A stretch of DNA of 43,437 nucleotides. Origin: a bacterium. Its GTDB lineage: Bacteria > Zhuqueibacterota > Zhuqueibacteria > Zhuqueibacterales > Geothermadaptataceae. The notes below the pieces were generated by a model. The model was not told the origin of the DNA, did not search any database, and was given only the letters and a program-made list of their open reading frames with translations. The position numbers and the translations under genes are program-made. The stretch is from assembly GCA_024275575.1 (NCBI GenBank), contig JAJRYV010000086.1, forward strand, positions 1 through 43,437, written 5' to 3'. Each line of letters starts with the position of its first letter. The stretch's first letter is position 1. This document shows positions 1 through 43,437 of the stretch, in pieces.

Positions 1-1509
1 ATCTGTGACCGTGAGTATTACATCATAATCACCCTCGGCAGTAAAACTGTGTTTGGGATCGGCAACCGTGGCAAAATTGCCGTCGGCAAAATCCCAGTGA
101 TATTTGTTGATGTTGTAATTGGGATCACTGCTGTTGCTGCCGGTAAATTGAATTTCCACCCCCGTCATCGCCGAAGTAGGCGTAGCTTCAGCCACGGCCA
201 CCGGTGGTTGATTCGAACCGGAGAATGGGATCGTCAGGCTGACTTCGTTACTGTAGGCGGATTCGGCGGTGCTGTTGTAAGCCATCACACGGTAATAATA
301 CGTGCTGTCGGCCTGGGCAAAAATATCGATGTACGAACTCGAATTTGCCGGCAGCGTTGCCAAAGTGCTGTATGATTCGGTGGTGCTGCGACGTTCAATA
401 CGGTAATTACTTTCAGCAAAGCTGCTGTCGACCCAGTTCAGACTGACGCTGGTTGCCGTGGCCTGCGTAATTCTCAGAGCATAAGGCGCGATGAGTGGCG
501 CTGTGAAAACACGGCTGCCGAGATTCATTTCGGCGGCGATATCGGCCCAGGCATAGGCTTGTACATTATGGCCGGCGTTCAACGCAAAAAAACTACCGCT
601 GGGCAGATTGGGCAACGCCCGCTGTGTTATGGTGAAGCTTGCACTGCCGCCAGCGTCGCTGGTGAAATAGCCGAGGTGATTGTAAGTTTTTCGCTCGAAG
701 ACTTCAAATTGACCGGCCGATTTATCGGAAATGAGAATCCAGCCTGCACCGCCGCCCATGTCATAAATTCGAATGCCGCGTGGCGCTGCCTGAAAAATAT
801 TTTGCCCGAAACGCCCTTTGTAATTGCCCGACAGATCGTACGAGATAATGTTCCGTTCACTACTCTCGTCACATAAATAAAATTGCTGATAAAATGCGTC
901 AATCGCGATAGATTTGGAGAAACCCTGTACTGCAATCCGGCGAACGACCGTACCGGTAATGCCTTCACCCCCGCCATGCAATTCAAAAACGACAACCTCG
1001 TTTGGACTGGTGCCGGTATTCGTTACCCAGGCCTGGATTTTATCGCCCTCATAATAAACAGCAATACCGTATGGATTTACTAATTCAGCGGCGCCGAACG
1101 AGCCGAGGAATGTATTATCCGGCAGCGAGAATGCAGAAACCCGGTTTGCGCCGTTTTCAACGACGAGCACGATATCTTTGGTGCCGATTGTCGTGCTGAT
1201 ATGATAAGCCACGGCTACTCCGGTTGGTTTGTCAAAACGCCCGGGCTGGGTGCCGGAACCGCTGAGTTGTTCGATAAATTTGTTGCTCGCGGCATTGTGG
1301 ATTTCGAGATAATCACTGGTCCGGTCGGAGATTAAAAGGAGGCTATTGGCCGAATCCGGGGCAACCCAGATGTCCACAGCATCGAGGATGCCGTGGCCGC
1401 CGGCGGGAACGTGTGTCTGGTAAATTTTGGTAACCGTCCCGGTTATTGCGATTAAACTCAGACTCAGCAAGCCCAAAATCCAGATGCATTTTTGTCCCTG
1501 CCTGCTCAT
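1..1509 (-). CDS. Secreted beta-propeller protein with FN3 and PKD domains (3' end outside window)
   Basis: This frame is open from an ATG at 1509-1507 for 503 codons to the left edge, so the C-terminus is missing. Residues 9-26 are hydrophobic and look like a signal peptide or anchor. Residues 35-335 have repeated strand patterns resembling NHL or beta-propeller-phytase folds (for example DIWVAPDSANSLLLISD and NPYGIAVYYEGDK), but I see no complete phytase active site. Residues 341-428 look like a fibronectin type III domain. Residues 434-503 are a PKD domain with the typical HWDFADGNF core and a C-terminal YDVILTVTD strand. The architecture suggests an extracellular protein binding sugars or proteins, perhaps ending in a sorting domain like others in this window. 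The start is supported by the signal-like N-terminus; GGAG at the expected distance upstream could be the ribosome site. The substrate is unknown. Confidence 0.82.
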   Translation of the reverse strand, partial: MSRQGQKCIWILGLLSLSLIAITGTVTKIYQTHVPAGGHGILDAVDIWVAPDSANSLLLISDRTSDYLEIHNAASNKFIEQLSGSGTQPGRFDKPTGVAVAYHISTTIGTKDIVLVVENGANRVSAFSLPDNTFLGSFGAAELVNPYGIAVYYEGDKIQAWVTNTGTSPNEVVVFELHGGGEGITGTVVRRIAVQGFSKSIAIDAFYQQFYLCDESSERNIISYDLSGNYKGRFGQNIFQAAPRGIRIYDMGGGAGWILISDKSAGQFEVFERKTYNHLGYFTSDAGGSASFTITQRALPNLPSGSFFALNAGHNVQAYAWADIAAEMNLGSRVFTAPLIAPYALRITQATATSVSLNWVDSSFAESNYRIERRSTTESYSTLATLPANSSSYIDIFAQADSTYYYRVMAYNSTAESAYSNEVSLTIPFSGSNQPPVAVAEATPTSAMTGVEIQFTGSNSSDPNYNINKYHWDFADGNFATVADPKHSFTAEGDYDVILTVTD

Positions 1510-1789
1510 AAACGCTCCAAATTATGATGAAAGGAAGAATTGTACTAAAATCAGATAAATTAAAGAAATAATAAGTCAGTATTAAATACGAATAACAGAA
1601 ATGGCCTGCGTAATAATTTTAATGTTCAATGACCCCGGCCGCCCTGCCGAAAAAGTAATTAACGACAACGAAAATGACGCTTTTTTACCTTCACGGCGGG
1701 GCGGAGAGCGCAAAATTCTCTTACCTTAATGATATTGAATGAAGGTTTAACGCAAAAAAAGATAAGATAAAAACGGAGTCGAACGGCTG

Positions 1790-3256
1790 ATGGCATCGAT
1801 TAGAAAAAAAGAGAAAGCTGCCGGAGAATTTCACCCCCTGCAGCGGGCTTTGCACGAATTATTCATCTATCTGAAAGACCGGCCGGATTATGACCGCGAG
1901 ATCATTAAACTCGTCGATGAATTGATTCGCATTTCTGAAAACCCGTTAAATGATCAGGCCTGCGAAAAATTCGAACGACAGACCCGCGAATTTCTGTTTA
2001 AGCTGGAGTTTCACGATCAGCACAATGATGGCGGCCGTGAAAAAATCCTGCGCCGCCTGTCGAAAAGCCTGATCGAACTGCATATCAACGAAGACCACCT
2101 CAACCCGTTTCATGAGCAACTCGTCGAGCTGGGCGAGAAAATTGAACAAACAAAAGCAACGGATGATTTGGAAAATATTCGGACGACAGCGCTGGATGTC
2201 ATCATGAAATCGAGTTTTTGGCGCAGCGAATATCAGGACAAATACACCAAAGCGGTGACCACCCTGGCGTTGCGCCTCCTGCGAACGCTACAGGCGCCGG
2301 AAAATGAATACGGTGATTTTAACCAAAAAGTCGAATCGCTGGCAGCGAATTTAATGAAACGATGCGACCTGCACGAAATCGAATTCACCAATGAACGCCT
2401 GAGCATGCTGGTAAAGGATTATTCGGTCATCACCGACCACAACCGGCGCGAACGGGAAGAATTGCTGCACATCATTAAAACGCTGGCGGAAGTGCTGCAA
2501 AGTTATAGCGCCGGCAGCGGTGTTTTTATCAGTGGGCTCAATACTTTTGTCGATGAAATACGCCAGTCGGCAGATATCACCAATCTGAATGAAATGCGGG
2601 AAAAACTGCTCTCATCGGCGGCGTTAATGCAAAGCAATGCCACGGAAGCAAACAAGGAGATTAAAGTCTTGCATGAGCGCATTATTCGGGCGCAAAGCCG
2701 GGTTTTGACGCTGGAAGACGAGCTGCAAAAAACACGCTCGCAACTCGCAGATGCCCTCATCGAGCGGGACAATGACCCACTGACGAAACTGCCCAACCGC
2801 CGTGCGTTTAGTAAGGAAATGTCGACCGCCCTGGAAAATTTTTCACGCCATAAAATGCCTTATTGCCTGGTGATGATCGATATCGACCATTTTAAAAGGG
2901 TGAATGATTCATTTGGTCATCAGGTGGGGGATAAAATTCTTGAAAATACGGCGATCATTATTCGGCAGGGACTTCGCAAAGTCGATTTTCTCGCACGCAT
3001 CGGCGGTGAGGAGTTCGCCATTATTTTGCCGAACACAACGCTTAACGGCAGTGTGAAAGTAATGGACCGTATCCGGCAAAAAATGGAAGCGACAACTTTT
3101 GCCTTGAAACAACAGGAAATTGTCGTGACTGCGAGTTTCGGCATCGCCGAATTGATGCCTGGGACAGAAGCGGAAACATGGCTCGACGAAGCAGACAAAG
3201 CACTCTATTTCGCCAAAAACAATGGCCGTAACCGGGTCGAAATATTCAGCAATTAG
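1790..3256 (+). CDS. Diguanylate cyclase with long helical N-terminal region (GGDEF)
   Basis: This 488-residue protein should make cyclic di-GMP from two GTP. The catalytic GGDEF domain covers about residues 330-488. The active-site signature is GGEEF at 405-409. An RxxD inhibitory site (R396 to D399) lies exactly five residues before it, so product inhibition is expected. DPLTKLPNRRAF marks the usual start of the domain. The first 330 residues contain no transmembrane segment and are mostly charged helix, with likely coiled coil at about 265-325, as in soluble cyclases that dimerise through helices. No EAL or HD-GYP partner is present here. The gene stands alone: the upstream gene is divergent and the downstream gene convergent. 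It ends in TAG. The function is well supported; the input signal is not identifiable. Confidence 0.93.
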   Translation: MASIRKKEKAAGEFHPLQRALHELFIYLKDRPDYDREIIKLVDELIRISENPLNDQACEKFERQTREFLFKLEFHDQHNDGGREKILRRLSKSLIELHINEDHLNPFHEQLVELGEKIEQTKATDDLENIRTTALDVIMKSSFWRSEYQDKYTKAVTTLALRLLRTLQAPENEYGDFNQKVESLAANLMKRCDLHEIEFTNERLSMLVKDYSVITDHNRREREELLHIIKTLAEVLQSYSAGSGVFISGLNTFVDEIRQSADITNLNEMREKLLSSAALMQSNATEANKEIKVLHERIIRAQSRVLTLEDELQKTRSQLADALIERDNDPLTKLPNRRAFSKEMSTALENFSRHKMPYCLVMIDIDHFKRVNDSFGHQVGDKILENTAIIIRQGLRKVDFLARIGGEEFAIILPNTTLNGSVKVMDRIRQKMEATTFALKQQEIVVTASFGIAELMPGTEAETWLDEADKALYFAKNNGRNRVEIFSN

Positions 3257-3330
3257 TGTTGTCGAACACTGTGCCGGGAAAATAATTCCGAAAAAAACAA
3301 CTATCGGGCGCAAAGCCAAGCCGGTATTTT

Positions 3331-3627
3331 TCAGGCAGAACTTTGCTGACTGAGGGTGAGCAGATAGTCGTATGAAAAAAGACCGTGTTTATGCCCGTCC
3401 GACCAGATGATCTGATAGGCATATCGTCCGACAGGATTGGCCTGCATGGGGCGGATGTTTTCCGGGATATCCGCCGGAAAAACCAACCGTTCACCGGTCT
3501 CTTCACTAACGCATTCCGCACAGGGACAATTGCCGCGCAAAAATTGAAATTCGTAAGTTGTAACACGGTCATCATTCCAGGTGATTTGCAGGCGTTTGTC
3601 TTCAGTCAATTTGAAATCGGTGGGCAT
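3331..3627 (-). CDS. DUF971 (GBBH-like N-terminal domain) protein
   Basis: This 98-residue protein matches the DUF971 pattern: an early ITWNDDR strand, the cysteine motif LRGNCPCAECV, and a C-terminal WSDGHKHGLFSYDYL segment. The same fold forms the N-terminal domain of gamma-butyrobetaine hydroxylases and occurs alone near iron-sulfur or Mrp-type proteins; its role alone is not established. The ATG at 3627 has no good ribosome site. A perfect AGGAGG (3652-3657) lies too far upstream of it but sits 6 bases before an in-frame ATC at 3645-3643, which would add six residues (IEAPQP). The true start may therefore be 3645. The gene converges with the cyclase gene and precedes the PAS kinase gene's 3' end. 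Confidence 0.85.
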   Translation of the reverse strand: MPTDFKLTEDKRLQITWNDDRVTTYEFQFLRGNCPCAECVSEETGERLVFPADIPENIRPMQANPVGRYAYQIIWSDGHKHGLFSYDYLLTLSQQSSA

Positions 3628-3734
3628 GGGTTGCGGCGCTTCGATGGACAGCCTCCTTTTTTGCTAAAATTCAGTTTATTGTCCTGCTGACAGCTTTACG
3701 AAACTCTGTCCGGAAAACAACGATATTTTGCTGA

Positions 3735-6700
3735 TTATTTCAAAACTTTCGTGAGAATTTTTTCAAGGGAATCGATGCTGAAGGGTTTTTGCAGAAAAGC
3801 CTCAGCACCTTTTTGCAGTACTTTTTGTGCCGGCCCATCGATAGAATAACCACTGCAGATAATCGTTTTCGCCTGCGGTAATGATTGCTTCAAAATCGGA
3901 TATAAAACATCGCCGGGCATATCGGGAAGACCCATATCGAGCAGGATGATATCGATTTCACCATCATAGGTCTGGATGATATCGCGGGCTTCTTCGGCGC
4001 TTTTTGCTGCGAGGTACTGATAGTCCAGATGGCTCAACATGGAAAAAATGACGTTAGCAACCAGGGCTTCATCTTCGATGATGAGAACGGTTCCGGTGGT
4101 TTTTGTCTCTTCTGGCGCACTTTTTTTGACTTGCGGGGATTCCGCTGGATGTACCGGCAGAAAGATGCAGACGACGCTTCCTTCGCCGACCTGTGAATCG
4201 ATATAAATAAAACCGTTATGGTTTTTGATGATACCATAAACCGAGGCCATACCGAGGCCTCGGCCACGAAATTTGGTGGTAAAAAATGGTTCAAAAATGT
4301 GTTCCAGCGTTTCCCTGTCCATGCCGCAGCCATTATCGGAAATGCTGATGTATACGTAGTTCCCGGGTTCAAGACCGGGATATTTTGCACCTGGTTTTTC
4401 GGTAAATATTTTAACCGCAGTCTGCAAGCTGATTTTCCCGGAGCAGCCGATGGCTTCGGCGGCGTTGGCGAAGACTGCCGAAAACATCATGTGCAATTGA
4501 GTTGAATCGGCCATGATTCTCTCATCCCCACAATGCAGATTGAGGGAAAGATCACAATCGGTGGGCGTGCCGTGTTTGATAATCGAAATATTATCTGCGA
4601 TAAAACGATCGATAGCAATGGCTTGAGGCTGATATTTACCACCCTGGGCATAAGCCAGCAATTGATTGGTGAGCTGTGTCATGCGCGCAGTCGATCTTAA
4701 AATCGGTTGTGTATGTTGTTCAATAATTTCATTGCCCGGTAATTGCATGTTGAGCAATTCGATGTTGCCGACAACTGCGGAAAGCGCGTTATTAAAATCA
4801 TGCGCGATGCCGCCGGCAAGAGTAATCAGCGCTTCCATCTTTTGCGCCTGTTGCAAGTGGCGCTGCAATTTTTGCCGTTCGAGCTCTGCCTCTTTCTGTT
4901 GCGTGATATCATCAACAGCGGCGATGATATATTGCGGCATCTGTTGCTGATCATGGATGAGGGAAACCGTCACCCTGCCCCAAACAATCTTTCTATCCTT
5001 GCGGATATACCGTTTTTCGCGACTGAAAATATTGATTTCATTGGTAAATAGACTCTGAACTTTTTTTCGGTCGGTTTCTGCCTCATCAGGATGCGAAAAA
5101 TCGGGGAAACCAAGTTGGGTTAATTCTTCGTTTGTATAGCCGATAAAACGGCAGAAATTTTTATTGGCGCTGATAATTTTCATACTCTTCGGGTTCGTGT
5201 AAACGATGCCGACGGGTGCATATTCGTAAAGCGTGCGCAGTCGTTCCTCATTTTGCCGTCGGCTATGTTCATAAGCCAGTTTTTTACTGATATCGCGGGC
5301 ATAAGCGACGACAACTTCATTGCCGAAATATGTTCCTCTGTTCAGCCGGACTTCTTTCGGAAAGACGCGGCCATATTTATCAACCCCCCAGAATTCAAAG
5401 GATTGTGGTTCACCCTGAAAAGCTTTTTCAATGCGGCAATCGATGTCTTTCAGGTCATTTTTACCGGGTGCTGAGACAAATTCCGGTGTTTTACCGATAA
5501 AAAATTCCCGCGGATAGCCATACATTTTCTCCGCCCTTTTGTTGACATCGAGAAAGCGCCCCTCTCTGTCCTGGATATAAATCGCTTCCGATGCATCATC
5601 AAAGAGCCCGCGATAACTGCGTTCCGATTGTTTGAGTGCGAACTCGGCTAAACGGCTTTCACTCAAATCTTTGCATATCATGCTGGCCATATTTTTACCG
5701 TTTAAAACAACCAGGCTCAGGGAAAGATCAACATGCAGTTGCGTGCCATCCCTATGGCGCATTTCTTTTTTGCCGTTAAAATAGCATTTTTCCTGCACCA
5801 GCTTTCGGACCGATTTTTCAGTTTTTTCGGGGTCATCACAGAACAAGCGATGATAGGGCAGGCCGATGAGCTCATCCAGTGTATAACCTGTCAGTTCCCG
5901 GGATGCCGGGTTCGCCTGCACAATAATTCCCGCATCGAGGTCGGCGACGAAAATACTGTCTCTGCTTTGTTCAAAAAGTGTGCGGTAACGTTCTTCCTGC
6001 TCGCGCAGTTCTTTCTCTTTTTTGATTTTGGAGGAAATCTCGTGCGAGACAACGCTGGCAACTTTTTTACCGGAGTATTTAATCAGGCTAACGTTAACTT
6101 CAACCTGAACGATTGATCCATCTTTTTTACGGTAGATCCGCTCTCTGCTGTGCAAGCCTTTCTTCTTCATTATCCTGGAAGTATTACGATCGATATCTGC
6201 TTTTTCATGCGCGGCAATGTCATAAATAGTTTTTTGACGAATCTCATTTAGTTTATAACCGAGCAAATCGAGCAGGGCTTTGTTGGCATCGATGATTATT
6301 GATGTCTGCATGTCCACAAGGAAAATACAATCACGACTCTGTTCGACAACCGCACGGTAACGGGCTTCGTTTTCTTTCAACGCGCGATCTTTTTGCAGCC
6401 GTTCAGTGATATCCTGTGCAATGGAGAGTACGACTTTGCGGCCGGCCAGGCTGATGATTTCACAAAAAATTTCCACTTTACGTCGCCTGCCATCCTTGCT
6501 GTGAAAAGTAAAACTGTGGGGACCAGTCGCGGCGCCGCTGCCGGTTTTTTGCAGGATTGACGCCATGCGTTCCCGGTCTTTGCCGCGCAACAGTTTGAGT
6601 TCTAGCATATTTTTACCGGTAAAATCCACCGCCGGGCAGCCGATAATTTTCTCGGCTTTTTCATTGCCGTAAATAAAATTCCCGGCAAAATCGCAATAAT

Positions 6701-7205
6701 AAATACCGTAGGGCGCCTTGGCCACAAAAGAACGAAAACGATTCTCTGAATTATAGAACTCCCGTTTTGCCGTATTCAAATTAGTGATATCAAAAGATAT
6801 CCCGGCGATAAAATCACCATCATCGGTCTTGATCGGAATTTTGTAATCAATCCAATATGATTTTTCTCCGTTGGTGTATAATTCATTGATAGCGGCATGC
6901 GGTTCGTTTGTTTTATTTTTGATAAGAGGGTGGCCGGCAGTGTTGGGGAAAATGTGAAATTTGCTATCAATAATACTTTTGCGCTCATCAAAGCCGGGCA
7001 AATCGGTGCAGTATTTATTCGAATAAACATAATCGCCGGCGCTGTTTTTCAGATAGACACAACCGGGCAGTTGATCGAACAACCTCAACAACAGTTTCTC
7101 AAATCCTTTTTGTTTCGGCAGGTATTGCTCCTGTTCGGCGATCCGCCGGCGCAGCGATTTCAGCTCATCGATGAGTTGACTTTTGCTCTTCTGTGCATCT
7201 TGCAT
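3735..7205 (-). CDS. Soluble hybrid histidine kinase with six PAS domains and a receiver
   Basis: This 1156-residue protein begins with a short coiled coil (about residues 5-40). Six PAS/PAC units follow, at roughly 45-145, 155-272, 280-395, 402-515, 525-645 and 655-775. The dimerisation/phosphoacceptor helix has GGIAHDFNN with phospho-histidine H802, the NtrB-like version of the H box. The ATPase domain (about 850-1020) has the N box around NAAEAI, DNGCGMD, and the F box EPFFTTK followed by GRGLGM. A C-terminal receiver (about 1035-1155) has the acidic pair in IIEDEA, phospho-aspartate D1090 in LLDMGLPDM, and the lysine in LQKPF. I see no transmembrane helix or signal peptide, so it should sense intracellular cues such as redox state, light or small ligands, but no cofactor residue can be assigned. 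No cognate regulator is adjacent. Confidence 0.93.
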   Translation of the reverse strand: MQDAQKSKSQLIDELKSLRRRIAEQEQYLPKQKGFEKLLLRLFDQLPGCVYLKNSAGDYVYSNKYCTDLPGFDERKSIIDSKFHIFPNTAGHPLIKNKTNEPHAAINELYTNGEKSYWIDYKIPIKTDDGDFIAGISFDITNLNTAKREFYNSENRFRSFVAKAPYGIYYCDFAGNFIYGNEKAEKIIGCPAVDFTGKNMLELKLLRGKDRERMASILQKTGSGAATGPHSFTFHSKDGRRRKVEIFCEIISLAGRKVVLSIAQDITERLQKDRALKENEARYRAVVEQSRDCIFLVDMQTSIIIDANKALLDLLGYKLNEIRQKTIYDIAAHEKADIDRNTSRIMKKKGLHSRERIYRKKDGSIVQVEVNVSLIKYSGKKVASVVSHEISSKIKKEKELREQEERYRTLFEQSRDSIFVADLDAGIIVQANPASRELTGYTLDELIGLPYHRLFCDDPEKTEKSVRKLVQEKCYFNGKKEMRHRDGTQLHVDLSLSLVVLNGKNMASMICKDLSESRLAEFALKQSERSYRGLFDDASEAIYIQDREGRFLDVNKRAEKMYGYPREFFIGKTPEFVSAPGKNDLKDIDCRIEKAFQGEPQSFEFWGVDKYGRVFPKEVRLNRGTYFGNEVVVAYARDISKKLAYEHSRRQNEERLRTLYEYAPVGIVYTNPKSMKIISANKNFCRFIGYTNEELTQLGFPDFSHPDEAETDRKKVQSLFTNEINIFSREKRYIRKDRKIVWGRVTVSLIHDQQQMPQYIIAAVDDITQQKEAELERQKLQRHLQQAQKMEALITLAGGIAHDFNNALSAVVGNIELLNMQLPGNEIIEQHTQPILRSTARMTQLTNQLLAYAQGGKYQPQAIAIDRFIADNISIIKHGTPTDCDLSLNLHCGDERIMADSTQLHMMFSAVFANAAEAIGCSGKISLQTAVKIFTEKPGAKYPGLEPGNYVYISISDNGCGMDRETLEHIFEPFFTTKFRGRGLGMASVYGIIKNHNGFIYIDSQVGEGSVVCIFLPVHPAESPQVKKSAPEETKTTGTVLIIEDEALVANVIFSMLSHLDYQYLAAKSAEEARDIIQTYDGEIDIILLDMGLPDMPGDVLYPILKQSLPQAKTIICSGYSIDGPAQKVLQKGAEAFLQKPFSIDSLEKILTKVLK

Positions 7206-7725
7206 GATCTATTCCGCTTTGAACATCCTGAAAAAATGGTTGATTCCGGCTATTGAACCGGCCAGTCTTTTATTTTCTGCTTTGCAAAGCGCAGAACACA
7301 TCTAATTTGGAGTTAAATTTTTTAATATAGATTTCTGGAATGGAATTTCCGCCTGCCCGAAATGCCTGCAAAACCGGGACTGGCAACTGCAATATCTTTT
7401 TGTTTATAATTCGCAGGGAGAACCAACACAATTCAAATAAAAGAAAGAGTCGAATCCAGGAAGTCGGGGAATGCGATTGAGAAGAATTGCGAGGTGAAAT
7501 TGTTTATTTTGTTTTTTGAAATTTGTGAATCGGTCTATAGTATCAGAAAAAGAACGTATAATAGGCAATAATTGGTCATAATGCACATAAATTCGAATTA
7601 AATATAACAAGTTGTTTCAACAAACAAAAAAATTTGAAGATAATATAATGAATCGTCGTTGCATTTCTGTGCAATTTATATTAACATTACTGATTCTTGC
7701 TCTTTTATAATTAAATCGATTAATC
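7206..7725. other. Intergenic region between divergent kinase gene and lgt
   Basis: This AT-rich stretch of 520 bases has no convincing gene; the only ORF of any size (about 68 codons, minus strand) lacks a recognisable protein pattern. It should hold promoters for both divergent genes. Near lgt there is a perfect 5-base inverted repeat with a 6-base spacer (TTGCA and TGCAA, 7659-7674). It could be an operator or chance; TTGCAT there followed 17 bases later by TAACAT is a weak promoter candidate. Confidence 0.5.
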
Positions 7726-8475
7726 ATGTACCCGATACTCATTGAAATTGGGCCTGTAAAGATATACAGCTTTGGTGTTTTGGTCTTTGCAGCTTTTGCG
7801 CTCTGTTATATTTTTGCGCACCGGGATTTTCGTGCGGAAAATCTGGGAACTGCAGAATTAAATAGCCTGTTTGCCGTTGCCGGTATCGCGGGTTTTATCG
7901 GCGCACGCTTGCTTTTTCTGCTCGAAAACAGTACTGTCGGTATAGCAGAATTATCACATCTGCACGAGATGAAATCAGGATTAACCTGGTATGGCGGCCT
8001 TTCCTTCGGCGGTTTTGCATCATTTATCTATTTGACCCGCTGGAAACAAAACATGCCGCTGATTCTCGATATCATTGTTCCATTGGTTTTATTGGGTTAT
8101 GCTATCGGCAGAATGGGTTGTCAGCTTGCGGGTGATGGTGATTATGGCCCGTCGAGTGAATTACCCTGGGCGATGGCCTATCCCCGCGGTATGCTACCGG
8201 TGACGGTTAAAGTGCATCCGACGCCGCTCTATGATATGATCATCGCCGCCGGATTTTTTATCCTTATCCGCCAGCGACGGAAAAAGCTGTATCGTGGTGA
8301 AAGCGCATGGCTGGCGATTCTGGCGCTGGGATTAACGCGATTTTTTACAGAATTTTTTCGAAATACACCCCCGTGGTTATGGGGGTATTTTACAACTGCA
8401 CATCTGATGAGTGCAGGAATGATCACAGTTGCGATTGTTGGGTTATCTTTGATGAAAAAAAATAATTTGAAATAA
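7726..8475 (+). CDS. lgt: Prolipoprotein diacylglyceryl transferase
   Basis: Lgt moves a diacylglyceryl group from phosphatidylglycerol to the lipobox cysteine of prolipoproteins at the inner membrane. The 249 residues contain about seven hydrophobic segments. The family signature is present as GRMGCQLAGDGDYG starting at residue 128 (R129 is the conserved arginine). YGG is at 89-91 and HPTPLYD at 164-170, both typical of the family. In E. coli the signature region reads GRIGNFINGE; the GCQLAGDGDYG version used here is a variant in which an aspartate replaces the glutamate. Length is slightly below E. coli Lgt (291). It is the first gene of a plus-strand run ending with ccmD; 23 bases separate it from the next gene. 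Its substrates would include the lipoproteins at 13410, 14064, 26636, 29401 and 36471. Confidence 0.93.
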   Translation: MYPILIEIGPVKIYSFGVLVFAAFALCYIFAHRDFRAENLGTAELNSLFAVAGIAGFIGARLLFLLENSTVGIAELSHLHEMKSGLTWYGGLSFGGFASFIYLTRWKQNMPLILDIIVPLVLLGYAIGRMGCQLAGDGDYGPSSELPWAMAYPRGMLPVTVKVHPTPLYDMIIAAGFFILIRQRRKKLYRGESAWLAILALGLTRFFTEFFRNTPPWLWGYFTTAHLMSAGMITVAIVGLSLMKKNNLK

Positions 8476-8498
8476 AACTCGATGGAGGTTTTACAGCT

Positions 8499-8894
8499 AT
8501 GTTTGAAGTGTTGGGATTCCTGTTGGCGGCAGTAACTACATTTTTTATTGCCTGGCCCTTTTTTCAGAAAGAACAAGTTGAACTCGATTTCAACAGTACA
8601 AATAAAATTGACGAATTGCTGGCTCGCAAGGCAGAGGTTTATTCTGCAGTAAAAGATATTGAATTCGACTGGGAAATGGGCAAACTTTCGCAAGATGATT
8701 TCCACGAATTGCGCGATTCCTACAAGACTGAAGCAGCACAACTGATTCAGCGCATCGAGCAGATTCAGTCCGGGGGCAAACATAAGAAGAAAAAGAGCAG
8801 TAAAGCTGAAAAATTCTGTCATGAGTGTGGGGATAAAATTGCAGCAGATGATAAATTCTGCATGAATTGCGGCGCCAAACAAAACCAGAGCTGA
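8499..8894 (+). CDS. Membrane-anchored zinc-ribbon protein of the ccm operon (CcmI-like N-terminus)
   Basis: This 131-residue protein has one N-terminal membrane helix (about residues 4-20), then a helical segment with EVYSAVKDIEFDWEMGKLSQ, resembling the short cytoplasmic part of CcmI/CycH-type cytochrome c maturation proteins. A lysine-rich linker follows. The C-terminal zinc ribbon is CHECGDKIAADDKFCMNCG (two CxxC pairs). A GGAGG at 8484-8488 supports the ATG at 8499. It lies between lgt and ccmA, 16 bases before ccmA, so a role in heme export or cytochrome c assembly is inferred from context. The TPR region of full CcmI is absent. The biochemical function is unknown; the zinc ribbon could mediate a protein-protein contact. 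Confidence 0.82.
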   Translation: MFEVLGFLLAAVTTFFIAWPFFQKEQVELDFNSTNKIDELLARKAEVYSAVKDIEFDWEMGKLSQDDFHELRDSYKTEAAQLIQRIEQIQSGGKHKKKKSSKAEKFCHECGDKIAADDKFCMNCGAKQNQS

Positions 8895-8910
8895 GCCGGT
8901 TGCGATTGCG

Positions 8911-9621
8911 ATGATAAAAGTTCAACAACTAACGAAAATATACAACAAGCAATTTGCACTGCGCGGCCTGGATTTAGAGATTAACTACGGTCAATGTTTA
9001 TGTATTTTGGGCCCCAACGGCGCCGGGAAATCGACCTTTATTCGCATTCTGGCAACGCTTTCCCGCCCGAATCGTGGTGATATTCTCGTGGATGGCACCA
9101 GTGTTTTCGCTGCACCGGCAGCATTCCGCCGGAAACTGGGCCTGATCGCCCATGCCACTTTCCTCTATCCCGAACTCACCGCCCGGGAAAATTTAATATT
9201 CTATGCAGCGCTTTATCAAATTGCCAATCCGGATACTCGTGTCGATGACTTACTGAAAACCGTGGGGCTGGCACACCGCAGCGACGACCGGGTGCGCACT
9301 TTTTCCCGTGGCATGCAGCAACGTCTCGCCATCGCCCGCGCCATTTTAAATGAACCTGAAATCCTGCTGCTCGATGAACCCTACACCGGCCTGGATCAGA
9401 GCGCCTCACAGTTGCTCACCGATCGTATCGTCGAACTGAAGACGGCAAAAAGAACCATCGTTCTCATCACCCACAACATCCAGCAGGGCTATCAACTGGC
9501 CGACAAAATCGCCATTTTTCGGGAGGGCAGAGTTGCCCTGGAGTGCGATACCGGGGCGATGAGCGAATTGGAATTTCAACAAAAATACAATGAAATCGTC
9601 ACCGCAGGAGGGAAAAACTGA
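8911..9621 (+). CDS. ccmA: Heme exporter ATP-binding protein CcmA
   Basis: CcmA is the ATPase that, with CcmB, releases heme-loaded CcmE from CcmC during system I cytochrome c maturation. The 236 residues are a single ABC ATPase domain. Walker A is GPNGAGKST (residues 34-42), the ABC signature is FSRGMQQRLAIARA, Walker B is EILLLDEP, and the switch histidine is in ITHN. Length is close to the usual 200-240. An AGGAGG at 9606-9611 inside the last codons serves the next gene, whose start overlaps this stop codon, implying translational coupling. The start ATG has no strong ribosome site. The assignment as CcmA rather than a generic ABC ATPase rests on the adjoining ccmB, ccmC and ccmD. Confidence 0.92.
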   Translation: MIKVQQLTKIYNKQFALRGLDLEINYGQCLCILGPNGAGKSTFIRILATLSRPNRGDILVDGTSVFAAPAAFRRKLGLIAHATFLYPELTARENLIFYAALYQIANPDTRVDDLLKTVGLAHRSDDRVRTFSRGMQQRLAIARAILNEPEILLLDEPYTGLDQSASQLLTDRIVELKTAKRTIVLITHNIQQGYQLADKIAIFREGRVALECDTGAMSELEFQQKYNEIVTAGGKN

Positions 9622-10295
9622 GCTATCTACAGCAAGTCTGGGCTATCGCATGGAAGGATCTACTCTCCGAATTCCGCAGTCGCGATATCATCTTTTCGAT
9701 GCTTATTTTTTGCCTGCTCGTCGTGGTGATTTTCAGCTTCACTTTCGATCCCGGCAGTGAATATACCAAAGAGGCCGCCCCCGGCATTTTGTGGGTTGCT
9801 TTTACTTTCAGCGGTATGCTGGGATTAAACCGCACTTTTAGCCATGAGGTCGATACGGGCAGCATTCACGGCATTTTGCTGGCACCAATCGATCGCGGCG
9901 CCATTTATCTTGGTAAGACCATCGGCAGCTTTATTTTCATGTTCATCGTTGAAATTTTCACCTTGCCATTTTTTATCGTGCTTTTTGATCTCAATCTGGA
10001 AAACCATTTCCTCCAGCTCGTGACGATCATTTTTCTCGCAACAATCGGCTTCGTTGCCGTGGGAACATTATTCAGCGCCATGACCGTACATACTAAAACA
10101 CGGGAATTGATGCTGCCGATTCTGCTTTTTCCGGTGATGATCCCGGTCATTCTCGCTGCCGTCAATGCCACAGGAAGCATACTCAACCTGGATGAGTGGA
10201 GTAAAATTCTCGGCTGGATCCGAATTCTCGTGGCTTTCGACCTCGCTTTTATCGTTTTGAGCTACCTAACTTTTGATTTCGTTGTTGAAGAGTAA
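9618..10295 (+). CDS. ccmB: Heme exporter membrane subunit CcmB (CTG start)
   Basis: CcmB is the membrane partner of CcmA. The first in-frame ATG is at 9699, but family-like sequence begins earlier: the same frame upstream reads SYLQQVWAIAWKDLLSEFRS, matching the usual CcmB N-terminus with its conserved KDL and E-R-S residues. The only initiator-like codon upstream is CTG at 9618, 6 bases after AGGAGG (9606-9611) and overlapping the ccmA stop as CTGA. From there the protein has 225 residues, the normal CcmB length, with six hydrophobic segments. A start at 9699 would remove the conserved amphipathic N-terminus. The annotation of CTG as initiator is an inference from ribosome site, spacing and homology-like sequence. 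ccmC follows after 20 bases. Confidence 0.9.
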   Translation: MSYLQQVWAIAWKDLLSEFRSRDIIFSMLIFCLLVVVIFSFTFDPGSEYTKEAAPGILWVAFTFSGMLGLNRTFSHEVDTGSIHGILLAPIDRGAIYLGKTIGSFIFMFIVEIFTLPFFIVLFDLNLENHFLQLVTIIFLATIGFVAVGTLFSAMTVHTKTRELMLPILLFPVMIPVILAAVNATGSILNLDEWSKILGWIRILVAFDLAFIVLSYLTFDFVVEE

Positions 10296-10315
10296 TATTT
10301 GAACAGGAAACTGAA

Positions 10316-11020
10316 ATGGAAAGAACTACTCTTTTAAGAAAAATGCAGTTGATTATCGGTGTGCTGCTTTTTATCGGCATGCTGATCAGTCTCTATAATG
10401 TATTCATCATGGTGCCGACCGAGAAAAAAATGGGCATCGTGCAACGCATATTTTACTTTCATGTCCCCTCAGCGATGATGTCTTTCCTGGCATTTTTTAC
10501 CGTGGCCGGATTCAGCATCGCATTTTTAGTGAAAAGAAACCTGTGGTATGATCGGGTGGCCGTCATCTGTGGTGAAATCGGCGTGCTGTTCACCACGATC
10601 GCGCTAATCACCGGTTCTATCTGGGCACGCCCGATCTGGAACACCTACTGGTCCTGGGATGCCCGATTGACGACTTTTCTCATCCTGTGGTTTATTTATG
10701 TCGCCTACCTGATGCTGCGCGACTATGTCGGCGAAGACGAGCGCGGCGCCCGCTTCGCAGCCGTTTTTGCGATCATCGGTACGCTCGATATTCCCATCGT
10801 TTATTTTTCGATCCGTTGGTGGCGTACCCTGCATCCCTCGCCGGTCATCGCCGGAGGAGAGGGCAGCGGCCTGCATCCCGATATGGCCTACACCCTGTTT
10901 TTCAGCATGATCGTTTTCGTATTTTTATTTTTATTTTTGGTCATCGCGCGGCTGCGAGTAGAAAATTCGCGAATGATACTCGCCGAGATCAAACGCACAC
11001 ATATTTTGTCATCAAATTAG
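10316..11020 (+). CDS. ccmC: Heme exporter/heme delivery protein CcmC
   Basis: CcmC presents heme to the chaperone CcmE on the periplasmic face. The 234 residues have six hydrophobic segments. The tryptophan-rich heme-handling motif of the HHP family is visible as IWNTYWSWDARLT (about residues 107-119). The two expected periplasmic-loop histidines are H49 in YFHVPSA and H173 in LHPSP. AGGA lies about 8 bases before the ATG. CcsA of system II shares the WWD motif, but the neighbours ccmA, ccmB and ccmD support CcmC. It ends in TAG, and ccmD follows 9 bases later. No ccmE, ccmF or ccmH is in this window, so the rest of the pathway must lie elsewhere. Confidence 0.92.
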   Translation: MERTTLLRKMQLIIGVLLFIGMLISLYNVFIMVPTEKKMGIVQRIFYFHVPSAMMSFLAFFTVAGFSIAFLVKRNLWYDRVAVICGEIGVLFTTIALITGSIWARPIWNTYWSWDARLTTFLILWFIYVAYLMLRDYVGEDERGARFAAVFAIIGTLDIPIVYFSIRWWRTLHPSPVIAGGEGSGLHPDMAYTLFFSMIVFVFLFLFLVIARLRVENSRMILAEIKRTHILSSN

Positions 11021-11029
11021 AGGGTTAAC

Positions 11030-11167
11030 ATGGAAAATCTCAATTATTTATTTGCCGGATACACAATATTTTGGTTGTTGCTTTCGTTGTACGTTTTTAT
11101 TATTGGCCGCCAGCAAAAAAGCATCGAACGCGAAATTGAAGTGTTGCGTCAGGAAATAAATCAATAA
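11030..11167 (+). CDS. ccmD: Heme exporter small subunit CcmD
   Basis: This 45-codon gene begins at the ATG 9 bases after ccmC, with AGAGGG as a ribosome site. The product starts MENLNYLFAGYTIFWLLLS, has one membrane helix (about residues 6-26), and then a basic-acidic cytoplasmic helix containing GRQQKSIEREIEVLRQEI. This matches the size, topology and tail of CcmD, which stabilises the CcmABC complex with CcmE. It is the last gene of the run; the next gene is on the opposite strand 33 bases away. No clear terminator hairpin is visible between them. Confidence 0.85.
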   Translation: MENLNYLFAGYTIFWLLLSLYVFIIGRQQKSIEREIEVLRQEINQ

Positions 11168-11200
11168 CCGTCGCAACCGGACAAGCAAAAACAGAAAGCA

Positions 11201-12181
11201 TCATGTATTGACGGGCCGGCTTTCGTCTTTCGATATGCCCGGCGTGCCGATCACTGCTTGTGATTGGTATTTTTTTATGATACTGTCGATCTGTGTGTCT
11301 TTTTTCTTCCACATATCGTTGATCCATTGCTGGAAATTTTTGCGAAATGTCGAATCTTCACTGTAATCCTTTGCAGTGATATTTTGCGGGATGGGCAGCA
11401 TATCAATACGCACAGTGATATTTGGGATTTTACCTTTGAGTAAATCCCATATTTTATGCGGTGGCTGGTTGCCGGGGTAGACGATTGTAATATCGAGAAT
11501 ATTGGTGAGATAATCCCCCATACTGGAGAGCACCAGCGCCATGCCGCCGGCTTTTGGTTTGAGCAAATGGGTGAAAGGACTGTTCTGCTTTTTCTTCTTT
11601 TCGAAATTAAAGCGCGTGCCTTCGAGAAAATTGATGATGCTGACCGGCGAATTTTTAAATTTCTCGCATTTTTTACGTGTCGTCAGAATATCTTTTCCAC
11701 GGAGTTCCGGATGCTTTTCGAGGAATTCCCGTGAGTAGCGTTTCATAAAGGGGAAATCCAGCGCCCACCAGGCCAACCCTAAAAACGGCACCCAGATCAA
11801 CTCCTGTTTCAGGAAAAATTTCAGGAAAGGGATATGCCGTTTAAAAACCTGTTGCAACACAAAAATATCCGCCCACGAACGATGATTGCTCACGAGCAGA
11901 TAGGATTTCTTTTTATCCAGTTTTTCCAGCCCACTGATATCCCACTCCATTTTCTGTGTGATCCGAAAGATGACACTATTGCATTCAACCCAGAATTTCG
12001 CACACAAAACCGTGATATGTGAAAAAAACAGGCGGATTTTTTTTATTGGGAAGATCAGTTTTAATAATACAAAAAAGTATAAAAAAACCGACCAGAATAT
12101 GGTGTTTGCCCCGAGAAACAGGAGTGAAGTCACGCCCAAAATTGGCGCCGGAAGAAAAGTTAGCATTTTTGAATTCTCCAA
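11201..12181 (-). CDS. yihG: YihG-family 1-acylglycerol-3-phosphate acyltransferase
   Basis: The 326-residue protein belongs to the PlsC acyltransferase superfamily, which esterifies lysophosphatidic acid in phospholipid synthesis. It has N-terminal hydrophobic segments (about residues 7-30 and 32-60). The catalytic HxxxxD motif appears as NHRSWAD, and FLEGTRF is the substrate-binding motif. The stretches ALDFPFMKRYSREFL and HPELRGKDILTTRKKCEKF closely resemble E. coli YihG as I know it. Length agrees with YihG (about 310), plus a short C-terminal extension. The gene converges with ccmD. The start at 12181 is the only suitable ATG before the membrane segment. Specificity for particular acyl chains cannot be read from the sequence. 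Confidence 0.9.
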   Translation of the reverse strand: MENSKMLTFLPAPILGVTSLLFLGANTIFWSVFLYFFVLLKLIFPIKKIRLFFSHITVLCAKFWVECNSVIFRITQKMEWDISGLEKLDKKKSYLLVSNHRSWADIFVLQQVFKRHIPFLKFFLKQELIWVPFLGLAWWALDFPFMKRYSREFLEKHPELRGKDILTTRKKCEKFKNSPVSIINFLEGTRFNFEKKKKQNSPFTHLLKPKAGGMALVLSSMGDYLTNILDITIVYPGNQPPHKIWDLLKGKIPNITVRIDMLPIPQNITAKDYSEDSTFRKNFQQWINDMWKKKDTQIDSIIKKYQSQAVIGTPGISKDESRPVNT

Positions 12182-12302
12182 AAAGAATACTTGCTTTTTT
12201 TATGAGACTAACTGAAACAATTTTTATCGGTTTTGCAATGGCGGCTGTTTAAAATAAGCGGAAATTTATTTTTTGAGAGTGGCCTGGCTGTTGTTTGGTT
12301 CA

Positions 12303-13193
12303 TCACCAGAAGACCTCGACCGCCTGCGGCAGACAGGTGATTTCCAGCGGCGTATAACCCAGAAGCTCGCCATCAGGGGTCAGTAACTTGGGGATGTCTG
12401 TGGCAATTTTAATATGTTTGGCCTGCATTGTCGTCACCTCGGGATAGTTGATGTGTTCGCCAGTGAAAATCGTCGGCAACAACTTGAGGATACGGCGGCG
12501 GTTGATTTTGCCGAGAAGTGTAACATCAAGTTTGCCGTCATCGATTTTTGCCCGTGGCGCCATGAGAAAAGTCGTGCCCGTATAGCGGGTGTTGGACACC
12601 TCAACAAAAACATTTTCCTGATCGATTTTCTCACCGTCGATTTCTATCGTCAACCGATATTTTTGCAAAAAGGCCAACTGGTATAAAACGCCGAAAACAT
12701 AGGCTGTGTCACCGAAAAACTTCAGTTTTGCTGCACTTTTCCCGACATCAGCGACAAAGCCGAGGCCGAGAATATTAAGAAAATAACAAGCCTCATTTTG
12801 CGTTTTAAAATAGCCGGCGTCGACTTTTCGGGTTCGATTGCCGGCAATAATTTCGACAGCTTTTTCCCAGTCGCTTGTTTTGAGTTCAATCTCCCGTGCA
12901 AAAGCATTTCCGGTTCCCATGGGCAACACACCCAAACGCGTTTGCGCCCGGTTATTTTCGAAACGTAAACCGTTGATCACCTCGAAAACGGTGCCGTCGC
13001 CGCCGGCTGCGATGACGCCGTCATAATTCGTCAGATCCATTTCGCGCAGCATTTGCATGCCGTGCCCCGGCCCTTCGGTGAATTTAAACTCTGTGTTATG
13101 CACGTATTTGGCGAATTCCTCTTTGATTTGCGGCAACAGCTTTTGCGCCCGCCCATGGCCGGCGTTGGGATTGAAAATAACGAGAAGATTCAT
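12303..13193 (-). CDS. Diacylglycerol/lipid kinase (YegS/BmrU family)
   Basis: This 296-residue cytoplasmic protein has the lipid-kinase fold. It opens with the family start MNLLVIFNPNAGHGRA. The nucleotide-binding motif is GGDGT at residues 64-68, followed by the second conserved site GVLPMGTGNAFAREI. The C-terminal beta-sandwich has RYTGTTFLMAPRAKIDDGKLDV and a final TPDGE. These are the marks of the DgkB/YegS family, which phosphorylates diacylglycerol or related lipids. Its neighbour at 11201 is an acyltransferase on the same strand, 121 bases downstream, so a shared role in phospholipid metabolism is plausible. Length is normal. Which lipid is the substrate is not determinable. Confidence 0.9.
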   Translation of the reverse strand: MNLLVIFNPNAGHGRAQKLLPQIKEEFAKYVHNTEFKFTEGPGHGMQMLREMDLTNYDGVIAAGGDGTVFEVINGLRFENNRAQTRLGVLPMGTGNAFAREIELKTSDWEKAVEIIAGNRTRKVDAGYFKTQNEACYFLNILGLGFVADVGKSAAKLKFFGDTAYVFGVLYQLAFLQKYRLTIEIDGEKIDQENVFVEVSNTRYTGTTFLMAPRAKIDDGKLDVTLLGKINRRRILKLLPTIFTGEHINYPEVTTMQAKHIKIATDIPKLLTPDGELLGYTPLEITCLPQAVEVFW

Positions 13194-13289
13194 AACTTTT
13201 CCATTGGAAATTTCGGTTCAACCAGTATCGAACCCAGGGCTATGGGACTGAGTTTGTACTAAATATAAAGCAGGCGCACTCTTATAAAT

Positions 13290-13317
13290 ATAGTAATTTG
13301 TTTGTGTAAATTACTAT
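13290..13317. promoter_or_regulatory. Perfect 10-bp inverted repeat upstream of the lipid kinase gene
   Basis: ATAGTAATTT (13290-13299) and AAATTACTAT (13308-13317) are exact complements with an 8-base loop. A run of seven T follows at 13324-13330 on the plus strand. It lies between the minus-strand plug-like lipoprotein gene (ends 13410) and the start of the kinase gene (13193). As a terminator it would suit plus-strand transcripts, but none is evident there. An operator in the kinase promoter is the other possibility. Confidence 0.4.
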
Positions 13318-13409
13318 CGATTATTTTTTTCAGCGTCTACCTGGACTGGATGGCTTTTCCCGGCGTAAAACCGGCAGTATTGAAATTGCAGTCGGTCATC
13401 TTGTTTAAG

Positions 13410-13805
13410 CTAATAAAAAATCGTGATCAGAATAGCCCCACCGGCATGATTGCTGCCGAGAAAGGTTGTCGCATCAGCCGCATCGAGATGACGAATCTCT
13501 GTGATGTTTTGCTTGCCGATTGAAGAAAGAGAGCTGATATCACCATAGCGATTCTCGTTGACGTAAACGACAGGATATGATGTTTGCGGGAATTTGATCG
13601 AGCGCCGGCCACGGCTGCGTAACCAGTGCGGGCGCAGATTGTGGATGAGATCATAAGCATTGATGGCGTTGTTCGTTATGATCTCGACTTCAGTGATAAG
13701 GTTTTCATCGTAACGCGCTGTGGATGATTCGTTATTTCCCCCGCCTGAGGCTGCGCAAGCTGAAAAGAACAGTGCATACAGAATAATTTTGATTCGCAAG
13801 GTCAT
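13410..13805 (-). CDS. Small lipoprotein with TonB-receptor-plug-like domain
   Basis: The 131-residue product has a signal peptide with a lipobox ending FFSAC (cysteine at about 17). The mature part includes NAINAYDLIHNLRPHWL, then PVVYVNENRYGDISSLSSI, and ends with EIRHLDAADATTFLGSNHAGGAILI. That order resembles the plug domain of TonB-dependent receptors, where a named variable loop is followed by a final beta strand. No barrel or TonB box is present. Such stand-alone plug-like lipoproteins are known as uncharacterised families in several bacterial phyla. It is probably attached to the outer membrane after Lgt processing. The function is unknown; it may bind a partner receptor or ligand. 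Confidence 0.72.
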   Translation of the reverse strand: MTLRIKIILYALFFSACAASGGGNNESSTARYDENLITEVEIITNNAINAYDLIHNLRPHWLRSRGRRSIKFPQTSYPVVYVNENRYGDISSLSSIGKQNITEIRHLDAADATTFLGSNHAGGAILITIFY

Positions 13806-14063
13806 GGCAGGCTCCTTTATTTTTCAAAATTAAGGCTTATATCTAAATAAATCAAATATAAAGTTGTTAAACCGGCAACTGACAAATGCAATGTAAAGAT
13901 AGGGGAGTGAACTTGTAAAAAAACTGGGGGAATTTTGGATAATTTGAACTTTGGCTTGCAAATTGTTCTGCAAACTGGAAGAAAAGTTTTGCATTTCCAT
14001 GATTAATGTTGTTTTTTTATTTGTTAAACTTCTCCCCTTCGTCTTGCAATTATTGATCGACCA

Positions 14064-14498
14064 ATGAGATATCGCATGTTAAAAATTAAATATATTTCCC
14101 TGTTTCTCTTTTTTATCTTCAACGCTGCCTGCCACCCGAAACCCAAACAGAACATCTCAACCGATTTAAATATTGCGATGAAAACTGCGGTGCAGGAAAT
14201 TCTAGGCAAAAAATATAAAACGATACCAAACAGCTCGCGGGAACTGGTGCTTTGCCTTACCAAAAACAAAATCAAATCAGAGGTGATGCACACGCTGCAC
14301 GTCGTCGTTTGGGACAGCGTCTCAGGCACAATCATTTTTCAAAAAGGTTATCCCGGGGGGAAAGTACGCTGGTACGACCGCGACCACCTCGAGGTGGTGC
14401 AAATCCCGGGAATCGTACGCAACGACGAACAGCCCCGGCCATTTCTCATCGATGTTCACACCGGCAAAAAGCAGCAATTGAATTCGCTGCATAAATAG
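14064..14498 (+). CDS. Putative lipoprotein of unknown function
   Basis: I do not recognise this 144-residue protein family. It has a clear signal peptide and lipobox, FNAAC, so it is probably lipid-anchored. The mature part is rich in lysine and has one patterned beta region (TLHVVVWDSVSGTIIFQKG, then VRWYDRDHLEVVQIPG), which could be a small beta-sandwich. A second in-frame ATG at 14076 (MLKIKYISLF) gives a more typical signal peptide and may be the true start; neither has a strong ribosome site. It ends in TAG, 54 bases before the large propeller-protein gene, with which it may be cotranscribed. Confidence 0.65.
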   Translation: MRYRMLKIKYISLFLFFIFNAACHPKPKQNISTDLNIAMKTAVQEILGKKYKTIPNSSRELVLCLTKNKIKSEVMHTLHVVVWDSVSGTIIFQKGYPGGKVRWYDRDHLEVVQIPGIVRNDEQPRPFLIDVHTGKKQQLNSLHK

Positions 14499-14552
14499 TC
14501 GATTTAAAACCAATTTAATCTCTTATTTTCATTAAACTAAAAAGGAATTTCC

Positions 14553-17500
14553 ATGAAGACTGTGGCTAACGTACGTTACTGGTTGGGTGGTGTCGTGGCA
14601 GTTGTTATCTGCCTTGTCATCGGGAGCCAAATCGATTTTGGGGTAACCGGGCAGGGTGAGATAAGCCAAAAACAGAAAAATGTGCAAAAACCATTTTCCG
14701 AAAAAAAGAAGCGGGTAAAAGGACAGGCGCGTCACGATAATCCGGGAAAATTTGCCGAGTTCCATCGCCTGCTGCGCACCCGTGATGGGGAGAGCGCGCC
14801 GGCCTACCCGAAAAACTATCGTATCAATGAACTGATGAAAGCCAGGTCAGTGACCTCGACACGAGCGCTGGCAAAGACAAATGCGGCAGCAGCGCTGAAC
14901 TGGACTGAACGCGGCCCCGGCAATGTCAGCGGCCGCACCCGCGCCATCGTCGTCGATCCCGATGATCCCAACTTTGATACATGGTATGTCGGTTCGGTGG
15001 GCGGCGGTGTGTGGAAAACCGGCAACGCCGGTCGCGCCTGGACGGAATTAACCAAAGATTTGCCCAACCTCGCCACCAGCGTTCTGGTGATGGCAGAGTC
15101 GAATCATGATATCCTGTATGTCGGCACCGGGGAAGGTTTTGGCAATACCGACCAGATCACCGGCAGCGGCATCTGGAAATCCACCGACCGCGGCCAGACC
15201 TGGGCACAGCTTGTGAGCACGGCAAATAACGATAATTTTGATAATATCACACGCATGCTTGTGGACCCCGCAAACCCCGATGTGCTGGTTGTCACAACTG
15301 CACCGGGCTTCAATCCTAGAACTAATCAGAGGTCACTCATTTTACGTTCAGAGAATAGCGGCACCTCATGGACGGAAGTTTATTCCTCCAATGGCGGTTA
15401 TATTGAGGACCTGGTCGCCAATCCGCAAAATTTTAAAACACAATACGCATCCGTTAATGCCAAAGGCATCGTGAAATCGGTTGACGGTGGAAAAACATGG
15501 ACGAATTCGTCCAGCGGTATCGGCGCGGTTGGCCGCCTGGAAATTGCCGTTTCACCGGTGGATACGTCGTGGGTTTTTCTCTCCTGCGAGGGCAAGGGCG
15601 ATGCTTCGGCGCTTTATGTTTCCACGGACGCCGGACAGAACTGGATCGTCGGTAATGATACAGCACCAGACGATATCGCTTGGCTCGGGGGACAGGGCTG
15701 GTATGACAACGCCATCGCGGCGCATCCTTATGTTAAAAACCAGGTTTTTGTCGGCGGGATCGATTTATGGAGCATCAATGTGACACCGAATATTTCCACA
15801 ACCGAACCGGATGTCATCGGGATTGATTATGAAAATACCGAATCATTCATGAGTTATGTTAATTTTGGTGGCGCACTCGGCAATGGCGGCATTGATTATG
15901 GAGAATTACCTGTCGCCCAACTCGTATCTGTTGAAATGCGTTTTGGCCCTGGTATCACTCAAAAGGCGCATCGTTTCTTAGTGCCTTCGGGAGAAACTTC
16001 CGGTGTTCCTGCAGCAGACTATGCATACCAGGATTATGTCGATGTCCCTTTTCAGTTGTGGGATATTACCAATAATCAACAGCTTATGGTTTCATTTCGA
16101 GATCAGTCACGCAATGGTGTCTGGGAGTTGATCGATGACGGGTCCTCCGGTCGTCAATTTGCCCGCGAATATCTTTTTTTCCAGAAAATCCCATACAATG
16201 CAACGACACCGGATCCAAGTGTGACGGTAAATGGTGGTCATCAGTACCAACAGCTCTTTTTTATCTGGCCAGAACTATCTGATGGCGGCTCCTTTGATTC
16301 AAATAATCTTCCCAATGCGACCCTGCGCATCAATTACGGCACTATCACTGCACGTGACATGGAAGTGACAAACGTCACCGATGGTTACGGCCAATATGGT
16401 GGTTCCAGCAAAGGGGTGCACGTGGATCAGCACCGCATTTTACCAGTACCGACCAATGTAGCGGCAAAGGAATTCCGCATGATCGTTGCAAACGATGGCG
16501 GCGTTTATTACTCCGACAACGAAGGCACGAGTTTTACCCATACCCTCTACGGCTACAACACGACGCAGTTTTACGGCGTCGATAAAATGCACGGCGCCGA
16601 CCGCTATATCGGCGGGACGCAGGATAACGGCAGTTGGTTTTCTCCGGTGAATGCCGATGCTTCCAGCGCCTGGGATGACGCGCCCAGCGGCGACGGGTTT
16701 GAGGCGGTCTGGCATTATGACCATGCCGACAGCATGCTGGAAACCTCGCAATTCAACAATATTTTTCGTTCGACGGACGGCGGCGCAAGCTGGCATTCGG
16801 TGGACAGCGAAAGCGGCATGAAAGACGAGAAGGGCTTTCCGTTTATCTCCCGTCTGGCAAAATCAAACATCGATCCTGACCTGATCTTCGCCACCGGCGG
16901 CTCCGGCATCTGGCGCAGCGATGATTTTGCCACAAGCTGGCGATTGATCCCCATGCCTGAATTATTTGTCGGCGCCAACAGTTTTTCGCAAATTGAGATT
17001 TCCCAGGCCACGCCGCAGGTTGTCTGGGCCGGACATTACATGGGTGGCAGCAACAACCGCATTCCCTTCATCTCCCGTGATGGCGGCCTGACTTTTACGG
17101 CAACAACAGCGTATACAGAAACCTCCACCGGCCGTATCAGCGGCATCGCTACCCATCCGACGGACCCGGGCACGGCCTATGTGCTCTTCGCTTTTGCCAA
17201 AGGCCCGAAAGTGCTGCGCACTACTGATTACGGCCAGAGCTGGCAGGATATTTCCGGGTTCGGCAGCAACAGCGCCAGCAGCAATGGTTTCCCGGATGTG
17301 GCGGTCTACGATCTCATCTGCATGCCCTACAACACCGATATTCTCTGGGCCGGTACGGAAATCGGCATTTTCGAATCGATGGACGGTGGCGTTTCCTGGG
17401 CTTTTGCCGATAATGGTTTGCCGGCTGTTTCCGTCTGGCAAATGCGCGTCGTCGATGATGAAGTTGTGGTCGCCACCCACGGCCGCGGCGTCTGGTCGGT

Positions 17501-18650
17501 TACTTTGCCGGAACTCGCAGGTTATACTTTACCGGAGGTGCCGCGTGCCCCCCGCCTGACCAGTGTCGGCCAGCGCCCCACCGGTGAGACTTTAATCAAT
17601 TATGCCCTGCAATCGGCCTTCGACTCGACGCAGATTATCTTCGACGGCGCTGTTTCGCAAACGCTGCCAGTCAGTACGCCGGGTTCATTCAATGCTGTTA
17701 TCACCGGTGCAACCGAGGGAAAGCACACTGTGTCCATCCTCGCTTTCCGTGATGATATCAGCTACACTTCGCCGACGGATACGCTGCAGATTTTGAACGT
17801 ACCGGCACCACGACCTTCTTATGCCTGGAACTTTAATTTCAACAAAAATGACTTTGTTTACGACGGTTTCAAGCGTTTTCGCGGTGACAGCTTCAACAGC
17901 TTTGCCCTGCATTCCGATCACCCTTACAACGATGCAACCGAGCATATCGCCATACTGCGCGTGCCCATCAAAGTCGACGGCACCGATGATTCATTTTCCT
18001 ACGATGATATCGCCATCGTTGAAAAAGGCGAGGATGGCTCCGTTTTCGGTGACGAGGAATTTTACGATTATGTCGTCGTGGAAGGTTCAAACGATGGTGT
18101 GAACTGGCTGCCGCTGGCCGATGGTTACGATTCCCGCGCCAACGCACAGTGGCTGGCTAAATACAACACCGAGCCTAATTCTGCGCCGGATGCCGCATTG
18201 TTCGTCAGTCATACACTACATCTGCGTGACACATTCGCAGCGGGTGAAAAGATTTTTATCCGCTTCCGCCTGCATGCCGATCCCCTGACCAACGGCTGGG
18301 GCTGGGTTATCGACAATCTGGATATTCAGCCGAATGCCACTTCAGTTGCGGAGTTGAACGATCTTCCAGGTCAGTATGTGCTGTCGCAGAATTACCCCAA
18401 TCCGTTTAATCCGGAAACGATGATCAGCTATGCATTGCCTGAAAAAGTAGAGATATCGCTGCATATTTTTAACGTGCGTGGTCAAAAGGTACGCACCCTC
18501 GTGCGCGATAAAAAACAGGATGCCGGTGTTTATAAATTGAAATGGAACGGTCTGGATGACCGCGGTCTGTCGGTTGCCAGCGGCGTTTATTTCTACAAGC
18601 TGCAAACATCGAAATTTGTCAAAACCCGCAAAATGAGCCTGATTCGATAG
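14553..18650 (+). CDS. Large secreted Asp-box (BNR/sortilin-like) propeller protein with C-terminal sorting domain
   Basis: The 1365-residue protein begins with a signal or anchor helix (about residues 11-28) after AAGGA and an ATG. Residues 110-400 and 620-980 are propeller blades with Asp boxes of the form S/T-x-D-x-G-x-T-W, including STDRGQTW, SVDGGKTW, STDAGQNW, STDGGASW, TTDYGQSW and SMDGGVSW. The two propeller parts are separated by about 210 residues (about 415-625) rich in aromatic beta strands, an inserted domain. An Ig-like unit follows (about 1000-1085), then a jelly-roll-like domain (about 1090-1250). The C-terminus from about 1270 carries SQNYPNPFNPET, VRGQKVRTL and SGVYFYKL, ending KMSLIR, the sorting/FlgD-like Ig domain. 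It may act on or bind polysaccharide (GH74-like folds use such blades), but no catalytic acids can be assigned. Confidence 0.88.
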   Translation: MKTVANVRYWLGGVVAVVICLVIGSQIDFGVTGQGEISQKQKNVQKPFSEKKKRVKGQARHDNPGKFAEFHRLLRTRDGESAPAYPKNYRINELMKARSVTSTRALAKTNAAAALNWTERGPGNVSGRTRAIVVDPDDPNFDTWYVGSVGGGVWKTGNAGRAWTELTKDLPNLATSVLVMAESNHDILYVGTGEGFGNTDQITGSGIWKSTDRGQTWAQLVSTANNDNFDNITRMLVDPANPDVLVVTTAPGFNPRTNQRSLILRSENSGTSWTEVYSSNGGYIEDLVANPQNFKTQYASVNAKGIVKSVDGGKTWTNSSSGIGAVGRLEIAVSPVDTSWVFLSCEGKGDASALYVSTDAGQNWIVGNDTAPDDIAWLGGQGWYDNAIAAHPYVKNQVFVGGIDLWSINVTPNISTTEPDVIGIDYENTESFMSYVNFGGALGNGGIDYGELPVAQLVSVEMRFGPGITQKAHRFLVPSGETSGVPAADYAYQDYVDVPFQLWDITNNQQLMVSFRDQSRNGVWELIDDGSSGRQFAREYLFFQKIPYNATTPDPSVTVNGGHQYQQLFFIWPELSDGGSFDSNNLPNATLRINYGTITARDMEVTNVTDGYGQYGGSSKGVHVDQHRILPVPTNVAAKEFRMIVANDGGVYYSDNEGTSFTHTLYGYNTTQFYGVDKMHGADRYIGGTQDNGSWFSPVNADASSAWDDAPSGDGFEAVWHYDHADSMLETSQFNNIFRSTDGGASWHSVDSESGMKDEKGFPFISRLAKSNIDPDLIFATGGSGIWRSDDFATSWRLIPMPELFVGANSFSQIEISQATPQVVWAGHYMGGSNNRIPFISRDGGLTFTATTAYTETSTGRISGIATHPTDPGTAYVLFAFAKGPKVLRTTDYGQSWQDISGFGSNSASSNGFPDVAVYDLICMPYNTDILWAGTEIGIFESMDGGVSWAFADNGLPAVSVWQMRVVDDEVVVATHGRGVWSVTLPELAGYTLPEVPRAPRLTSVGQRPTGETLINYALQSAFDSTQIIFDGAVSQTLPVSTPGSFNAVITGATEGKHTVSILAFRDDISYTSPTDTLQILNVPAPRPSYAWNFNFNKNDFVYDGFKRFRGDSFNSFALHSDHPYNDATEHIAILRVPIKVDGTDDSFSYDDIAIVEKGEDGSVFGDEEFYDYVVVEGSNDGVNWLPLADGYDSRANAQWLAKYNTEPNSAPDAALFVSHTLHLRDTFAAGEKIFIRFRLHADPLTNGWGWVIDNLDIQPNATSVAELNDLPGQYVLSQNYPNPFNPETMISYALPEKVEISLHIFNVRGQKVRTLVRDKKQDAGVYKLKWNGLDDRGLSVASGVYFYKLQTSKFVKTRKMSLIR

Positions 18651-18682
18651 GGAAAATTTTCCGGTAGCTTTGCATAAGCGAA

Positions 18683-18766
18683 AAAATGTGCGACGCACTT
18701 CACGTGTAACTATCGATACATTTCGGAGGTGCTTGCTCTTCGTGAGAAAAGTGCGTCGCACGTTTT
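18683..18766. repeat. Long inverted repeat/hairpin, possible REP or MITE-like element or terminator
   Basis: The arms at 18688-18700 and 18749-18761 (GTGCGACGCACTT and its exact complement) are 13 bases each, extended outward by a G-T pair and A-T pairs to 18683 and 18766. After a four-base bulge, CACG at 18701-18704 can also pair with CGTG at 18741-18744. Each arm is nearly palindromic by itself. The right arm runs into CGTTTT, so it could terminate the large propeller gene that ends 33 bases upstream. The arrangement also resembles a palindromic repeat doublet. Confidence 0.6.
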
Positions 18767-18957
18767 GCGGTTTCCTGCTTTGAGTGATTTTATTTGAAAA
18801 ACCGCTTGTTTAAAATTGGGCAAACTTCTATCTTTTTTCGCGGGACACGTCTTGTTGTTTCCTTCTTCTCTTCCTTCGGGCTTCATTCGGTCTGATTCAG
18901 GCCCCACATCTTAAAACCTCTTTCATTTTTATTCAACCCCAAAACAGGAAGTGTTTT

Positions 18958-19368
18958 ATGCAGCGTTTCTGTCGTTTTCTTGTGGCGAACCGGAGAACAG
19001 TTCTCGCTGGTTTGCTGGTTTTTATGTTTTATGGTTTTCCGTCGTGTTATGATGATGAAGCAATTACCAATACCGTTGAGATCCCTTGCGAAGAAATAAT
19101 TGAAGAGGATGGGATGATCTTTCATAGAATCATTTATGAAGGGGAAGAATATAATCCCTGGGGATTTGTTCCCAATAGTAATCCATACACGGGGTTTGAC
19201 CTTACGGCGCCAACTTTTCTTCCACCAAACAACCTGCCTGAAGAATTTAGGATTGATTCTCTCAGAGTCCATCTAAAACTTGTTAAAGCACGTATTCCTG
19301 AGGGAGTCCGGCTATGGGCAGAGCCTTTCATTATTTTAAAAATAAATCTACTGGAAGAAAATAACTAA
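18958..19368 (+). CDS. Small putative lipoprotein preceding the M43 peptidase remnant
   Basis: The 136-residue product starts with two arginine-rich turns, a hydrophobic segment (about 16-28) and GFPSC, a plausible lipobox. The mature part is acidic. The C-terminal segment NLPEEFRIDSLRVHLKL followed by a tryptophan-containing strand and an isoleucine-rich end resembles small lipoproteins of Bacteroidota-type genomes in which a -IPxxF-x-DGLxV- strand precedes a WG strand; this comparison is by eye and weak. The ATG follows AGGAAGTG. It lies 33 bases before the M43 metalloprotease remnant, so it might have been a partner or inhibitor of that peptidase, which is a guess from position only. Confidence 0.6.
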   Translation: MQRFCRFLVANRRTVLAGLLVFMFYGFPSCYDDEAITNTVEIPCEEIIEEDGMIFHRIIYEGEEYNPWGFVPNSNPYTGFDLTAPTFLPPNNLPEEFRIDSLRVHLKLVKARIPEGVRLWAEPFIILKINLLEENN

Positions 19369-19401
19369 TCGAAGTTTAATTATTAAATTTTCCAGAAAGG
19401 A

Positions 19402-19746
19402 ATGAATAAAATAAAAAAATCAAGTGTGTTTATTATCTTGGTCTTTGGTTTCTTGGTAAATGTAATATTTGCTCAGATACACCGGTATGGGCTTGAAAGC
19501 CCAGATAAAAAAATACAAATCGACTATTCAAAAATATCAAATCAAAACCAACGAAACAGCGGCTTCGTTCCTGTAATATTTCACGTCATATACAGTTCGG
19601 GCAATGAAGGAAATGTTTCGGATTACACAATTCAAAAACAATTCAATGTGTTATCAGATATCCCTGGTCAGCAAGCGAAAGTGATTCTCAACATGGTTGT
19701 GTCATTGATTACCGAACCATGCCAGGTGGACCATTGCCTGGATTAA
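19402..19746 (+). pseudogene. M43-type metalloprotease remnant, N-terminal fragment
   Basis: The ATG follows AGAAAGGA. The readable part has a signal peptide (about residues 8-24) and the N-terminal hallmark of secreted M43 (pappalysin/cytophagalysin) peptidases, VPVIFHVIYSSGNEGNVSD, followed by IQKQFNVLSD. At about 19655 the frame stops making sense. Homologous reading resumes in another frame with YPWSASESDSQHGCVIDYRT, so some 70 residues normally found between these two segments are missing. The remaining codons to 19746 are out-of-frame read-through. This marks an internal deletion with a frame change, not a regulated event as far as can be seen. Confidence 0.78.
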
Positions 19747-20387
19747 ACCAAGGAAAAACACTCGTTCATGAAACAGGACATTATTGGGGGATCTATCATG
19801 TATTTGGTGAAAATTGTAAAACTGATGCGGATGAAGTGGATGGTACACCTATTCAAAAAGGAGATACTAATGGTTGTCCATCTTCAGCGGATTCATGTCC
19901 CGGGGAACCAGGATACGATGCGATCCACAATTACATGGATTACAGCGACGATGAATGTCTCTGGGAATTTTCTGCCGGTCAAATCGAACGTATGTGGGCG
20001 ATGAGAGATCAATACTGCCCCGGCATCGGCGGTTCCACCATTTATTTCACCAAAAATCTGGACATTGGTACCAACCAAATCTACGAATTCCGCAAAGGCA
20101 CTTACAAATTCTCTTCCGGCAAAAAAATCAATGTCTACGGTGAATTCAACGTTGACGGTTCTTCATCCAGCCCGATCACCCTCACCGCCGGCAGCAGTTC
20201 GTGGAACGGTATTTATTTCGTTTCCATTAGTGAGGGCAATCTTGATTATGCGGATATCAAAAATCTCTCCGGCAGTTATTATTCCGGTGCCATCACCATT
20301 TCCAACTCTTCACCGACATTTAGCCACTGCGATATCGAAGTCACTACCGGCTCCAATGTTTTTGCGGTTTATCAAACAGGCAATTAG
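19659..20387 (+). pseudogene. M43-type metalloprotease remnant, catalytic fragment
   Basis: In this frame the catalytic domain is intact: GKTLVHETGHYWGIYH contains the metzincin zinc motif HExxHxxGxxH (first histidine codon at 19767), followed by cysteine-bearing loops (ENCKTDADEV and GCPSSADSCPGE) and the Met-turn IHNYMDYSDDEC. These are typical of the M43B family. After about 20030 comes a beta-helix-like region (IYFTKNLDIGTNQIYEF and repeated strand-turn units) that could be a carbohydrate-binding or autotransporter-like segment. The frame is ended by TAG at 20385-20387, but the same frame then continues to read sensibly. The zinc-binding residues look preserved, so decay may be recent. 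Confidence 0.78.
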
Positions 20388-21078
20388 GACACGCCAATCT
20401 TTTACAAATGCAAAATCAAAAGCAATTCCCGGTCGGCATTTAAAACCAGCGGTTCCAATGGTTATCTTTCCATTTATGACAGTGAAATTATTTAGAATTC
20501 AAGCAATCCGGCCATTGTTGCGATCACCGGCATCGTCGAATTCTGGGCGGTGGCAACCCATTTCCAGGGTAAAAATAAGATCAAAGGCGGTAAGCTTTAT
20601 GCGACCAATACCGGAATTATCCGCGCCGGTTTGTATTCAGGCCAAAGAGATATCAACCATTTCTGCGATAGCGGTGCATCGACCCTGCACGTTTCCAGCG
20701 GCGACGTCATTTATGCAAAATATAATTACTGGTACAACGTCGCTGCGCCAACTCAAATAAACATGGGCGTCACGATTTATTATGACAACAACCTCGGCTC
20801 CTCAAGTTGCTCCGGTGTCTATAAAACCAAAGAAAACCTAACATCGCTCCCCCTGGTTTTAGCAAACCTGCGGTAAACCAGCAATCATTCTCAGCGGGGT
20901 CATGCCGGTTGCGCACACGGCTTTGCTGGAATTGGGCGCTTTGAATGCGGCGGTGAAATCGACAGCAACCATGGTGTTTATCGAAAGCCTGGCACGGCAG
21001 TTCACTTCGGGGACATATATTTATACTTTACAAGCCGGCGGGCGCAAAGCTTCGGCGCAGTTGAGGATTTTGAAATGA
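20388..21078 (+). pseudogene. M43-type metalloprotease remnant, C-terminal part
   Basis: The catalytic frame continues past TAG (20385-20387) as DTPIFYKCKIKSNSRSAFKT, meets a second TAG at 20493-20495, then runs on through NSSNPAIVAITGIVEFWAVA to a TAA at 20874-20876. The beta-helix-like pattern (GVVEFW, GGKLYATNTGII, DVIYAKYNYW) is continuous across both stops. One base later, in the next frame (from 20875), the sequence reads as the end of a sorting domain: SGTYIYTLQAGG and AQLRILK, stopping at TGA 21076-21078. So the ancestral gene ran to about 21078 and has a frameshift near 20870. The central sorting-domain signature NPFNP has been lost. Confidence 0.7.
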
Positions 21079-21146
21079 GGAAAAACGGGATTGGACAGCC
21101 TGTTTAGTAACTACACTGGCTGCCGCTCCCGTTGGCGCTGTCTTCG

Positions 21147-21200
21147 CTTGATGGAAGCAAGCCGTTTAGCACGGTTAGGAAGATGAGCCTGATTCGATAG
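21147..21200 (+). pseudogene. Fossil sorting-domain tail
   Basis: In frame, this stretch reads LDGSKPFSTVRKMSLIR and then TAG. It matches the last residues of the intact propeller protein (KFVKTRKMSLIR at 18615-18650), with 20 identical bases at the end of both (AATGAGCCTGATTCGATAG, or G in place of the first A). It is a fragment of a second C-terminal domain left behind by recombination or deletion between sorted-protein genes. Confidence 0.65.
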
Positions 21201-21212
21201 GAAATCGAGTAT

Positions 21213-21235
21213 AAAAACCTGGCAGGTTTTTTTTT
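21213..21235 (+). terminator. Rho-independent terminator-like hairpin
   Basis: AAAAACCT (21213-21220) pairs with AGGTTTTT (21224-21231) around a GGC loop, and T residues run on to 21235. It follows the fossil sorting tail and probably served the ancestral gene. The core AAAAACCTGGC recurs in the palindrome at 43187-43211. Confidence 0.65.
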
Positions 21236-21376
21236 ACTCCAATCCAGCCGGCCATTTTCTTCCCTGTTTTAAAAATATTGCTATTGTCAGAAGTATATGT
21301 TAAATTTTCATCATAGGAAACGTTTGGGAATCCCTGTCAGCGAAGCGCGAGTTCAATTTTTTCGAACTATTTAAAG

Positions 21377-21604
21377 ATGAGCGGAAAGATGCAATTAGAA
21401 TGCAACGGCAAAAAGAAATGCCTGAATGAAATCGATCTGCGGTCTGTACTCTCTGTTGCCCAAAATAGCAATGCCGGTACGGTCAATCCGGGTATCGATA
21501 TGCCGATGCGAGTGATTTTAAAATGCCGGCATTGCACCGAAGGCCGGGTGGTCATCACCGGTGATATGTTTTGGAACCAGCATTTTGAGACGCTTGCCGG
21601 CTGA
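21377..21604 (+). CDS. Small CxxC protein, hypothetical
   Basis: This 75-residue ORF has no strong ribosome site, but its composition looks protein-like: MQLECNGKKKCLNEID at the start and MRVILKCRHCTEGRVVITGD in the second half, with a CxxC pair that could be half of a metal site together with the earlier cysteines. Nothing I recognise matches it. It lies alone between the M43 remnant and the convergent VWA gene. It could be a small zinc-binding protein or a chance ORF; the minus-strand ORF over the same bases looks less convincing. Confidence 0.42.
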   Translation: MSGKMQLECNGKKKCLNEIDLRSVLSVAQNSNAGTVNPGIDMPMRVILKCRHCTEGRVVITGDMFWNQHFETLAG

Positions 21605-21663
21605 ATGGCAAGGGAGGGCGCCCGGTTTGCGCCAGGCGCACAGATATTTCATTTTTTATGAGG

Positions 21664-21816
21664 TTACTTAACAAGACTGACCTTCTGCAATCCCCTGTAG
21701 CGATTCCCGCTTGAACTCAGCATCAACACTTCGATAAAATAAGCCCCACTGGCGACTTGTCTGCCGGAAAAATCACGCCCGTTCCAAACATAACTGAAAG
21801 TTCCCGGTGCGTCGAT
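21664..21816 (-). other. In-frame continuation of the VWA protein's sorting domain after TAG
   Basis: Reading straight through TAG, the frame gives IDAPGTFSYVWNGRDFSGRQ, then VASGAYFIEVLML and LQKVSLVK, ending at TAA 21664-21666. This is a textbook second half of the sorting/FlgD-like domain, with the W-x-G-x-D-x-x-G and V-A-S-G-x-Y-F motifs. It shows that the TAG is recent, or is read through, because the tail has kept its frame and consensus. Confidence 0.8.
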
Positions 21817-24078
21817 CTAAAATGCTGCGCTTTTCAACATTTGGCCAACAGAATTATAAATGTGGATAGCAGCATGCGCTGCCTCCGGTGCGTCGTAGAC
21901 GACTTTTGTCGTCGGATTAAAAGGATTGGGAAATGCCGGATAAAGTTTGAAATCCTGTGGCAGCTCCCGCACCTGCGAAGTCGTGCTTTCCAATTCGTCA
22001 CCCTCGTTTATCTGTCCTTGTGTGCCCACAAAGGCAATTCGTTTAAAAGTTACATCCTGCAGTGCTTGCGCATGGCGCGAAAATAAATTAATTCGTACAA
22101 TTTCCCCATTTTGATGCTCAAATATGCTGCCGCCAGGCGCCATGAATGCCACAGAAACTTCCCCTTTTTCGCGATCGTGGTGCACAAGTCGCAGTGGTTG
22201 CTGCGTCCATTTTGCACCGGCAAAAATAGCGATCGAATCGATTCTTCCGGTCGGGTAATTCATTTTAAATGTCAGGCCGGCAAGTGCATTGCCACTTTGA
22301 TTATGCCAGAAGAGTTGTATTTGTTTTCCACCGTAATCACCATTTTTTTGGCTTTGAACAGAAAGACTGCCCTGTGGCGCTGGCTGTTTTTTCTCCACCG
22401 CCAAAATCTCATTCGAACCCGGTTGCCGGCGGGTAAAAGCCCAGTTCACGGCGATGGGAATGAGATCACGCTCATCGATTGAGCCGCTGCCATCGGCATC
22501 AGCAAAAGTTGCCTGCGTTTGTGAAAATTTGTTGACGATCTGCGGCTCCCAGGCGAGACGATCGGCAGCCGCGCGTGCCGGGCCGCGCATATCCCAATAC
22601 AACCCGAGACGTAAAACATCGCTAAGCTCGACAATGCCGTTATGATTGGCGTCACCCGGCCAGACCCACATGCCGTCGGTAAAAGTTTCCTCGCCCTCAA
22701 TGGTTAATGCAACCGCACAGCCGCGTAAATTTTGCGAGGTAATATTTGCCATTGAAAACAACAATCCCGTACTGTCGATAAGACTGGAATCGGATTGAAA
22801 GATGATTTCTGCAAGCGTGCCTTTGCCGGTAAAAACAGCGTCAGGGTCTAAAGTTTCGATGGAAAAATCGATTTCCCCCTCATTTTCGCGCACAGTAAAA
22901 TCAAAGGCGCGGCTACTTTCCTGACCGAGCACGGAACCGGCGGATATCGCCGCACTGCCCCTGGTCAAACGCAGCAGATTTGCATCGTATGCAAGAGTGA
23001 AATCAAGGCGCTTTAAATTAAATAAAGGCCGGCTGGCCGGCGGAATCTCCACCCGCAAACGGAATGCTTCACCAGCCCGGGGAGGCTTGCCGATTTCCGG
23101 CTTGAGCGTCACAAAATAGCCGGGAGCTGTGTACTGCTGCGTTAGTTCGCCGCGTTTTCCACCTTGCTGCACCTCAATTTGCAACGTGCGGCTGCTGCCG
23201 TCTTCGATGCAATTCTGCGCAGTGTATGTAAGTTCGTAGTACTGATTTGAAATGATGTACGCAATTTGTTGGTAAATACTTGCGAGCTCTGTCGTTGTTG
23301 GTGAGCGGAAATACTGACCGTTGCTAGCAGTGGCAATACGTTGCATCACGGCTTCGGTTTTTCCGTTCAGGGTGCGCCCGAGACCGATGAGATAAACCGG
23401 GATGCCTTCTGTTTCGAGGGTGCTGAGCAAGGTTTCCAACCGGGTCGAACTGCGACTGTCGTGGCCATCGGCGAGCACCACTATGGCTTTCTTTCCCTGG
23501 ATGGGCTTTGTTATGCGCAAACCTTCAACGAGTGCGTCGTAGAGCGCGGTGCCGCGGCCGGTTTTTAATCCATTGATCGCCGCGACGATGGCGTTTTTAT
23601 CGAAAGTAAATTCATGCACCACTCGGGCATTGGCATCAAATGAAATCAACGCAGCCTGATCCAGCGGATTGAGCAGATTGACAAAATCAATCGCAGCGAT
23701 TTTTGCCGCCGGCAGGTCGGAATCCATGCTGCCGCTGATGTCCATAATCATCGTGATGGCCGCACCGCCGGAATCGCCGCCAAAGGAAGCCAGCGTCTGG
23801 CTCGATTGTTCGATGCGGTCTTCCCAGAGGGTAAAGTTGGTGAGTTCCAGATCGGTGACCATACTGCTGTCGCTCTGGCGAATTTTTAATGCGGCGGTGA
23901 TATCCGGGAAATTGCCGGTATCGAGAGAAATCAGCTCGATATCGAGGGAGGCATTACCCTGAGCAAGTAATCTTTGTGCATGAAAAACGGTGGCAAACAA
24001 AATCGTAAGCAATAAAAGAAACCGGATCACCGGTGAAACGTGCCCCCGGTTAAAATTTGTTGATATCATATTCATCAT
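21817..24078 (-). CDS. Secreted von Willebrand factor A protein with cohesin-like and dockerin-like modules, truncated at a TAG
   Basis: The 753-residue protein has an N-terminal hydrophobic segment (about residues 18-40), a VWA domain (about 105-300) with a complete metal-ion site motif DISGSMDS (D113, S115, S117), and a cohesin-like beta-sandwich (about 345-460). Next comes a dockerin-like pair of calcium loops: GDANHNGIVELSDVLRLGLY and DADGSGSIDERDLIPIAVNW. A second cohesin-like unit follows (about 575-690), then the sorting domain start LYPAFPNPFNPTTKVVYDAP. The ORF ends at TAG 21817-21819, in the middle of the sorting domain after GQMLKSAAF. The same frame reads on for 50 sensible codons (see the next feature). 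Without its end the domain is probably not functional for secretion. A role in adhesion or protein binding outside the cell is likely. Confidence 0.85.
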   Translation of the reverse strand: MMNMISTNFNRGHVSPVIRFLLLLTILFATVFHAQRLLAQGNASLDIELISLDTGNFPDITAALKIRQSDSSMVTDLELTNFTLWEDRIEQSSQTLASFGGDSGGAAITMIMDISGSMDSDLPAAKIAAIDFVNLLNPLDQAALISFDANARVVHEFTFDKNAIVAAINGLKTGRGTALYDALVEGLRITKPIQGKKAIVVLADGHDSRSSTRLETLLSTLETEGIPVYLIGLGRTLNGKTEAVMQRIATASNGQYFRSPTTTELASIYQQIAYIISNQYYELTYTAQNCIEDGSSRTLQIEVQQGGKRGELTQQYTAPGYFVTLKPEIGKPPRAGEAFRLRVEIPPASRPLFNLKRLDFTLAYDANLLRLTRGSAAISAGSVLGQESSRAFDFTVRENEGEIDFSIETLDPDAVFTGKGTLAEIIFQSDSSLIDSTGLLFSMANITSQNLRGCAVALTIEGEETFTDGMWVWPGDANHNGIVELSDVLRLGLYWDMRGPARAAADRLAWEPQIVNKFSQTQATFADADGSGSIDERDLIPIAVNWAFTRRQPGSNEILAVEKKQPAPQGSLSVQSQKNGDYGGKQIQLFWHNQSGNALAGLTFKMNYPTGRIDSIAIFAGAKWTQQPLRLVHHDREKGEVSVAFMAPGGSIFEHQNGEIVRINLFSRHAQALQDVTFKRIAFVGTQGQINEGDELESTTSQVRELPQDFKLYPAFPNPFNPTTKVVYDAPEAAHAAIHIYNSVGQMLKSAAF

Positions 24079-24561
24079 GGTGCTGTGCCTCGTTGCATTG
24101 TATTTTCTGTACGCCGAGAGAATGCAAACACTGTGCTAAAAATTATCATCCGGCTCTATACGTTTAATTTACAATAAGTTGATTGCTTGATGCCGGTTCG
24201 GATTTAATCCGCTTTAAACGGCAAATGACGAATATTTCATTTCTCAATTACAGAAATCATATTTCATGCCGACACTTGCTTTTTTTGTTATGGCCGGGTT
24301 GCCCGCTCAATTCCGCCATTACCGCAGTGATATTTTCAATCGGGAAATTTCACTTTACATTTAACAAATTTAATGGCTTATTGGAAATTGGCAATATCTG
24401 TTCAGCGCTCAATGCAGATGCCGGGCATGCCGAAGCAGGAGCATCCTCTGTTCAATGTTAAATGACGATAAACTCTGAGACACCAACCAGCATTTTACTT
24501 GAAATTAATTTCGGAGAAGGAAAGTTTGCCGCAGCCGGCTGGCTTAATAGCTTAAAAACCG
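24079..24561. other. Divergent intergenic region without a gene
   Basis: These 483 bases lie between the divergent VWA and M1 peptidase genes and presumably hold both promoters. ORFs here (for example 24183-24461) have no recognisable protein pattern. I found no strong operator, RNA or repeat. Confidence 0.45.
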
Positions 24562-26550
24562 ATGAAAAAAAACAGACCAACAATTTTGCCCATTTTCATT
24601 GTACTGTTTCTGCTTCCCTGTTTATCGCAGGCGCAAATCGACAGGAGCAGTATCCAATATGAAGATGTCGCAGCATTTGAGCGAGATCGAAACGAGGCGC
24701 TCTTTCTGCGCAAAAAATCAAAAAAGCAGTTCTCCGGCAAAGTGACAGAATATGACGCTATGTATTATAAACTCGACCTCGACATCAGGCCGGATGACAG
24801 GTTGCTTGCCGGCAGTGTACTTGTTCGCGGGCGCAGTATCGTCGCCGCGCTCGATACGATCGCCCTTTCTCTGCACGCTGCGATGCAGGTGGATTCCATC
24901 GCCGGTGAAATACGCTCATGGCGTCACAGCGAAGATGAATTGCTCGTCGTGCTCAATTCACCGGTGGTGATGGATTCCATTTTCACGATTGAAGTCTTTT
25001 ATCAGGGCAACCCGGCCAGTGGCGGATTTGGCGGCTTCGGTTTCAACAGACAAAATAACGAGCATATCATCTGGTCTCTGAGCGAGCCCTATTACGCCCG
25101 CACCTGGTGGCCGTGTAAAGATTATCCCAACGATAAAGCGGATTCCGTCGATATTATTCTCACCGTGCCGGAAAATTTGACCGCTGTTTCCAACGGCAGC
25201 CTGGTTTCGGTCGTAACCAATGCCGATCAGACAAAAACGTTTCACTGGTTCGAAAAATATCCCATCACAACCTATCTCGTTTCCGTGGCGATCACTAATT
25301 ATGAAAAATACTCCCAGTGGTTTAAATATTCGCCCACCGATTCGATGGAAATTACCCATTATATTTATCCCGGTCAGCTTGATTTTGCCCGGGGGCAACT
25401 AACCAGTCTGCCAGACATGCTGGCATTTTTCCACCAAACTTTCGGCCCCTACCCCTTTCTCGATGAAAAATACGGTATCGCCCAGTTCCCCTGGGGCGGC
25501 GGCATGGAGCATCAGACCATCAGCAGCCAGGGCGGCTTCGGTGAAACATTAAACGTGCATGAGCTGGCACACCAGTGGTTCGGTGATCTCATCACCGCTG
25601 CCAACTGGCCGGATATCTGGATGAATGAGGGATTTGCCGCTTACAGCGAGGCGCTCTATTTTGAACACCGCAACGGTGCGGATTACTACCACACCTACAT
25701 GAGTTTCAAAAAGAAAAAATATACGGGTACGATTTACCGTACCGACACCACAACAGTGGGGGCGATTTTCAACCGCATCGTCTATGATAAAGGGGCGTGG
25801 GTTCTGCACATGCTGCGCAAAATTTTGGGGGATGAGACATTTTTCGGCATGCTCCGGGCCTATGTCGCCGATTCACGTTTTGCCTTCAACACCACCTCGA
25901 CGGATCGCTTTCGTAAATTTTGTGAGGATTACAGCGACCGCAATCTCGAATGGTTTTTCAACCAGTGGATTTACGGCAGCGGCAGGCCGGTTTATCAATA
26001 TTGCTGGGAATCAAGCGCGGGAACCGAAGACTATCTGCTCGATCTGCAGATTGAACAAACGCAATTGGATGAATACCAGCTCTTCGTTATGCCCCTCGAT
26101 TTCCATTTCAGCTCGGCAGATGCTGAAACAACCGTCACCGTTTTCAACGACCGGCCGTCACAGAATTTTGAGATTCACCTGCGATTCAACCCTGAAACGG
26201 TTTTGCTGGACCGTGATAACTGGGTGCTGAAAAGAATTTCTCCCGGCGGTTGCGATTCAACTGCGGTTGTGGGTTATAAAGTGATGCAAAGTTATCCCAA
26301 TCCATTTACAAAAAGCACGCGCATCAATGTTTATCTGCCCTTCACGACGGGCAAACCGGTTTTGCAAATTTATGATATCCGCGGCCGGCTGGTGCGTAAA
26401 ATGCGCATTGATTTACCCAACACCGGCGCTAACTATTTCAACTGGGATGGCCATGATGATGCCGGAATGCAGGTTGCCAGCGGTATTTATTACTATACTG
26501 TATCCATCGATAAACATTTGTTTAAAAAGAAAATGGTCTACATTCATTAA
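24562..26550 (+). CDS. Secreted M1-family aminopeptidase with C-terminal sorting domain
   Basis: This 662-residue zinc aminopeptidase starts with a signal peptide (about residues 8-24). The M1 N-terminal beta-domain follows, then the exopeptidase motif GGGMEHQT, the zinc site HELAHQWFG (H333, E334, H337) and WMNEGFAAY with the third ligand E356 at the standard distance. A probable catalytic tyrosine is Y408 in YDKGAW. The region after about 500 is shorter than in aminopeptidase N. The C-terminus (about 575-662) is a sorting domain with SYPNPFTKSTRINVYL, DIRGRLVRKM and SGIYYYTVS. It should remove N-terminal residues from peptides outside the cell or at the surface. The protein looks intact, with all metal and catalytic residues. 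The ribosome site is weak. The downstream lipoprotein gene starts 85 bases later. Confidence 0.92.
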   Translation: MKKNRPTILPIFIVLFLLPCLSQAQIDRSSIQYEDVAAFERDRNEALFLRKKSKKQFSGKVTEYDAMYYKLDLDIRPDDRLLAGSVLVRGRSIVAALDTIALSLHAAMQVDSIAGEIRSWRHSEDELLVVLNSPVVMDSIFTIEVFYQGNPASGGFGGFGFNRQNNEHIIWSLSEPYYARTWWPCKDYPNDKADSVDIILTVPENLTAVSNGSLVSVVTNADQTKTFHWFEKYPITTYLVSVAITNYEKYSQWFKYSPTDSMEITHYIYPGQLDFARGQLTSLPDMLAFFHQTFGPYPFLDEKYGIAQFPWGGGMEHQTISSQGGFGETLNVHELAHQWFGDLITAANWPDIWMNEGFAAYSEALYFEHRNGADYYHTYMSFKKKKYTGTIYRTDTTTVGAIFNRIVYDKGAWVLHMLRKILGDETFFGMLRAYVADSRFAFNTTSTDRFRKFCEDYSDRNLEWFFNQWIYGSGRPVYQYCWESSAGTEDYLLDLQIEQTQLDEYQLFVMPLDFHFSSADAETTVTVFNDRPSQNFEIHLRFNPETVLLDRDNWVLKRISPGGCDSTAVVGYKVMQSYPNPFTKSTRINVYLPFTTGKPVLQIYDIRGRLVRKMRIDLPNTGANYFNWDGHDDAGMQVASGIYYYTVSIDKHLFKKKMVYIH

Positions 26551-26635
26551 GTCTGCGGATATTTTTTTATTTGAAAAACGCGTGCAACAACCTATCTTGC
26601 TTAAAATAATTCCTGCACTTCTTTTGAGAAAAACA

Positions 26636-27235
26636 ATGCTGCATGTCCGGGTGCTGATTTACGGCCTTCTTTCCATATCAATTTTTTCCAATTGCACCAA
26701 TCCATTCTCGACACGGGAACCGGAAGAGCCAACCTCAGCGCGCCAGAGCTGGCTGCAACCGCGGCAACCGGAACTCGTTCTGGAGAATATGCGTAATGCC
26801 ATTCTCGAATTGAACAGCGACAATTACTTGCGCTCCCTCAGCGATACCGGCAAAGCTCTACCGCCCTTCAAATTCATTGCCGCGCCGGATGTTGCCGCTG
26901 AAAATCCTGGTGTTTTTAACGTTTGGAACAAAGAAAATGAGCGTAGTTATTTTACTGTATTAAGTGCGATCACCCCGGCGGATTCGTTGCATTTTGTCTC
27001 ATTTAAAACCAGCAAAATCGATTTTTCCGGTGAAGCAGCGCTTCTCATCAGCAATTATACTTTGCGTATTCACCACACCCAACAGGCACAGGGCATTCCT
27101 GCCGTCGTACAGGGCGAGGCGCGATTTACACTCATGGCCGATACATTCGGAGACTGGGCGATCATCGAATGGCAGGATATTTCAACCGAGGCAGCGCCGA
27201 CGTGGAGCATTTTTAAAGCCAATTTCGGACAGTAA
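26636..27235 (+). CDS. Lipoprotein with NTF2-like fold
   Basis: The 199-residue protein starts at an ATG with a signal peptide and lipobox ending IFSNC (cysteine at about 20). The frame is open further upstream, but that part lies inside the M1 gene and has no signal sequence, so I chose 26636. After a proline-rich linker comes PELVLENMRNAILELNSDNY, then a beta region ending in FTLMADTFGDWAIIEWQDIS. This pattern of helix followed by a curved sheet with a GxWxIxxWxD ending is typical of NTF2/SnoaL-like folds seen in many bacterial lipoproteins. The function is not known. It lies 12 bases before the deacetylase gene and is probably in the same operon. Confidence 0.78.
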   Translation: MLHVRVLIYGLLSISIFSNCTNPFSTREPEEPTSARQSWLQPRQPELVLENMRNAILELNSDNYLRSLSDTGKALPPFKFIAAPDVAAENPGVFNVWNKENERSYFTVLSAITPADSLHFVSFKTSKIDFSGEAALLISNYTLRIHHTQQAQGIPAVVQGEARFTLMADTFGDWAIIEWQDISTEAAPTWSIFKANFGQ

Positions 27236-27247
27236 ACCGGGGAAACT

Positions 27248-28339
27248 ATGGCACGGAAGAAAAAAAATACCCGGGACAACAGATTTATATTTCTGCTTTT
27301 CACTTTGATTTTGTCAGGAATTTTGCTTGTTGTTGCCATCAAAACCAATTCACTGCCAGTGGATTTGCTGAAAAAAAAGCCGGCCCCGAAAGCACAATTT
27401 TTTCCTCTCGCAAACGAATTTTTGCATATTTTAGCCGGTTTTAACATCCCGGGAAATACGGCACAGGTACAAAACACGAATTTGCGTATATTGGTTCCTC
27501 AACACATTCATCCGGCAGCAGTTTACGCTTCATTTTCACAACTGATTTTGCAAAAAGGCGGCACGATCCTCAACGGCAGACAAACCGGCCGCGCCGGCGC
27601 CGCGCAGTTGGAATTCACTTATAAAACCAAACAGGCGTACATCATCGATTTTTTGATCGACCGTAAAAAAACAACCGGCCCCAGAATCGCGATCGTCATC
27701 GATGATTTTGGTTATAAACGCGGTGAGGTCATTCGTCAACTGATCGACTTCCCCTATGAAATCACCTACGCTGTTATCCCCGGTCTGGCAAAATCGGGCG
27801 AAATAGCCAACGAACTTTACCAGCGTAACAAAACGGTTTTTATCCACCTGCCGATGGAACCGATGCAGGGGCGGGTAGAATCGGGCGGTTACACGCTTTT
27901 TACCAATTTACCGGAAGATGAAATTCGCAAGCGGGTGCGCAAAGCCATAACCGCCATACCGCATGCCATTGGATTAAATAATCACATGGGGTCGAAAGCA
28001 ACGGCCGATTCTGCAACCATGGCCGCAGCACTCGATGAAATTAAAAAAGCCAAGCTGCAATTCCTCGATAGCCGCACCTCGCCACACACAGTAGCCTTCG
28101 CTTTAGCGACAGAAAAAAAAATCCCTGCTTTCCTCAACAACACTTTCATCGATGCGGTGGATGAAAAAACAGCGATCGAAGAAAAATTGCAGCGTCTCGC
28201 AAAGCTGGCAAAAAAAGACGGCTTTGCCATCGGTATCGGTCATCCGCGCAGCAAAACCATTGCGGTTCTCAAAGAAATGATACCTGAGTTGGCCAGGCAG
28301 GGATTTGTTTTTATCGCGCTTAATCCACAAAGTTTGTGA
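27248..28339 (+). CDS. Divergent polysaccharide deacetylase (YibQ family)
   Basis: The 363-residue protein has an N-terminal membrane anchor (about residues 12-32) and a periplasmic domain. The C-terminal 220 residues are the divergent polysaccharide deacetylase domain: RIAIVIDDFGYKRGEVIRQL with the metal-binding DD, then FIHLPMEPM, LNNHMGSKATAD with the histidine ligand, and LDSRTSPHT. These are the marks of the YibQ/DUF610 group in the NodB-like fold. Family members occur near cell-division or envelope genes, for example downstream of envC in E. coli, and may act on peptidoglycan or another glycan; the substrate is unproven. The middle region (about 60-140) is a small additional domain. GGGGAAACT supplies the ribosome site. 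Confidence 0.88.
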   Translation: MARKKKNTRDNRFIFLLFTLILSGILLVVAIKTNSLPVDLLKKKPAPKAQFFPLANEFLHILAGFNIPGNTAQVQNTNLRILVPQHIHPAAVYASFSQLILQKGGTILNGRQTGRAGAAQLEFTYKTKQAYIIDFLIDRKKTTGPRIAIVIDDFGYKRGEVIRQLIDFPYEITYAVIPGLAKSGEIANELYQRNKTVFIHLPMEPMQGRVESGGYTLFTNLPEDEIRKRVRKAITAIPHAIGLNNHMGSKATADSATMAAALDEIKKAKLQFLDSRTSPHTVAFALATEKKIPAFLNNTFIDAVDEKTAIEEKLQRLAKLAKKDGFAIGIGHPRSKTIAVLKEMIPELARQGFVFIALNPQSL

Positions 28340-28671
28340 CTGTTCGGCCAATCTGCCTGGTGGAACTTATCTCCTGCATGTCATTTACAGTATCCGGGTT
28401 CTATTCCCCCGGGAATTTTCTGGTGATGAAATCGGGGATTTAAATCACTGGATGGTATTTTTTTTGGTAAAAAGTATGAATTTTTCGGATTAAATCATTA
28501 ACTTTTCGTGTTGAAAGCAGCACAAATTCAAAGAGTTACGACAATTGCACATTCGATAAACTGCTTGCTTGTTGCGAAAAAAATCGCTATCGTTTTTGCG
28601 AAATAAGCTGTTATTTTTCAGTTTATTTTAATTTACTGTTGCCTATAAAATTTCTGCCAATGAGGTTGTGA
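28340..28671. other. Intergenic region without a gene
   Basis: These 332 bases between the deacetylase and the nuclease genes hold only short ORFs lacking a protein pattern. The upstream end can be read as LPGGTYLLHV, faintly like a sorting-domain end, but too short to claim. The second half is AT-rich and probably carries the promoter for the next gene. Confidence 0.4.
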
Positions 28672-29253
28672 ATGTTAGTTGAAGTCAAGGTCGATCGTGT
28701 AACTTTGGACACCGCATCAAACCGGTTCGTCGTCATCCTGCGCGACGAGGTCAACCATCGCTGGTTGCCAATTGTTGTTGGCTCACCGGAAGCGCAGGCA
28801 ATCGCTTTGCAGCTTGAGGATATCGATCCACCACGGCCATTGACCCACGATCTCATAAAAAATATGCTCGATACGGTCGATGTTCGGGTATCGCGCATCG
28901 TGGTCAATGATTTACGTGAAAATACCTATTTCGCCCAGATCGGCTTGCATGTTAAAAACGGCAACAGGGAAGTGGATGCACGACCCAGCGATGCTATTGC
29001 ACTGGCGCTGCGCACCAATTCACCCATATTCGTCGATGACAAAGTGATGAAGAGTGCGGCTGTCTTCGAACATGAACCCGAGATCGACATCTCCAATCTC
29101 GAGGAAGAACTGCCGCCGATGGATAAACTGGAAAGCCTGAATCTGGAACTCGAACGCGCTGTTGCCCAGGAACGATATGAGGATGCGGCAAAACTGCGTG
29201 ATCAAATTAACGAACTCATTCACGAACGCGATAAGGGGCAGAACAAAAACTAA
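28672..29253 (+). CDS. Bifunctional nuclease family protein with UVR motif
   Basis: The 193-residue protein carries the DUF151/bifunctional nuclease domain (about 1-135). Its conserved parts are LPIVVGSPEAQAIALQLE, RPLTHDLIKNML and DARPSDAIALALRTNSPIFV. A C-terminal UVR motif (about 150-188) reads ERYEDAAKLRDQINEL and resembles the UvrB/UvrC contact helix. BFN family members are reported to have RNase and DNase activity in plants and to respond to stress; in bacteria their role is not settled. The UVR motif suggests binding to a partner such as a repair or Clp-type protein. It is soluble, with no signal peptide. A strong terminator follows, so it may be transcribed alone. Confidence 0.92.
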   Translation: MLVEVKVDRVTLDTASNRFVVILRDEVNHRWLPIVVGSPEAQAIALQLEDIDPPRPLTHDLIKNMLDTVDVRVSRIVVNDLRENTYFAQIGLHVKNGNREVDARPSDAIALALRTNSPIFVDDKVMKSAAVFEHEPEIDISNLEEELPPMDKLESLNLELERAVAQERYEDAAKLRDQINELIHERDKGQNKN

Positions 29254-29274
29254 TACACAATTTTTTATAAACAG

Positions 29275-29305
29275 AGCACAATCAGACAGGTTGTGCTTTT
29301 TTTTT
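29275..29305 (+). terminator. Rho-independent terminator after the bifunctional nuclease gene
   Basis: AGCACAA (29275-29281) pairs with TTGTGCT (29291-29297) around a 9-base loop, followed by nine T through 29305. It lies 21 bases after the stop codon of the nuclease gene. Confidence 0.85.
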
Positions 29306-29400
29306 GGAGGGGAGAGATTTGCCAGCTTAGAATTGTCATTTTAGTCAAGCATAATTTAACTTCTTATTTACTCTGATGAAATATTTATGGAGGATTGGTC

Positions 29401-31056
29401 ATGAAACTACGGTTTGTATTCATCCTGTTAATCGCCGCCCTCGCCGCCTGTTCAAAACCACAAGACCCGGCGATGAAAATCGCGCCGGATATCGAAAAAA
29501 GGCTGGCAAAATTCGCCGAGGTCGATATTACTGCCGACATTTCTTTTCTGCCGCAAAATGAACAAAAGGCCTTACACAAAATCATCGCTGCCAGCCGCTA
29601 TATGCAAGATATTTTTCTGCGCCAAGTGTGGCAGGGCAACCCACAAATGCTGAAAAAGCTGGCCAGGGCTTCGGATAGCAAAAGCAAAGCCGCACTTGCC
29701 TATTTTAAAATCATGGCCGGACCATGGGACCGCCTGCTGGCGCATGAGCCGTTTATCGGCAGCATGGAGAAACCCCACGGATCAGGTTATTACCCCGAAA
29801 ATATGACAAAAGAAGAATTTGAGAAATTTGTGGCAACAACGACAGCCGTGGAACAGGAAAAATTGAAAAACCTGTGCACTATCGTTAGCCGGCAGGACGG
29901 CAAACTGGTCGCAATACCTTATTCGCAACAATTCAAAGAATTTCTCGAACCCGCCGCCGCATTGCTCAGGGAAGCAGCCGGGTTGACGGAAAATGCAACA
30001 TTGAAAGATTACCTCATCAAACGCGCCGCCGCTTTTGCCAGCGACGATTACTACGAAAGCGACATGGCGTGGATGGATATCGACAGTCCGGTCGAAGTGA
30101 CCATCGGCCCCTACGAAGTTTATGAGGACGGCCTTTTCGGTTATAAAGCCGCCTTCGAAAGCTTCGTCACTGTCGCTGATCCGGAAGCCGGCAAAAAATT
30201 GTCAGTTTACAAATCCTGGCTGTCCAAAATGGAGGCCAACCTGCCAATTCCGGATCCGATGAAAAATTTTAACCGTGGCAGCGAATCACCCATCCGGGTC
30301 GTCGATGAAGTTTTCACCGCCGGTGATACGCGGGCGGGAGTGCAGACCATCGCTTTCAATTTGCCCAATGACGAAAAAGTACGCGAGGCCAAAGGCAGTA
30401 AGAAAGTCATTTTACGCAATGTGCTCATGGCCAAATACGAAAAAATTTTGCAACCCATCGCTGCGCGTTTTGTCGCTGATGAGCAATTGGCCCATCTTTC
30501 TCCGCAAGCCTTCACCAATAATGTCCTGTTCCACGAACTCTCGCATGGCCTCGGCCCCGGGAAAATTAAGAAAAATGGCAAAGAAACTGAAGTGCGCTTT
30601 GAGCTGAAAGACCTGTACAGCGCCTGCGAAGAGGCCAAGGCCGATGTGATGGGGATTTATAACCTGTTGTTTATGCAGGAAAAAGGCGTCATGCCGGCAT
30701 CGCTGTACAAAAGTACGGCCGTCACTTATCTTGCCGGATTATTTCGCTCGGTACGTTTTGGTGCGACGGAAGCACACGGCCGCGGTGTGGCACTGCAAAT
30801 CTCATATTTATTGCAAAAACAAGCGATCACTGTGGATGCGAAAAGCGGCAAATTCGCTGTTAATTTCGAAAAATTTCCCGATGGCATCCGCGCGATCGTC
30901 CGGGATTTGTGCGTCCTGCAAGGCTATGGTGATTATGACGGCACGAAAGCGATGTTTGAAAAATACGCTGTTCTCGATACTGTGCTGGCGCAAAAACTGG
31001 AGACTTTAGATGATATCCCGGTCGATATTGTGCCTCATTATCCACTGGCTGATTAA
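29401..31056 (+). CDS. M49-like (dipeptidyl-peptidase III-related) zinc lipoprotein
   Basis: The chosen start is the ATG at 29401, 7 bases after GGAGG (29389-29393), giving a clean signal peptide and lipobox LAALAAC. An upstream TTG at 29395 is less likely. The 551-residue protein resembles dipeptidyl-peptidase III. It has a zinc motif HELSHGLGPG (H378, E379, H382) and a second-site EEAKADVMG with E410/E411. True M49 enzymes have a longer HExxxH motif (HELLGH) and EECRAE, so this belongs to the DPP3-like bacterial branch with HExxH. Residues 220-260 hold DSPVEVTIGPYEVYEDGLFG, also typical. It probably acts as a peptidase, and lipid anchoring would place it outside the cytoplasm, unlike classical DPP III. 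Activity is inferred. Confidence 0.85.
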   Translation: MKLRFVFILLIAALAACSKPQDPAMKIAPDIEKRLAKFAEVDITADISFLPQNEQKALHKIIAASRYMQDIFLRQVWQGNPQMLKKLARASDSKSKAALAYFKIMAGPWDRLLAHEPFIGSMEKPHGSGYYPENMTKEEFEKFVATTTAVEQEKLKNLCTIVSRQDGKLVAIPYSQQFKEFLEPAAALLREAAGLTENATLKDYLIKRAAAFASDDYYESDMAWMDIDSPVEVTIGPYEVYEDGLFGYKAAFESFVTVADPEAGKKLSVYKSWLSKMEANLPIPDPMKNFNRGSESPIRVVDEVFTAGDTRAGVQTIAFNLPNDEKVREAKGSKKVILRNVLMAKYEKILQPIAARFVADEQLAHLSPQAFTNNVLFHELSHGLGPGKIKKNGKETEVRFELKDLYSACEEAKADVMGIYNLLFMQEKGVMPASLYKSTAVTYLAGLFRSVRFGATEAHGRGVALQISYLLQKQAITVDAKSGKFAVNFEKFPDGIRAIVRDLCVLQGYGDYDGTKAMFEKYAVLDTVLAQKLETLDDIPVDIVPHYPLAD

Positions 31057-31072
31057 TTTTTTTTGACAACAT

Positions 31073-31106
31073 CCCACCTGCCGTCTTTGCGGGGGCGGCT
31101 GGTGGG
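31073..31106. terminator. GC-rich hairpin between convergent genes
   Basis: CCCACCTGCCG (31073-31083) and CGGCTGGTGGG (31096-31106) pair with one mismatch and a 12-base loop. It lies between the convergent M49-like and histidine kinase genes, where a shared terminator would fit. There is no U-tract directly after it on either strand, so it may not be an intrinsic terminator. Confidence 0.45.
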
Positions 31107-31146
31107 GGCTTTAATCCATATGCTGCAAAAGATTTTACAGGCAAAC

Positions 31147-33312
31147 TCAGTTTTTATTCTGCGCTAAACATTCGACCATTGCAGCATCCAGCAGTTTCGG
31201 GTTCAATGGTTTGGTCACATATTCATCCATTCCCGAGGCAAGGCATTCTTCGCGATCCCCTTTCATCGCATTGGCTGTGAGCGCGATGATGGGAATCCGG
31301 TGGCCATCGCCCTCTTCCAGTTTGCGAATTTCCCGCGTTGCTTCAAGGCCATCCATCTCCGGCATCTGCATGTCCATCAGAATGATATCATATTCATTTT
31401 CGCGGAATGCATTAACCGCCAGCTCACCATTTTCCACAATAGTCACCTTATGGCCATTTTTCTCGAGCAGTTTGCACGCCAGCTTCTGATTGATCACATT
31501 ATCTTCCGCAACGAGAATATTGAGCTCCTTCAGCTTTTCCCCGATACTGCCGGTTTTTATCTCCTCGATGGTTGTCGTTTCCGCCTGTTGCTCTGAATGT
31601 TGCAGACGTGCCGTAAACCAGAATGTTGAGCCCTTGCCGATTTCACTGTTGACGCCGACTTCGCCGCCCATCATCGCAGCAAGTTGTTTGGAAATGGTCA
31701 GCCCCAGCCCAGTGCCGCCAAATTTTCTCGTCGTTGAGCTGTCCACCTGGGAGAAACTTTCAAATATGCGATCCTGTTTATCTTTTGGGATGCCGATGCC
31801 GCTATCGATAACTTCGAACTTGACCAGACTGCTTTTTTCATCAGACTTCACTAAGGTGCAATGAAATTTTATCGAGCCTTTCTCGGTAAACTTCACCGCG
31901 TTGGAGGCAAAATTGAGAATGAGCTGGCGAATACGTGTCGGATCGCCTTTGACGGCTCGCGGCACCTCTTCGGCAATTTCAATATTGAGTTTCAGCCCTT
32001 TTTCTTCAATTTTTTGCAGAATGATATTCGCAGACCGACGAATGGTGGTCTCCAGATTAAAATCGATATTTTCCAGCTCCAGTTTTCCCGCCTCGATTTT
32101 TGAAAAATCGAGAATATCATTGATCAAATGCAGTAATGATTCCGCACTTTCCAGGGCGATTTCAGCGTATTCGACTTGCTCTTCATCCAGCTTCGTGTTG
32201 AGCAGCAGGCGGTTCATACCGATGACACCGTTCAACGGTGTGCGGATTTCGTGGCTCATGACGGCGAGAAAACGGCTCTTCGCCAGCGCTGCCTCTTCTG
32301 CGGCGATCTTGGCGATTTCCAGCTCGCCAACAGCCATATTAAGCTCTGTTGTCTGTTCCTCGTTCGCCAGTTTTGCCGCTTCGATTTCTTCGACGTATTG
32401 CAGGAGTTCATCCTCGGCTAACCGCAATGCTGCGATGTTCCGTGTAATGATGGAATAGGCGAGAAAATTTTCACTGGCATCTTTGATTGTCGTAATCGTC
32501 GACCATGTAGGTACCAGCTCATTTTTGGCAGAGATAAAATTAAGTTCAACCTCGATATTTTCATTTTGTGGGTCATTCTCTATTGAGCTTAGAAAGGACT
32601 TGCTGAAATCCTCCTCGTTCAGGAAATCAGGTAAGGGGCGCTGTAAAATTTGTGCTTTATCTGCCGCAGAATAGCCCAGGTTTGTCAACCAGATCTGATT
32701 GATGTAGATTATCCTAAAATTTTGATCGATAAAACAGAGAGAATCGACGGCATTCTCCACCGCCAGAAAGAGTAAATCAGCCTCCGGCTGTTGCAACGGC
32801 ACATTTGAAAATACCACACGTTCTGCACTTTGAAATTTGATTGTCTGAACGATGAAATACCACAGCAGCAGCATCGCCGGTAAAAGCTGCAGCGCCTCAA
32901 ATTGCCAGATTATCATCGATGCGAACAATAAAATTGACCAGTTTACACCGAGATAAAGACGAAATAAACGCTGTTGTGCTAAAAAGACGCCAGCAATCAC
33001 GATGAAAATAATCGTGTAGATAAAATAGGAAAGCGGCATTGCCAGCGCACTGATCAGCAGCAAATGCAATCCCGTCGCACCGGCGATCAGCAAATGCCTC
33101 AGTTTTAATCGGGGTAGAAATCTCCTCGCCCAGGCTGTCAGTTTTTGCCGCAGCAGCGGAACAAAAAATAGTGAAATAACCCCGAGTTGAAAACCATAAT
33201 AATAACCGAGTTCTTTAAGGTAGAAAGCCGAAACAAAAAGATAGAACAGGCTGGCATGCGATGCATTTTTTCGCGCCTGTTGCGGATCGAACTTCATTCC
33301 TTTTTTCTCCAT
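31147..33312 (-). CDS. Membrane hybrid histidine kinase with PAS and receiver domains
   Basis: The 721-residue protein has an N-terminal part with five or six hydrophobic segments (about 20-160), then a PAS domain (about 182-295), and a coiled coil (about 300-345). The phosphoacceptor helix reads [15 protein letters not shown] with H354. The ATPase domain (about 460-575) has [26 protein letters not shown] and [11 protein letters not shown]. The receiver (about 597-715) has VAEDNVINQ, phospho-aspartate D647 in [11 protein letters not shown] and the lysine in VTKPL. This is the BarA/ArcB-like hybrid layout without a phosphotransfer domain, so an external Hpt protein would be needed. The membrane part resembles no named sensor domain. 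A second in-frame ATG six codons later (33297) is also possible. No linked regulator is adjacent. Confidence 0.92.
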
Positions 33313-33675
33313 TTTGCAAAGATAGAGTTTTTAATTGCAGCGCTTTATTTTGTATTCGGCGTAATATTGATCAGGCATGAAATTAATTATAAAAAGTCAT
33401 TTGAATTTGTACCGATAACACGGCTTCACTCATTTTGCCGTAAACAATCTGCACTAAACCGATCCAAATCAAAATTACTTTATCTGATAACAGGGTGAAT
33501 TGGAGTAAATTCATCCACTTAATTATAGCTTGCGGATAAACACTGCAACCGCTATATTAGGGCGTTTTACGTTCAGGACGGAATTCATGCAGCCTGTTTC
33601 GACCAGCCACGCACCGAAATTATATCACCCTAAATCAAATATATCGAACAACTTCAACTAAACACGAGCCTGTTT
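33313..33675. other. Divergent intergenic region without a gene
   Basis: These 363 bases separate the histidine kinase gene from the AmpG-like gene, and should hold both promoters. Short ORFs that overlap the kinase start have no protein-like pattern. I saw no strong repeat or RNA. Confidence 0.45.
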
Positions 33676-35553
33676 GTGAAAAATTCATCAAAAGCTGCGC
33701 AAAAAAATCCCTGGCTATGGGTGCCGAGCCTCTACTATGCTGAAGGTTTGCCCTATGTTCTCGTCATGATCGTGTCGGTGATCATGTATAAACGATTGGG
33801 CGTATCCAACACCGATATCGCCCTTTACACCAGTTGGCTTTATCTGCCGTGGACCATCAAACCGTTGTGGAGCCCTCTTGTCGACGCCTTGCGTACAAAG
33901 CGATTATGGATCATCACAATGCAGCTTATCATCGGTGCCGGGCTTGGCGGCATCGCCCTGACGATTCCCGCGCCGGCTTTTTTTAAACTGACGCTGGCTT
34001 TTTTCTGGCTGCTGGCTTTCAGCTCCGCTACGCACGATATCGCGGCTGATGGCTTTTACATGCTCGGATTATCGGATCACGATCAGGCTTGGTTCGTCGG
34101 CATTCGCAGCACGTTTTATCGTCTGGCGATGATCACCGGGCAAGGTTTGCTGATCATTCTCGCCGGATTTATCGAAACGCGTACGGGGCCGGCGCCGGCT
34201 GAGTTTACCATCGTTACCCAGCCGGGTCGGGCAACCATTCATATGGTAGCTCCTGATTCGCTGCAAATTTCTGCGGAAGCAAGGGATGTAAGCATTCATC
34301 ACTATCCGGAAAAACCGGTGATTTCCACAGACTTAATGCTGCAAAACGAAGTTGATTCACTGATTAATTTTGCTCAAAGCTGGAACTTGCAGCATGGATT
34401 TACCAAGGGAGAGACAACAGCCGAGATTATTTCCAGGCAGGAAAAGCAGACGCCGTCATGGTTTGAAGACTTCATCGCAATACCGCTGGAGCATTTCCTG
34501 CGCGCTCATTGGGGGCAGCAAAGTCTCGTATCCAGTCGTGATAATCGTGTGGGCAGAGCACAACTGGTCTATCTTTATTTATCAAATGAACCGCCGGCCG
34601 GGGAAGAAATCGTCGTCAATTTCGGCCGTGGCGCCGGTGATAAGAGCTTTGTCGTCATCGAGGGATCGCGCTTTACCATTACACAGGAAAACTGGCAACG
34701 ACCCAGTCTTGCCGTCATTCAAATCGACGCCAAATTGCAAACTGCTTCACAGGCACATTTTATCGCCCGCGGCGGCAATATCCGGCTGGCATGGGTCGTA
34801 ACCTTTGCCGTTCTGGCCGCACTGTTCATTTTCTTTTTAATCTACCACAAATTTATGCTGCCCTACCCGGACAGCGATCGCGCAAGCGGGCAGGCATCAA
34901 ATATTTTCAGTGAATTTTTTACGACTTTCGCCACATTTTTTAGCAAAAAAGGTATCCTCGCCACCCTCGCTTTTCTGCTCTTTTACCGCTTCGCCGAAGC
35001 GCAGTTGGCCAAACTGGCCGCACCGTTTCTGCTCGATCTACCGGATGCCGGTGGTCTGGGGCTCACCACCGGACAATTGGGATTTGTTTACGGGACTGTC
35101 GGCGTTCTTTGCCTGGTGCTGGGCGGCCTGCTGGGAGGGTTTCTCGCAGCGCGCAACGGCCTGAAATACTGGGTGTGGTGGATGGTTCTGGCGATCAACG
35201 CGCCCAATGCAGTTTATATCTACCTGTCGCAAGCCATGCCGCAAAATGTATTGCTCATCAATCTCGCTGTCGGCATTGAACAGTTTGGTTATGGGTTTGG
35301 CTTCACAGCCTACATGCTGTACATGATTCACGCTTCCGAGGGCGAGCACAAGACCGCGCATTTTGCCATTTGTACCGGATTCATGGCGCTCGGTATGATG
35401 CTGCCGGGCATGCTGAGTGGCTGGCTGCAGGAAATCATCGGTTATCAGCACTTTTTTATCTGGGTTGTCATCGCTACGATTCCCAGCTTTATCGCTACAA
35501 AATTTATCTTCATCGATGCTGATTTCGGTAGAAAAAGGAGCAGGGAATCATGA
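33676..35553 (+). CDS. AmpG-like MFS permease with a large extracytoplasmic insertion
   Basis: The 625-residue protein starts at GTG. It has the AmpG/acetyl-CoA transporter-type MFS pattern: NPWLWVPSLYYAEGLPYVLV in the first helix, LYLPWTIKPLWSPLVD in the second, and THDIAADGF in the fourth. Five helices are visible to about residue 166. Then comes a hydrophilic stretch of about 200 residues (about 167-367) with no membrane helix, and then seven more helices. With a cytoplasmic N-terminus the insert falls in the loop between helices 5 and 6, outside the inner membrane. AmpG normally lacks it and has about 490 residues. Its likely role is uptake of muropeptides, suggested by the downstream NamZ gene. 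The insert's function is unknown. The next gene overlaps this stop codon as ATGA. Confidence 0.87.
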   Translation: MKNSSKAAQKNPWLWVPSLYYAEGLPYVLVMIVSVIMYKRLGVSNTDIALYTSWLYLPWTIKPLWSPLVDALRTKRLWIITMQLIIGAGLGGIALTIPAPAFFKLTLAFFWLLAFSSATHDIAADGFYMLGLSDHDQAWFVGIRSTFYRLAMITGQGLLIILAGFIETRTGPAPAEFTIVTQPGRATIHMVAPDSLQISAEARDVSIHHYPEKPVISTDLMLQNEVDSLINFAQSWNLQHGFTKGETTAEIISRQEKQTPSWFEDFIAIPLEHFLRAHWGQQSLVSSRDNRVGRAQLVYLYLSNEPPAGEEIVVNFGRGAGDKSFVVIEGSRFTITQENWQRPSLAVIQIDAKLQTASQAHFIARGGNIRLAWVVTFAVLAALFIFFLIYHKFMLPYPDSDRASGQASNIFSEFFTTFATFFSKKGILATLAFLLFYRFAEAQLAKLAAPFLLDLPDAGGLGLTTGQLGFVYGTVGVLCLVLGGLLGGFLAARNGLKYWVWWMVLAINAPNAVYIYLSQAMPQNVLLINLAVGIEQFGYGFGFTAYMLYMIHASEGEHKTAHFAICTGFMALGMMLPGMLSGWLQEIIGYQHFFIWVVIATIPSFIATKFIFIDADFGRKRSRES

Positions 35554-36458
35554 GAATCCGTTTGTTAAGAGATACGGATATCGAGAATATTCTGGCCTTG
35601 TGGAACCGGCATGCCGGATTTGACCAACTGACGCCGGAATTACTGGAAGAAAAAATCTGGGATGATGCGGACTATTTGAATGATCTGGCGCTGGTTGTTG
35701 AGCATCGTGGGCAAGTGATTGCGTTCGCTTTTGCCGTCATCCGGCCGCTGCAAAACTCGCCGGTGGGATACATCAAAATGCTGGTCGTCGATCGACGCTT
35801 TCAATGTCGCGGTATCGGCCGGCGTCTGCTTGAAACGCTGGAAAAGCGCCTTCTCGAACGGCAGGTTCACAGCGTGCGTATTGCCGAATCCGCGCCCAAC
35901 TATCTCACCCCCGGACTGGACCCCCGCTATACGCGGGCAATGGTGCTTTTCGAAAAAAACGGCTACAAACGGTTCAAGGAAACATGGAATCTTGAGGCTG
36001 ATCTGGCAAGACAGGATTTTACGACAACAGAAGCTGAAAAAGCGCTTGCAGGAAAAGGCATTAAAGTGCGTCGGGGCTGCTCCGATGACTCAGCGTCATT
36101 GGCCGCGCTTTTGCAGAAAACCGGCTGGACTGCCTGGGCCGGCGCCATCAAAAATGCATTCGCCAGCGAACCGGTGAATTTGCACCTGGCGATCAAAAAA
36201 CAAAACATCATTGCGTTTGCTGCGCACAATACCAACAACTATAATACGGGCTGGTTCGGCCCCGTGGCCACTCTCGATGAATGCCGCGGACTCAACCTGT
36301 GTTCGGTTTTATTGCACCGTTGCCTGCGGGATATAAAAGACAACGGCCACCGTTTCGCCATCATTCCCTGGGCGAATCCGGTATCATTTTATCTGCACCA
36401 CTGCGGCGCTGAAGTTTCCCGTGTCTTTTATCGTTATGAAAAACTCTTGGCAAAATAA
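35550..36458 (+). CDS. Double GNAT-domain acetyltransferase
   Basis: The ATG overlaps the permease stop codon by four bases, implying coupled translation. The 302-residue protein has two GNAT units. The first (about 1-150) has a good acetyl-CoA-binding motif A, IKMLVVDRRFQCRGIGRRLL (QCRGIG at 85-90). The second (about 165-302) keeps the beta pattern (FGPVATLDECRGLNLCSVLL) but a weaker loop, so it may be a structural or substrate domain. Lying between an AmpG-like permease and NamZ, it may acetylate a muropeptide or amino sugar, but the substrate is not evident. The stop codon TAA directly abuts the first ATG of the next gene. Confidence 0.85.
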   Translation: MRIRLLRDTDIENILALWNRHAGFDQLTPELLEEKIWDDADYLNDLALVVEHRGQVIAFAFAVIRPLQNSPVGYIKMLVVDRRFQCRGIGRRLLETLEKRLLERQVHSVRIAESAPNYLTPGLDPRYTRAMVLFEKNGYKRFKETWNLEADLARQDFTTTEAEKALAGKGIKVRRGCSDDSASLAALLQKTGWTAWAGAIKNAFASEPVNLHLAIKKQNIIAFAAHNTNNYNTGWFGPVATLDECRGLNLCSVLLHRCLRDIKDNGHRFAIIPWANPVSFYLHHCGAEVSRVFYRYEKLLAK

Positions 36459-37718
36459 ATGGAATTACCGATGAAATTATCCACAAGACAAGTGCTCAGT
36501 CTCATTCCTCTCATCCTTTTGCTTTTTGGAGCCTGCGCCGGCAATGAAAAGAATACGCCCGTCAAACCCGGGATTGATGTGCTTATCGGGCGAAACTTCG
36601 ATCTGCTGCAGGGCAAACGTGTCGGTCTGATTACCAATAATACCGGTGTGACAGCCGCTCTCAAATCGACCATCGATGTGCTGGTGGAGACAAAAAACGT
36701 CAAGCTGGCGGCGCTTTTCGGCCCGGAGCACGGGGTGCGCGGTAATATTTTTGCCGGTAAAAAAATCGGGAATTTCACCGATCGAAAAACCGGCCTGCCG
36801 GTTTACAGCCTCTATGGCGAAACCCGCCAGCCAACTGAAAAAATGCTGCAAGGCCTCGATGTTCTGGTTTATGATATTCAGGATGCCGGCTACCGCGCAT
36901 ATACCTATATTTATACTATGGCCTACGCGATGCAAGCCGCAGCGCAACACGATTTACAGTTCATCGTGCTCGACCGTCCCAATCCGCTGGGCGCCGATTT
37001 TATCGAGGGACCGGTGTTAGAGGAAGAATTCAGCTCATTTATTGGCTTGTACCCCATTCCTTATATTTACGGCATGACTGTCGGTGAGCTGGCTCAGTAT
37101 TTCAATAAAGAATTTGCAATCGATTGCAAATTGATAATTGTGCCGATGCAGGGCTACAAACGATCTATGCGCTTTGAAGATACAGGCTTGCAATGGGTTC
37201 CCACCTCGCCGCATATTCCGCGCGCCAATTCTGCAGTTTTTGCTGCAACGCTCGGTAACATCGGTGAACTGCATAAAGTTTCCGAAGGCGTCGGTTATAC
37301 GCAGCCTTTTGAAGTTCTTGGCGAGACATGGATCGACCCCGATGAATTTGCCGCTGAAATGAACAGTCGCAACCTGCCCGGCGTAATTTTCCGTCCCTGT
37401 TATTTCCGCCCTTATTATTTTATCAATGAAGGTAAAGAGCTCGGCGGCGTGCAAATTCATATAACACAAATACAGCAGTTCTCTCCAATGGCGGTGCAAT
37501 TGCATCTGATGCATGCGCTGCTGAAATGCTACCCAGAACACAATATTTTTACTGATGTTAGCGATGGTCGTATAAGCATGTTCTTCAAAGCTATGGGCAC
37601 AAAATTCGTTTCTGATGCTTTACTGGCAGGCAAAACACCCTCGGTAATCATGCAATCCTGGCAACCCAAAATTGAGGCATTCAGGCAGAAAAGAAAGCGC
37701 TATCTGATTTATAAATGA
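36459..37718 (+). CDS. namZ: NamZ-type exo-beta-N-acetylmuramidase lipoprotein (DUF1343)
   Basis: DUF1343 proteins have been shown, as NamZ of Bacillus subtilis and Tannerella forsythia, to release terminal N-acetylmuramic acid from peptidoglycan fragments. The family markers are all visible: GKRVGLITNNTGV, FGPEHGVRG (about 87-95 from the first ATG), VYDIQDAGYRAYTYI, FIVLDRPNPLG, and WVPTSPHIPRANS. The first ATG at 36459 abuts the GNAT stop. A second ATG at 36471 (MKLSTRQVLSLIP) gives a standard signal peptide with the lipobox LLFGAC. That start is likelier for secretion. Length (about 415) is normal. As a lipoprotein it would act in the periplasm, feeding products to the AmpG-like permease two genes upstream. 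Confidence 0.92.
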   Translation: MELPMKLSTRQVLSLIPLILLLFGACAGNEKNTPVKPGIDVLIGRNFDLLQGKRVGLITNNTGVTAALKSTIDVLVETKNVKLAALFGPEHGVRGNIFAGKKIGNFTDRKTGLPVYSLYGETRQPTEKMLQGLDVLVYDIQDAGYRAYTYIYTMAYAMQAAAQHDLQFIVLDRPNPLGADFIEGPVLEEEFSSFIGLYPIPYIYGMTVGELAQYFNKEFAIDCKLIIVPMQGYKRSMRFEDTGLQWVPTSPHIPRANSAVFAATLGNIGELHKVSEGVGYTQPFEVLGETWIDPDEFAAEMNSRNLPGVIFRPCYFRPYYFINEGKELGGVQIHITQIQQFSPMAVQLHLMHALLKCYPEHNIFTDVSDGRISMFFKAMGTKFVSDALLAGKTPSVIMQSWQPKIEAFRQKRKRYLIYK

Positions 37719-37776
37719 TGGGCAAGGCTGCCGCGCCGAGTGCTCCGGCACCGGCAGCTATCAGCTTTCTCAGCAG

Positions 37777-38790
37777 TTATCGCAGCAGAATTAATCGCTT
37801 CACCTGCCTGAAATCACCTGCTGTCAACTCATATAAATACAAACCACTGGGCATTTCCCGGCTGTGCCTATCGCGGGCCTGCCATTTTATTTTGTACGCG
37901 CCGGCTGTCTGTATTTTATCTACTAAAATTCTGATCAGCTGGCCCTGCACATTGTAGATTTTTAAAGTTGTGCGTACATTCTCTCCAACAGGAATTGTAT
38001 ATTCGATGGTTGTTTACGGGTTGAACGGATTGGGGTAGTTTTGCAGCAAGCTGAATTTTTCCGGCAACCCGGCATCCGTTTCCGCAATTCCAACCGGTTT
38101 TTTAACATGAACAAGACCTGGTAAAACCCGGATTGAATCGGCGACAATTTCCCTGTAATCCGCTGTGATCAACGCGCTGTGCAGCGGTATGAGGTCAATA
38201 GATAGAGGACTGGTAGTTCCAGCCGTACCTTTGACGAGAAAATGCAGCTCGATGGATTCCTGCTCCTGCCCGCTCAATTCCGTCGCGGCACTTGAAAGCT
38301 GCAAAACAATATTCTGATTCGTATCGTTCATCTGCGCAGGAAAGGGTAAAAGCCGGTTAACGAGCAGGTTCATACCGGCGGCGTTTTCACCCGGCTGCGC
38401 ACCGATAAATTGTACTACTGTCGAATCGGTTTCCAGCGCAATTTGTATGAAAGAAAGAGCATGCCCCGTGCTGAGTTGTAATGGAATTTTCAACGTATCA
38501 CCGGGAAAAGCATCGATTTCAGGCAGCGCCAGTGTGACGGCCTGAGGCCTTGCATGCCGGTCTCCGTTAGTCTTTGCTATCGCGGTGCTGAGTGCTGGAG
38601 CCCAGTTCAAATTCAGATCACCGGCGACAAATCCATGAAAATTTACTACACCGGCATTTGTCAAAACATAGTTTTGTGGCGAATCAAAAAAACCATTCAC
38701 CACACCGGCCTGTGCTGCTGCTAAAAAATGCAAGATAACGCAACAACAATAAAGAATCCGAGCCGGAAACGATGCCGTTTTGATCGACAT
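37777..38790 (-). pseudogene. Interrupted cohesin/dockerin sorted protein, C-terminal segment
   Basis: In this frame the first sensible residues are AAAQAGVVNGFFDSPQNYVL (from about 38720), the end of a dockerin-like unit. A cohesin-like sandwich follows (LPEIDAFPGDTLKIPLQL to LHFLVKG), and then the sorting-domain start LLQNYPNPFNP. TAA at 38014-38016 cuts it there. Reading through the TAA gives TTIEYTIPVGENVRTTLKIY, GQLIRILV, SGLYLYEL and a final RLILLR with TAA at 37777-37779, a complete sorting-domain end. In the intact gene at 42201 the matching position is NPFNPSTTIKF, so the stop replaces a serine. The apparent start at 38790 is out-of-frame reading upstream of the frameshift. Confidence 0.8.
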
Positions 38791-39829
38791 CCCCGGCCAG
38801 CAATTGATTCGCCGTCAGCATATCAAGAAACGCGAGATGGCGCAGTAAATACATCGCATCGACTCCGGTAACTGCCTGACGTTGCTCACCGGTTTTGTTT
38901 ATCGCAATCTCGATCGGCCCCTGTACAATTTGGCTGATATGATAACGGCCAACTTCATCGGTTGTATCCGAGGCTTCACCGGAGTAGTGGTGAACGGTTA
39001 CTGTTGCCCCGGCGATGGGCCGACCGTAGGCAGCAGAATCTATTTTAAGATAGCGGGTCTCACCGCTTAAAACTCCCAGTTTGGGTTTTATTTTTACTGA
39101 TCCATTTTCAAATTCAATGGAATTATAGGCCACAGAATCGGTTGAGTTTATACTAAAACTGGTATGTGTCGGGCGTTTGTCGAAGAGCAACGGTGTTGCT
39201 GTATCCGGCATACTAATAGCCTGGAAATTTAATATTGCAACGGTTTGATTTTGTCCGGAAATAGCACTGGTGCCGCTGAGCTGAACCAAGACATTGTCGT
39301 TGACGCCGCTACCGATTGGTTCGAACGGCAGGTCGGCGTTGGTAATTAAGGAAAAACCAGAGGCATCGGCGCCGGAGTCTACTCCGATGAACTTCAGTAC
39401 AGTGGAATCGAATTCGACGACCATTTGAGCGAAACCGAGCTCTAACTCTGTCGAAAGTTTTAAAGCTATAACCACCGTATCGGTCAGGCCAGCTTCAACA
39501 TTGGGCAGGCTGGCTGTGAGCAGGATCTCACCGCTGTAATGTCCCTGAATGCACACATCGTCAAACGAAGCGCGGTCATTAAAGGCGCCCAAACCCAACA
39601 ACCCTGCCGGCAGCCCGGGTTCAGTAAAAACAGCAACCGGGTTATCATCAAAATAGATGCTAAACAGATCGCCGGTGCGCTGCAGAACGAATTTATGAAA
39701 CTGATCGTCGTCCACCGTTGCATCGAGATCAGCGATTCGCCGGCGCGCTGTATTACTCGCAATTTGAAACACACCACTTTCCTGTGCCGTGCCGTTAATC
39801 ATGGCATAACAATAATTTTCTGTATCGAC
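38684..39829 (-). pseudogene. Interrupted cohesin/dockerin sorted protein, middle segment
   Basis: This segment continues the N-terminal segment's frame after TAA at 39830-39832: VDTENYCYAMINGTAQESGVF is the centre of a LamG/DUF1080-like sandwich (to about 39530). A cohesin-like domain follows (VEAGLTDTVVIALKLS and FAQMVVEFDSTVLKFIG). After it is a carboxypeptidase-regulatory-like unit (GATVTVHHYSGEASDTTDE). Next are dockerin-like loops with AGDVDQNGIVSGSDSLLLLR. The frame breaks after YLAF at a run of six A on the plus strand (38723-38728). With five it would join the C-terminal frame as YLAFLAAAQAGVVNGF. The stop at 38684-38686 is therefore a product of the shift. An ATG at 39802 is only an internal methionine. 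Confidence 0.8.
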
Positions 39830-41506
39830 TTAAGCGAAGACAAACGCATAATCTGCATGGGTATTTGTAGCTACATCTTCATCCGATCGCGCCAGACAGG
39901 TTAGGCGAAAATCGCCGTAGGATTGGCCGGCGAGCACGGACAGCTCACCCAAGGCGTCGTTATCGTTGGCGAGATAATTCGTTGTAATGATTGAGTAGAC
40001 CTGACTATCGCCTTCGGCAACAATTTGCCAGCGTTGCGGATTCAACTCCTGCCAGTTTTCCGCTGCAGCGGTTTCGAAGGAATCTTTAAAATTGCACATG
40101 CTTTCCGCGTCTGATTTAACGATAAACCGGGTTAGAAAGAACTCCTTTTTTAAAGCGTCAGGCTCATTCACGTTTTCATAGGTTCGACTGCCCGCCAAAA
40201 AGACCAGCCCCGAATCATCAACCCGGACCCGTGCGGCTGTTTCCGTTTCGTCAACGCTAAAAGCATGGTGTGAAACAGCCCATAAGTGTTGCTGGTTTTT
40301 ATCATATTTGATGATAAAAATATCCGAGCTGTCAGCGCAGGCCAGCATGTTTCCCCCGGTATTAAATACATCAGTAAAATCACCGGCGATGATCAAATCA
40401 CCGGCGCTGTCTAAGGTGTAATCACGGGCAGTTTCGTCTCCACTGTCACCTTCATGGATGAGCCAGTGCAGGTCGCCATCGAGAGTGTATTTGGCAAAAT
40501 AAAAATCAATGCCACCGTCGCTCACGAGTTTCCTGTCCCCGACGGTGACCGAATCGCTAAAGTTTTTAAGCGCATAGCGACAAATGTTTTTGTCCGCATC
40601 CCATGAGATCTCACCCGGCCAGTCGCCTTCTTTTTGCCAGATTAAAGTTCCGGCGGCATTGAATTGAGCAGAATAATTTGTTTCGGGAATGACCGTTTCT
40701 GCTGTTGAGGTGTCGCTGACGACGTAGATAAATTCGTGAAAGACATAGTCGATATTGATCTCGCCATCGCGGGAAACACTGAAACTTTCAATCTCTTCAT
40801 GCGGGTGTTGCAAAACCTGATAATATTGGCCGTTTTGAATATCCCGTTCGATGCGTTTCAGCCATAGCAATTGCCCTTGCGGCGAAAATTTCGCCATAAA
40901 AATATCCAGTCCCCAGCCATTGAGCAAGGTATCGCCGCTCAGGGTGAAATCATGCCTGTGATAGCTTCGGCTGCCAAAGCGCCCGGCAATGTACAGATTT
41001 TGTTCCGCATCCATCATTGCGAATTGAATGTGTGAGTCGCGGAAATCATCTCCATCGGAAACGGTTGTGGCTGAGGTATGCTGCCAGATAATGCCGCCAC
41101 TGCTGTCGATGCGGGCGACAAATACTTCGGTCCAATAATTCCACGGATCATAAAATCCGTTGAGCGCCAAATCGCCGTTTGTATAAATACCTGCGGTGGC
41201 GTGGCCTTTATATTCAAACGTGAGTTCCCAATTGGTGAATGGATAAAACTGACCGAATTGGTTATAGCGTTTAAAAAAACTGCCGTGGTTATCAGCAATC
41301 GATTTGCTCGCTGAAACATAGCTGTTGCCGGTGTTGTCGATTTCAAGGTCGGTAATATTTACCGTCGTAAAACTGAGTTCCGACAGCTTCAGTTTATCAA
41401 CACTGACTTCCCAGTTGAGTTGTTCAGCATTTTGAGCATAAATATTCGCTAAAAAGAGCAGAAAAAAAGCGACATAGCATTTTGTGAAAATTCTCATTTG
41501 TTCCAC
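39830..41506 (-). pseudogene. Interrupted cohesin/dockerin sorted protein, N-terminal segment
   Basis: The start ATG gives a signal peptide (about residues 5-24) ending ANIYAQ. About 450 residues follow of SBBP-like repeats: strand pairs ending in a D-x-F-x-A/I-K-Y/F motif (DIFMAKFSPQGQLLWLKRI, DFYFAKYTLDGDLHWL, DIFIIKYDKNQQHLWAVSH), a seven-bladed propeller-like array. From about residue 475 (CNFKDSFETAAAENWQE) a LamG/DUF1080-like sandwich begins, and TAA at 39830-39832 stops it after YAFVFA. The same frame continues sensibly beyond the stop. The N-terminal part may still be expressed as a secreted fragment, but without the sorting domain at 37777. The full ancestral protein was about 1240 residues. 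Confidence 0.82.
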
Positions 41507-42200
41507 CTTCCAAATTAAAAATCAAACAAAATTTTCAACACTTGTTGAAGTTTGGTTCACAACTTATGCTTGAACGACAAATCAAACCGATAAAATACTT
41601 GTCAATCGTGATCGCAGACTATTCGAATTTGTTTGGGCAACAGTCGGGGGTATCAGCGGTGCAGGTGGAATTTACATGAAGTCTATTTAGCCTGGAGATG
41701 CAGAGGAGGTAGAGAGTTAAATTTAAGCGCCCTGGGCCGCTCGATTCTAATAACTTTAGGCAGCAGTATGATCGTATTATTGTTTGTAGCTGTTTCAGCC
41801 AATTTCGTCACAGGCTGAAGCCTGCAGCTATTTTCCGAATACCCGGCTGAAGGCAGCTCAAATTTCAGCATGCTTTATCAGGGTTGAGTAATGTTAGTCT
41901 GCCGGTTTAGCGGTTGGCGAACACTATTATTTTTCTGTAATCGTTTAGAAAACAAGCACTTGGTTAAATTCTACAGTATTTGTTCAGCGTTGCTTATCCT
42001 TCAAGTACATCAGAGCTGAACGAGATACATACTACTGCATGAAGCTACATGCAGGATAAGTTAATAATGCTATGAAAATTTGCAAGATTTTATCAAGAAA
42101 TTTATCCACACCGATGCGCAAAGAACCAGGATTGTGGTTATTCAAAGGTCAGATTTTCATAAAGGGCTGATTAGGCCTGAATTTTAAACCAGGAGAAGCA
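41507..42200. other. Long intergenic region with inverted repeats, no convincing gene
   Basis: These 694 bases lie between divergent genes. ORFs such as 41633-41818 and its complement lack recognisable protein pattern. The stretch at 41787-41830 can fold: TAGCTG with CAGCTA at its ends enclosing CAGGC-TGAA-GCCTG, with an alternative pairing TTCAGCC/GGCTGAA. A second structured unit is at 41993-42060 (next entry). This region may hold promoters, regulatory RNA or decayed mobile sequence; I see no clear transposase. Confidence 0.45.
41993..42060 (+). ncRNA. Candidate structured element upstream of the LamG protein gene
   Basis: CTTATCCT (41993-42000) pairs with AGGATAAG (42053-42060), and inside it CTGCATG (42035-42041) pairs with CATGCAG (42048-42054) around a six-base loop. 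The stems are both perfect but overlap by two bases, so they would compete at one edge. It lies 140 bases before the LamG-like gene. It could be a leader structure, a small RNA, or an inverted repeat of a lost element. Strand is assigned only from the downstream gene. Confidence 0.3.
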
Positions 42201-43172
42201 ATGAAATTATTCAAATGGGCACGTATTGTCGGATTTATTATCCTGACACTACCGGTGGTGGCGCTTTCGCAATCCCTGGATCATCTGACACTGCTGGCAC
42301 ACTATCCATTGAATTCGACTGCTGATGATACAACCGGTCGGTATGAACAAATAGAACTGACAAATGCGCCTTTTCAGGATGGTGGAATATTTTGTAACGG
42401 TATTTATAATGACGGCAGCAATACGGACGCCTGCAACGCTCAAACACCCTACATCGGGGAACTCTCATTTAAAGCGTTGGCGGTTAGCGCTGAATTTAAA
42501 ATCAGTGAATATCCCGCTTTACGTATGCCGGTTATCGTCTGCAGTCCCATTGCCTGGCGCTGGCTTTATGTTTTCATCCACGATGACAGTACGATTGGTC
42601 TGGGTTCAGCCAGCGACTTTGATAATGTACCATCGACAAAAACCAAATGCGAGCTCAATCAATGGCAAAACATCACCGTGACCTGGGACAGCGTGCAAAG
42701 CGAAATGAAATTATATTTCAATGGTACGGCAATCGACAGTCTGAGCATCGCTTCATTGCAGCACAACGAATCCCAGCGTGCGGGCATTACCCACGGTGGT
42801 GTTGGTCGAACGTTTAAAGGATGGCTGCGGAATTTGAAGATATATTCCTATGTACCTGGTGCGACTGCCGTTGCCGGGGGGCAAGCGCAGCCGAAAGAAT
42901 TTACGCTGGCACAGAATTATCCCAATCCGTTTAATCCATCGACGACAATTAAATTTTCAACGGCCAGGGCAGGGAAAGTCGAGCTGAATATCTTTGATCT
43001 GATGGGAAGAAATATTCGTAATCTCGTGCAGGCTTTCAGTCCGGTCGGCATACATTCGGCAACCTGGGATGGCCGCGATGATAGTGGACGGATTGTTGCC
43101 AGTGGCCTGTATCTTTACGAGTTGAGATTTGATGGATTTTCATCGACAAAAATGATGCTGCTATTGCGCTGA
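42201..43172 (+). CDS. Secreted LamG-like protein with intact C-terminal sorting domain
   Basis: The 323-residue protein follows AGGAGAAGCA at an ATG. It has a signal peptide (about residues 7-24) and a concanavalin-like LamG sandwich (about 30-220) beginning LLAHYPLNSTADDTTGR and including LNQWQNITVTWDS and MKLYFNGTAIDSL, the usual LamG pattern. The sorting domain (about 232-323) is complete: AQNYPNPFNPSTTIKFSTAR, FDLMGRNIRNLV, TWDGRDDSGRIVASGLYLYEL and a final MMLLLR. It probably binds a glycan or protein ligand outside the cell and contains no catalytic residues I can identify. This intact domain is the comparison that shows the missing serine in the interrupted gene at 37777-41506. It ends just before a palindrome and an IS66-like element. 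Confidence 0.88.
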   Translation: MKLFKWARIVGFIILTLPVVALSQSLDHLTLLAHYPLNSTADDTTGRYEQIELTNAPFQDGGIFCNGIYNDGSNTDACNAQTPYIGELSFKALAVSAEFKISEYPALRMPVIVCSPIAWRWLYVFIHDDSTIGLGSASDFDNVPSTKTKCELNQWQNITVTWDSVQSEMKLYFNGTAIDSLSIASLQHNESQRAGITHGGVGRTFKGWLRNLKIYSYVPGATAVAGGQAQPKEFTLAQNYPNPFNPSTTIKFSTARAGKVELNIFDLMGRNIRNLVQAFSPVGIHSATWDGRDDSGRIVASGLYLYELRFDGFSSTKMMLLLR

Positions 43173-43186
43173 GGAGTGGGGTAAAC

Positions 43187-43211
43187 CCGCCAGGTTTTAA
43201 AAACCTGGCGG
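43187..43211. repeat. Perfect palindrome after the LamG gene, terminator-like
   Basis: Arms 43187-43198 (CCGCCAGGTTTT) and 43200-43211 (AAAACCTGGCGG) are exact complements around one A. It lies 15 bases after the stop codon and may stop transcription in both directions. It shares the core AAAAACCTGGC with the terminator at 21213, suggesting a recurring intergenic hairpin family. Confidence 0.7.
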
Positions 43212-43213
43212 CT

Positions 43214-43437
43214 GTAACGTAATCGTCCGGTGAACCGCGTGTTTTCATAAACGTTTTTATTCCGTAGTTTCCTTCAGACGACGAAAGGAGGCTTATCATG
43301 ATGAAAACCACCAGAGCAGGAGCGCCGCGGCGGACGGCGGCTCAGATGTTTCCGGTTATCGAAAAATATCTATCATGCGATCTCACGCAAAAAGTTTTCT
43401 GCCGGCAGGAAAATCTCAGCGACACGACATTTCACTA
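43214..43437 (+). mobile_element. Left part of an IS66-type insertion sequence (runs off the right edge)
   Basis: The bases from 43214 (GTAACGTAATCGTCCGGTGA) have the GTAA-type start expected of IS66 family terminal repeats, and the first gene within is an IS66 accessory protein. The boundary is inferred because the right end is not visible. It begins two bases after the palindrome at 43187-43211. Confidence 0.5.
43298..43437 (+). CDS. tnpA: IS66 family accessory protein TnpA (partial, 3' end outside window)
   Basis: A strong AAAGGAGG (43284-43291) lies 6 bases before the ATG at 43298, with a second ATG at 43301. The visible 46 residues include MFPVIEKYLSCDLTQKVFCR followed by QENLSDTTFHY or a stop at the final codon (TA plus the next base). 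This is the helix-turn-helix pattern of the small first protein of IS66 elements, which typically reads LxxSGLSQxxFCRxHGLSxSTFxYW. The genes for TnpB and the transposase TnpC would lie to the right. Confidence 0.72.
   Translation, partial: MMKTTRAGAPRRTAAQMFPVIEKYLSCDLTQKVFCRQENLSDTTFH

Follow-up and report, generated by a model that had tools for sequence, protein, structure and literature searches.

AmpG stands at the entrance to peptidoglycan recycling and, in a large number of Gram-negatives, to beta-lactamase induction as well; among mammalian importers, PepT1 and PepT2 have Ig-like domains inserted later in the fold (TM9-TM10) than the domain described here. Two reports demonstrate that the AmpG of T. 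forsythia (Tanf_08365) contributes to the uptake of muropeptides (PMC5388701, PMC7670621); its likely main substrates are GlcNAc-anhMurNAc and GlcNAc-MurNAc (PMC7670621), and it belongs to an operon in the order xanthan lyase, gtf, gtf, lytB, ampG, ybbC (PMC5388701), in which ybbC stands for NamZ. The extracellular Ig-like domains of PepT1 and PepT2 are dispensable for transport (PMC4597091). Open-access literature searched for an AmpG periplasmic domain, MFS Ig-like insertion, NamZ-AmpG and SpoIID-AmpG yielded no description of such a domain in AmpG.

The 43,437-nucleotide stretch of DNA analysed here (the window) contains, at 33676-35553 on the forward strand, a gene with a GTG start that codes for a 625-aa AmpG-type MFS permease bearing an insert. 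A preliminary description, made from the sequence only, had called the product AmpG-like, and indeed AmpG is its best match by structure and by sequence. With VIA-align, the highest-ranking chain was AmpG with GlcNAc-1,6-anhMurNAc (8zke; Z 36.7, 3.0 A over 367 residues); for the TM part, the AmpG chain 8zgz reached Z 34.0 and the best non-AmpG chain 31.0. AmpG is also the best sequence match in the PDB and in NCBIfam, where TIGR00901 scores 170.1 bits (E 5.8e-50) over two stretches, a value below its curated cut-off of 350. The MFS fold is common to the permease and E. coli-type AmpG (TIGR00901; PDB 8zke, 8zgz, 9c3f); that AmpG lacks a domain between TM5 and TM6, and the profile matches 8zgz in two pieces, chain residue 171 falling at profile position 365. 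The insert is, as had been claimed for standard AmpG, absent from the solved AmpG structures. We consider the permease, with strong confidence, to be an importer of peptidoglycan disaccharides.

Two genes follow on the same strand: a GNAT acetyltransferase (35550-36458), overlapping the permease stop codon, and, as the second gene 3′ of the permease, a NamZ exo-beta-N-acetylmuramidase (36459-37718; PF07075 E 7e-88, PF20732 E 6e-42), whose N-terminus looks like a lipoprotein signal, LLLFGAC, with the lipobox assigned by eye. All three genes, the latter two spanning 35550-37718, follow one another closely in the same direction, the permease and GNAT frames sharing 4 bases; elsewhere in the same genome there is another NamZ (G000:C81:20108-20725). 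Compared with the T. forsythia operon, the window has GNAT and NamZ, and SpoIID was not found on its contig.

The preliminary description had located an insertion of about 200 residues at 34174-34776, which corresponds exactly to residues 167-367 of the reading frame 33676-35553, and had counted five helices before it. The full-length AlphaFold2 model (pLDDT 86.4, pTM 0.87) agrees: TM1-TM5 form the N-terminal half (residues 16-169; 33721-34182) and seven helices, TM6-TM12, follow the insert (residues 369-609; 34780-35502), giving the 12-TM AmpG-type MFS fold in our own division of the helices, which counts the long helix 559-599 as two. The insert proper spans residues 170-367 (34183-34776) and is flanked by G171 and G367, both kept in 83/83 rows; in the full-length model TM5 (to 169) and TM6 (from 369) run almost straight into it. 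No hydrophobic segment is present in the insert, as had been noticed: its highest 19-residue Kyte-Doolittle mean is 0.67 (at start 345 among starts 170-349), and the best values before and after it are 1.97 and 2.82. The insert is predicted to be extracytoplasmic, again as proposed, since both MFS topology and the positive-inside rule place the TM5-TM6 loop in the periplasm; lysine and arginine number 17 in 111 residues of cytoplasmic loops and termini and 0 in 41 residues of short periplasmic loops, with loop and segment borders set by us from the full-length model. A cytoplasmic insert, which would have undone the claim, is ruled out by these charges together with the MFS topology, and an assembly or frame artefact is ruled out because the same insert occurs in many separate genomes.

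Structure prediction gave a confident fold. The insert modelled alone from 59 aligned rows has a mean AlphaFold2 pLDDT of 89.7, and its secondary structure agrees closely with that in the full-length run, helix 281-285 being seen in the latter only. The model comprises an N-terminal group of beta-sandwich strands (175-182, 206-210, 215-217; 34198-34326), a helical part (helices 223-239, 248-257, 262-279 and 281-285; 34342-34530) in which N237 is kept in 81/83 rows, and a C-terminal group of strands (295-302, 312-321, 325-329, 332-335, 344-350, 358-367; 34558-34776). The three strand-like patterns pointed out at the start, QLVYLYLSN (296-304), EIVVNFGRGAG (311-321) and SFVVIEG (324-330), overlap the model strands 295-302, 312-321 and 325-329; the insert is not all-beta, residues about 223-285 being mostly helix, a part that had been missed. 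By eye, this helical part is shortened or missing in some relatives. With nine strands in a two-sheet sandwich, where about seven or more would be expected of such a fold, the insert is predicted to be an Ig-like beta-sandwich with a helical excursion. A disordered linker is ruled out by the pLDDT and by conservation: the segment is predicted to be folded and is conserved.

Comparison with known folds points to the Ig-like kind, on the strand pattern and on the repeat homology given below. Foldseek returned nothing below E 0.07 for the insert, that is, no significant structural match. VIA-align placed 24 of 997 chains at Z >=5 and none at 8, values under 8 being weak; the top two were a phage SU10 virion protein (Z 7.3 and 6.9; 92 and 90 residues, 3.3 A), followed by many PapD, MSP and Calx-beta chains (Z 5-6, 81-90 residues). 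Since no Z exceeds 7.3, the term Ig-like is founded on strand pattern and repeat homology and not on one match, and we take the VIA-align matches as support for an Ig-like sandwich generally, with no one family singled out. The window's insert contains no Pfam or NCBIfam domain; a Pfam scan of 59 inserts gave 13 weak single-member matches (best E 0.017), taken as chance, among which there was no carbohydrate-binding family, and a sequence search for solved relatives gave four matches (best E 0.4), likewise taken as chance.

A profile of the insert searched against 290 genomes matched 36 of them at E <=0.01. The match outside permeases consisted of two tandem repeats (E 1.9e-7 and 3.3e-6) in genome G109, within a 903-aa open frame whose product has a GSDH domain and looks secreted. 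Relatives of these repeats, marked by NW-x-x-P-Q, came from 7 of 21 genomes in 35 copies, 23 after thinning. Compared by hhalign, whose E-values are for a single pair, the insert and the repeats align with a probability of 96.5% (E 9e-10, 58 columns), the beta core alone with 97.0% (E 9e-11, 70 columns), and the helical part, taken as control, with 0.3%. In the reverse search, the repeat profile found 65 of the 83 long permeases below 1e-3 and none of the 30 short ones, 64 of the 65 matches lying within permease residues 160-400; the window's permease was found at E 5.3e-5 (these E-values refer to 116 proteins). Since the insert profile was what first led to the repeats, the two search directions are only partly independent of each other. 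On this profile evidence, the beta core of the insert, in its C-terminal strands, is homologous to the bacterial NW-x-x-P-Q Ig-like repeats, to which we presume the label "Calx-beta-like" to apply; the Pfam Calx-beta model itself matched none of the 59 inserts and neither of the two G109 repeats. The insert differs from the repeats in that it adds the helical part and occurs as a single copy inside a membrane protein; by eye, it also has K353 where many repeats carry a second acidic residue. Two distant permeases, L137 and L114, have inserts of 132-133 residues devoid of the helical part, in which the first strand, by eye, continues into the following one; this hints that the helices were inserted into the loop connecting core strands one and two. 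Against the repeat profile these two score 0.0035 and 2.7, neither reaching 1e-3.

The full permease found a match in 51 of 99 relatives. After non-spanning and identical frames were dropped, 98 open reading frames were reduced to 93. The TM5-TM6 loop of the 116 aligned members is either short (4-13 residues, n=30) or long (132-283 residues, n=86), with none between, and the insert is usually about 200 residues. The survey of AmpG homologues thus found the same insert to be common, and that of the window is not odd for its clade. Carriers, nearly all of them metagenome-assembled genomes, belong to seven phyla: Calditrichota, Neomarinimicrobiota/Fidelibacterota, Ignavibacteriota, Bacteroidota, Verrucomicrobiota, Planctomycetota and Sumerlaeota. 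In the G134 group, 77 of 149 genomes match the permease profile, and in our reading 65 of these have the insert, 10 are short and two are too fragmentary. The longest loop, 283 residues, is that of a Sumerlaeota permease (L092:5393-7615), about 80 residues above the usual; L092 was left out of A1 and A2. In a distant relative that is one of the 86 long rows (L117:3397-3825, minus strand), the same loop holds a 134-residue insert with no visible Ig-like similarity and no Pfam match, which may have been inserted there independently. A Prevotella metagenome-assembled genome (L097:5998-8988) has an insert-bearing permease followed directly by an insert-less paralogue with a 394-residue open frame.

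A tree was built from 409 columns of the TM part in 112 rows, excluding L135, L117, L092 and the second copy of L097; it carries a long-branch warning for L137 and L114. On it the state of the insert changes six times, all six changes being required by starred branches (bootstrap range 6-6). The window's clade, rooted on six short rows that we picked, has 95 rows (support 98/96), and 13 short rows stand in four places among 82 long ones. A single clade of these 13 rows, a group named after the tree was seen, is rejected, as it costs 131 log-likelihood units (p-AU 1.2e-81). The count of changes cannot tell gain from loss; because the same domain stands at the same place, the most economical reading is a single presence at the base of the clade with four losses. 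The losses look clean: in L100, L101 and L103 five residues, E-x-x-x-G, replace the insert, and the same N-I/L-x-x-A-W follows. As permeases devoid of the insert persist in several lineages, the insert is probably dispensable for transport. Its position, predicted fold and losses fit an extracytoplasmic domain of the PepT type: PepT1 and PepT2 are MFS importers that also carry Ig-like folds in one of their extracytoplasmic loops, although these are two tandem domains in a mammalian POT transporter, and no homology is claimed. The insert would then parallel, in bacteria, the Ig-like domains that mammalian peptide transporters carry.

The insert evolves faster than the rest of the protein. Over 81 long rows, the columns of TM1-5 are conserved at a mean of 0.83, those of the insert at 0.47 (0.61 in residues 291-367) and those of the C half at 0.76, and the median identity to the window's sequence is 31% in the insert against 68% in the TM part; such a rate would suit a surface module no less than a gate. 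Several insert residues are nevertheless kept in nearly all of the 83 rows: G171 (83), N237 (81), G293 (78), P306 (81), R332 (81), N339 (81), W340 (80), D351 (82), K353 (77) and G367 (83). The edge that runs from GDKS to R332 (residues 321-335; 34636-34680) is also conserved, and is among the parts better coupled to periplasmic residues of the C half, in the run with exclusion only. Couplings were computed from 115 rows (Neff 89). In the first run, the strongest partners of the insert lay in a variable cytoplasmic loop around residue 405, which goes against a lid, with permutation p of 0.95, 0.89 and 0.98 for the top 50, 100 and 200 pairs. The second run used stricter gap limits, two alphabets, and the data with and without loop 395-426 and tail 610-625, an exclusion chosen after the first run was seen. 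Before exclusion there was no periplasmic bias (p 0.36, 0.69, 0.85; with 20 letters 0.98, 1.0, 1.0); after exclusion the reduced alphabet gave a bias (p 0.001, 0.002 and 0.004 for the top 20, 50 and 100 pairs), weak with 20 letters (0.16, 0.048, 0.084). With exclusion and the reduced alphabet, the top 20 insert-TM couplings have a mean depth of 0.83 versus 0.47, a value as high in 1 of 1000 permutations, and the top 15 pairs include 318-456, 322-466, 324-466, 332-445, 330-592 and 329-101; the strongest pair in both alphabets, 331-609, involves a cytoplasmic-end residue, as does 190-134, also in the top 15. Coupling of the insert to the periplasmic side of the C half is accordingly a lead and not a proof.

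With moderate confidence, the insert can be read as a rigid accessory domain over the mouth of the permease. The reading that we prefer, at a probability of roughly 40% and based in part on the weak coupling result, is that it acts as a rigid lid, or as a vestibule, covering the mouth on the periplasmic side, and tunes the uptake by this AmpG-type importer. The permease would be an inner-membrane importer of peptidoglycan disaccharides, with the Ig-like domain and its helical excursion spliced into the periplasmic TM5-TM6 loop; as the model places only two very short linkers between the domain and the N-terminal half, the two should move as one body. The conserved edge (G321-D-K-S324, R332) would lean across this mouth in the direction of the C-half loops, and the vestibule may help to select, hold or gate fragments of the GlcNAc-MurNAc type as the halves rock, so that the domain would tune uptake while transport itself would not need it. 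We infer the packing over the mouth from the pTM and the linker length, and likewise infer the contact with the C half and the effect on the substrate; the insert-less relatives in four places of the window's clade count against a lid. A more specific form, in which the domain rides on the N half, touches the TM7-TM8 loop through GDKS and R332 and couples capture of the disaccharide to rocking, is doubtful; if true, such a built-in lid would give the permease itself the function of a substrate receptor, instead of leaving it to a separate binding protein.

An unlikely alternative is a docking platform, by which the domain would hold a periplasmic peptidoglycan hydrolase or amidase beside the importer, its products being caught at once; by analogy, the Ig-like domains of mammalian PepT1 and PepT2 have been proposed to hold trypsin. 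NamZ had been named as a possible partner of this kind, and its place as second gene downstream in the window, with a hydrophobic N-terminus in 27 of 29 homologues, would suit the role. Comparison of loci does not support this: among 57 with enough flank, NamZ lies within 5 kb in 8 of 36 with the long loop and in 11 of 21 with the short one, so that it is not commoner beside insert-bearing permeases. Six independent pairs gave average counts of 0.4 with the insert, 2.1 against and 3.5 with no difference, too few for significance, and NamZ was rejected as docked partner. SpoIID, the commonest neighbour, is an unlikely candidate as well, since it looks cytoplasmic and would be on the wrong side: 36 of 39 SpoIID frames show no hydrophobic N-terminal stretch, as judged by a simple hydrophobicity threshold applied to stop-to-stop frames. 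Of the families counted, BadF-type kinases are the one clearly more frequent near long forms (11/36 against 0/21 within 5 kb), yet they are presumably cytoplasmic; in the six independent pairs they count 0.6 with the insert and none against, leaving no power once kinship is allowed for, and their excess may only reflect relatedness. The balance tips slightly from docking to the lid because the linkers are short and the pTM high, polar residues are conserved, no periplasmic neighbour goes with the insert, and there are tentative couplings to the C half.

Similarly improbable is a purely structural module, which would stabilise the permease or aid its folding or dimerisation and touch neither substrate nor partner; the lower conservation of the insert relative to the two halves and the several changes of state would agree with it, but polar N237, R332, D351 and K353 persist in 77-82 of 83 rows across several phyla, more than would be expected from the stability of a beta-sandwich alone. 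Least probable is a glycan-binding site that would bind peptidoglycan strands or free disaccharides, raising their local concentration, or tether the permease to the sacculus: Ig-like modules commonly bind carbohydrates or mediate adhesion, and the homologous repeats of G109 sit in a secreted-looking protein with a GSDH domain, but neither a carbohydrate-binding Pfam family among the matches of the 59 inserts nor a solved relative by sequence speaks for it. In this large bacterial group the importer carries an extra domain that has no Pfam name, and sister permeases with and without it are natural deletion experiments, which makes its role directly testable.

The neighbourhood of the permease is that of peptidoglycan recycling, with NamZ in the window and SpoIID elsewhere. 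Among 91 loci (63 long, 28 short), SpoIID clusters were found in 34 and 7 loci, NamZ in 24 (38 in looser clustering), GT2 in 24, DUF4922 in 19, an NagX-like protein in 12, and BadF-type kinases in two clusters of 9 and 10 (for example L036:4944-5873). Clusters were named from one scanned member each; the 10-locus kinase cluster has no Pfam match and was named by eye, and NagX was named from L081, with 124 bits, below the cut-off of 480. GT2 lies within 5 kb in 15/36 long and 8/21 short loci, the NagX-like gene in 4/36 and 4/21; the corresponding SpoIID and DUF4922 counts were discarded, since iterative BLAST had fused the two sets into one. SpoIID is directly upstream of the permease, on the same strand and no more than 150 bases away, in 33 loci (26 long, 7 short); SpoIID frames were found in 39 loci (e.g., L094:4632-5993, L033:4633-5958 and L081:4634-5977), and 33 of the 38 mapped are directly upstream of the permease. 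The SpoIID family is known from outside the membrane; the cytoplasmic-looking members found here might cleave imported glycan fragments.

L081, an insert-bearing locus of Bacteroidales, reads Golvesin_C, GT2, DUF4922, SpoIID, permease, NamZ, FAD oxidase, NagX-like, and in no other locus was the permease found flanked immediately by SpoIID on its upstream and NamZ on its downstream side; its order from Golvesin_C to NamZ corresponds to that of the T. forsythia operon. GT2 and DUF4922 are frequent beside the SpoIID-permease pair, as at L081:2083-4658. In one genome, G134, a split permease match with a stop codon was seen at L112:1106-2730 (minus strand), with, by eye, a SpoIID-like gene beside it.
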